In this document: in pieces, positions 1 to 37,918 of the stretch
Layout of the letters: the number at the start of each line of letters is the position of its first letter
Numbering within the stretch: position 1 is the stretch's first letter
DNA from: Dehalococcoidales bacterium
GTDB taxonomy: Bacteria > Chloroflexota > Dehalococcoidia > Dehalococcoidales > Fen-1064
Assembly (NCBI GenBank): GCA_020342155.1
Contig: CP070842.1
Location: 619,930 to 657,847, forward strand
Reading direction: 5' to 3'
DNA: 37,918 nt
Notes under the pieces: model-generated
Databases searched by the model: none
What the model was told of the DNA's origin: nothing
The model's input: only the letters and a program-made list of their open reading frames with translations
Program-made: the position numbers and the translations under genes

Positions 1-70
1 AAATCTCGAGAGAATAGCTGCTATTGAATAATGAACATTACTCGTCCGAGTTTAGAGCTAAGGGGGTCTG

Positions 71-643
71 ATGACGAATAATATCGAGGAGATGTTTGAA
101 AAGGCAGGGGCCGTGTTGAAAGGGCACTTCCTGCTTGCCTCCGGGCGGCACTCACCAGTCTATTGGGAGAAATTCCGCATCCTGCAACGTCCCGACTATG
201 TCACCCGACTCTGCAGCATGATTGCCGACCACTTTCGAGGGCAGCGTATTGACCTCGTGGCCGGCCCGACTACCGGGGGCATCATCCTTGCTTTTGAAGT
301 TGCCAGGCAGCTCAGCACACGCGCTATCTACGCCGAGAGGGCAGAAGGTGGGGGAAGGACCTTCCGACGCAGCCAGACTATCACTCCCGGAGAACGAGTC
401 CTGATTGTCGACGATGTTCTCACCGGCGGCGGCTCGATACGAGATGTTATCGATACCGTGACCACACTCCAAGGTAGTGTTATCGGCGTTGGGGTTCTCC
501 TAGAACGTTCTGAAAAAAGCGTCGACTTCAGAGTACCCCTATTCAGTTGCCTGCGTGTCACTGCACAAGAGACCTATTCACCAGAGGACTGCCCGCAATG
601 CACGGCTCAGGTACCGCTTGTCAAGCCAGGTGGCGGTCAGTAA
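71..643 (+). CDS. pyrE: Orotate phosphoribosyltransferase
   Basis: Converts orotate plus PRPP to orotidine 5'-monophosphate in pyrimidine synthesis, in the cytosol. The 190-residue length is normal for PyrE. The PRPP-binding loop VLIVDDVLTGGGS lies at residues 110-122, and the N-terminal substrate segment around HFLLASGRHSPVYW (19-32) fits the family. The ATG has a purine-rich AAGGGGG site about 5 bases upstream. The other pyr genes of the window sit 12-18 kb away on the opposite strand, so this gene belongs to a separate unit, perhaps with genes left of the window. It is followed by a clear hairpin terminator. Family assignment is secure. Confidence 0.95.
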   Translation: MTNNIEEMFEKAGAVLKGHFLLASGRHSPVYWEKFRILQRPDYVTRLCSMIADHFRGQRIDLVAGPTTGGIILAFEVARQLSTRAIYAERAEGGGRTFRRSQTITPGERVLIVDDVLTGGGSIRDVIDTVTTLQGSVIGVGVLLERSEKSVDFRVPLFSCLRVTAQETYSPEDCPQCTAQVPLVKPGGGQ

Positions 644-677
644 TAGTGTAGTCAAGAAATAACACTTAGAAAGAAGA

Positions 678-705
678 AACGGCACTCCCATGAGGAAGTG
701 CCGTT
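678..705. terminator. Bidirectional hairpin terminator between pyrE and the acyl-CoA dehydrogenase
   Basis: A perfect 9-bp stem (AACGGCACT at 678-686, AGTGCCGTT at 697-705) encloses a 10-base loop. It lies between two convergent genes. T-rich sequence follows to the right (CGTTT) and A-rich sequence precedes it (read as T-rich on the minus strand), so it can serve both transcripts. Confidence 0.75.
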
Positions 706-732
706 CGTTTGCTGTATCGGAACCAGCCGTGT

Positions 733-1992
733 TTATGTACCCTTATCGAACTCGTTCCACCATTCGGGAATCCAGCCCCGGTCAGGGACTTCCTCCCATA
801 GACCAAGTGGTTTCGCTTTGGGTTTCTCCGGAGCCGGCCACCCCTCCAGTATAGTGGCAATTTTCTCCTTGTGATAGGCGGTATCACCCATGTAAAGTTG
901 AAGCGTCTTACCACGGCGTGAATATAGAGGAACCACGCCATCGAATACCGTGTAGCCAACACCAGCATGAACCTGGTGAGCGCACCAGCAGGCGTGCTCG
1001 TGAGCGTCACTGCCCCAGGCCTTGGCAACAGACACCTCGAAGTCGCAGGGTTCACCCTCGGCCAGCTTCCAGGCAGCCAGGTAGGTGGACCATCGGCCGC
1101 CATTTACATCACGGAGCAGGAAGACGCAATGCTCCTGGATATACTGGTTGATGCCGATTGGCATATCAAACTGTATTCTGGTCTTGGCATAGTCTACCGA
1201 CAATTCCAGTAGCCGCTGCCCGGCCCCCAGCATTTGAGCGCAGAGCATTACGGTCGCTACCTGCATTGCTTTAGACAACGGTGCCCAACCACCATTAAGC
1301 TCCCCGACGATGCTCGCCTTAGGCACTTTCACTTTATTAAAGGCAACCTCGCATTGTTTGTCGCCGGCAACAGTGATCAGGGGCATAACACTGATCCCTG
1401 AACTCTTGGCGTCTACCAGGAACAGGGTTATCCCATCCGCAGGGTTACCCCCTGTCTTCGTCCGGGTGACCACGAGGATGTCGTCGGCAACGACAGCGTC
1501 GTGGACAAACAGCTTGGTCCCGTCGATGACGTAATTATCGCCATCAGCAGTGGCAGATACGGTTACACCCTCCGGGTCCCAGGTCTTTTTCATCTCCCAG
1601 GCGGATTCCGGTTCAGTCAAAGCCAGCGCGACAATCTTACTTCCATCGGCTATCTTCGGTAGGATATCAGCTTTCTGGGCATCACTACCCGCTTCCAAAA
1701 CCGTCATCCCACCAAGAACAACCGTAGAGAGGTGGGGACTGGGGAACATTGTCCGGCCGAACTCTTCATAAAGAACTGCCAAGTCGATAACATTCATGCC
1801 AGCGCCACCATATTGCTCAGGATACACAAGCCCGAGCCAGCCCAGATCGGCAATTTTCTTCCATAGTTCAGGCGAATAGCCCTCGTCACCATCCTCAACT
1901 TCCCGGACAAGCTTCTCGGTGCATTCCGTCTCGAGAAAATCACGAGCGGATGTTCTCAGCATTTCCTGTTCTTCAGTAAAAGTGAACTCCAT
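733..1992 (-). CDS. Acyl-CoA dehydrogenase family protein, probable non-catalytic partner subunit
   Basis: FAD-dependent acyl-CoA dehydrogenase fold, 419 residues, starting with the typical FTEEQ...L helix. The flavin/substrate segment LALTEPES is at 123-130. The usual C-terminal catalytic glutamate motif (YEGT) is replaced by YMGDT, and the helix-G region (MQVATVMLCAQM) has no glutamate either, so I see no catalytic base. It directly follows a second dehydrogenase gene (46-bp gap) in the same orientation. Paired FadE proteins of this kind are known to form alpha2beta2 enzymes in steroid and acyl-CoA degradation, so a heteromeric complex is a reasonable inference. The start has an AAGGAGT site. 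The substrate cannot be read from the sequence. Confidence 0.85.
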   Translation of the reverse strand: MEFTFTEEQEMLRTSARDFLETECTEKLVREVEDGDEGYSPELWKKIADLGWLGLVYPEQYGGAGMNVIDLAVLYEEFGRTMFPSPHLSTVVLGGMTVLEAGSDAQKADILPKIADGSKIVALALTEPESAWEMKKTWDPEGVTVSATADGDNYVIDGTKLFVHDAVVADDILVVTRTKTGGNPADGITLFLVDAKSSGISVMPLITVAGDKQCEVAFNKVKVPKASIVGELNGGWAPLSKAMQVATVMLCAQMLGAGQRLLELSVDYAKTRIQFDMPIGINQYIQEHCVFLLRDVNGGRWSTYLAAWKLAEGEPCDFEVSVAKAWGSDAHEHACWCAHQVHAGVGYTVFDGVVPLYSRRGKTLQLYMGDTAYHKEKIATILEGWPAPEKPKAKPLGLWEEVPDRGWIPEWWNEFDKGT

Positions 1993-2038
1993 ATCATTAC
2001 TCCTTATGAGTTGATGTCGCCCAAGCCTAACGGCTGGA

Positions 2039-3268
2039 CTACACTCCTACTCCCTCCACAGCCGCTCTGATTTCCTTATTAAACTTGGCCGGTATCCTGG
2101 GCAGGCCAAGCCCTCTGCCAGCAAGTACAATCTTATTAATCTCAATAGTACCAGCTGGATGCGTACTTCGTGATGACATCCAGGCATTGGCGGCACGCCC
2201 CTCGTACTTGCAGTACTTCGAGCCTCGGCGTAACTGCCCATAGAGTCCCAAAGAATCGATAAGCTGCTGAGCTCTGTCAGCAGACACCACCTTACCATGC
2301 AGGCCTCCGGCTTCCGGTGGCGGTGAACCCAGCTTGTCTCTCTGACTGAAATGCCAGGCAGCAAACCAGCCCTGGAGCCAGGAGAGCTCCATCTCGATTG
2401 CCCGGTCAGCTAGCAGGTTACGAACAGCCGGATCCTTGAGTAGAGGTTGGCCATTCCGCTTTTCCTCGCGGCAGAACTCAATAAGCTCTTCCAAATTCCG
2501 TCGGGCACCAGCGGCGGCACCAGTAGTGCTTCGCTCGAACTCGAAGGTTACCATCGCGTGGTAGAAGCCACGGTTGAGCTCGCCGAGCAGGCGGCTCTTT
2601 GGCACCTTAACGTTATCAAAGAAGATATCCACAGTGAAGATACCCAGTGTTGCCAAGGCACTGTAGCTTATACCCGGGCTATGTGCATCAATCAGGAACA
2701 GACTAATGCCTCTATGCTTGGGGATGACATCCTGCGTCCGGGCAAGGGTATAGAGATAATCTGCAGGGCCGGGTGCAGTGATAAAGGTCTTTTGGCCATT
2801 GAGAATGTAGTGGTCATTCTCCTCAGTCGCCCGCAGAGATACATTTGCTTCATCAGAGCCAGCATCTGGCTCGGTGAAAGCCTGGTACCATATTACCTCT
2901 CCTTTGGCAATACCGGGAAGGAACGTGCTCTTCTGCTCCTCGGTACCAAAGACATGTACAGGAGGTCCGCAGACTCGTATACCCTGACTCCCAGGCCAGG
3001 TCGCGCCCCAATATGAGGTCTCCTCCGAGACGATACCCTGCTCCATGTCGCTCAGGCCAAGGCCACCACTCGCCTTGGACCAGCCCGGAGTGAGATAACC
3101 CTTCGCTCCCGCCTTCCGCTGCAGGTCCATCCAGAACTGGAACTGCTCCAGAGTTGTCCCCGTACCACCAACACCACGCGGCCGGTAGTCAGACGGTAGG
3201 TTGCTGGAGAAGAACTCGTGGACCTCTTTCCTGAGCTTTTCCTGCTCCTCTGTGTAGTTAAAATCCAT
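2039..3268 (-). CDS. Acyl-CoA dehydrogenase, probable catalytic partner
   Basis: Second FAD-dependent acyl-CoA dehydrogenase, 409 residues, first gene of a two-gene unit. The signature AFTEPDAGSD is at 130-139. The C-terminal motif reads HPAGTIEINKIVL, where the usual catalytic glutamate position is alanine. A glutamate in helix G (FEFERS, 242-247) matches the alternative position used by isovaleryl-CoA and long-chain dehydrogenases (LxLER). I therefore infer that this subunit is catalytic and uses the helix-G base. The ATG follows a strong AGGAGG site, and a promoter is visible about 100 bases upstream. The acyl-CoA substrate is unknown. Confidence 0.88.
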   Translation of the reverse strand: MDFNYTEEQEKLRKEVHEFFSSNLPSDYRPRGVGGTGTTLEQFQFWMDLQRKAGAKGYLTPGWSKASGGLGLSDMEQGIVSEETSYWGATWPGSQGIRVCGPPVHVFGTEEQKSTFLPGIAKGEVIWYQAFTEPDAGSDEANVSLRATEENDHYILNGQKTFITAPGPADYLYTLARTQDVIPKHRGISLFLIDAHSPGISYSALATLGIFTVDIFFDNVKVPKSRLLGELNRGFYHAMVTFEFERSTTGAAAGARRNLEELIEFCREEKRNGQPLLKDPAVRNLLADRAIEMELSWLQGWFAAWHFSQRDKLGSPPPEAGGLHGKVVSADRAQQLIDSLGLYGQLRRGSKYCKYEGRAANAWMSSRSTHPAGTIEINKIVLAGRGLGLPRIPAKFNKEIRAAVEGVGV

Positions 3269-3369
3269 TTGTATTCCTCCTTGACTTGATACCTGTCAAT
3301 TACAATTCAGGGTACTTATTTCCAAGTCCCTTATCTCTCTTACCCCCTTAAGCGAGTACTCCGTCTTGC

Positions 3370-3399
3370 ATCATAGCAAAACCATTAATAAAACGTCAA
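3370..3399 (-). promoter_or_regulatory. Promoter of the acyl-CoA dehydrogenase pair
   Basis: On the minus strand, TTGACG (3394-3399) and TATGAT (3370-3375) are separated by 18 bp. Transcription would begin near 3363, giving a leader of about 95 bases. It is back-to-back with the thrC promoter. Confidence 0.55.
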
Positions 3400-3407
3400 C
3401 ATTGCAC

Positions 3408-3436
3408 TTGCAAAGTTTATACTTTTACCGTATAAA
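3408..3436 (+). promoter_or_regulatory. Promoter of thrC
   Basis: TTGCAA (3408-3413) and TATAAA (3431-3436) are separated by exactly 17 bp. Transcription would start near 3443 and give a leader of about 150 bases before thrC. Confidence 0.55.
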
Positions 3437-3540
3437 TAGAGTATTCGTATCGGACATCAGCCGTAGCATTACTCCTCAGTCTAAGCTCTTTGCGAGTACA
3501 ATCCCAGCCATGCTACCGGCTGAGCCTGCGATGTAGTTTT

Positions 3541-3580
3541 GGTGGCATCTGCTTCGTCAGACGAATCAACCACCTGGAGG
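3541..3580 (+). promoter_or_regulatory. Hairpin abutting the thrC ribosome site
   Basis: GGTGG (3541-3545) can pair with CCACC (3570-3574), with an inner TCTG/CAGA stem (3549-3552 with 3559-3562). The structure ends one base before the GGAGG ribosome site (3576-3580). It could modulate translation, but I recognise no known riboswitch or T-box element in the 3443-3591 leader. Confidence 0.25.
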
Positions 3581-3591
3581 ATGGGTTAACA

Positions 3592-4644
3592 ATGAAGTCA
3601 GGAGTGTTGGCCAGGTATAAGGAGTTACTCCCGGTGACATCAGGCACGCCACTGTTTACCCTGGGAGAAGGAGATACTCCCCTAGTCAGGAGTCGCCAGC
3701 TGGAAGAGGAGATTGGTTGTGGGGAGTTATACTTTAAACTCGAAGGGTCTAATCCAACCGGTTCCTTTAAAGACCGGGGTATGGTTGTTGCCGTAGCCAA
3801 GGCACTGGAGTCCGGCAGCAAGACAGTCATGTGTGCTTCCACTGGTAACACCAGTGCCTCAGCTGCTGCCTACGCCGCCGGCTTTGGGCTCCAGGTAGTC
3901 ATCATAGTGCCCGAGGGGAAAATAGCCCTTGGCAAGCTGGCACAGGCCATCGTCTACGGTGCCAGAATAATCACTATCGATGGGAATTTCGACCAGGCCC
4001 TGCAGATAGTGCGATGGTTAACAGACAAGCACCCGATAACCCTGGTCAACTCCCTTAATCCCAACCGTATCGAGGGACAGAAGACAGCTGCATTCGAGAT
4101 TATCGATGTCCTCGGAGATGCTCCTGACTACCTCTTCATCCCTGTGGGAAATGCTGGTAACATCACCGCCTACTGGAAGGGTTTTGTCCAATATCACCAA
4201 ATCGGTAAGGCATCGCAGAAGCCCAAGATGATGGGTTTCCAGGCCGAAGGGGCAGCACCGATTGTTCTTGGTCACGTTGTCGACGAACCACACACTATTG
4301 CGACGGCAATACGCATTGGAAATCCGGCGAGCTGGCAGCAAGCCACGGCTGCTCGCGACGAGTCCGGGGGCATTATCGATATGGTAAGCGACGAGGAGAT
4401 TATGACGGCCTACCACCTTCTGTCAAGCAAGGGAGGTATCTTCGGTGAACCGGCCTCGGCGGCTTCTCTAGCCGGGCTAAGAAAGCTTTCCCGCAGCGGA
4501 GTGGACTTCTCGAAACAGCGTGTAGTTTGCATCGTCACCGGTACCGGGCTCAAGGATACCGATATCGCTCTGAAAGATGCCGGTTCTTTTACCCAGCTAC
4601 CCGCTAACTCAGCTGCCGTCGAACAATCACTGGGTCTAGCCTGA
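3592..4644 (+). CDS. thrC: Threonine synthase
   Basis: PLP enzyme converting O-phosphohomoserine to threonine. The open frame extends upstream to 3490, but I place the start at ATG 3592: GGAGG lies 11 bases before it, and the preceding 34 codons do not resemble the family. This gives 350 residues, the usual length of the short bacterial type. The PLP lysine is K60 in [10 protein letters not shown] (55-63), followed by the [14 protein letters not shown] phosphate-binding region. The glycine-rich [13 protein letters not shown] segment is also typical. The other threonine pathway genes are not nearby. folE follows 41 bases downstream and may be cotranscribed. Confidence 0.93.
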
Positions 4645-4685
4645 GCCCCAAGCTATAGAGGGTTATATACCCAAGGAGGGTAGAA

Positions 4686-5255
4686 TTGATTAACGAGGTA
4701 GAGATTAGAAAAGCAACGACTGCTATTATCGAGGCTATCGGTGAGAACCCCACACGAGAAGGCCTGGTTGATACACCGAGACGTGTCGCTGAGATGTACG
4801 TCGAGCTTTTTTCCGGACTCACTATGGACCCCACGGAAGAACTCAGCGTCGGATATGAGTTGGGACATCGGGAAATGGTCATCGTCAAGGACATTCCGTT
4901 CTATTCCATGTGCGAGCATCACCTCCTACCCTTTTTTGGGGTAGTGCACATCGGCTACGTCCCTGATGTAACCGGGCGGGTTGTCGGCATCAGCAAACTG
5001 GCCAGAGTTGTGGAGATTGTCGCTAGGCGACCCCAGATTCAGGAAAGGATGACAACGCAGATAGCCGATGCCATTGGCGAGGGGATCGGGCCACAGGGTG
5101 TTGCTGTGGTCGTCCGGGCCGAACATATGTGCATGGTAATGCGGGGTGTCAATAAACCGGGGAGCAACATTGTCACATCGGCTATCCGGGGTCTGTTCCG
5201 TCGCAGAGCAGCCAGCCGGGCTGAGTTTTTCTCACTAATACAAAATAATAAGTAA
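4686..5255 (+). CDS. folE: GTP cyclohydrolase I
   Basis: Makes 7,8-dihydroneopterin triphosphate from GTP, the first step of tetrahydrofolate synthesis. The protein has 189 residues, typical of FolE. The zinc and catalytic residues are visible: C76, H78 and H79 in [10 protein letters not shown], and C149 in [10 protein letters not shown]. The N-terminal helix [20 protein letters not shown] is also characteristic. The start is TTG at 4686, chosen because AAGGAGGG ends 5 bases upstream and no in-frame ATG precedes the conserved region. It lies just downstream of thrC. Confidence 0.96.
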
Positions 5256-5442
5256 GTGTTCTGTCAGTGGAACCCTTTCCTGTCGAAAAAACATTCACCC
5301 ACCAGCTTGACAGACTAGAACGTACGTACTATCATCTCATTAGTTTTGCCCGCCACGGAATTCTGCCCATCGTCCTAGAAAGACGTATCTTTATAGACAG
5401 CGAAATGGTTAAAATGATTCTGAGGTCTCCGACAGAGAGCCA

Positions 5443-6699
5443 ATGGACAGCGTGACTCTCACCAAACAACAAGCCCGTCGTTTTATTCTGGCTCATCAAG
5501 GCCTGTGGCCACCATACCGTATTAAGGGTAAGTCAGGTATACTTGACTTTATACGTCACGTCGGCTGCATCCAGTTCGACCCGCTGGATATCGTTGGTCA
5601 CAACCCGGAGTTAGTCCTTCAGTCGCGGGTTTCAGACTTCCGCCCCACAATGCTGCAGGAGCTTCTGTACGAAGACAGGAAACTTCTGGACGGATTGGAC
5701 AAGCAGATGGCCATCTATTGTATTGAGGACTGGCCTTATTTCGTGTACCGACAGCGGGAAGCCACCAGACGTTCCCGAAGGAGAAGTACTGACCCGGTCA
5801 AAGCTGTTTCCCCGCAAATTCTGAAGGCAATCGAAGAGAGTGGGCCTTTATCCTCAATAGACCTAGACCATGACCAGAAAGTTGATTGGTCATGGGGCCC
5901 GACACGGCTGGCTAAGGTCGCCCTGGACAACATGTACTACCTGGGTGAGTTAGTTATTCATAGTAAGGTACACACCCGCAAAGTGTATGACCTCGCCTCC
6001 CGCCACGTACCCGAAGAGTTGCTTTCAGCCCATGACCCGCATAAGACCGAGGAGGAGTACCACGACTGGCATGTCCTGAGACGCATTGGTAGTGTCGGGT
6101 TACTATGGAACAGAGGTGGGATGGCATGGTCAGGGATTTATGGAGTCGGGACTATTTACTGGGCTGGGAGTAAAGAGCGAGCCGCCGCACTGAAACGGTT
6201 GTGTGCACAAGGCAAAGCTGTGGAAGTACACGTTGAAAATATTAAGACACCGCTCCATATGAGAAACCAGGACACGATAGAACTGGATACGGTGATGGAG
6301 CCCAATGACCGGTTACCACACGCGGCAATCATTGCACCCCTGGATAACCTACTCTGGGAGCGAGACCTTATAGGGCAACTGTTTGGATTTGACTACACCT
6401 GGGAGGTCTACAAACCGGTTGCCGAAAGACGCTATGGCTATTATGTGCTGCCCGTTCTGTATGGTGATCGCTTTGTAGCTCGCTTTGAACCTGGAAGAGA
6501 CAAGGGAAACGGAGCTTTAATCATCAAGAACTGGTGGTGGGAACCCGACATCACACAATCGGAAAAAATGCGTAACAGCCTGCAGGATTGCTTTAAGCGA
6601 TTCATGGACTACCTGGGTACTGATAATCTCCGGATTGACAGCGAGTTAGTACAAAAAGAGGGATTGGACTGGTTACCCTTTGCTATTGGGAGGCATTAA
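5443..6699 (+). CDS. YcaQ/AlkZ-type winged-helix DNA glycosylase
   Basis: A 418-residue protein of the HTH_42 (YcaQ/AlkZ) family. Members are DNA glycosylases that excise bulky alkylated bases and open interstrand crosslinks. The family catalytic Q-hydrophobic-D motif is visible as QFD at residues 44-46 within CIQFDPLDIVGHNPELVL. Further family-like blocks are LLYEDRKLLDGLDKQMAIY and, near the C-terminus, APLDNLLWERDLIGQLFGFDYTWEVY. The start at ATG 5443 has only a weak GAGAG site, and a nearby in-frame GTG (5452) is possible. The next gene starts on the base after the stop codon, so the two are probably translationally coupled. Confidence 0.85.
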   Translation: MDSVTLTKQQARRFILAHQGLWPPYRIKGKSGILDFIRHVGCIQFDPLDIVGHNPELVLQSRVSDFRPTMLQELLYEDRKLLDGLDKQMAIYCIEDWPYFVYRQREATRRSRRRSTDPVKAVSPQILKAIEESGPLSSIDLDHDQKVDWSWGPTRLAKVALDNMYYLGELVIHSKVHTRKVYDLASRHVPEELLSAHDPHKTEEEYHDWHVLRRIGSVGLLWNRGGMAWSGIYGVGTIYWAGSKERAAALKRLCAQGKAVEVHVENIKTPLHMRNQDTIELDTVMEPNDRLPHAAIIAPLDNLLWERDLIGQLFGFDYTWEVYKPVAERRYGYYVLPVLYGDRFVARFEPGRDKGNGALIIKNWWWEPDITQSEKMRNSLQDCFKRFMDYLGTDNLRIDSELVQKEGLDWLPFAIGRH

Positions 6700-7446
6700 G
6701 TGCCATACGCAAAGAACGGAGATATCAATATCTACTATGAAGTTGAAGGTGAAGGTCCACCGCTGGTAATGCTTCAAGGTTTAACGGGCAGTTTAGAAGG
6801 CTGGAAAGAATCCGGCTATGTAGACGCCTTGAAGGATGATTATCAGCTTATCCTCATGGATGCCAGAGGCCGTGGGAAAAGTGACAAACCTCATGACCCG
6901 GCAATGTATACTGGTCAGAATCTAGTTGGCGATATAATCGCTGTCCTGGACGACGTTGGTATAGAAAGTGCTAACTGCTTCGGTTATTCTTATGGCGGAG
7001 GATTTGCTCTCGAATGTGCAAAGTACGCTCCAGACAGGATGAAGTCCCTGATTGTAGGAGGAGCCGGGGCGAGACTACCACCTCCTGAAATGCTCGAAGA
7101 ACAAATTAAGTTATTTGAGACTCTTGCCTCGGCACCTGAACAGGTAGTTGAGGTACCTCCTGATAGGAAAGCTCGTTTGCTGGCGAACGACTGTGAAGCA
7201 TTAGTAGCTATCTGTAAGGCAATGCTATCTAGTCCTCCGTTAATAGATGACCTGCCGGGTATGCATATGGCATTCCTCATTTTCGTCGGCGAATCTGATT
7301 TTGCTTTTTCAGGGGCTAAAGAAACTAGTGAACTTCTTCCTGACGCTACTTTCGTCTCTTTTCCCGGTCTTGACCACATACAGGCAGGCAGCCGTCTCGA
7401 TTTAGTGATACCTCATATTAAAGAGTTCCTGTCCAAGGTAAACTAA
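6700..7446 (+). CDS. Alpha/beta hydrolase
   Basis: A 248-residue single-domain alpha/beta hydrolase. The catalytic triad can be placed: nucleophile S97 in GYSYGG, acid D200 in FVGESD, and H226 in GLDHIQAG. MDARGRGKSDKP is the conserved strand-loop preceding the nucleophile region. The insert between the core strands is small, so there is little lid domain. The GTG start immediately follows the stop of the YcaQ-like gene, with GGGAGG 6 bases upstream. The substrate cannot be inferred. The gene reads toward the CoA transferase; the 178-base convergent gap (7447-7624) shows no clear terminator. Confidence 0.85.
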   Translation: MPYAKNGDINIYYEVEGEGPPLVMLQGLTGSLEGWKESGYVDALKDDYQLILMDARGRGKSDKPHDPAMYTGQNLVGDIIAVLDDVGIESANCFGYSYGGGFALECAKYAPDRMKSLIVGGAGARLPPPEMLEEQIKLFETLASAPEQVVEVPPDRKARLLANDCEALVAICKAMLSSPPLIDDLPGMHMAFLIFVGESDFAFSGAKETSELLPDATFVSFPGLDHIQAGSRLDLVIPHIKEFLSKVN

Positions 7447-7624
7447 ACAAAGATAAAAATAATAGCGGATATGAAATAATGGCTGCGGGTGGATTCGGTC
7501 CACTGACCAAGGGCTTATGAGGTTGGGTGTTCTGTCTTTGTGGATTAAAGTCCAGATATCGACATAGAAGTAGTCATGGAAAATACCCTATCATTCGATG
7601 CACATGTCACCGAATGAGTAGAAG

Positions 7625-8830
7625 TTAAATCACCTTCTCATTTCTCAGTTGAACTATTTGCTCTGAACTGTAACCCAATTCTGTGAGAACCTCTTCTGTA
7701 TGTTCTCCGAGGGAGGGGGCAGCATTCCTTGCAGTCGCGACCGGTGTTTCGCTGAAGTTGAAAGGGAATTTCAACATTTTAATTGGTCCAAGACCACGAT
7801 GGTTTTCATCCAGTATTAAATCGTTGGCCAGTATTTGTACATCATCGGTTAAATCAGGTATGTTATTAACCACTTCATAAATCAGCCCGGCCTTCTGGGC
7901 CTTAAAGTACTCTATCCACTCATCGCGAGTCTTACCGGCGAACGCCTCTTCCAGAATCGTTATCAGCTCCCCGCGGTTTTTTGCCCTAGATGCTTCTTCC
8001 GAAAACCGGGGATCTTTTTCCAGTGCCTCAAGACGAAGAACGCGGCACAATTCAGGCCAGTCACGCGCTATCAGATACAGCCATTGCCCATCCTTGCATT
8101 TGTAACTGTTAGACATCGGATTCCAGGTACTGTTTCTCGGTACTTTTCGCATTGTCTCATTTCCGGCAAGATAGCCAGATATATTCAGATACTGTGCCCA
8201 AAGCATTGGGCCAAACAACGAGGAATCGATCTCTTGTCCAATGCCGTAGCGTTCCCTGGCCAGTACGCCCGCCATAACAGCGAAACCCAGGAAAGTGCCT
8301 CCCATCATATCGGCCATAGCCCCGGGAACCATTGAACCCGGTTCATCAGTACTGCTGATGGCCATCAGCATCCCCGATCTTGCCATGGCCATCGGATCGT
8401 AGGCTTGCTTGTCCCTGTCCGGGCCATATTTCCCGAAGGCAGGGGACGTTGCATACACAATTCTCGGATTTATTTTCGATAAATTTTCGTAGTCGAATCC
8501 CATTTTCTCGAGTGTTCTGGGAAAATAGTTGCTGAAAAAGGCATCTGCCGTCCCGATGAGTTTATAGGCGATTTCCCGACCCTTCTCATGAGACAGATTC
8601 AAGGTAATGCTCTTTTTATGTCTATTGCTGAATTCATATAAGATGCTGTGATTTTCCGGGGGTATTTTGCGTTCTCGAGGCTGGAACATTATCCGACTTG
8701 GGTCGCCACCTATGGGATTTTCAATCTTAATTATCTCAGCGCCGAAATCTGCCAGAAGAAGCCCGGCCAAAGGACCCCCACCCATAGCTGCAAATTCAAC
8801 AACACGTATTCCATCCAATATTCCGGCCAT
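7625..8830 (-). CDS. Family III (CaiB/BaiF-type) CoA transferase
   Basis: Transfers CoA between an acyl-CoA and a free acid. The open frame runs upstream to 9016, but the ATG at 8830 has a strong AAGGAGG site and begins the family N-terminus MAGILDGIRVVEFA, so I place the start there (401 residues). The catalytic aspartate of the formyl-CoA transferase family corresponds to D145 in AYDPMAMARSGM. NPRIVYATSPAFGKYGP just before it is also diagnostic. The gene is third in an operon behind two 2-hydroxyacyl-CoA dehydratase-family subunits, so it may activate the hydroxy acid or aromatic acid that these subunits handle (inference). Confidence 0.9.
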   Translation of the reverse strand: MAGILDGIRVVEFAAMGGGPLAGLLLADFGAEIIKIENPIGGDPSRIMFQPRERKIPPENHSILYEFSNRHKKSITLNLSHEKGREIAYKLIGTADAFFSNYFPRTLEKMGFDYENLSKINPRIVYATSPAFGKYGPDRDKQAYDPMAMARSGMLMAISSTDEPGSMVPGAMADMMGGTFLGFAVMAGVLARERYGIGQEIDSSLFGPMLWAQYLNISGYLAGNETMRKVPRNSTWNPMSNSYKCKDGQWLYLIARDWPELCRVLRLEALEKDPRFSEEASRAKNRGELITILEEAFAGKTRDEWIEYFKAQKAGLIYEVVNNIPDLTDDVQILANDLILDENHRGLGPIKMLKFPFNFSETPVATARNAAPSLGEHTEEVLTELGYSSEQIVQLRNEKVI

Positions 8831-8885
8831 GTTTATTTCCTCCTTGCTCTGTATATCGCTTTCACTTAATTGAGGTTCCATTAAA

Positions 8886-10094
8886 TTAAGACAATAAACG
8901 CGTTTCAATGAAATCAGAAAGAGCGGCTCTTGTAGCCTCGTCATCGCGTTCAGAAGGAATAGCTGCCAGCGGGACGCCAGTCTTCTCATACGCAGCGATA
9001 GTCCCACGGCCGGCAACCATAACGATCGCCTGGCAATTGCTATGCTTTGCTTGTGCAGCTATCCAGTCGGGAGTAGTCCAGAAAAGCAGCATATAACGGG
9101 CAGCCAGTGTCCTCAAAGGATCGTTGTTTTTAATAGTCCGGGCATAACAATCAACGGCAATACCCATGTAGTTATGAGTGACGCACACGGCCCCATACTT
9201 CTCCTCAGCCCACTTGCCCCAGCGGGGGGGCGTACCCAGCGCGTTCACCCACATCAACCGGATTTTCTCATCCGGGCAGGCAGCCGTACCGGTTTCCACC
9301 CTCTCTTTTACTTCTTCGTAATAAGCTTTAAGAAAGTCGCGTCCCTGCGGTGTTCCCCGATGCCACATGACCTGATACATGGAAAGCTGATCACGCAGGC
9401 TCGCCGGGCAGGGTGATGTCTTGGCTATCAGATCACGCGCCATTCGCCAATAGTCCATCTGTTTATTTACCAGTTCCATGGCCTCCGTCAATTTTGCCAT
9501 GCTGAATTTCTTGCCTGTTGAAACCTCCAGGTATCTGATCAACTTTTCGTGGTCTTGCACCCGATAATCCAGCTTATAGGGATCGACAAGTTCATCCCAA
9601 TGATCCCTTACACGCTCAAACCAACCGGGAGGCGGTACCCTCTCTACGCCGTGCCAAAGGGCAAACTCCATTGGCCAGAAAGTGCAGCCGTACTCCCGCG
9701 CCCACAACTCCATAATCCGCATCTCCGTGTCCTGCCGTGCCCCGCCGATGATGATTGAGGGTTTTGGTAATCCGCCCCAAGGTGCCATGTCCGGCTTGTT
9801 GTCCATGGTTACGGCCAGCCCCATGGAAAAAACGGTGGCGGGGTAATCCCTCTCACGCAATATGTCGAGATAGTAGTCCGCCATTCTTTTCGTCGTAATA
9901 ATGGCATGCCAGTAGTTGATGACGATGACCGGTATGTCCATCACATTCAATATCTCTTCGCAGTCATCACCGTTGCAGATTGCAAAAGGCTCGCCCTCGC
10001 TCACCCGCTGTCTCGTCTTCTCAATCCACTCCCGCTGATAAGCTCTTACCTCGTTCGTGATGCGTAACTGCTTATCGCCGCTTTGTTCACTCAC
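8886..10094 (-). CDS. 2-hydroxyacyl-CoA dehydratase / benzoyl-CoA reductase family subunit (A)
   Basis: A 402-residue protein of the HgdB/FldBC/BcrBC family. These oxygen-sensitive iron-sulfur subunits use low-potential electrons to dehydrate 2-hydroxyacyl-CoA or reduce an aromatic ring. The N-terminal block FAICNGDDCEEILNVMDIPVIVINY has cysteines at 40 and 45 that could bind a cluster. WGGLPKPSIIIGG and the tryptophan-rich middle part fit the family. The GTG start follows AAGGAGG. It is the middle gene of a three-gene operon with the other subunit (41-bp gap) and the CoA transferase (55-bp gap). No activator ATPase (HgdC type) is in the window. The exact substrate is not readable. Confidence 0.8.
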   Translation of the reverse strand: MSEQSGDKQLRITNEVRAYQREWIEKTRQRVSEGEPFAICNGDDCEEILNVMDIPVIVINYWHAIITTKRMADYYLDILRERDYPATVFSMGLAVTMDNKPDMAPWGGLPKPSIIIGGARQDTEMRIMELWAREYGCTFWPMEFALWHGVERVPPPGWFERVRDHWDELVDPYKLDYRVQDHEKLIRYLEVSTGKKFSMAKLTEAMELVNKQMDYWRMARDLIAKTSPCPASLRDQLSMYQVMWHRGTPQGRDFLKAYYEEVKERVETGTAACPDEKIRLMWVNALGTPPRWGKWAEEKYGAVCVTHNYMGIAVDCYARTIKNNDPLRTLAARYMLLFWTTPDWIAAQAKHSNCQAIVMVAGRGTIAAYEKTGVPLAAIPSERDDEATRAALSDFIETRLLS

Positions 10095-10135
10095 CGTATT
10101 TCCTCCTTCATGAAGATGCGGATTACGTACTCCCC

Positions 10136-11272
10136 TCAGATGCCTTGGACAAATTCCTCGATATTGGTTTTTAAGGCTTCAGGCTCGGTTATCAGGTATG
10201 GCTGATCCTTTAAATAAAGGGCAGGTATGCCATTTTCTTTAAACGCCTTGATCTCGTCGGGCGTCTCCCAAGCCTGTATTTCATCAAAGCGGTAAATGCT
10301 GAAAATCACCCCTTGCGCCTCCGACTCCAAAGCACTTCGCAGGCAATACTCAACACGGCAACTCAGAGGATACATCCGGGAACAGGGTGCTTTGTTGTTG
10401 TACCTGTCGATGACGGCGTCCACCGGATCAGCGGACATGTCTATCGGAACATCAAAATTTCTATTCCCCCAGCAGTTGTCTTCAGCTACCACCGTTGCCC
10501 GGCAGGACTCAATAATTTCATAAAGCTGCAGATTGTCCAAGGGACTCCCCTCGATAAACAACCGGGCGCCGTTTCTGACCGGAAGATGACCTGCACCGGC
10601 AAGATACTCTTTCAGCAGTTTATTGTGCTCTTTCTTAGGCATAAACATGGATGAGCCGATTATCTGGAGCGCATCCACACCGGCGACAAGGGACGGGTCA
10701 GCAACCCTGAGGTCGGCCAATTCCTTCAACAACCTCTTACTCTCATTGGTGACAGCAATGGCTTGTGACAACCTTTCGTTCGTTATCTCTTTACCTATCC
10801 ATTCCTCTAACTGTTTCTTGAGAGCAAGCCAGCGGTCGCGATTGTAAATTCCAGCTGAATAAAAGTTCGTGTGCAGGTTATCGAGATAATAGAGTTCCGG
10901 AAGCTTCAGGGCGGATTCGGTCTCTTTTAGGTTAATCAAGGTAGTATACAGACGGTGAATAGAATCCCTGGCATGCGGTATAATCAGGTAATCCAGAAAA
11001 TCATACTTCCCGTTTAGAATCATGTGAAGCATGGAAGCGACAAAACCCTCGCGGGAAAACACGTTTCCCTGCTCCGAATAGGGACCGGCTCTCTCGGCAT
11101 CCCCCCAGGGATCGCCACTGAGACGGAGAGGGAAAAGACCAGCTGCCAATATGAACTCCTCTGGGACATTGTCGCAGAAGTAGCCGACAACCTTTCCTCC
11201 CTCCTTTTTCCACTGTCTGGCAGCTAGGTCGCGCTGATGGTAATGCTTTTGTAATTCATCAAAGGCAGCCAT
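10136..11272 (-). CDS. 2-hydroxyacyl-CoA dehydratase / benzoyl-CoA reductase family subunit (B)
   Basis: A 378-residue partner of the neighbouring subunit. The family hallmark GYFCDNVPEEFILAAGLFPLRL appears near the N-terminus, with C33 as the likely first cluster ligand. EGSPLDNLQLYEIIESC and EAQGVIFSIYRFDE match the conserved cluster-binding core in spacing, although the latter lacks a cysteine often seen there. A strong GGGAGG site precedes ATG 11272. It heads the operon with subunit A and the CoA transferase. Two different subunits together imply a heterodimeric enzyme, as in the dehydratases and in class I benzoyl-CoA reductases. Confidence 0.82.
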   Translation of the reverse strand: MAAFDELQKHYHQRDLAARQWKKEGGKVVGYFCDNVPEEFILAAGLFPLRLSGDPWGDAERAGPYSEQGNVFSREGFVASMLHMILNGKYDFLDYLIIPHARDSIHRLYTTLINLKETESALKLPELYYLDNLHTNFYSAGIYNRDRWLALKKQLEEWIGKEITNERLSQAIAVTNESKRLLKELADLRVADPSLVAGVDALQIIGSSMFMPKKEHNKLLKEYLAGAGHLPVRNGARLFIEGSPLDNLQLYEIIESCRATVVAEDNCWGNRNFDVPIDMSADPVDAVIDRYNNKAPCSRMYPLSCRVEYCLRSALESEAQGVIFSIYRFDEIQAWETPDEIKAFKENGIPALYLKDQPYLITEPEALKTNIEEFVQGI

Positions 11273-11749
11273 TCTTTTTCCTCCCTTGATTTCCAGTAAC
11301 AGGATAATGAACTAAAACCTAACGAGCTGGCCGGGCTCATTATACTTCTTTATCAATCTCTACGCTACTCTCAAATTGAGTATAATACATGTTTTCAGGA
11401 GCTGTAGCTCGGCTTCGCAGCCGCCCTTTGGAGGAGGCCACTACCCTGTTGCGGTACGCCTGCTCTGAAGTCGATGGGTGGTTACAGGCCGTCATCAGTG
11501 AGAGCCTGCAAGAAATATGTGTATTCATTGAGTCTGAGAGCGAGAGCTGGGGCATCCTCCTAGTCGGCAATATCTTCCATACCTGGTGCTACTTGGGAGG
11601 AATCAGTTCCATACGTCAGATATTCGGACACAAGTCACTGCAGTTCGTCAATATGCACGGCTAGTTCTCTGACGGTACGAAACATGACCAATCGTGAGGA
11701 CGGGATGTGTTGTCTTAATCTTTAAGGTAGGGTTGTTATTATTCTGAGT
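11273..11749. other. Gene-poor stretch between the dehydratase operon and the desulforedoxins
   Basis: No convincing gene is seen in these 477 bases. On the minus strand a TATAAT (11339-11344) may be the -10 of the dehydratase operon, but no good -35 is at the right distance. A CTCAA-A-TTGAG palindrome lies at about 11370-11380. A weak open frame on the plus strand (11389-11664) ends in residues resembling a tyrosine recombinase tail; see the findings. Confidence 0.5.
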
Positions 11750-11893
11750 CTAGTCCGAAGATGGAATGGCCTTGGGTTGTTGAAGTTCTACCTCTTGGCC
11801 GCAGCAGGTAACCTCGCCATCACCGGCCTTAACACAAAGTATCTCAGTTCCACAGGTTTGACACCGATACCGTTTACCTAATTGGCTTGTCAT
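11750..11893 (-). CDS. Desulforedoxin-like protein with a C-terminal tail (second of a tandem pair)
   Basis: A 47-residue rubredoxin-like iron protein. The ATG at 11893 is chosen over the longer open frame because AAGGAGA lies upstream and the family fold begins there. The Fe(Cys)4 ligands are C11, C14, C30 and C31 (YRCQTCGTE ... VTCCGQEV), the CX2C plus adjacent CC pattern of desulforedoxin and of the desulfoferrodoxin N-terminal domain. C20 is an extra cysteine. A 12-residue tail extends past the usual end. No superoxide-reducing domain follows, so this is a stand-alone electron carrier or part of a peroxide/superoxide defence chain (inference). Confidence 0.85.
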   Translation of the reverse strand: MTSQLGKRYRCQTCGTEILCVKAGDGEVTCCGQEVELQQPKAIPSSD

Positions 11894-11927
11894 CGTATAA
11901 TTATCTCCTTTGCTCGCTCCACGGTAT

Positions 11928-12047
11928 CTATTTCTTCTGCTCCATGGGTTGTCCGCAACAATGGATTTCACCATTGCCCGCTTTGGTAACGATAAACTCA
12001 TTACCACATTTGGTACACTGGTACCTCTTGCCTATCTGGTTAGCCAT
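11928..12047 (-). CDS. Desulforedoxin (first of a tandem pair)
   Basis: A 39-residue protein, short enough to be missed by length filters. Translation gives MANQIGKRYQCTKCGNEF, then a 13-residue linker, then EIHCCGQPMEQKK and a TAG stop. The cysteines at 11, 14, 30 and 31 reproduce the CX2C ... CC iron site of the 36-residue Desulfovibrio desulforedoxin, which works as a homodimer with one iron per chain. GAGGG lies 9 bases before the ATG. It is 34 bases upstream of its paralogue, and both share the start GKRY.C..CG and the ending CCGQ.xE. A dedicated promoter lies just upstream (12086-12115). Confidence 0.88.
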   Translation of the reverse strand: MANQIGKRYQCTKCGNEFIVTKAGNGEIHCCGQPMEQKK

Positions 12048-12085
12048 TTTATATTTCCCTCTTACCGAAGATTATTTCCCGTTAC

Positions 12086-12115
12086 ATTATAAGCTGAGCC
12101 TCATTTCAGAGTCAA
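12086..12115 (-). promoter_or_regulatory. Promoter of the desulforedoxin pair
   Basis: On the minus strand, TTGACT (12110-12115) and a perfect TATAAT (12086-12091) are separated by 18 bp. Transcription would start near 12079, about 32 bases before the first desulforedoxin ATG. The pair can therefore be expressed independently of the yjbQ/purH genes upstream. Confidence 0.6.
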
Positions 12116-12121
12116 GGGAGC

Positions 12122-12538
12122 CTATTCGCCCATGATTTGAAGAACAGCCTGCCGGGACCTTGGTCGATTATCAAAGTCCACCAGGATTATCTGTTGCCAG
12201 GTACCGAGAGTCAGCCTGCCCTCAGCAAACGGCACCACCAGCGAAGGCCCCAGTATGGAGGCGCGAATGTGAGAATGCCCGTTGCCATCACCCCAGCGGC
12301 TGTTATGGTCATAATGAGCATCTCGAGGTACAATCCTCTCCCATAAGCGCTGGAGGTCAGCCACCAGGCCAGACTCATACTCTATAGTAGTGACTCCGGC
12401 AGTGGAACCGGGCACGAATACGGTAACCGTTCCACTACTGATACCGGACTCGGCAACTTGCCTGGCTACCTGGGATGTTATGTCAACTATATCACATTCT
12501 CCCCTGGTCTTGCAGCTGATACTACCGGTAATTATCAT
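12122..12538 (-). CDS. yjbQ: YjbQ-family (UPF0047) protein
   Basis: A 138-residue protein matching the YjbQ/UPF0047 family in length and motifs. The start is ATG 12538, preceded by GAGAGG. Conserved features are VFVPGSTAGVTTIEYESG, then DAHYDHN and GDGNGHSHIRAS with clustered histidines, then GRLTLGTWQQIILVDFDNRPR. The family forms trimers with a metal-like site, and thiamine phosphate synthase activity has been reported for some members. Its cellular role is uncertain. It follows purH by 34 bases and probably belongs to the pyrK-purH transcript. There is no thiamine gene nearby to support the thiamine role. Confidence 0.88.
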   Translation of the reverse strand: MIITGSISCKTRGECDIVDITSQVARQVAESGISSGTVTVFVPGSTAGVTTIEYESGLVADLQRLWERIVPRDAHYDHNSRWGDGNGHSHIRASILGPSLVVPFAEGRLTLGTWQQIILVDFDNRPRSRQAVLQIMGE

Positions 12539-12572
12539 ATTGACCTCTCGCCTCGACACAAGCCAATTGCAA

Positions 12573-13745
12573 TCAGTGGTGGAATAGCCTCGTTTTCGAG
12601 AATATCATCACCATTCCGTAATCATCACAGGCCTTGATAGTATCGTCGTCACGCAGGGCACCACCCGGTTCGATTACATACTTCACGCCGCTCTGGTGGG
12701 CACGGTCGATGCAGTCACGAAATGGGAAAAAGGCATCCGAACTCAGGGCTACACCAGTGAACTTACCTATCCAGTCCTTCTTCTCCTGAAGGGTCAGCCT
12801 GACAGGAACTTCTTCAAAGGCCGCCGCCCAGCTTTCCTCCTCGGATGGGGTAAGTTCATCCTGAAAACAGAGGTCGATGGCATTGTCACGCTCCGGTCGA
12901 GCGATATCCTTTCGCCACCGCAGACCGAGTATACCGGGATGCTGTCGCAGGAACCAGCGGTCGGCTTTACCTCCCGCCAGACGGGTGCAGTGAATACGGG
13001 ACTGTTGTCCTGCCCCCGCCCCAATGACCTGGCCATCATAGGCAAAGCAGACAGAATTCGACTGCGTGTACTTCAGGGCGATGGTAGCCACTATCAGGTC
13101 CCTGCGGGCAGAGTCAGATAGCTCCTTGTTGCGGGTGACAATGTTCTTCAGCAGGTCGTCATTAATTTGCAGGTCGTTCCGTCTCTGCTCGAACCACACA
13201 CCGAAAAGCTCTTTTACTTCTGTATCCCGCGGCTCATAGCTGGCATCTATTTCAACTATCGGGTACCTGCCCTGCTTCTTATCTTTAAGAATGGCGAGCG
13301 CTTCGGCCTCAAAGCCGGGAGCGATAAGGCCATCTGAGACCTCGCGGTTTATCAGCCTGGCCGTGGGGACATCCACTCTATCACTCAGGGCTATCCAGTC
13401 GCCGTAAGATGATAACCGGTCGGCTCCCCGGGCACGGGCATAGGCAGTCGCCAGTGCCGACATCTCCATGTTCCCGACGAAGTATGCCTTCCTGAGGGTG
13501 TCACTTAAAGGGATACCGACAGCCGCCCCGGCCGGACTGACATGCTTGAAAGAGGCCGCCGCCGGCAGGCCAAGTGCCTGTTTCAACTCCTTTACAAGCT
13601 GCCACGAATTGAAAGCATCGAGCATGTTAATATAGCCCGGCGTGCCATTGAGTACTCTGAAAGGTAGGGCACCGTCACTGTAAACCTTGGCCGGTGCCTG
13701 ATGGGGATTGCAGCCGTACCGCAGTGCCATCTCTTCTTGCGTCAT
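12573..13745 (-). CDS. purH: Stand-alone AICAR transformylase (PurH C-terminal domain only)
   Basis: Adds a formyl group from 10-formyl-tetrahydrofolate to AICAR in purine synthesis. The 390-residue protein holds only the transformylase half. KHVSPAGAAVG with K67 and H68 is the catalytic signature, TQSNSVCFAYDGQVIGAGAG and QQSRIHCTRLAGGKAD form the AICAR/folate site, and the C-terminus VMIFSKTRLFHH is typical. The N-terminal IMP cyclohydrolase (MGS-like) domain of ordinary PurH (about 520 residues) is absent, and no such gene is in the window. ATG 13745 overlaps the pyrK stop as ATGA, so the two are translationally coupled. The motifs resemble the stand-alone or eukaryote-like transformylase branch. 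Confidence 0.92.
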   Translation of the reverse strand: MTQEEMALRYGCNPHQAPAKVYSDGALPFRVLNGTPGYINMLDAFNSWQLVKELKQALGLPAAASFKHVSPAGAAVGIPLSDTLRKAYFVGNMEMSALATAYARARGADRLSSYGDWIALSDRVDVPTARLINREVSDGLIAPGFEAEALAILKDKKQGRYPIVEIDASYEPRDTEVKELFGVWFEQRRNDLQINDDLLKNIVTRNKELSDSARRDLIVATIALKYTQSNSVCFAYDGQVIGAGAGQQSRIHCTRLAGGKADRWFLRQHPGILGLRWRKDIARPERDNAIDLCFQDELTPSEEESWAAAFEEVPVRLTLQEKKDWIGKFTGVALSSDAFFPFRDCIDRAHQSGVKYVIEPGGALRDDDTIKACDDYGMVMIFSKTRLFHH

Positions 13746-14515
13746 ATCCTTATCTCCTCCCAAACAATATTGTTCAACTCAAAAACTGGCCCGTCCTTAC
13801 ACACCTGCTTCAGGCCGTCTACGGTCTTAATAGTACAGGAATAGCAGACACCAAATCCACAACCCATTCTCATCTCAAGCGAGACCTGCACCGACCTCTC
13901 TTCTAACTCCGACATATTAGCAATATTCTGTAACATTGGTAAAGGACCACAGGTAAAGGTCTGATCGGTGGCCTCCAAATATTCGGGTACAAGCTCGGTT
14001 ATCATCCCCTGGTGTCCAACACTGCCATCCTCAGTAGCAGCAACCTCCCTAATCCCGGTAGGTACGGCGTAGCGGTCGTTATTAGCTGTGCCGTAGAGCA
14101 GGGTTACGTCTCTACCTTCAGCCACAGCCTTGTCGGCAAGAAATACCAGTGGTGCAATCCCCATACCACCAGCCACTAGCAGGAGGTTACGGGAATCATC
14201 ATCTACCATAAATCCATTACCCAGTGGGCCGAGTATATCAACACCTTCGCCTGGCTGGCGTGTTGCCAGCCACTGCGTGCCCTTACCGATAACCGTGTAA
14301 AGTATAGCAAGCCTGTCACCTTCTATCTGGTGGATACTCAGCGGGCGCCTTAGTATAGTCTCCTCCCCACACCTTACCATAACAAACTGCCCCGGTAGGG
14401 TTTCTCGACAAATACTGGGGCATTCCAGCCACATCAGATGAACGTGGGGTAATACCTCAATATTGGAGATTACGGTTGCTATAACCTGGTTCAATCTCGT
14501 ATCTTTCCACGACAA
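13742..14515 (-). CDS. pyrK: Dihydroorotate dehydrogenase electron-transfer subunit
   Basis: FAD and [2Fe-2S] subunit that passes electrons from dihydroorotate dehydrogenase B (PyrD) to NAD. The FAD site RRPLSI is at 56-61, the NAD-binding segment GGMGIAPLVFLADKA is at 117-131, and the [2Fe-2S] cysteines are C219, C224, C227 and C239. The 257-residue length is standard. The start is uncertain: TTG 14515 gives the full frame but has no ribosome site, and TTG 14494 (with GGAAAG upstream) would remove 7 residues. pyrD is not adjacent and must be elsewhere. A promoter lies just upstream at 14560-14588. Confidence 0.92.
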   Translation of the reverse strand: MSWKDTRLNQVIATVISNIEVLPHVHLMWLECPSICRETLPGQFVMVRCGEETILRRPLSIHQIEGDRLAILYTVIGKGTQWLATRQPGEGVDILGPLGNGFMVDDDSRNLLLVAGGMGIAPLVFLADKAVAEGRDVTLLYGTANNDRYAVPTGIREVAATEDGSVGHQGMITELVPEYLEATDQTFTCGPLPMLQNIANMSELEERSVQVSLEMRMGCGFGVCYSCTIKTVDGLKQVCKDGPVFELNNIVWEEIRI

Positions 14516-14559
14516 TCTGGAATCCGTTGTGTAACGATAGGCCTGGGCTGATGATTAAG

Positions 14560-14588
14560 ATATTAGAGGGTGTACCACGATTTTTCAA
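14560..14588 (-). promoter_or_regulatory. Internal promoter for pyrK-purH-yjbQ
   Basis: On the minus strand, TTGAAA (14583-14588) and TAATAT (14560-14565) are 17 bp apart, in the 184-base gap between pyrC and pyrK. Transcription would begin near 14553. The gap also holds a short AGGGG/CCCCT hairpin (14602-14616) that might weakly terminate the pyrC transcript. Confidence 0.5.
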
Positions 14589-14699
14589 GTATTATTATCC
14601 GAGGGGGTGTTCCCCTTTACGCTTTATGCTATTGGGAAGGGGGTACAGGGGATAGGGTCAACACAACCATAAAGGGACAATGGCCTAGATACGGCGCCC

Positions 14700-16040
14700 T
14701 TACCACCTGCCTCTTAGCTCTTCCTGCGGCCTGTTCAGGTCGAGCGAATCATCTTTATTGACCAGTTGGCCACGTGAAATAGTTGCCACTACTTTGCCCT
14801 TTAGCGTCCGCCCCGTCAGCGGGGTATTCCTCCCTTTTGAAGCAAAGGTATCGGGGTCGACCACCCATTCTTTGGAGGGATCGAATATCACCAAATCGGC
14901 CACCGCCCCGAATGCCAGTGTACCCAGCTTACCGAACTTTTCACCAAGAATCGACGCCGGAGCCGTAGTCAGCCTGGTGATAAGCGTCTCTATAGACACT
15001 TTTTCGGCGTATACCAGGCCCATCAGACTACCAAAGGCTGTCTCAAAGCCGCTGATACCGAAGGGTGCTTCAGCCACCGGAAGTGCTTTCTCGGCAACTG
15101 TGTGCGGGGCGTGGTCAGTAGCGATAACGTCAATCGTGCCATCATTCAGGGCCTCAATCAAAGCCTCCACATCCCGAATGGTCCTCAACGGTGGGTTGAC
15201 CTTGGCACCTGTACTATGATTAACCACCTCTTCTTCGGTGAGGAGGAGATGGTGGGGTGTCACCTCGGTGGTAACGGCAACCCCTTCTTCTTTAGCGTGG
15301 CGAATCAGCTCCACTGAGCAACTGGTAGAGACATGGGCAATGTGGACTCGACCCTCTGTCAGCCGGGCAAGCTCCAGGTCACGAGCAACTATGTTCTCTT
15401 CAGCGGCGGGGGGTATCCCTGCAAGTCCCAGTTGGGTCGCCATGGTGCCTTCATTTACAACACCGTCCTTACTCAGGGCCTTGTCCTCACAGTGGTCGAT
15501 AACCGGCAGTCCGAGCTTACGACTTAACTCGAGAGCCTGGCGCATCAGGGCTGGATTGCTAACCGTGTCGCCATCGTCGCTGAAACCGACGACACCGGCC
15601 GAGGCCAGTTCTACCATATCCACGAGCTCTTCACCCTTTCTGCCCCGGGTGATACATCCTACCGGCAGTACTCGCAACACCGCCTCTTCGGCCGCCTTCG
15701 CTTGAACGAACTCAATGGTCTCTCGATTATCCAGTGGCGGGAGGGTATTGGGCATGCAGCAGACAGTGGTAAAACCGCCTTTGGCAGCCGCCTGTGAGCC
15801 GGTGGCAATCGTCTCCTTCTCTTCGAAGCCGGGTTCCCGGAGATGGCAGTGGAGGTCGATGAATCCCGGGGTAACAACCAACCCACGGGCAGAGATAACA
15901 TCGCAGTCTAACTGAGGTGGCATCATCCTGGTCTTACCCAGCCAGGAGATTAGACCGTCCTTGATAAATAGACTCCAGGACTCGTTAATACCCTGGCCAG
16001 GGTCGAATAGCTGACCGTCCCGGATAAGTAACGGTTTCAT
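14700..16040 (-). CDS. pyrC: Dihydroorotase
   Basis: Zinc amidohydrolase that cyclises carbamoyl-aspartate to dihydroorotate. The 446-residue length fits the class I (longer) type. Metal ligands are visible: H64 and H66 in DLHCHLREPG, the DHCEDKAL and HIAHVSTS histidines, VTPHHLLLT, and the catalytic aspartate in DVIATDHAPHT. The ATG overlaps the pyrB stop codon as ATGA, giving strict coupling to pyrB. The operon order is pyrR-pyrB-pyrC. Confidence 0.95.
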   Translation of the reverse strand: MKPLLIRDGQLFDPGQGINESWSLFIKDGLISWLGKTRMMPPQLDCDVISARGLVVTPGFIDLHCHLREPGFEEKETIATGSQAAAKGGFTTVCCMPNTLPPLDNRETIEFVQAKAAEEAVLRVLPVGCITRGRKGEELVDMVELASAGVVGFSDDGDTVSNPALMRQALELSRKLGLPVIDHCEDKALSKDGVVNEGTMATQLGLAGIPPAAEENIVARDLELARLTEGRVHIAHVSTSCSVELIRHAKEEGVAVTTEVTPHHLLLTEEEVVNHSTGAKVNPPLRTIRDVEALIEALNDGTIDVIATDHAPHTVAEKALPVAEAPFGISGFETAFGSLMGLVYAEKVSIETLITRLTTAPASILGEKFGKLGTLAFGAVADLVIFDPSKEWVVDPDTFASKGRNTPLTGRTLKGKVVATISRGQLVNKDDSLDLNRPQEELRGRW

Positions 16041-17455
16041 TTCTTAACCTTTTTCGTCCCCTCGTGTCGACCATACGTAAATCCATGAGTCTCAGCATCG
16101 TCTACTGAGCCGAATACAATCAGGTTCTCCGGCTTGATTTTTCTCGCCCAGTAGCTGTTTGCCCGGTGGTATCTCTTAGTAGCTACCCGACCCTCATGCC
16201 AGTCGGTGCTGGCAACATACTCCGGTTGGAACCCGTGTTCGCAGTAGATACACCTTAGTGTCAGGGGCTCACGACTAACTATCCTGAACTCCGACTTCAG
16301 GTATTGGGCCTCGGTCTCCTTAGTCGAGACGCAGGCCGGATTAGGACACCTTGCCCCGTAGTCTCGTTGGTAAACGGGGTAATCCGGACTCAGGACAGAT
16401 ATGTCTTCCTCCGCCTGAATGGAAATATCCCTGGCCCCGAGTAACATAGTAATCAATGCCATCCTTATGGGTACTCCACGTGCCGCCTGCTTGAAGTACA
16501 TGCTCCGCGGGTCAGCATCAACGTCATAGGCAAGCTCATCGACACGTGGTAACGGGTGCATGACGAGCGCTCGCTCAAATCTCTTACCCTTGAGCAATTT
16601 CTTGTCCACCACCGGATACTTTCCCTTCAGGTCCTGCCCTTCTTCATCATCGACGAAACGTTCCTTCTGAGGTCGGGTCACGTAGATGGCATCAACGCCT
16701 TCCTCAAGGCTGACAGCAACATTAACATCCGGCATCATCGCCAGCTGGTGCGGACTGCTGGGCGTCATATAAACTGCATCCAGAGGAAACGGGGCTCCAT
16801 CGGCCGTACGCTCCGGTGCCGTAACATGCTCCACCTGGCCACCATACTCTGCGGTTAGCTTCCGTATAATGTTATCCGGGACCTCCAGACCCGGACTGGG
16901 ACAGAAAAGAATATCCGCCCCGAACTTGGCCAGTGCGAATATCAGGGAATGGATGGTCCGCCCGTATTTCAGGTCACCCCATAAAGCAATCTTCAGCCCA
17001 CGGATATCCTTACGCTCTTTTTTCAGTGTGAAAAGGTCACAAAGGGTCTGGGTAGGATGCTGGTGACCTCCGTCGCCGGCGTTTATCACGGGTACATCGG
17101 CATAGTCAGCCACGACTCGGGCTGCTCCTTCCCAGGGATGCCGGACAACGATAATGTCAGCATAACTGCCGACCACCCTGGCTGTGTCAGCCAGACTTTC
17201 CCCCTTGGCAACCGAACTGGCCCTGGCATCGGAAACACTGATGACATCGCCACCAAGGCGGTGCATCGCCGCTTCAAACGACAATCGTGTCCGGGTACTC
17301 GGCTCGAAGAACAGGCTTGCCATAACCTTGCCCCGGCAGGTATCGAGCTGTTCTGCCATTGCATCTGACATCTCATCAGCCAGAGAAAAAACAGCCTCCA
17401 TCTCACCGTAGGATAGGTCATCCATAGTCACCAAGTCTCTATTCGCTAGTGACAT
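16037..17455 (-). CDS. pyrB: Aspartate carbamoyltransferase with a fused PyrI-like zinc domain
   Basis: Condenses carbamoyl phosphate and aspartate, the committed pyrimidine step. Residues 1 to about 330 are the catalytic chain, with the carbamoyl-phosphate loop FFEPSTRTRLS at 49-59, then HPTQTL and VMHPLPRVDE. The protein is 472 residues, well above the usual 310. The extra part carries C370-x4-C375 and C402-x2-C405 (RCPNPAC ... RCIYC), the same four-cysteine zinc pattern as the regulatory chain PyrI, followed by a basic tail of about 65 residues. The nucleotide-binding allosteric domain of PyrI is not present. AAGGAGC precedes the ATG. It lies downstream of pyrR and overlaps pyrC. Confidence 0.94.
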   Translation of the reverse strand: MSLANRDLVTMDDLSYGEMEAVFSLADEMSDAMAEQLDTCRGKVMASLFFEPSTRTRLSFEAAMHRLGGDVISVSDARASSVAKGESLADTARVVGSYADIIVVRHPWEGAARVVADYADVPVINAGDGGHQHPTQTLCDLFTLKKERKDIRGLKIALWGDLKYGRTIHSLIFALAKFGADILFCPSPGLEVPDNIIRKLTAEYGGQVEHVTAPERTADGAPFPLDAVYMTPSSPHQLAMMPDVNVAVSLEEGVDAIYVTRPQKERFVDDEEGQDLKGKYPVVDKKLLKGKRFERALVMHPLPRVDELAYDVDADPRSMYFKQAARGVPIRMALITMLLGARDISIQAEEDISVLSPDYPVYQRDYGARCPNPACVSTKETEAQYLKSEFRIVSREPLTLRCIYCEHGFQPEYVASTDWHEGRVATKRYHRANSYWARKIKPENLIVFGSVDDAETHGFTYGRHEGTKKVKK

Positions 17456-17490
17456 GTCGCTCCTTTCACAGCCTACAAGACCATGCCCAC

Positions 17491-18042
17491 TCAGGACACG
17501 CCGGTAGCTACTTTCTCGATAATAGCGACCTCATCAATACCATCGATTTCCGTTAGCCTGACCTTTATCTCCTCATGACGGGCACTGGGTACGTTCTTGC
17601 CCACGTAATCAGCTCGTATCGGTAGTTCCCGGTGACCGCGGTCCACAAGCACCGCCAGTTGAATTGCCCAGGGCCGGCCCAAGTCTATCAGAGCGTCCAT
17701 AGCGGCACGTATGCTACGTCCCGTGTAAAGCACATCGTCTACTAACACCAACGATTTACCTTCGATACTGACAGGGATATCAGTCCGCTGCACGGTGGGC
17801 TTCTCATCCAGATAAGATAAATCATCGCGATATGGACGGATATCGAGAGCGCCAACTGGTACATGCGGGCTACCGAACTCCTCCATGTTGTTGGCCAGCC
17901 TGTGGGCAAGCGGCACGCCACGAGTATACATCCCAACCAGTACTACTTGTTCCAGTGTCCTGTGGCGTTCAATGATTTCGTGAGCAATACGTGCCAGGGT
18001 CCGCTTGATGTCCCCCGAGGACATTATTACTTTACTTCTCAT
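17491..18042 (-). CDS. pyrR: Pyrimidine operon attenuation protein / uracil phosphoribosyltransferase
   Basis: RNA-binding regulator that senses UMP/UTP and promotes termination in pyr leader RNAs, with uracil phosphoribosyltransferase activity as a second function. The protein has 183 residues. The PRPP loop [13 protein letters not shown] is at 98-110, [16 protein letters not shown] is at 35-50, and DIRPYRDD is at 67-74. The start is ATG 18042, although the frame is open to 18114; the upstream part is the attenuator RNA itself. The only ribosome-site-like sequence, AAGGGG, is inside the 3' arm of the terminator hairpin. pyrB starts 35 bases downstream. Confidence 0.95.
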
Positions 18043-18043
18043 G

Positions 18044-18073
18044 AAAAAACCCCTTGCCCTGGCTGGCAAGAGG
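18044..18073 (-). terminator. PyrR-controlled intrinsic terminator (attenuator)
   Basis: On the minus strand, CCTCTTGCC (18065-18073) and GGCAAGGGG (18050-18058) form a 9-bp stem with one G-U pair and a 6-base loop, followed by six U's (18044-18049). It ends one base before the pyrR ATG. The 3' arm contains AAGGGG, the apparent ribosome site of pyrR, so the hairpin would block both elongation and initiation. Confidence 0.85.
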
Positions 18074-18099
18074 TTTCTGGTTGTACAACTCTTTACTTC

Positions 18100-18120
18100 C
18101 CTTACCAGCCTCACCGGACT
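18100..18120 (-). promoter_or_regulatory. PyrR-binding loop (anti-antiterminator)
   Basis: The minus-strand RNA here begins AGTCCGGTGAGGCT and ends GGTAAGG, matching the known PyrR-binding consensus AGUCCnGnGAGGCUnnnAAGG. Its 3' part GGTAAGGG can also pair with the terminator 5' arm CCTCTTGCC (8 bp with two wobbles). That pairing would be the antiterminator. PyrR binding would prevent it and so cause termination. Confidence 0.85.
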
Positions 18121-18138
18121 AGCTTAAAGGCTATACTA

Positions 18139-18167
18139 ATTCTAACACCTCAGACGGACGATGACAA
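18139..18167 (-). promoter_or_regulatory. Promoter of the pyrRBC operon
   Basis: On the minus strand, TTGTCA (18162-18167) and TAGAAT (18139-18144) are 17 bp apart. Transcription would start near 18132, so the transcript begins just before the PyrR-binding loop, as expected for an attenuated leader. Confidence 0.65.
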
Positions 18168-18210
18168 TATCTATTTCAGCTGAATTGTACAACCTAGTCC
18201 CGACACTATC

Positions 18211-18239
18211 TTTACCAATTCAACCCGAAGCGCTATAAT
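18211..18239 (+). promoter_or_regulatory. Promoter of the BioD-like/DRTGG gene
   Basis: TTTACC (18211-18216) and a perfect TATAAT (18234-18239) are 17 bp apart. The -10 overlaps the ATG at 18238, which shows that this ATG is not the translation start of the downstream gene. Confidence 0.6.
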
Positions 18240-18276
18240 GGACAGGCACATCGTAAATTGCAAGGAGGGGGATAAC

Positions 18277-19272
18277 GTGGTCACTCTGTATATTACCTCT
18301 TTGGTAAGGGGCACTGGTAAGACGGCACTAAGTACCGGCATCGGTCGGCACCTGCTTCGCGAAGGTAAGAAGGTAGGTTTCTTTAAAGTAATTCTTGGTA
18401 ACCAGAACCAAACAGCTAACGGTACCGACAGTGACGCCGCCTTCATGCAACGCATTCTCTTACTGGAAGAGCCCGTAGAGCAAATTTGTCCGGTCTTCAG
18501 TGATAGCAACGGCCCACCCGACCGCACTAAAAAGGCCTTCGATGAGGTCTCCAAAGGTAAAGACGTGATGATTGTCGAGGGTGAAGCTAATCCAGACATA
18601 GCCAAAGCCCTCGGAGCCAGAGTGATAATCGTTGACACCGCTTCTGAATCGCCAGGAGACGCCCTGATAACTGCCGGTAAATCTTTTGGAGATTCCTTGC
18701 TGGGCGTCGTTTTGAACAAGGTACCGGAAGGTAAAGTGGAAATGGTGAGTCGCCAGGCACGAGCCAAGTTCTCCAGCGAGGAGATGAATGTCCTCGCGGT
18801 ACTACCCGAGAACCACGCCCTATTCACTCTCACAATCGGTGAAGTCGCCAAGCATATCCAGGGTGAGTTTCTTAATAATGCTGATAAATCAGAGGAACTG
18901 ATGGAAAACCTGATGCTCGGAGCGCTAACCGTCGATACCGGCCCGCTATACTACGAACGCAAATCAAACAAGGTGGCAATACTCAGGAGTGAGCGTTCTG
19001 ATATGCAACTGGCGGCGCTGCAAACACCAACCAGATGCCTCGTTCTCAGTGGCAACCGAACGCCACTGCCGCAGATAATGAGCCAGGCGGAGGATAAGGA
19101 GGTCCCCATTATCCAGACCGAGGAGGACATCGCCACTATCATATCAAATATCGAAAATGCCCTAGCCAATAACCGGTTCAACCAGGAAAACAAGCTGCCA
19201 ATACTTACCGGGCTTATCGAGCAGCATTTTGATTTTCCGGCACTATACAGAGGAGCTGGACTTACTACCTAA
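18277..19272 (+). CDS. P-loop ATPase with DRTGG domain (BioD/Pta N-terminal-like)
   Basis: A 331-residue protein. Residues 1 to about 200 are a dethiobiotin-synthetase-like P-loop domain (VRGTGKTALS near residue 10, IVEGEANPD, VVLNKVP). The later part resembles a DRTGG domain, with SERSDMQLAAL followed by CLVLSGN. The same two-domain module forms the N-terminal half of long phosphotransacetylases, where it is regulatory. As a free-standing protein its function is not established. The start is GTG 18277, set by AAGGAGGGG 6 bases upstream; the ATG at 18238 lies in the promoter -10. It precedes speD by 119 bases. Confidence 0.8.
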   Translation: MVTLYITSLVRGTGKTALSTGIGRHLLREGKKVGFFKVILGNQNQTANGTDSDAAFMQRILLLEEPVEQICPVFSDSNGPPDRTKKAFDEVSKGKDVMIVEGEANPDIAKALGARVIIVDTASESPGDALITAGKSFGDSLLGVVLNKVPEGKVEMVSRQARAKFSSEEMNVLAVLPENHALFTLTIGEVAKHIQGEFLNNADKSEELMENLMLGALTVDTGPLYYERKSNKVAILRSERSDMQLAALQTPTRCLVLSGNRTPLPQIMSQAEDKEVPIIQTEEDIATIISNIENALANNRFNQENKLPILTGLIEQHFDFPALYRGAGLTT

Positions 19273-19290
19273 GAAAAAACTATCTGGGTA

Positions 19291-19320
19291 TTGAAAGCCG
19301 TGACCATATTGCGGTAAAAT
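19291..19320 (+). promoter_or_regulatory. Promoter of speDE
   Basis: TTGAAA (19291-19296) and TAAAAT (19315-19320) are 18 bp apart. The leader of about 65 bases contains a CTGATT/AATCAG hairpin (19334-19355) before the ribosome site. Confidence 0.55.
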
Positions 19321-19391
19321 CTGGCTTGCGTGCCTGATTTCGCTTAGAGAATCAGACATTACACACAAAATCTTCTAAGGAGGGCAGGTGG

Positions 19392-19763
19392 TTGAATGCA
19401 TTAGGAAGACACTTACTTATGGAACTGGAAGACTGTAACGAGGAGATCCTGAATGACCTGGAGGCTCTCAGAGAGACCCTGTTGACGGCAGCCACTGAGG
19501 CGGGGGCCACAGTAATGGGTGAATCATTTCATCGCTTCGCTCCCCACGGGATAAGCGGGGTGGTGATTATCGCCGAGTCCCATCTTTTTATCCACACCTG
19601 GCCTGAATACGGCTACGCCGCTGCCGACATCTTCACCTGCGGCACTTCAGTTCAGCCTGAGAAAGCAGCAGAGTTACTCATTGAGAAGCTTGGCGCCAAG
19701 AGACACTCCATGCAGGAGATACGGAGAGGGACAAGGATTGCCGAGCATGCCACATCAGGATAG
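19392..19763 (+). CDS. speD: S-adenosylmethionine decarboxylase proenzyme
   Basis: Makes decarboxylated SAM, the aminopropyl donor for spermidine. It is a 123-residue class 1B proenzyme that cleaves itself to create a pyruvoyl group. Cleavage falls between E62 and S63 in IIAESHLFIHTWPEYG. H68 and C83 (FTCGT) occupy the other two catalytic positions, matching the numbering of the well-studied Thermotoga enzyme. The start is TTG 19392, with AAGGAGGG about 7 bases upstream; the nearby ATG is out of frame. speE starts 5 bases after the stop, so they form one operon. Confidence 0.96.
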   Translation: MNALGRHLLMELEDCNEEILNDLEALRETLLTAATEAGATVMGESFHRFAPHGISGVVIIAESHLFIHTWPEYGYAAADIFTCGTSVQPEKAAELLIEKLGAKRHSMQEIRRGTRIAEHATSG

Positions 19764-19768
19764 GAGTC

Positions 19769-20689
19769 ATGGACAGCGACCCTGATAAATGGTTCTGGGA
19801 TAGAGTTAATAAACATTTGGTTCAAATGCACAGCATCGAAGAGGTGCTGTACACCGGCCGGACAAAATTCCAAGCCATCGAAATCATACGCAGTGGTAAC
19901 TATGGCAGGTTCCTGGTACTGGACAGTAAGATTCAATCCAGCGATGCTGACGAGTTTATTTACCACGAGGCACTCGTCCAGCCGCCGATGATAACTCATC
20001 CCGGCCCGGAGACAGTGTTCATTGCCGGGGGTGGTGAGGGAGCCACCCTGAGAGAGGTATTGTCTCACAACACTGTCAAAAGAGCCGTGATGGTCGACAT
20101 CGACGAAGAGGTTATCGACATCTGCCAGCAATACCTGCCGGACTACAGTCGTGGTTCCCTTCAAGACCCGCGTGCCGAAGTGCACTATACCGATGCCAGA
20201 GAGTACCTGACCAGCGTTGACGAGTCCTTCGATATCATCATTATTGACCTCCCTGAACCAATCGAAGAAGGTCCGGCTTACCTATTATATACCAAGGAGT
20301 TTTACGAAATAGTCAAGAGTAAACTGACACCCAATGGCATTATCTCTGTCCAGTCTGGCTCAGCGTCCTGGACGGAGCTGGAGAACCTTTCCGCAGTCAA
20401 CTACACGCTGAAAAGCGTTTTCCCCATAGTATGTGCCTACCAGGCGGACATTCCTGCCTTCGGAGGCCCCTGGGGCTTCTGTCAGGCATCATCAAACCTT
20501 AATCCTCTGGCGTTGTCCCCTGCTGAGGTTGATAACCGGATTTCAGCCAGAGGTCTTAACCACCTAAGGTTCTATGACGGACTAACACACCAGGCGATTT
20601 TCTCTCTACCCAAACACTTGAGAAACGAACTGTCGAAGCCGGACAGGCTGATAACCGACGGTTCGCCCTTGTTTATGTACCAGAGCTAG
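19769..20689 (+). CDS. speE: Spermidine synthase (polyamine aminopropyltransferase)
   Basis: Transfers the aminopropyl group from decarboxylated SAM to putrescine. The 306-residue protein has the Rossmann fold segments VFIAGGGEGATLREVLSH and VMVDIDEEVIDICQQYLP. The acidic DIIIIDLPEP (near 155) takes the position of the usual catalytic D-x-x-D-P motif with slightly different residues. GAFGGPWGF-like sequence (FGGPWGFCQAS) is typical of the family. ATG 19769 follows AGGAG. The last 39 codons recur as a detached copy about 740 bases downstream (21314-21433). Confidence 0.94.
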   Translation: MDSDPDKWFWDRVNKHLVQMHSIEEVLYTGRTKFQAIEIIRSGNYGRFLVLDSKIQSSDADEFIYHEALVQPPMITHPGPETVFIAGGGEGATLREVLSHNTVKRAVMVDIDEEVIDICQQYLPDYSRGSLQDPRAEVHYTDAREYLTSVDESFDIIIIDLPEPIEEGPAYLLYTKEFYEIVKSKLTPNGIISVQSGSASWTELENLSAVNYTLKSVFPIVCAYQADIPAFGGPWGFCQASSNLNPLALSPAEVDNRISARGLNHLRFYDGLTHQAIFSLPKHLRNELSKPDRLITDGSPLFMYQS

Positions 20690-20745
20690 TTACTGCTCAT
20701 CCTCGTAAACCTATTTCACCCAATAGCAGATTGTTGCGATATGCT
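20570..20745 (+). repeat. Direct repeat copy 1: speE 3' end and flank
   Basis: This segment covers the last 39 codons of speE plus about 56 bases after its stop. It is matched by 21314-21494. The coding part differs mainly at third codon positions, with four amino acid changes. The flanks share blocks such as CAGATTG and ATGCTTA. Confidence 0.8.
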
Positions 20746-20774
20746 TAATTTATATTAACGGAGGGAAAATAGTT

Positions 20775-21302
20775 ATGATATACCTCGTCCGTCAGGGTGA
20801 AACCGATTGGAACTTGTTCAGGAGAGCCAACGGTGTAACAGATACTTTTTTGAATATAACAGGAATAGCGCAAGCAAAACTGCAAGCCGATAACTTGAGG
20901 AGTGTTAGTTTTGATGAGTGTTTTTGCAGTCCCCAAACACGAGCACGCCAAACCTGCGAAATTATCTACAAAGGACCAATTGTGTTTGATGACAGGCTCA
21001 TCGAAATAAATTGCGGTGAGTTTGAGGGCGCAGACGAAACTGACGCGGAAGTGATGAAACTGATTTGGCAAGCAATCATGAGTGGCGATAAGGGTGCCGA
21101 AAGCTACAACGATTTTATGAAACGGACCTGCGATTTTTGCGATATGATTACGCAAGACCACAAAGGGAAAAACGTCTTAATCGTTACTCACGCTGTAAAC
21201 GTACGGGTAATAGACTATTATTTCAAGGGCAAGCCCAAGGACTATGATTTAAAAGGAAGAACCGTCATCAAACACGGCGGATTGCTTACATTTGAAAATT
21301 AA
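20775..21302 (+). CDS. Histidine-phosphatase-family protein with catalytic His replaced by Gln
   Basis: A 175-residue phosphoglycerate-mutase-like protein. The N-terminal motif that normally reads RHGET reads RQGETDWN (codon CAG at residue 7), so the phosphate-accepting histidine is missing. Other family residues remain: CSPQTRARQT with its arginine, the acidic EINCGEFEG, and the second histidine in VTHAVNVR. It may be inactive, a binding protein, or use altered chemistry. GGAGGG precedes the ATG. The gene sits between the two copies of the speE tail and is AT-richer than speE, which suggests it arrived with a recombination event. Confidence 0.8.
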   Translation: MIYLVRQGETDWNLFRRANGVTDTFLNITGIAQAKLQADNLRSVSFDECFCSPQTRARQTCEIIYKGPIVFDDRLIEINCGEFEGADETDAEVMKLIWQAIMSGDKGAESYNDFMKRTCDFCDMITQDHKGKNVLIVTHAVNVRVIDYYFKGKPKDYDLKGRTVIKHGGLLTFEN

Positions 21303-21313
21303 AAAATCTAAAA

Positions 21314-21433
21314 TTCTATAACGGGCTGACGCACCAGGCTATTTTTCCCCTGCCCAAGTACCTGAGAAATGAACTGCCAAAGCCGGACAGGCTGATAACC
21401 GACGGTTCGCCTTTATTCATGTACCAGAGTTAG
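21314..21433 (+). pseudogene. Detached copy of the speE C-terminus
   Basis: Read in frame, it encodes 39 residues from FYNGLTHQAIFPLPKYL to the end SPLFMYQS and a stop, matching the speE C-terminus with four substitutions. There is no start codon or upstream speE sequence. Most nucleotide differences from the intact gene are silent. The copy therefore probably derives from a speE that had evolved as a functional gene (a diverged paralogue or a relative's allele), not from a recent slip. Confidence 0.85.
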
Positions 21434-21494
21434 CTAGCAATCCGCCCCCACTAAACCTGTACCACCTGATATCAGATTGCTGCGAAATGCTTAA
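21314..21494 (+). repeat. Direct repeat copy 2: speE 3' end and flank
   Basis: Partner of 20570-20745, located directly upstream of the second phosphatase gene. The longest identical run spans the codons for KPDRLITDGS. Similarity fades upstream at about 21308 and downstream at about 21494. Confidence 0.8.
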
Positions 21495-21505
21495 ACCTCA
21501 ATTCG

Positions 21506-21514
21506 TGTTATAAT
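21506..21514 (+). promoter_or_regulatory. Extended -10 promoter giving a near-leaderless mRNA
   Basis: TGTTATAAT (21506-21514) fits an extended -10 (TGnTATAAT). No -35 is seen at 17 bp. Transcription would start near 21521, two bases before the ATG at 21523, and no ribosome site is present. Confidence 0.5.
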
Positions 21515-21522
21515 TGACCGCT

Positions 21523-22146
21523 ATGAAGAATATCTATGTTGTTACACATACCGAAGCCACTCATCACATCCAGGGTCTAGCCGGAGGATGGTATGACACT
21601 TCTCTTACGGAGAATGGTAGAAGTCAGGCCAGAAAAATTGCATTAGCTCTTTACAGTGAGATAGCAGAGCAGAATATACCTATCTACTCATCTGACTTGA
21701 AAAGGTGTGTAGAAACGGCCGATGCTTTCGCCGAGGTGTTTAATAGTACGGTCATTCTTGATAGAAATTTGAGAGAAATGAGTTATGGAGATGCCGATGG
21801 GAAGAATCGAGAATGGATAAATAAAAACACTACTCCCAGACCAGCTGATGGAAATAGATTAGACCATAAGGTTGTCACCAACTCTGAGTCCAGAAGAGAT
21901 GTCGGAACACGTATACAAAGGTCTATTAATAAAATTGTGAATAAACCAGACAATAACATCATAGTCATAACTCATGGATTCGCCCTGACGTTTGTGATTA
22001 TGGCATGGTTAAGAATTCCAGTAGAGAACATGGATTATTGTAGTTTTAATGCTAGACCTGGTGGAGTAACACTCTTACATGAGGACGACGTCTTTGAAAG
22101 CAGATTTGTAATGTATATTAACAAACAGGATTACCTACAGCATTAG
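21523..22146 (+). CDS. Histidine phosphatase family protein (variant motif)
   Basis: A 207-residue member of the phosphoglycerate mutase superfamily. The catalytic motif reads VVTHTEATHH: the nucleophilic histidine is kept, but the arginine and glycine of RHG are both threonine. The rest is conventional: SLTENGRSQARKIA, YSSDLKRCVETA, the acid LREMSYGDADG, and the second histidine in VITHGFALT. Identity to the upstream phosphatase is low, so the two are not recent duplicates. The open frame can begin at TTG 21514, but that codon lies in the -10 box, so I use ATG 21523. The physiological substrate is unknown. Confidence 0.82.
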   Translation: MKNIYVVTHTEATHHIQGLAGGWYDTSLTENGRSQARKIALALYSEIAEQNIPIYSSDLKRCVETADAFAEVFNSTVILDRNLREMSYGDADGKNREWINKNTTPRPADGNRLDHKVVTNSESRRDVGTRIQRSINKIVNKPDNNIIVITHGFALTFVIMAWLRIPVENMDYCSFNARPGGVTLLHEDDVFESRFVMYINKQDYLQH

Positions 22147-22280
22147 TAGTGAATATGCGATTGATACGTGTCCATTTCGCAACAGACTAATATAGCCCCG
22201 TTCATTAACCCTCTACTAGTTTCTGGCACAATCAGTTAAGATAGGTTGCAGCATTCACCCGAAAGGAGCCCGATTTACCC

Positions 22281-23186
22281 GTGATATGGATACCGATCGC
22301 TATAACCGCCGCGACGATAACGGCGATAGTTTCAATACTGGATAGCCACCTTATCTCAAAACGGTTCCCCAGCTTACTGGCATTTCTTGCCCCGGCCGGC
22401 ACTATTCACCTCGTGATTGGGCTGGTCGTTTTGCTCATTAACCCATTACCCACGGGGACCGACACACTGGTACTGGTAGCCGCTTTTGGCTCCGCCGTCG
22501 TCCGCGTGGTGGGGGTATTACTGATGCTGAGAACGATGCGCTTCGAGGAAGTATCCCGCATCATGCCGGTGGTCAATACCTTCCCTATCTTCGTTGCTAT
22601 TCTGGCGGTACCCATCCTGGACGAGGTTCTCGGTTGGACGGAGTGGCTGGCAGTTATTATAACTGTCTCCGGGGCAGTCCTTATCTCGGCACGCTGGGAC
22701 TCCGAACGAAAGGGAGTGCAGATTCGCCGTTCGTTCGCCACCCTGATGGTCTCCAGCATCCTCCTTGGAGCTGCCAACATCGGCAGCAAGTATGCCCTCG
22801 ACCACATCTCGTTCTGGAACATGTACGGTGTCAACGCTGCCTGCCTGGGGGCAATCTTCCTCTTGTTTTCCCTGCGTCCCTCGGTTGTTGGAGAAATCAA
22901 ACAAATGAATCAACGAAACACGGCGCTGGGACTAACCACTCTTAATGAGACAATCGCCATGGCAGGCTTCATTATGTCATTCTGGGCAATGGAGCAGGGA
23001 CCAGTATCAATGGTATCGACCATCATCGGCACGCGGCCTGCCTTCGTTTTTATATACGCCCTGGTGTTAAGTTTTTTCTTCCCGACAGTGCTCAACGAAC
23101 ACTTCAGCCGGGGTGTTATAATCACTAAAATAGTATCTATCGGCCTCATCATCGGCGGGGTGACACTGCTGACATTGGGAGAGTGA
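22281..23186 (+). CDS. EamA/DMT-family transporter
   Basis: A 301-residue integral membrane protein with about ten hydrophobic segments in two EamA-type repeats (roughly 1-135 and 150-300). The end of the first repeat, LDEVLGWTEWLAVIITVSGAVLIS, and of the second, TKIVSIGLIIGGVTLLTLG, show the usual repeat signature. Family members export or import metabolites such as amino acids and nucleotide sugars; the substrate is not predictable here. The start is GTG 22281, with AAGGAG about 12 bases upstream. It is a single gene, convergent with the crotonase gene. Confidence 0.85.
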   Translation: MIWIPIAITAATITAIVSILDSHLISKRFPSLLAFLAPAGTIHLVIGLVVLLINPLPTGTDTLVLVAAFGSAVVRVVGVLLMLRTMRFEEVSRIMPVVNTFPIFVAILAVPILDEVLGWTEWLAVIITVSGAVLISARWDSERKGVQIRRSFATLMVSSILLGAANIGSKYALDHISFWNMYGVNAACLGAIFLLFSLRPSVVGEIKQMNQRNTALGLTTLNETIAMAGFIMSFWAMEQGPVSMVSTIIGTRPAFVFIYALVLSFFFPTVLNEHFSRGVIITKIVSIGLIIGGVTLLTLGE

Positions 23187-23200
23187 TAGAAAAACAAATA

Positions 23201-23227
23201 GCGGGCACAGGTTGCACCTGTGCCCGC
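23201..23227 (-). terminator. Terminator of the enoyl-CoA hydratase gene
   Basis: A perfect 12-bp stem (GCGGGCACAGGT at 23201-23212, ACCTGTGCCCGC at 23216-23227) closes on a 3-base loop. On the minus strand it is followed by a T-rich tail (TATTTGTTTTT), so it mainly serves the minus-strand gene. The plus side lacks a T-tract. Confidence 0.85.
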
Positions 23228-23252
23228 CATCAAGACTAGCTTGTAAGTTACT

Positions 23253-24035
23253 CTACTCTTTCTTAAGGAACTCCCGTGCCTGCTCTCCGAAGCTGCCGCC
23301 ACTGCCCGCACCTGTACAGATATCCGTCTCCGCCCTGAGACCGCTATCCAGGGGCATATTCATCCAGAGACTGGCCGCCCGCTTGGCCCCCTGAACGATA
23401 CGAGGCTGGAGCTTGGCAATTTCCTCGGCCAGCTTCCTGGCTTCTGCCTTGACCTGGTCCAGAGGATAGACATGCTCCACCAACCCGATTCTTAGCGCCT
23501 CGGCAGCATCAATGCGACGTCCTGTCAGAATTAATTCTTTGGCATAGCCGGGAGGCACAATCCTCGGTAACCGCTGAGTGCTCCCCAGGTCGGGAATAAC
23601 GCCGAACTGTATCTCCGGTAGTCCGAATATCGCAGTATCGGCGGCCAGACGCATATCACAACAGAGACTGAGCTCGAAGGCAGCCCCGAGACAGTAACCG
23701 TTGATGGCTGCAATTACGGGTATTGCCAGGTCTTCATACATGGTGAAGATTGATTTCATGGCAAAAAGCGAATCGAAACCACTGCGATACTGCGAGAATA
23801 ACCCGGCACCACCCCCGGCCACCATCTTGAGGTCGATACCGGCGCTGAAGGCCTTCTCACCAGCCCCCGTCAGGATAGCCACCGTTACCTCCGGGCTTTC
23901 CTTAAGTCTCTGGGCTGCCTGCTGGAGACCCAGGAAGACATCCTGATTAAGGGCATTCCTTGCCTCTGGACGGTTTATGGTCACCGTCGCAATCGTGTCT
24001 TCAATGTTCACAAGAACGGCACCATTTTCAGCCAT
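23253..24035 (-). CDS. Enoyl-CoA hydratase/isomerase (crotonase family)
   Basis: A 260-residue crotonase-fold enzyme. The oxyanion-hole segments are [10 protein letters not shown] and [21 protein letters not shown]. Both catalytic glutamates of the hydratase subgroup can be placed, one in GAAFELS and one in [20 protein letters not shown]. This supports hydration of 2-enoyl-CoA, though other crotonase reactions cannot be excluded. GAGGTG lies upstream of ATG 24035. It stands alone, ends at a strong terminator, and could serve the same acyl-CoA pathways as the dehydrogenases at the left end. Confidence 0.92.
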
Positions 24036-24149
24036 CTTTACACCTCGTACTTTCTTTCCCTGTTAACAATAATAGTTCTACGGGCGATGCTCAGTCAAAC
24101 TAAAATTCCGGGGATATTACTCATTAGTGGCTGATTACACCTGGATAGA

Positions 24150-25187
24150 TTACCCAAAAAACCTTTTCCGGGTTATCTTGCAGAGCTGGACGATGAGAAG
24201 CATAAAGGGCACTTCGGTGAGAACACCAACGACAGTCGCCAGAGATGCCCCGGAGTCCAGCCCGCGGAGGGTAATCGCCACGGCAATAGCTACCTCAAAG
24301 TGGTTACTGCCGGCAATAATAGCTGCCGGAGCGGCATCTTCATAACCGAGGCGTATTAGCTTAGCGACCGCGTAAGTGATAACGAACACTATCAAGATAT
24401 TGACCAGTATGCCAAGTGAAATCATGCCAATGACGGCCGGTAGCTCAATAATCACATTGCCCTGAAAGGCAAAGAGTACCACCAGTGTCACCAGCAGGGC
24501 AATGATTGACACCCGGCCCAGGACCGGTATTAGCCGCGTATTGAACCAGTCGATTCCCTTACGCCTGATAACCTGTCGTCTGGTGAAGTAGCCGGCTATG
24601 AGCGGCGTGCATATATAGATTGCTACCGAAAGCGCGATTGTATCCCACGGAACCTTGATACCTGAGATGCCGAGCAGCAGCATCGCCAATGGCGTGTACA
24701 GCACCACCATTGTCAGCGAGTTGATTGCCGTCATCACCAGGGTATGCCCCATATTGCCCCGAGCCAGGTAACTCCACACCAGCACCATGGCCGTACAGGG
24801 AGCAATCCCCAGTAGTATTAGGCCAATCCGGTACTCCTCAACCTGCTCGGCCGACAGAAACTGGCCGAAGACAACTTGCAGGAAAAACCAGGCAAGCAGC
24901 GCCATAGTAAACGGCTTCACCAGCCAGTTAGCGACCAAGGTAAGGATAATGGGACGGGGATTACGGCTTGCCTTCTTAATCTCCTCGAAGCTTATCTGCA
25001 CCATGATAGGGTAAATCATGGCGAACAGGCAGATGGCAATCGGGATAGAGATGTGGGCTACTTCGAGGCGGGCCAGGGTATCCGAAATCTGGGGAAAAGC
25101 CCTACCAAGCAGCGTTCCCGCAGCGATACACAACGCTACCCACAGGGTGAGGTACTTCTCCCAGATACCGAGTCTTCGCTCTTCCAT
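24150..25187 (-). CDS. acr3: ACR3-type arsenite efflux transporter
   Basis: A 345-residue inner-membrane protein with about ten membrane segments. GIAPCTAMVLVWSYLARG carries the cysteine essential for arsenite transport in ACR3 proteins, and GSNHFEVAIAVAI and TEVPFMLLIV are conserved family blocks. It pumps As(III) out using the proton gradient. The gene follows arsR by 9 bases and shares its transcript. No arsenate reductase gene is in the window. Confidence 0.93.
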   Translation of the reverse strand: MEERRLGIWEKYLTLWVALCIAAGTLLGRAFPQISDTLARLEVAHISIPIAICLFAMIYPIMVQISFEEIKKASRNPRPIILTLVANWLVKPFTMALLAWFFLQVVFGQFLSAEQVEEYRIGLILLGIAPCTAMVLVWSYLARGNMGHTLVMTAINSLTMVVLYTPLAMLLLGISGIKVPWDTIALSVAIYICTPLIAGYFTRRQVIRRKGIDWFNTRLIPVLGRVSIIALLVTLVVLFAFQGNVIIELPAVIGMISLGILVNILIVFVITYAVAKLIRLGYEDAAPAAIIAGSNHFEVAIAVAITLRGLDSGASLATVVGVLTEVPFMLLIVQLCKITRKRFFG

Positions 25188-25196
25188 CTTCTGCTC

Positions 25197-25547
25197 TTAC
25201 TCTTCTCCACAGCCGGGGCCAACCCTAACACTGTGCCGCAGTCTTTCCCGGTCATGGGCTAGAATTTCATTATTACTGAAATACTCTTTAAGTAAAGGAG
25301 TCAGGGCTGTAGCGATACGGTTTTCAGAGCTCTCACTCAACGAATAGAGCATCCAGGTACCCTCCCGCCTTGCCGTGAGGAAACCGGCATCTTCGAGGAT
25401 ACCGAGATTGCGTGAAGCCCGCGACTGAGAAATCTCCAGAGCCTGCATGACTTCACAGACACAGCACTCCCTCTCGAGGAGAATGTTTAGAATCCTGAGA
25501 CGGGTCTCATCGGAAAGTGCCTTGGACACCTTAATCAGTTCCTGCAT
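25197..25547 (-). CDS. arsR: ArsR-family arsenic-responsive repressor
   Basis: A 116-residue winged-helix repressor. LSDETRLRILNILL starts the DNA-binding domain, and the recognition helix region is SQSRASRNLGILEDAGFL. The metal site ECCVCEV supplies cysteines at 28, 29 and 31, like the CVC site of arsenite-sensing ArsR proteins, so As(III) or Sb(III) should release it from DNA. It is the first gene of arsR-acr3. A palindromic operator and promoter sit directly upstream. Confidence 0.93.
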   Translation of the reverse strand: MQELIKVSKALSDETRLRILNILLERECCVCEVMQALEISQSRASRNLGILEDAGFLTARREGTWMLYSLSESSENRIATALTPLLKEYFSNNEILAHDRERLRHSVRVGPGCGEE

Positions 25548-25572
25548 AGCGACTCGTATGTGAGATATTAAT

Positions 25573-25621
25573 ATATGCGCATATCCACATATATTTTATA
25601 TGGCTTTACCCTAGCCGTCAA
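25573..25621 (-). promoter_or_regulatory. arsR promoter and palindromic operator
   Basis: On the minus strand, TTGACG (25616-25621) and TAAAAT (25593-25598) are 17 bp apart, with transcription starting near 25586. Just inside the transcript is the perfect 12-bp palindrome ATATGCGCATAT (25573-25584). A repressor bound there would block initiation, consistent with self-regulation by ArsR. Confidence 0.6.
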
Positions 25622-26076
25622 CTGATATTGACAATTTACCGAGGCTAAACTAAACTGGAACCAGTTATACTAAATAGTCAACTGGTAGTATAAAAAATTA
25701 TGATGACCGACAGGCAACGACTCTAATAGCTGTAGCGGGCTCTAGCGGCTGACTAAGGCACAGCAAAGTGTCAGGCAGGCTATCTTCTGGTCATTGTCTT
25801 GTTCGGTATATTACGTATCACTATACAGTTTCTGAGATATTAGTCGTTAAACAGAGACCTCGCGGGTATACGACTGCCAATCAATCTCAATCCTACCAGC
25901 TATCCCGTGCCCCTATTCCGTAAAGCCATAGCCATACTCCTTACTTGACCAAACCTGACGTTAGAAGAAAGCCGCTCCCCTTTTCACCACATGTGCCGCC
26001 AGCGCCCTGTTGCATTCATTCTATTGCACAGTAATCAATACTGGTTGCACAGAAAAACGAAAAGTGAGGTGGCATC
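25622..26076 (+). promoter_or_regulatory. Long non-coding leader upstream of the Erm-like gene
   Basis: No gene is seen in these bases. TTGACA (25628-25633) and TAAACT (25651-25656), 17 bp apart, could start a transcript near 25663 with a leader of about 410 bases. The start overlaps interleaved inverted repeats (ACCAGTT/AACTGGT and TATACTA/TAGTATA, 25660-25692). Closer to the gene, TTGCACAG occurs twice, 21 bp apart (26024-26031 and 26045-26052). No convincing leader peptide of the erm attenuation type was found. Confidence 0.4.
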
Positions 26077-26913
26077 ATGATTATAAGAGACAGAAAATAC
26101 AGAACAGAGTACTCGCAGAATCGACTGCTAAGTAGAAAGCTGATTGGTACGCTATTGGAGAAGTCGAGTATTACGAAAGGAGACCTTGTCTATGATATCG
26201 GAGCGGGTTGTGGCATCATCAGTGAAGAGCTCGTTAAAAGACAGGCTAGAGTTATCGCTATTGAGCAGGATAACGAGCTGTTCAACAGGCTAAAGCAGAA
26301 GCTTGGTGATAGTCCTCTGGCAACATTACAACATGGGGACTTCCTCGCCGAACCTTTACCCTCGCGAGCAAGGTACAAGGTTTTCTCTAATATCCCCTTT
26401 GTGGCAACGGCAGATATCGTTAGAAAATTGCTTTTAAGTCAGAACCCACCCGACGACTGCTACCTGGTCATGCAGAGAGAGGCTGCCCGTAAGTATGCCG
26501 GGACTCGGAACGAGACGTTATTCTCCCTACTTCTGAAACCCTGGTTCGAATTCAGGATTCGGCACATCTTTCGGAGGACGGACTTCTTCCCCGTGCCGTC
26601 CGTTGAAATCGTACTGCTACAAGCCGAACGGAGAAAACAGGCCTTAGTTGAAGCTGGACATGCTCAGCTGTACCGAGACTTCGTGACATACGCTTTCAGC
26701 CAGGGGAAACCGACCCTGAAAAACGCTCTGACAGGGACTTTCACCTACTCTCAATTTATAAGACTATCCAGAGACCTGGGATTCCCACCCGAATCCGGTC
26801 CTACTGACCTCAGTTTCCAGCAGTGGTTGGGACTCTTTGACTTTTTTTCCAGAGAGGTAGACAGGGAACGGCAAGAGCTAACATTCAGGGCAGGAGAACG
26901 ATTACGACGGTAA
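26077..26913 (+). CDS. Erm-like 23S rRNA adenine N6-methyltransferase
   Basis: A 278-residue rRNA adenine methyltransferase. SQN at 13-15, the SAM motif DIGAGCG at 40-46, the acidic AIEQD at 61-65 and the catalytic NIPF at 105-108 are visible. NIPF/NIPY is typical of Erm enzymes (23S rRNA A2058, macrolide-lincosamide-streptogramin resistance), whereas the housekeeping KsgA has NLPY. The C-terminal part FSQGKPTLKNAL also fits Erm. The function is inferred, not proven; a housekeeping role is possible. GAGGTGG precedes the ATG. It stands alone behind an unusually long intergenic region, which suggests regulation. Confidence 0.82.
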   Translation: MIIRDRKYRTEYSQNRLLSRKLIGTLLEKSSITKGDLVYDIGAGCGIISEELVKRQARVIAIEQDNELFNRLKQKLGDSPLATLQHGDFLAEPLPSRARYKVFSNIPFVATADIVRKLLLSQNPPDDCYLVMQREAARKYAGTRNETLFSLLLKPWFEFRIRHIFRRTDFFPVPSVEIVLLQAERRKQALVEAGHAQLYRDFVTYAFSQGKPTLKNALTGTFTYSQFIRLSRDLGFPPESGPTDLSFQQWLGLFDFFSREVDRERQELTFRAGERLRR

Positions 26914-26988
26914 CAGTCACACCGGGAAAAGGTTCACCGGGCACGTTAGCGGGGTATCTCTCGGGTATACTGGTAAACTTGAGTCATT

Positions 26989-27017
26989 TTGAAGTGAAGC
27001 CCGTAATCAACTATAAT
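26989..27017 (+). promoter_or_regulatory. Promoter of pcrA, near-leaderless
   Basis: TTGAAG (26989-26994) and a perfect TATAAT (27012-27017) are 17 bp apart. The predicted start of transcription (about 27024) is only two bases before the ATG at 27026. There is no ribosome site. Confidence 0.6.
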
Positions 27018-27025
27018 AACTGTAC

Positions 27026-29242
27026 ATGGACATTCTGGCTGAACTTAATCCGGCACAGAGGGAAGCGGCTGAGGCAATAGGTGGGCCAGTGCTGATTCTG
27101 GCGGGGCCAGGCAGCGGCAAGACCCGCGTCATCACTCACCGGGTGGCCTACCTTATCAAGGTCTGTCGGGTCAACCCCCGCCGTATCATGGCAGTCACCT
27201 TTACCAATAAGGCTGCCAACGAGATGAAAGAGCGGCTCGAGCAACTCGTCAGTGGTTCTGTGACCGAGATAACAATCGGTACCTTTCACGCCATCTGCGC
27301 CCGTATCCTGCGGCAGGACGGCAAAGCCATAAATATCAATCCCCGTTTCGTTATCTACGACGCTGCCGACCAGTTGAGTCTGATAAAACGGGGTATGCAG
27401 GAAATCAATATCGACCCCAAGCAGTACACCCCGGGAGCGGTCGCCGCCGGGATTTCAGCGGCCAAGAGTCAACTACTCACCCCGAAAGAATACACCAAGC
27501 GTGGTCGCAACTACTTCGAGGAGATTATCTCCCGTACCTACGAGCGATATCAGCAGCTCCTGGAGGAGAGTAACGCCCTCGACTTTGATGACCTGCTGAT
27601 GAAGACAGTAAGGCTGTTCCGCAAAAGTGAGCAGGTACTATCGAGCTACCAGTCGAGATACCTCCACATCCTTGTGGACGAGTTCCAGGACACCAATACG
27701 GTCCAGTACGAGCTGGTCAAATTGCTGGCGGATAAGCACCGCAACATCTGCGTCGTTGGCGATCCCGACCAGTCAATCTACTCCTGGCGCTCGGCCGACC
27801 TGCGCAATATCCTTAGCTTCGAGAAGGACTATCCCGATGCCAAAATGGTGATACTGGAGCAGAACTACCGCTCAACCGGGATGATTCTGGACACCGCATC
27901 AAGTGTGATTTCGGCTAACGAGCAACGCAAGCCGAAGGAACTGTGGACGGAAAACGAGGCGGGTGAACCGATCAGGGTCGTCGAGACCTACACCGAGCAG
28001 GAAGAGGCCCGCTTCGTCGTCAGCGAGATAGAGCGACTGGTAGACCTCGGTGAGGCCAGGCTCGGTGAATGCGCCGTGATGTATCGTACTAACGCCCAGT
28101 CAAGGGTGATTGAGGAGGCTTTCGTCCGTTACGGGACCCCCTACAAACTGGTGGCCGGCACACGCTTTTACGAACGGCGCGAGATAAAAGACATCATCGC
28201 CTACTTCCGCCTTGTCCACAACCCGCAGGATGTCATCAGCCTGCTGAGGATAATCAACATCCCCGGCCGTGGTATCGGGCAACAAACCTTGACCAAGCTG
28301 TCCGATTGGGCGAAGTCCAAGGACATCTCACAGATAGAGGCACTACGGCTATTAGCCGAGCCGAAGGAGCACCCAGAAGCGTCTCAGCACCCCTTCAGCA
28401 GCCGTACCGTCCGGATACTGGCCGACTTCTGGAACCTGATTGACGGACTCACCACCAGTAGCCGGATGCTCGACCTGGTGGCCCTGTTCGACCTCATCGT
28501 CGGGGCCTCCGGCTACCAGCAATACATCCTGAGTGGCCCAGATGGCGAGGAACGATGGGAGAACATCCTGGAGTTCCGTAGCGTCGCTCAGGAGTACCGC
28601 GACCTGAGCCCACCGGACGGTTTAACGGCCTTTCTTGAGAAGGTATCTCTGGTATCCGATGTCGATAGCCTTGATGAGACTACCGACCGCGTAACACTGA
28701 TAACGCTGCACCAGGCCAAGGGTCTGGAGTTCCCCATCGTCTTCATCGTTGGTATGGAGGAACGACTCCTGCCCCACTTCCGGTCATTTGACGACCCGGC
28801 TCAGATGGAGGAGGAACGCCGACTCTGCTACGTCGGTATCACCCGGGCCAAGCGACAGGTATACCTGGTGTACGCCTTCCGCCGTACCCTCATGGGGAGT
28901 AATGCCGTCAACAGACCGTCACGTTTCCTCGATGATATCCCGCAGCACCTTACCTCCAGCCCTTCCTCGTGGCGTGAAGACGACCGCCAGATAGCTGAGG
29001 CGGTCTACTCCTGGAACGGGAATACCTCCACCTCTATTGATTCAGAACCCAGCCCGGTGGTCGCCGGACAGCCAGTCCCCGAGCTTAAGGCTGGCGACCA
29101 TGTCAGCCACACCCACTTCGGTCAAGGGGTGGTCGTTAACTGCAAGGATGTTACTGACGACCAGGAAGTGGTGGTTGCCTTTGACGGACAGGGAGTGAAA
29201 CGACTGCTCCTTAGTCTGGCCGGACTGGAGAAGACGGAATAG
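27026..29242 (+). CDS. pcrA: UvrD/PcrA-family ATP-dependent DNA helicase
   Basis: A 738-residue superfamily 1A 3'-5' helicase for nucleotide excision repair, recombination control and replication restart. Motifs in order: Q-motif LNPAQREA, Walker A GPGSGKTR (27-34), TFTNKAANEM, Walker B DEFQDTN, VVGDPDQSIYSWR, LEQNYRS, the later TLHQAKGLEFPIVF, and YVGITRAKRQVYL. The C-terminus has a tudor-like segment (GDHVSHTHFGQGVVV) as in PcrA, which binds RNA polymerase in that family. The annotated ATG starts MDILAELNPAQREAA, directly preceding the Q-motif, so no longer start is expected. Confidence 0.94.
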   Translation: MDILAELNPAQREAAEAIGGPVLILAGPGSGKTRVITHRVAYLIKVCRVNPRRIMAVTFTNKAANEMKERLEQLVSGSVTEITIGTFHAICARILRQDGKAININPRFVIYDAADQLSLIKRGMQEINIDPKQYTPGAVAAGISAAKSQLLTPKEYTKRGRNYFEEIISRTYERYQQLLEESNALDFDDLLMKTVRLFRKSEQVLSSYQSRYLHILVDEFQDTNTVQYELVKLLADKHRNICVVGDPDQSIYSWRSADLRNILSFEKDYPDAKMVILEQNYRSTGMILDTASSVISANEQRKPKELWTENEAGEPIRVVETYTEQEEARFVVSEIERLVDLGEARLGECAVMYRTNAQSRVIEEAFVRYGTPYKLVAGTRFYERREIKDIIAYFRLVHNPQDVISLLRIINIPGRGIGQQTLTKLSDWAKSKDISQIEALRLLAEPKEHPEASQHPFSSRTVRILADFWNLIDGLTTSSRMLDLVALFDLIVGASGYQQYILSGPDGEERWENILEFRSVAQEYRDLSPPDGLTAFLEKVSLVSDVDSLDETTDRVTLITLHQAKGLEFPIVFIVGMEERLLPHFRSFDDPAQMEEERRLCYVGITRAKRQVYLVYAFRRTLMGSNAVNRPSRFLDDIPQHLTSSPSSWREDDRQIAEAVYSWNGNTSTSIDSEPSPVVAGQPVPELKAGDHVSHTHFGQGVVVNCKDVTDDQEVVVAFDGQGVKRLLLSLAGLEKTE

Positions 29243-29279
29243 TCCTGAAACTCGGTTTCATACGGAGGCGAGACAATCT

Positions 29280-30053
29280 GTGAAAATAGCAAATTACCGT
29301 CACATTGCCTTATCCTACGACCAGGGCCGACCGCTATCGGAACAGAATATCGACCTGTGGCTTAGGCTGGTTGCCAGGTTTTCAAAAATGTCCGAGGGTG
29401 CCAGGGTGCTTGACCTGGGTTGTGGAACAGGCAGGTTTTCAATCCCGATGGTGAGCAAGCTGCGTTTTCACGTTACCGGGGCGGACTCTTCAGAGGAGAT
29501 GCTGGGCAAGGCCAGAGAAAAAGACACTGGCAGGCTGGTGAAATGGGACCTCGAAGACGCCCAGCACCTCACCTACCCCGATGAATCGTTCAACATCATC
29601 TTCATGTCGCACCTGCTTCACCACGTCGATGACCCCACCAGAGTCCTCAGCGAGTGCCGGCGAGTCCTGGTTACTCCAGGGGTAATACTTATCCGGTACG
29701 GGGCCATCGAGCAGATTCGCGACGACGTCGAGCATATGTTTTTCCCGGAGGTGCGGGGGATTGACGAAGCCAGAACACCCACTGTCGCAACAGTGGAGAA
29801 ATGGCTGGCTGAGGCCAACTTCCACGAAATCGCTTCGGAAGAGGTTGTACAAAAGACCTTCGAGACCGGTGAAGAACATCTGAACATGGCCAGGCTCAAG
29901 GGCACCTCTGTTCTGACCATGATATCACCAGAGGCTTTTGAAAAGGGCATTCACGACCTGACGAGTTATATCGAAGACAACCCTGACGATCCCTGGCTGC
30001 TGCATGATAGAATAACCCTGACAGTCGGCTGTAAGTTCGATGTTAAGGCATAG
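29280..30053 (+). CDS. Class I SAM-dependent methyltransferase
   Basis: A 257-residue methyltransferase with the SAM motif DLGCGTGRFSIP (about 45-56), an acidic loop GADSSEEML, and FNIIFMSHLLHHVDDP, the pattern of the UbiE/Coq5-like (Methyltransf_11) group. The C-terminal part is not diagnostic, and the substrate is unknown. The GTG start is preceded by GGAGG at 12 bases. It lies 37 bases after pcrA on the same strand and may be cotranscribed. Confidence 0.85.
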   Translation: MKIANYRHIALSYDQGRPLSEQNIDLWLRLVARFSKMSEGARVLDLGCGTGRFSIPMVSKLRFHVTGADSSEEMLGKAREKDTGRLVKWDLEDAQHLTYPDESFNIIFMSHLLHHVDDPTRVLSECRRVLVTPGVILIRYGAIEQIRDDVEHMFFPEVRGIDEARTPTVATVEKWLAEANFHEIASEEVVQKTFETGEEHLNMARLKGTSVLTMISPEAFEKGIHDLTSYIEDNPDDPWLLHDRITLTVGCKFDVKA

Positions 30054-30070
30054 CGAACATGGAATATTGC

Positions 30071-30775
30071 TCACCCTTTTCGGTGAGTCCTGCGAAAGGA
30101 ATCCATCCTCCGCGAGTGGTCTCCAAAAGTCCTGCCGTCACCAGCATTGTCTTCTCTGGTTTTCGGTCCTTTAATCCCGGCATCGTGAGGATACTCAGTA
30201 CTATTTCCCTCCGCCATCGGCAATCCCTGTCCAGTTGTTAATACGCTCCACGAACCATCTTTATCGATACCGGGTTCAGCCTGTAAATACCTTTCCATTA
30301 ATCGCTGCTTTTCCCTGTCCGAGGCTATTTCACTCAGTTCGACCACATTGATGGTAGCACCGACCATACTGGCGATAGTCATCAATAACTTACCTGTTTC
30401 GACATTAAGATAGTTCCTGGTGTTACTGGCCACGCCGATGACACCCTGGGTATGATAGGTCCGGATGGGGACAGCTACCAGCGAGCAGAATCCTGCCAGA
30501 ACGAACGATGCTAGTCCGTCCGTACCATTACGGGATAAATCGGGGACGACTACCTTTGATCCAACTACCACCTGCTCTCCCAGATTTGCATGTGAATCGG
30601 CCCATCCGGCTAGCTGCGTCATCTCTGTTGTGCTACCACGAGAAGCAACCAGTCGCAGGTTATGATCTTCAGAGTCGACTAGCTGAACCCAGCCATAGTC
30701 AACCTTGAGGAGGTTGAGGAGCTCATCCAGCACCATCTCGATAAGCTGCTGCGGTTTGTTTGAAAGGGCCAGCAC
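30071..30775 (-). CDS. GAF-domain protein, probably lacking its native start
   Basis: A 234-residue frame with one GAF sensor domain (about 10-135: LLKVDYGWVQLVDSEDHNLRLVASRG, then GFCSLVAVPIRT and GVIGVASNTRNY). After about residue 160 the sequence is charged and low in recognisable structure. The first possible start is GTG 30775, without a ribosome site, yet the same frame stays open and family-like for 27 more codons to 30856 (LALIKNQEVLSIINEVSYV) without any ATG, GTG or TTG. This suggests 5' truncation by the neighbouring mutL region, or a rare start codon. I cannot tell whether it is expressed. Confidence 0.45.
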   Translation of the reverse strand: MLALSNKPQQLIEMVLDELLNLLKVDYGWVQLVDSEDHNLRLVASRGSTTEMTQLAGWADSHANLGEQVVVGSKVVVPDLSRNGTDGLASFVLAGFCSLVAVPIRTYHTQGVIGVASNTRNYLNVETGKLLMTIASMVGATINVVELSEIASDREKQRLMERYLQAEPGIDKDGSWSVLTTGQGLPMAEGNSTEYPHDAGIKGPKTREDNAGDGRTFGDHSRRMDSFRRTHRKG

Positions 30776-30903
30776 GTAGCTGACTTCGTTAATAATAGAG
30801 AGAACTTCTTGGTTCTTGATAAGTGCCAGCCTGGTCAGGGAACAAGTATTATTAGCTTATTATAGACTATTAGGGCACGGTGGGCAAAATCTAAAGGACG
30901 CTA

Positions 30904-30932
30904 TTGACATCCTACACGGAAACGTGTATAGT
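30904..30932 (+). promoter_or_regulatory. Promoter of mutL, near-leaderless
   Basis: A perfect TTGACA (30904-30909) and TATAGT (30927-30932) are 17 bp apart. Transcription is predicted at about 30939, three bases before the mutL ATG (30942). This position also rules out the upstream start at 30816. Confidence 0.65.
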
Positions 30933-30941
30933 TGGGGCGAG

Positions 30942-32657
30942 ATGCCGATTAAGGTTCTGGACAAGACGGTTGCCTCACAAATCGCCGCTGGTGAGGTGGT
31001 AGAACGGCCAGCCTCAGTGGTCAAGGAACTGGTGGAGAACTCGCTTGACGCCGGGGCATCCCAGATTTCGGTGGAGGCAAGGGGTGGTGGGGTCAGCCTG
31101 ATTCGGGTAACCGACGACGGCAGTGGTATCCCTCCGGCTGAGGTGGAGGTTGCCTTCAGCCGCTACGCCACCAGCAAGGTAGGCAGCATTGCCGACCTGG
31201 AGTCGATAACGACCTTTGGCTTTCGTGGTGAAGCCCTGCCCAGTATCGCGGCTGTTGCTGAAGTCGAGATTGTCTCTGCCGCTGACCCAGGCGTAGCCGG
31301 GGCATCGCTCAGTCTGAACAATGGCACCGTAATCAACCGCGGTCGGCAGGCCCGCCCCCAAGGGACAACGATATCGGTACGCAATCTTTTCCGCGCCGTG
31401 CCGGCCCGACTGAAGTTCTTGAAGTCGACCAACACAGAGAACAGCCACATCGCCCGGGTCGTCAGCGAGTACGCTCTGGCCTGCCCCGAGGTCAGGTTCA
31501 GCCTGACGGTCGACGGTCGCGCCGTACTGAGTACCCCTGGAAGCGGGACTTTGCTCGATACCGTCATCGAGGTCTACGGACTGGAGGTCGCCCGGAACCT
31601 GCTCGAGGTCAAGGCAGTCGATGAATTCTGGCAGGATGATGCCGTATCCGCCCCGCTGGTGACCGGTATGATTGGCTCACCGGCGCTGAATCGGGGCAAT
31701 CGCGATTACCTCAACTTCTTTGTCAACCGACGCTCCATCAATAGTCGGTTGCTCAGCTGGGCGGTCGAGGAGGCCTATCACGGACTGTTGATGCAGGGTC
31801 GACACCCGGTGGCTATCATCAATATCACGATACCGCCCGACGAGGTGGACGTTAACATCCACCCCACCAAGGCCGAGGTGAAGTTTCGCCACGAGCGAGC
31901 TGTTTTCGTAGCGGTGCAGAGGGCTGTCCGTGGCACCCTGGTCGAACTGGCACCGGCACCCCGAATTGACGAGCCGACGACCACCTACGCGGCACCACCA
32001 TCACCGGTCGGACAGCTCTGGGCCACCCCCGGCCAGAAGTCAGACCCGACGGCTGAGTCGCCAGTTATTGAGCCATTGCCACTTGTTTCGCTGCCCGCGT
32101 TACGCGTGCTCGGTCAGATAGATAGCACCTATGTCGTTACCGAAGGCCCGGACGGACTGTACCTCATCGACCAGCATGCTGCCCACGAGCGGGTCCTCTA
32201 CGAGAAGTTCCGGGAGCAGCAGTTACAACAGCAGATTGATATTCAGGGACTCCTAGAGCCGGTACCTTTCGAGGTCAGCCCGCAACAGGACGAGGTCCTT
32301 AGGACCAGTCACCAGCAGTTGGCCGAGTCCGGTTTCTCCATCGAGCCTTTTGGCGACCGCACCTACCTGCTACGGGCAATACCCGCCCTGCTCGACCGTA
32401 AAGACTGGCCGGCAATGGTACGGGAGTTGCTGGACAATGCCGTCGAGGGAAAAGTGACCGACTGGGCTGATAGAATCGCCGTTACCCTGGCCTGCCACAG
32501 CGCTGTCAGGGCAGGTAAGAGCCTCACTCATGAAGAGATGCGGGAGCTAATCCAGCAACTGGAGCAGACCAGAATGCCACGTACCTGCCCGCATGGTCGG
32601 CCAACCGTCATCTACCTGAGCTCACGACAACTCGAGAAAGAGTTCCACCGCATCTAA
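30942..32657 (+). CDS. mutL: DNA mismatch repair protein MutL (endonuclease type)
   Basis: Mismatch-repair mediator with a GHKL ATPase N-domain and a nicking C-domain. Start ATG 30942 gives MPIKVLDKTVASQIAAGEVV, the normal MutL N-terminus, and 571 residues. N-terminal motifs: KELVENSLDAGA (28-39), DDGSGIP (58-64), GFRGEALPS (93-101). The C-domain shows the endonuclease motif DQHAAHERVLYE from about residue 410 and CPHGRPT near 549, so it should nick the new strand as in bacteria lacking MutH. A proline-rich linker joins the halves. mutS is not in the window. Confidence 0.95.
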   Translation: MPIKVLDKTVASQIAAGEVVERPASVVKELVENSLDAGASQISVEARGGGVSLIRVTDDGSGIPPAEVEVAFSRYATSKVGSIADLESITTFGFRGEALPSIAAVAEVEIVSAADPGVAGASLSLNNGTVINRGRQARPQGTTISVRNLFRAVPARLKFLKSTNTENSHIARVVSEYALACPEVRFSLTVDGRAVLSTPGSGTLLDTVIEVYGLEVARNLLEVKAVDEFWQDDAVSAPLVTGMIGSPALNRGNRDYLNFFVNRRSINSRLLSWAVEEAYHGLLMQGRHPVAIINITIPPDEVDVNIHPTKAEVKFRHERAVFVAVQRAVRGTLVELAPAPRIDEPTTTYAAPPSPVGQLWATPGQKSDPTAESPVIEPLPLVSLPALRVLGQIDSTYVVTEGPDGLYLIDQHAAHERVLYEKFREQQLQQQIDIQGLLEPVPFEVSPQQDEVLRTSHQQLAESGFSIEPFGDRTYLLRAIPALLDRKDWPAMVRELLDNAVEGKVTDWADRIAVTLACHSAVRAGKSLTHEEMRELIQQLEQTRMPRTCPHGRPTVIYLSSRQLEKEFHRI

Positions 32658-32672
32658 TCGGCTCTTCTCCAG

Positions 32673-33542
32673 CTAGACCTCATAGCCTGCCCCGGCCATG
32701 ATTTGTTTGATAGAGAGGCAGGCCGGTGAGTCCTCGGGCAGGTCAAGGAGCGATTTCCCCATCAGGTTACTCTGCTTGACATCGACATCGTATTCCATCT
32801 TACCGAGGTAGGTCTCGCCGGTCCTTTCCAGGTAGTGTTCCGACTCAACATCGAACTCATAGTTGCCCACCAGGAAAAGACGATCGTAGGTAATGCCGAC
32901 CTGTTCCGTTATCTTCTTGACCCGCTCGACGTGAGTGACCGATTTTCTCGAGGGGTCGACGATTACAAAGAGGTCATTGATACGGGACACCACTTTACGA
33001 TTGAGGTGTTCCAGTCCTGCCGGGGAGTCGATGACGATATTAGCATAGTTCTCCCCGATGGCCGGGATGATGAACTCGAAGAGAAAGTTGGCCGAGCGGT
33101 AATCGCCCTCGGTCCATTTCGGGCCGAGCGAAATCAGGTCGAACTTTTCGGAGCGGTACTGGGTATACCACCGGAGCAGCCATGGTATCTTCACCGTTGC
33201 CGGAGAACCCGCCAGTTCAGTGAAGGCGTCCTCTTCTTCGATGTCGCTAGCCAGGTCAGAGATGGACTTGACCGGCACCTCACGCTCTGCCTCAGTCTTT
33301 ACCTTGGCCGACTCCAGGTCTACTCCCAGCATCGTTCCCAGGCTCTGGTCAGGATCGATATCGAGCAGCAGCAGGGGCGATTTCAGGTAGCGACTTGTCA
33401 GGGCGACAAAGGTAGACTTGCCGGTACCGCCCCGCCCCGTGGCCATGATGATGCGGCCCGCCTTATCCAACGACCGGGTCACCCGGTTTATCTTAGTAGC
33501 GGCGGCAATTATCTCGGCACCAAGGTCTTCGCTGTACATCAT
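32673..33542 (-). CDS. CooC/MinD-like P-loop ATPase
   Basis: A 289-residue deviant-Walker ATPase with P-loop TGRGGTGKST (35-44) and LLLDIDPDQSLGTMLG. IVIDSPAGLEHLNRKVV corresponds to the MDNEAGLEHLSRR region of CooC, the nickel-insertion ATPase for carbon monoxide dehydrogenase. The CXC nickel-binding pair of CooC is not seen, so the cargo may differ. The N-terminus carries about 30 residues before the P-loop. The ATG overlaps the stop of the radical SAM gene (ATGA). It is the last gene of the YggS-NifU-MobB-radical SAM operon. Confidence 0.8.
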   Translation of the reverse strand: MMYSEDLGAEIIAAATKINRVTRSLDKAGRIIMATGRGGTGKSTFVALTSRYLKSPLLLLDIDPDQSLGTMLGVDLESAKVKTEAEREVPVKSISDLASDIEEEDAFTELAGSPATVKIPWLLRWYTQYRSEKFDLISLGPKWTEGDYRSANFLFEFIIPAIGENYANIVIDSPAGLEHLNRKVVSRINDLFVIVDPSRKSVTHVERVKKITEQVGITYDRLFLVGNYEFDVESEHYLERTGETYLGKMEYDVDVKQSNLMGKSLLDLPEDSPACLSIKQIMAGAGYEV

Positions 33543-34336
33543 AACACTCGTCCTTTAGTTTCCTCTCTGTGGAACTCAGGGCGACGCCGTCCTGTCTCCG
33601 CCATATCAATGGGCTTAACCGTCGGAGGCGATGTCTGATACACGGCGACGACACTCTCGAAACCCGAGAACTGTGAATGAATTTCAGCGATTTCTTCCGG
33701 TGGTAACGGTTTAACGGTACAAGGACGCAGCGGGGTATTAAGCTGGACCTCATCTGGACAGAGTTCCCGGATAAGCCGGGCCATCTCAGCCGCACGGTCC
33801 TTGTTAGCGTCGATAAACATCATGGCGATAGCAAGCTTCCTACGATAAATGTCCCGAAACAATCTGATAGCCTCCAGAATCTCGCTGAGCCGACACCTTA
33901 TCCGGGGTCGGTTAATCTGATGAAACAGGGTTTCATCCGGGGCGTCCAGTTTGGCAACCACCACATCGGCCCGCGCCAACTCGTTTCTGACATCCTGCCG
34001 CACCATCAGAGAGGAATTGGTCAGGACAGCCACCGGTACCTTTAGATTGGACCTGACAAGCTCGATGGCCTCCCCCAGATTACTGGCCAGGGTCGGTTCC
34101 CCCATCCCTGAAAAGGTGGCATAATCGACATCCACGTGCCCGATTACTTCTATCTCCTGTTTCAGTTGGTCCAGGCTGACGAACTCTTTCCGTCGGGCAA
34201 CCGGACGTACCGTGCTGCCCAGCTGGCAATAGACACAGTCGAACGAGCAGAGCTTCTGCTGACCGGAGAGCATATCGACCCCCAGGGACCTGCCCATTCG
34301 CCAGGATGAGACCGGACCGTAAAGGATGCTCGGCAT
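33539..34336 (-). CDS. Radical SAM protein (COG0731-like)
   Basis: A 265-residue radical SAM enzyme. The [4Fe-4S] cysteines are C30, C34 and C37 in LCSFDCVYCQLG, a CX3CX2C pattern. FSGMGEPTLA supplies the SAM-binding glycine motif, and NRPRIRCRLSEI and LNTPLRPCTVKPLP follow. It resembles the COG0731 group related to wyosine synthesis enzymes, but the bacterial members have no agreed function. Its ATG shares one base with the mobB stop (TGATG), and its own stop overlaps the CooC-like start, so expression is tightly coupled to metal-cofactor genes. Confidence 0.85.
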   Translation of the reverse strand: MPSILYGPVSSWRMGRSLGVDMLSGQQKLCSFDCVYCQLGSTVRPVARRKEFVSLDQLKQEIEVIGHVDVDYATFSGMGEPTLASNLGEAIELVRSNLKVPVAVLTNSSLMVRQDVRNELARADVVVAKLDAPDETLFHQINRPRIRCRLSEILEAIRLFRDIYRRKLAIAMMFIDANKDRAAEMARLIRELCPDEVQLNTPLRPCTVKPLPPEEIAEIHSQFSGFESVVAVYQTSPPTVKPIDMAETGRRRPEFHREETKGRVL

Positions 34337-34989
34337 CAGTCCTGTCCGGGCTTCCCCTTCTTCAGGAAGAATTTCAGTGTCTGAACCTCGCCCACCCCCC
34401 GCAGACCGGTGGCCATTGCCGTAAGGATGCCGGCAATATAATCTTTGGGAAAGCCACTCAGCGGAACGTCGGAACCGTTTACCAGTAGAGTCACCCGATT
34501 CTCCTCAGGTCTGATGAAACCCGTCTCCAGTAAGTCAACCAGACTGGCAATATCATCCAGAGCAAACTGCCTTGTCTTGGTATCCAGAGGCTCATCGCTG
34601 ACAATAGCCGCCAGCTTCTTAACACCCTTAAGCGGCGACCCTGCCTCTTTGCGGTGTACCTCTATCTTTGGGGCGCTGTCATGCTTGAAGCCCTCAGCGA
34701 GAATGATATCATAGTCTTCCGCGAAGAGAGGCACCACATTTTCAATAGATGCCTCTGCCATCGGTTTTATCATCGTCACCTGGGCTGAGGTACGGATAAT
34801 AGTCGCCTCACTACCCGACTGAATATGCCGCCAGCTGTCCTTGCCTGGCTCATCCAGGGTAACATCATCCGGGGTATGCTTGATAGTGGCTACCCGGTAG
34901 CCCCGCGATTTCAGCTCAGGGATGAGTTTCTCAATGAGGGTGGTCTTGCCCGATTTCGATTTACCAATGATGGAAATAACCGGTGTCAT
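34336..34989 (-). CDS. mobB: Molybdopterin-guanine dinucleotide biosynthesis protein B-like GTPase
   Basis: A 217-residue P-loop protein with GKSKSGKTTLIE at 9-20, YRVATIKHTPDDV, and ILAEGFKHDSAPKIEVHR, the MobB signature. MobB helps MobA attach GMP to molybdopterin. About 50 residues after residue 165 (RVTLLVNGSDVPLSGFPKDYI) extend beyond the short MobB proteins and show a separate small domain. AGGAG precedes ATG 34989. It lies 21 bases after the NifU-like gene and overlaps the radical SAM gene. No other molybdenum cofactor gene is in the window. Confidence 0.88.
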   Translation of the reverse strand: MTPVISIIGKSKSGKTTLIEKLIPELKSRGYRVATIKHTPDDVTLDEPGKDSWRHIQSGSEATIIRTSAQVTMIKPMAEASIENVVPLFAEDYDIILAEGFKHDSAPKIEVHRKEAGSPLKGVKKLAAIVSDEPLDTKTRQFALDDIASLVDLLETGFIRPEENRVTLLVNGSDVPLSGFPKDYIAGILTAMATGLRGVGEVQTLKFFLKKGKPGQD

Positions 34990-35010
34990 TTCACTTCTCC
35001 TGCTAGCACT

Positions 35011-35460
35011 TCAATATTGACGGTAAGTCTTCTTCCAGGGCTCTTTTTTGATAGTATGGTAATCCTTCAAAACTTCTCTGAGGACACCGACCGCCTGGAG
35101 AGCGCAGTGGACGTTCCCCTCCGGCAAGCCACCCAGCGCCTCCAGCACATCTTGCTGACTGATTACCAGCGCCTCGGTAATAGTCTTGTCCCTGACAAGC
35201 CCGGTAATCATGCTCATCGAGGCGATAGTAGCAGCACAGGCATCGGTCGAGAAAGCAGCCTCGACAACCCGGTTATCCTTCACCCGGAGCCACATCTTAA
35301 TGGTATCACCACCGTCTGTGGTGATACTGGCAAAACCATCGGCATCCGGCAGGTTGCCAAAGTTGCGGGGATAGAGGGCATGGTCGACCACCGTTTCGGT
35401 ATAGATGCGCCGCATCTCATCGAGTGCCCTCTTCTCAGTGTCATCCAGCTCACTTACCAT
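35011..35460 (-). CDS. NifU/IscU-like scaffold lacking one cluster cysteine
   Basis: A 149-residue protein of the NifU N-terminal/IscU family. The start is ATG 35460 (AGGTG upstream); the frame is open to 35502. Two of the three cluster cysteines are present, C75 in FSTDACAATIASMS and C119 in NVHCALQAV. The first, normally in ACGD, is glycine here: TTDGGDTIKM at 47-56. It may hold a different metal, hand over a cluster without assembling it, or recruit a cysteine from a partner. It follows the YggS gene by 71 bases and precedes mobB by 21, in one operon. Confidence 0.85.
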   Translation of the reverse strand: MVSELDDTEKRALDEMRRIYTETVVDHALYPRNFGNLPDADGFASITTDGGDTIKMWLRVKDNRVVEAAFSTDACAATIASMSMITGLVRDKTITEALVISQQDVLEALGGLPEGNVHCALQAVGVLREVLKDYHTIKKEPWKKTYRQY

Positions 35461-35531
35461 TACACCTAGTCCTATTTTACTTAAACCCGACCTCAGCAGC
35501 AAACAGCCATGATCCGGAAACGTCTGTCTCG

Positions 35532-36191
35532 TTATCCGGGACTTTCGCCGAATATTTTGCTGCCTATCCTGACAATATTAGCGCCTTCCTCTATGGCGAC
35601 GCGATAGGAGTTGGTCATCCCCATCGATAGGTGTTTTATGAAGATTCCCGGCAGGCCGAGTCCTTTGAGATGGTCGAAGACCTTTTTTGTTTCCGTAAAG
35701 TAGGGCCTGGCATCCTCCGGGTCGCCGACATCCGGCCCCATCGTCATCAGACCCTCCACCCTGATATTGGGCAGGGCCGATATCTCCCGCACCAGCGACT
35801 CCACCCCCTCCGGCAGCACACCTGACTTCTGTGGTTCACGACCACTGTTGACCTCAATCAGCACCGGCATTGTCTTGCCAATCTGGGCACACCTCTTGTC
35901 TATCTCCCGGGCAAGGCTCGATGAATCGACCGTCTCAATCATGTCGAACAGCTTAACAGCCCTGCCCACCTTGTTCCGCTGCAGGTGCCCGATCAAGTGC
36001 CACTCCACCCGGGCACCCACTACCTCGAAGGCCCGTTCTGCCTCCTGGAGATAATTCTCCCCGATAATCCTTGCCCCCGCCCCCACCGCCTCCAGGATTT
36101 CCTCCGGGGTTTTTCCCTTGGCCGCCACCACCAGCTGGACTCCCTCCGGCAGCTCGGCCAGCAATTGCGTGACGTTTTCTCTGATACTCAT
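35532..36191 (-). CDS. yggS: YggS/PLPBP-family PLP-binding protein
   Basis: A 219-residue PLP homeostasis protein. The PLP lysine is K25 in LVVAAKGKTPEEI; most homologues have AVSKTK. WHLIGHLQRNKV, SLSMGMTNSYRVAIEEGANIVRIG (with LSMGMT) and IFG at the end are typical. It binds pyridoxal phosphate without a known catalytic reaction and influences vitamin B6 and amino acid pools. The ATG has a weak GGAG site. It is the first gene of the minus-strand block that continues into the NifU-like and MobB genes. Confidence 0.93.
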   Translation of the reverse strand: MSIRENVTQLLAELPEGVQLVVAAKGKTPEEILEAVGAGARIIGENYLQEAERAFEVVGARVEWHLIGHLQRNKVGRAVKLFDMIETVDSSSLAREIDKRCAQIGKTMPVLIEVNSGREPQKSGVLPEGVESLVREISALPNIRVEGLMTMGPDVGDPEDARPYFTETKKVFDHLKGLGLPGIFIKHLSMGMTNSYRVAIEEGANIVRIGSKIFGESPG

Positions 36192-36262
36192 AACCGGATT
36201 ATCGACTCCAACAACATCTTAGCGGTAAGTCCCGGCATCTTCAAGCCTGCGTGGAGCAGACC

Positions 36263-36291
36263 TTGACTAATCAGTCTGAATAAATCAAAAT
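36263..36291 (+). promoter_or_regulatory. Promoter of tRNA-Pro
   Basis: TTGACT (36263-36268) and CAAAAT (36286-36291) are 17 bp apart. Transcription would begin near 36298, eight bases before the mature tRNA. Confidence 0.5.
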
Positions 36292-36305
36292 GGAGGCACT
36301 GGTAT

Positions 36306-36382
36306 CGGGGTGTAGCGCAGCCAGGTAGCGCACCTGAATGGGGTTCAGGTGGTCGGCGGTTCAAATCCGCCCACCCCGACCA
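36306..36382 (+). tRNA. tRNA-Pro (anticodon GGG)
   Basis: A complete cloverleaf of 77 bases including an encoded CCA. The acceptor stem is CGGGGTG/CACCCCG, the D stem is GCGC/GCGC, the anticodon stem CCTGA/TCAGG encloses the loop ATGGGGT (anticodon GGG, codon CCC), and the T arm is GGCGG-TTCAAAT-CCGCC. Its anticodon loop and 3' half recur downstream at 37482-37513, and 13 bases recur at 36824-36836, which marks the gene as an integration site. Confidence 0.95.
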
Positions 36383-36391
36383 CAGGCCCAG

Positions 36392-36408
36392 GGTCCGACG
36401 GTCAGACC
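36392..36408. promoter_or_regulatory. Palindrome after tRNA-Pro
   Basis: GGTCCGAC and GTCAGACC flank a single G, forming a 17-bp dyad with one mismatch just after the tRNA. It could be a protein-binding site of the putative element, or a weak hairpin; there is no T-tract. Confidence 0.25.
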
Positions 36409-36449
36409 ACCTAAACTCTATGAGAAGTGTGAGTACTTGACTCTAATGG

Positions 36450-36602
36450 CTATCCTCTTTCAAATAGGAGATAATGCCTGATATCTGTTCCTAGACCTGT
36501 AGCTTGATAGGTGTGAAGATGCCAACCATCTATCAGGTGCTCTTGGATAACCTCAGCAATATTCTTATGATGGTTTACTTGAACACAAATGTATTCCTTC
36601 AT
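36450..36602 (-). CDS. Small DUF4177-like protein
   Basis: A 50-residue protein beginning MKEYICVQVNHHKNIAEVI and ending HYLLFERG, with EHLIDGWHLHTYQ in the middle. This arrangement (MKEYxxV, then a helix ending in GWxLhxxx, then YLxFER) is that of the short DUF4177 family, whose function is unknown. The start at ATG 36602 has AAGGAG about 11 bases upstream; the longer frame to 36635 places that site inside the gene. It is the only gene seen in the first segment of the tRNA-anchored array. Confidence 0.6.
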   Translation of the reverse strand: MKEYICVQVNHHKNIAEVIQEHLIDGWHLHTYQATGLGTDIRHYLLFERG

Positions 36603-36785
36603 AGTATTTATAACTCCTTCAATGATAAGTGCCATTAATGTACTTTAGTTTATCACGGGTATCATACATGTCAAAGTAGTGATTATAACAGTTTGATTGA
36701 AACATTATTGAGGTCTGAGAAGTTGAGTTTTTCGTTTGTAAAACAACGGTTGCCAGAACAGTAAGTCGAAGATATAATCAAAACT

Positions 36786-36836
36786 AAAGGAGGCAAGCGG
36801 CCTCCGCCTTTTCTACGGGCTACATGGGGTTCAGGT
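36786..36836 (+). repeat. Array repeat R1 (hairpin plus tRNA core)
   Basis: A 51-base repeat starting AAAGGAGGCAAGCGG and ending ATGGGGTTCAGGT. It is 49/51 identical to R2. It contains GGAGGC-AAGCG-GCCTCC, a 6-bp hairpin, followed by a T-run and then the 13 tRNA-derived bases. The open frame that starts at 36824 begins in this tRNA fragment, so that ATG is not the true start of the exported protein. Confidence 0.85.
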
Positions 36837-36880
36837 ATTACGGGCTGCATATAATATTAATACATAGCGGGAGTTACATT

Positions 36881-37390
36881 GTGATAGTTTTTAAGCTTGC
36901 GGCAGTAGTAATAGTATTGTCAGCAATTTCGACAGGCGGATTTGGTTGCGATGCATTCGAAGATATCAATTGTGAAGGTGGCAACTATATAAATGTGGCG
37001 ATTAGTGCTAGTATCAGCGCAGAGGTTTTTGATTTTGTATCAAACAAAGATGTTCCATGGCCCGGGATTCTCCTGCAAATAGAAATTACTAAGGACGGTG
37101 GTGAACTGGTTACATGCCGCGGAACCACCAATGAATATGGTGACGTACCAGAAACATGTCAGGGGACATTTAAAGTGTATAAAAATCAAGGGGTCAAAAT
37201 TACAGTTAGTCCGCTTGGTGACGTTTTACTGCCTGATAGTATGGGCGGAGGGCTCTGGGACCCAGGTTCTAACACGCTACAAAATTATAAACACTACTTG
37301 CGCTGGGATGAGCTTGAAGATTGCAGTTGGGGCGAAACTTACTTTTGGGACCCAACTATAAAAATCCAGACTTATGTTAACTTGCATTAA
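36881..37390 (+). CDS. Hypothetical exported protein
   Basis: A 169-residue protein not recognised as any family. The start is GTG 36881, preceded by GGGAG, giving an N-terminal signal-like segment (MIVFKLAAVVIVLSAIS) followed by TGGFGCDAFEDINC. The cysteine might be lipidated, but the lipobox is not canonical (GGFGC). The rest looks like a beta-rich extracellular domain with DVPWPGILLQIEITKDGGELVTCRG and TNEYGDVPETCQGTFKVYKNQ, reminiscent of Ig- or CNA-B-like folds with a cysteine pair. It is AT-rich and forms the cargo of the second array segment. The function is unknown. Confidence 0.6.
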   Translation: MIVFKLAAVVIVLSAISTGGFGCDAFEDINCEGGNYINVAISASISAEVFDFVSNKDVPWPGILLQIEITKDGGELVTCRGTTNEYGDVPETCQGTFKVYKNQGVKITVSPLGDVLLPDSMGGGLWDPGSNTLQNYKHYLRWDELEDCSWGETYFWDPTIKIQTYVNLH

Positions 37391-37443
37391 TCTATAGTCC
37401 AGCGATAGTAAATATAAATATATGTATATCCATCAAGATTAGG

Positions 37444-37513
37444 AAAGGAGGCAAGCGGTCTCCGCCTTTTCTACGTGCTACATGGGGTTCAGGTGGTCGG
37501 CGGTTCAAATCCG
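37444..37513 (+). repeat. Array repeat R2 with displaced tRNA 3' fragment
   Basis: The same 51 bases as R1 (two differences), followed by 19 further bases of the tRNA-Pro sequence. In total 32 consecutive bases (37482-37513) are identical to 36338-36369 of the tRNA. A 6-base insertion then precedes a last match CCGCCCACC. It cannot form a tRNA by itself. Confidence 0.88.
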
Positions 37514-37547
37514 TTACCGCCCACCATCGAGACTGGAGGAAAGTATA

Positions 37548-37918
37548 ATGAAAGCGGTTGTATATGAGAAATACGGACCACCGGAAGTTCTTCAGCTTAA
37601 AGAGGTAGAAAAACCTACTCCCAAGGACAATGAAGTACTAATAAGAATATATGCGACAACAGTAACGCCAGGGGACTGTAGAGTTCGAAGTTTCAAAGTC
37701 CCTCCCTTGTTCTGGCTCTCCGCGCGAATACAGTTTGGTCTCAGAAAACCAAAAAAAACTATACTAGGGAGTGACCTAGCCGGAGAAATTGAAGCAGTAG
37801 GCAAAGGTGTAAAACTATTTAGGAAAGGTGACCAGGTTTTTGCATCTACCGTTTTTATATTAGGTGCTTATGCCGAATACAGATGTCTGCCTGAAGAAGG
37901 GGCGGTGGCAATAAAACC
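37548..37918 (+). CDS. MDR-family NAD(P)-dependent oxidoreductase (3' end beyond window)
   Basis: The first 123 residues of a zinc-independent medium-chain dehydrogenase/quinone-oxidoreductase-like protein. [20 protein letters not shown], then [10 protein letters not shown], then [17 protein letters not shown] and [12 protein letters not shown] form the GroES-like N-terminal domain. The nucleotide-binding domain lies past the window edge. GGAGG is 8 bases before the ATG. It starts 34 bases after the last tRNA fragment, so it is either the first chromosomal gene beyond the array or further cargo. Confidence 0.88.

Follow-up and report, generated by a model that had tools for sequence, protein, structure and literature searches.

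How do short segments, each closed by the same hairpin and a fragment of a tRNA gene, come to lie in tandem behind a tRNA-Pro(GGG) gene in a Dehalococcoidales genome, in an array that encodes no tyrosine recombinase of its own? Arrays of single-gene cassettes have been described chiefly in integrons, and the Dehalococcoidia are hard to culture and mostly known from metagenomes. The anticodon loop, at which the segments of this locus are bounded, was reported by Williams in 2002 as a sublocation of tRNA integration.

Organisation of the tRNA-Pro(GGG) array

The window, i.e. the whole stretch of 37,918 nucleotides analysed here, carries an intact tRNA-Pro(GGG) gene at 36306-36382 (+ strand; ARAGORN; Rfam RF00005, 63.8 bits), which we take as the left anchor (attB/attL) of the array, upstream synteny with two relatives (G002 and G010) stopping at its 3′ end. 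The 13-mer ATGGGGTTCAGGT occurs on the + strand at 36338, 36824 and 37482 and nowhere else in the window, and its count in 100 dinucleotide shuffles was 0. In the tRNA gene, the heptamer ATGGGGT (36338-36344, +) forms the anticodon loop between the stem halves CACCTGA and TCAGGTG, while in the repeat copies the heptamer and right half are retained and GCTAC replaces the left one. These inverted half-sites, together with the comparison of filled and empty sites described below, point to the heptamer as a 7-bp overlap (crossover) region. Upstream of the two distal copies stands a 27-bp hairpin, hereafter H (AAAGGAGGCAAGCGGCCTCCGCCTTTT), at 36786-36812 without mismatch and at 37444-37470 with one mismatch (both +), against a chance expectation of 0; H and core together make up a 51-bp repeat (36786-36836 and 37444-37494) with 96% identity and a spacing of 658. 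The three direct 13-mers, the 51-bp repeat, the 32-base tRNA match at the distal end and the two segments of 486 and 658 bp between heptamers all lie where the first-pass annotation had placed them.

The first segment (cassette 1, 36338-36823, +, 486 bp) brings, at its left end, the 3′ half of the tRNA by which the tRNA gene is made complete, and this end resembles the left ends of a segment in another array of the same genome (segment D of locus L009) and in the relative G001. Its right end is the first H copy, followed at the junction with the second segment (36813-36836, +) by a spacer, a left half-site ending in GCTAC, ATGGGGT and TCAGGT, as in L009. Cassette 2 (36824-37481, +, 658 bp) has a left end without a tRNA 3′ half and is similar to L009 segment B; it encodes a 169-aa protein (36881-37390, +, GTG start) without Pfam match, possibly an exported lipoprotein given its hydrophobic start followed by GGFGC. 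The earlier proposal of one small gene per segment holds for cassette 2, whose protein has a homologue in L009, and is weak for cassette 1, where the sole candidate is a 61-aa ORF on the minus strand (36450-36635) without Pfam or NCBIfam match. The second H copy closes cassette 2, and is followed at 37471-37494 (+) by spacer, left half-site ending in GCTAC, heptamer and TCAGGT, which together form the attR.

The displaced tRNA 3′ half (37482-37526, +) starts with 32 consecutive bases of tRNA-Pro (37482-37513). It is not the plain tRNA-Pro remnant initially described, as the tail TTACCGCCCACCA agrees with how the tRNA-Val(CAC) of the same genome ends at its 3′ side. The fragment is chimeric, Pro-like through AATCCG and Val(CAC)-like at 37513-37526. 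A direct repeat of the 3′ part of the tRNA thus lies at the distal end of the array while the tRNA gene itself is intact, as expected of a tRNA-targeting element.

Elsewhere in the window, a PyrR binding site on the minus strand (18041-18134; RF00515, 55.1 bits for a cut-off of 54) precedes pyrimidine genes and represents an ordinary attenuator. The alcohol-dehydrogenase/quinone-reductase type gene starting at 37548 has at least five clustered paralogues at positions 1593103-1601217 of the same contig.

Further arrays in the same genome

BLAST searches of this genome (G000) recovered eleven site matches over several loci, with cassette-like spacings. In the array near 1.311-1.315 Mb (L009), five hairpin-core copies are spaced about 0.6-1.6 kb apart; one more stands alone at 2.197 Mb, decayed H copies occur at 1678.5-1679.2 kb, and a longer form of H with an extra GC stem is also present. 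Preceded by a glyoxalase-family gene before its first hairpin-core copy, L009 carries one gene per segment, encoding a Polyketide_cyc2-like protein, the homologue of the cassette 2 protein, a 343-aa protein of no family and a nitronate monooxygenase. Over their first 128 bp (H, core and left end), cassette 2 and segment B of L009 are 87.5% identical; the genes then diverge, their proteins retaining 47% identity. Like cassette 2, segments A-C of L009 have left ends without a tRNA 3′ half.

The assembly is scaffolded across 100-N gaps, one of which (657848-657947) abuts the last base of the window (37918). Such gaps lie near every array locus of this genome (1316723, 2197040 and 1677719), and another sits inside an integrase fragment at 77802, so that the assembly apparently breaks at these arrays. 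With each array locus near a scaffold gap, distances between arrays are not usable as evidence, and the view that L009 lies far from any tRNA gene was dropped as a firm one. Beyond the window, a stretch of about 250 bp (about 659.3-659.55 kb; L012, about 4800-5050) represents a high-copy dispersed repeat unrelated to H, of which this and related genomes contain partial copies by the dozen.

Segment turnover between relatives

Upstream of tRNA-Pro, the genome is collinear with G002 (78%) and G010 (70-74%) up to the 3′ end of the tRNA; downstream, all three carry unrelated segments. The array at L009 shows the same behaviour with respect to G001: the glyoxalase segment is common to both (87.8% identity) and ends at the core, the block behind the array is common as well (81% identity) and begins at H, and between these blocks lie four segments in the genome studied here and one in G001. 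The idea that the segments act as cassettes is largely borne out by this varied content at one tRNA-Pro locus, with homology breaking at the hairpin-core or at the tRNA end; the same two segments in all relatives would have spoken against it, and relatives do not share them.

A precise unit, present in one genome and absent from another, was found in a different family of the class. With flanks about 94% identical, G301 has a single H where G351 has two, separated by 962 bp that encode a 220-aa membrane protein between two exact ends. Taken alone, this difference could equally result from homologous loss or slippage between H copies of about 50 bp, which would look identical, and the H copies at this site are silent on which crossover occurred. 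A third genome (G383), with flanks 88-91% identical, reads CATGGGATACTAGG at this position, with no H and with a heptamer ATGGGAT that lies a few bases past what looks like the stop codon of a gene. This represents an empty site, at which homologous recombination between H copies could not explain the first insertion. In G301 and G351, element sequence gives way to chromosome at the heptamer, the right junction being CTAC-ATGGGGT-ACTA(A/G)G; no left junction is preserved from the first insertion there. As to the proposal that the hairpin-core unit is the recombination site, the core heptamer is thereby indicated as the point of exchange, with H flanking it. An empty-site search with the distal flank of the window was uninformative, as it met a paralogous gene family on contigs that end there, and neither an empty tRNA site nor a circular form or excision was observed.

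Distribution of the hairpin and its cores

A sequence model of the site, core included (R1), matched 28 of the 156 genomes of the order, plus genomes in other orders of the class Dehalococcoidia. Because this model contains the core, a core-free pattern of H alone was scanned against 84,980 GTDB species genomes, which yielded 18 exact matches on 17 contigs. These contigs are labelled Dehalococcoidia, Dehalococcoidales or Chloroflexi/Chloroflexota, with the exception of one labelled Deltaproteobacteria, whose sequence matches a genome (G069) placed in the order of the window. Exact H is followed by a tRNA 3′ half in 14 of 18 cases (E<1e-8), by the heptamer ATGGGGT in two and by a degenerate Val-like core in two. 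The tRNA types at these cores, as read from the anticodon loops, are mostly Pro-GGG, with Pro-TGG, Val-TAC and Val-CAC. As judged from these genomes, arrays of H with its core recur throughout the class and are no peculiarity of this locus.

The possibility of a dispersed repeat of REP or MITE type, raised at the outset as an objection to cassettes, is ruled out by the position of the H copies at tRNA-type cores (16 of 18 exact copies at a tRNA 3′ half or at the heptamer). A viral origin was likewise rejected: IMG/VR returned nothing with the H pattern, a relaxed H pattern or the integrase described below, and two matches to an 18-mer of the core, in coding sequence without H, are due to chance.

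An integrase family with the same ends

An integrase with the same ends, for which the first-pass annotation had proposed to search, was found in relatives and is absent from this genome. In G053, a 330-aa tyrosine recombinase (PF00589) lies behind the tRNA-Pro 3′ half, in an element that ends in H 5.5 kb further on. In the one-contig genome G080, a 62% identical enzyme directly behind tRNA-Pro belongs to a 16.5-kb element that ends in H and a tRNA 3′ half. These are the two integrase-bearing elements found to end in H; further close relatives of the enzyme share 57-75% identity. Members of this family (int053) lie directly behind tRNA-Pro(GGG) in G041, G080, G116 and G331 (truncated in G051), behind tRNA-Val(TAC) in G479 and, truncated, behind tRNA-Pro(TGG) in G351, thereby covering three of the four tRNA types that bear H. 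The enzymes score best with XerC/XerD/XerA models, all below cut-offs. In the gapped scaffold of the genome studied here, no close relative was found, the best match (28%) being of XerC/D type, and the genome's XerC/XerD are at best a conceivable driver. About 140 bp behind its tRNA-Lys(TTT), an N-terminal tyrosine recombinase piece cut by a scaffold gap (L246, 7800-8384, minus strand) has 34% identity to the linked integrase.

More distant relatives of the enzyme (34-46%) lie behind Gly, Lys, Ile, Met and other tRNAs. Among those at Lys, Gly, Ile and Met, the one right end found within 20 kb, that of a tRNA-Lys element in G064, has another hairpin in place of H, of A-stem-T type and similarly laid out. 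Hairpins other than H also occur in G053, where ATAGGCT...AGCCTAT takes the place of H directly before a tRNA-Pro 3′ half (L061, 12700-12860), apparently as the end of a neighbouring phage-like element. The one-contig genome G077, of the same order, has three equal-scoring copies of a related integrase gene (contig C1, 262093, 284451 and 831863), apparently a repeated element. Larger H-bounded elements (L064, L061, L093 and L062) carry defence-like cargo, namely a DNA methylase with a DndB/DpdB-like protein (G042), a NACHT protein (G053), a type IIG restriction-methylase (G080) and a TIR-like protein (G015).

A second link to this integrase family is found at the left ends. The motif ACCACCT[AG]A, with one mismatch allowed, lies at an offset of 34 or 35 behind the tRNA 3′ end in 9 of 35 tRNA-Pro 3′ ends (naive binomial probability about 1e-21, a value that ignores relatedness), and corresponds, as reverse complement, to the right half-site TCAGGTGGTC. 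At tRNA-Pro(TGG), the motif becomes GACCTCATGGT, the reverse complement of the right half-site of that tRNA, and behind tRNA-Val(TAC) it fits partially. These left-end motifs, including GACCACCTGA, may represent accessory integrase-binding sites. The window copy is exact (36406-36414), within a putative site GACCACCTAA (36405-36414, +) whose motif and spacing are as in G041, G051, G053 and others. In elements that carry the integrase, a second copy lies near +81, which is absent in cassettes without integrase; cassette 1 retains only the first of the two sites, at identical spacing. On this sequence evidence, the putative accessory sites connect cassette 1 with the integrase family even when H is disregarded. 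Lacking an integrase and carrying both end types of an autonomous element, cassette 1 has the structural features of a cis-mobilizable element, or hitcher, whereas cassette 2 shares the right end only.

Proposed mechanism and alternative explanations

We regard it as probable that the region consists of tandem cassettes without integrase on tRNA-Pro(GGG), which use the ends of a family of tRNA-targeting tyrosine-recombinase elements. The comparison of genomes shows conserved ends, a link to the integrase, varied content at orthologous sites, the presence or absence of one cassette and one empty site; circular intermediates, action in trans and the inclusion of H within the recognised attachment site would complete this scheme. 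The right end of each cassette comprises H, spacer and the half-site GCTAC before ATGGGGT, and the left end of cassette 1 is of the integrase-element type, with tRNA 3′ half and accessory site. An XerC/D-like tyrosine recombinase, supplied by larger elements of the same family such as those known from relatives, would bind the half-sites around the heptamer, with help from the accessory sites on the left and from the H side on the right. A circular cassette would then recombine, through its heptamer, with the heptamer of the tRNA anticodon loop or of an existing H-core site, strand exchange within the heptamer would insert the circle, and repeated events would stack cassettes in tandem. The tRNA would be restored when the left end brings a tRNA 3′ half, as in cassette 1, while cassettes devoid of it (cassette 2, L009 segments A-C) would fit only H-core or other heptamer sites.

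A bolder version is more tentative, and we hold it with less than even confidence: a non-integron cassette system of Dehalococcoidia, with a portable site made of H, GCTAC and heptamer, through which an Xer-like integrase from elsewhere would add single-gene circles in tandem to a tRNA anchor and to other heptamers, H taking part directly in site recognition, perhaps as a folded strand.

The array may instead be a scar, left where full-size integrase islands inserted serially at tRNA-Pro and lost their interiors, so that ends (H and core) and stray genes persist and the small segments were never mobile. We consider this unlikely for the array as a whole, even though integrase remnants of about 75-120 codons lie directly behind tRNA-Pro in G034, G051 and G116, this genome has no intact cognate integrase, cassette 1 has one of two accessory sites and only a weak ORF, and H copies have decayed at 1678.5-1679.2 kb. 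Deletions would seldom leave such uniform remnants, of 0.5-2 kb and one gene each, and many segments are compact, with one intact gene and an intact H at the end. Homologous single-gene cassettes with the same left end occur in two arrays (cassette 2 and L009 segment B), and the 962-bp unit of G351 has two exact ends. The cassette system is best read as a derivative of tRNA-targeting integrative elements, and decay is a live alternative for some of its segments.

More improbable still is that H would be a conserved transcription terminator only, with arrays changing by homologous recombination between repeats and no site-specific mobility. H does look like an intrinsic terminator, a GC hairpin followed by TTTT that folds as RNA, and the hairpin of the tRNA-Lys element in G064 has a similar layout. 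Among 48 distinct short-form H sequences, in which AAAGGAGGCAAGCGG is nearly invariant, two mutually exclusive foldings are possible, positions 4-9 with 15-20 (pairs in 89% of cells) and 3-9 with 21-27 (96%). Many substitutions in the inner 3′ arm (columns 16, 17 and 20) replace C by T, with G-U pairing retained on the + strand, which also speaks for a terminator. Pairing is conserved, although covariation showed no excess over shuffles, and covariation as proof of the structure was rejected, shuffles doing as well. What a terminator alone would not need is a 27-mer conserved across orders and several tRNA targets; exact H copies lie only at tRNA-type cores, and the empty heptamer of G383 has no H. 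This conservation across orders and targets suggests that H is recognised by a protein, and H may belong to the attachment site, act as a terminator, or do both.

An integron-type array with divergent attC sites (CALIN), evoked by single-gene cassettes, each closed by a hairpin-bearing site, and arrays without integrase, can be dismissed as a highly remote explanation, as GTTRRRY occurs in 1 of 57 sites and RYYYAAC in none, the linked integrase reaches 53-71 bits with the integron-integrase model TIGR02249 for a cut-off of 265, and the anchor is a tRNA gene.

Relation to known mobile elements

Closest by organism and by architecture are the tandem ssrA islands of Dehalococcoides, in the same class, which have direct repeats of the RNA gene between them. 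Of these islands, 15 have no integration module; they have been interpreted as possible cis-mobilizable elements and may move along with neighbouring islands (PMC3146451). Fragments of tRNA-Ala and other tRNAs occur at Dehalococcoides islands (PMC2764846). The ssrA islands rely on the serine recombinase DsiB/DsiA, target ssrA and consist of kilobase islands with rdhA and a 20-bp repeat (PMC3146451), whereas arrays of the window type are linked to an XerC/D-like tyrosine recombinase, sit at the anticodon loop of tRNA-Pro/Val and are made of 0.5-2 kb units with a right-end hairpin. The window array accordingly falls outside the ssrA islands, which are defined by a CcrB-like serine recombinase and the ssrA target, its target being tRNA-Pro and its linked enzyme a PF00589 protein.

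With integrons and CALIN (PMC11389934), the latter being the closest parallel in logic, the array shares mostly single-gene units, hairpin-bearing end sites and an absent recombinase that would be supplied in trans; unlike them, it has neither IntI nor attC consensus boxes, and a tRNA anchor replaces attI. With tRNA-targeting tyrosine-recombinase islands, IMEs and CIMEs (PMC5704250), it shares the direct repeat of the tRNA 3′ end, a tRNA-adjacent integrase (here in the same-ended elements of relatives), the restored tRNA and tandem accretion, and differs from them in its units of down to one gene, a 27-bp hairpin common to several tRNA targets, target-dependent accessory sites and insertion also at a heptamer outside tRNA genes. 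The array works like a CIME or a CALIN array, yet is not an integron.

Phage satellites are tRNA-linked, helper-dependent elements with tyrosine recombinases, and tycheposons are among them. Tycheposons are named with other phage satellites in PMC11389934. The cassettes examined here contain one or few cargo genes, among which no replication or packaging families were recognised, and no match was found in IMG/VR. Hairpin-ended cassette arrays anchored on a tRNA did not turn up for Dehalococcoidia in the literature searched, which mostly excluded subscription papers.

Accessory sites that follow the target, combined with a constant hairpin, provide a naturally occurring series in which to examine how tyrosine recombinases switch targets. 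If our reading is true, these arrays would represent a second route to cassette arrays, derived from tRNA-targeting integrases, and would show how such arrays can evolve; they would also account for some of the gene turnover that Dehalococcoidia show on a small scale.
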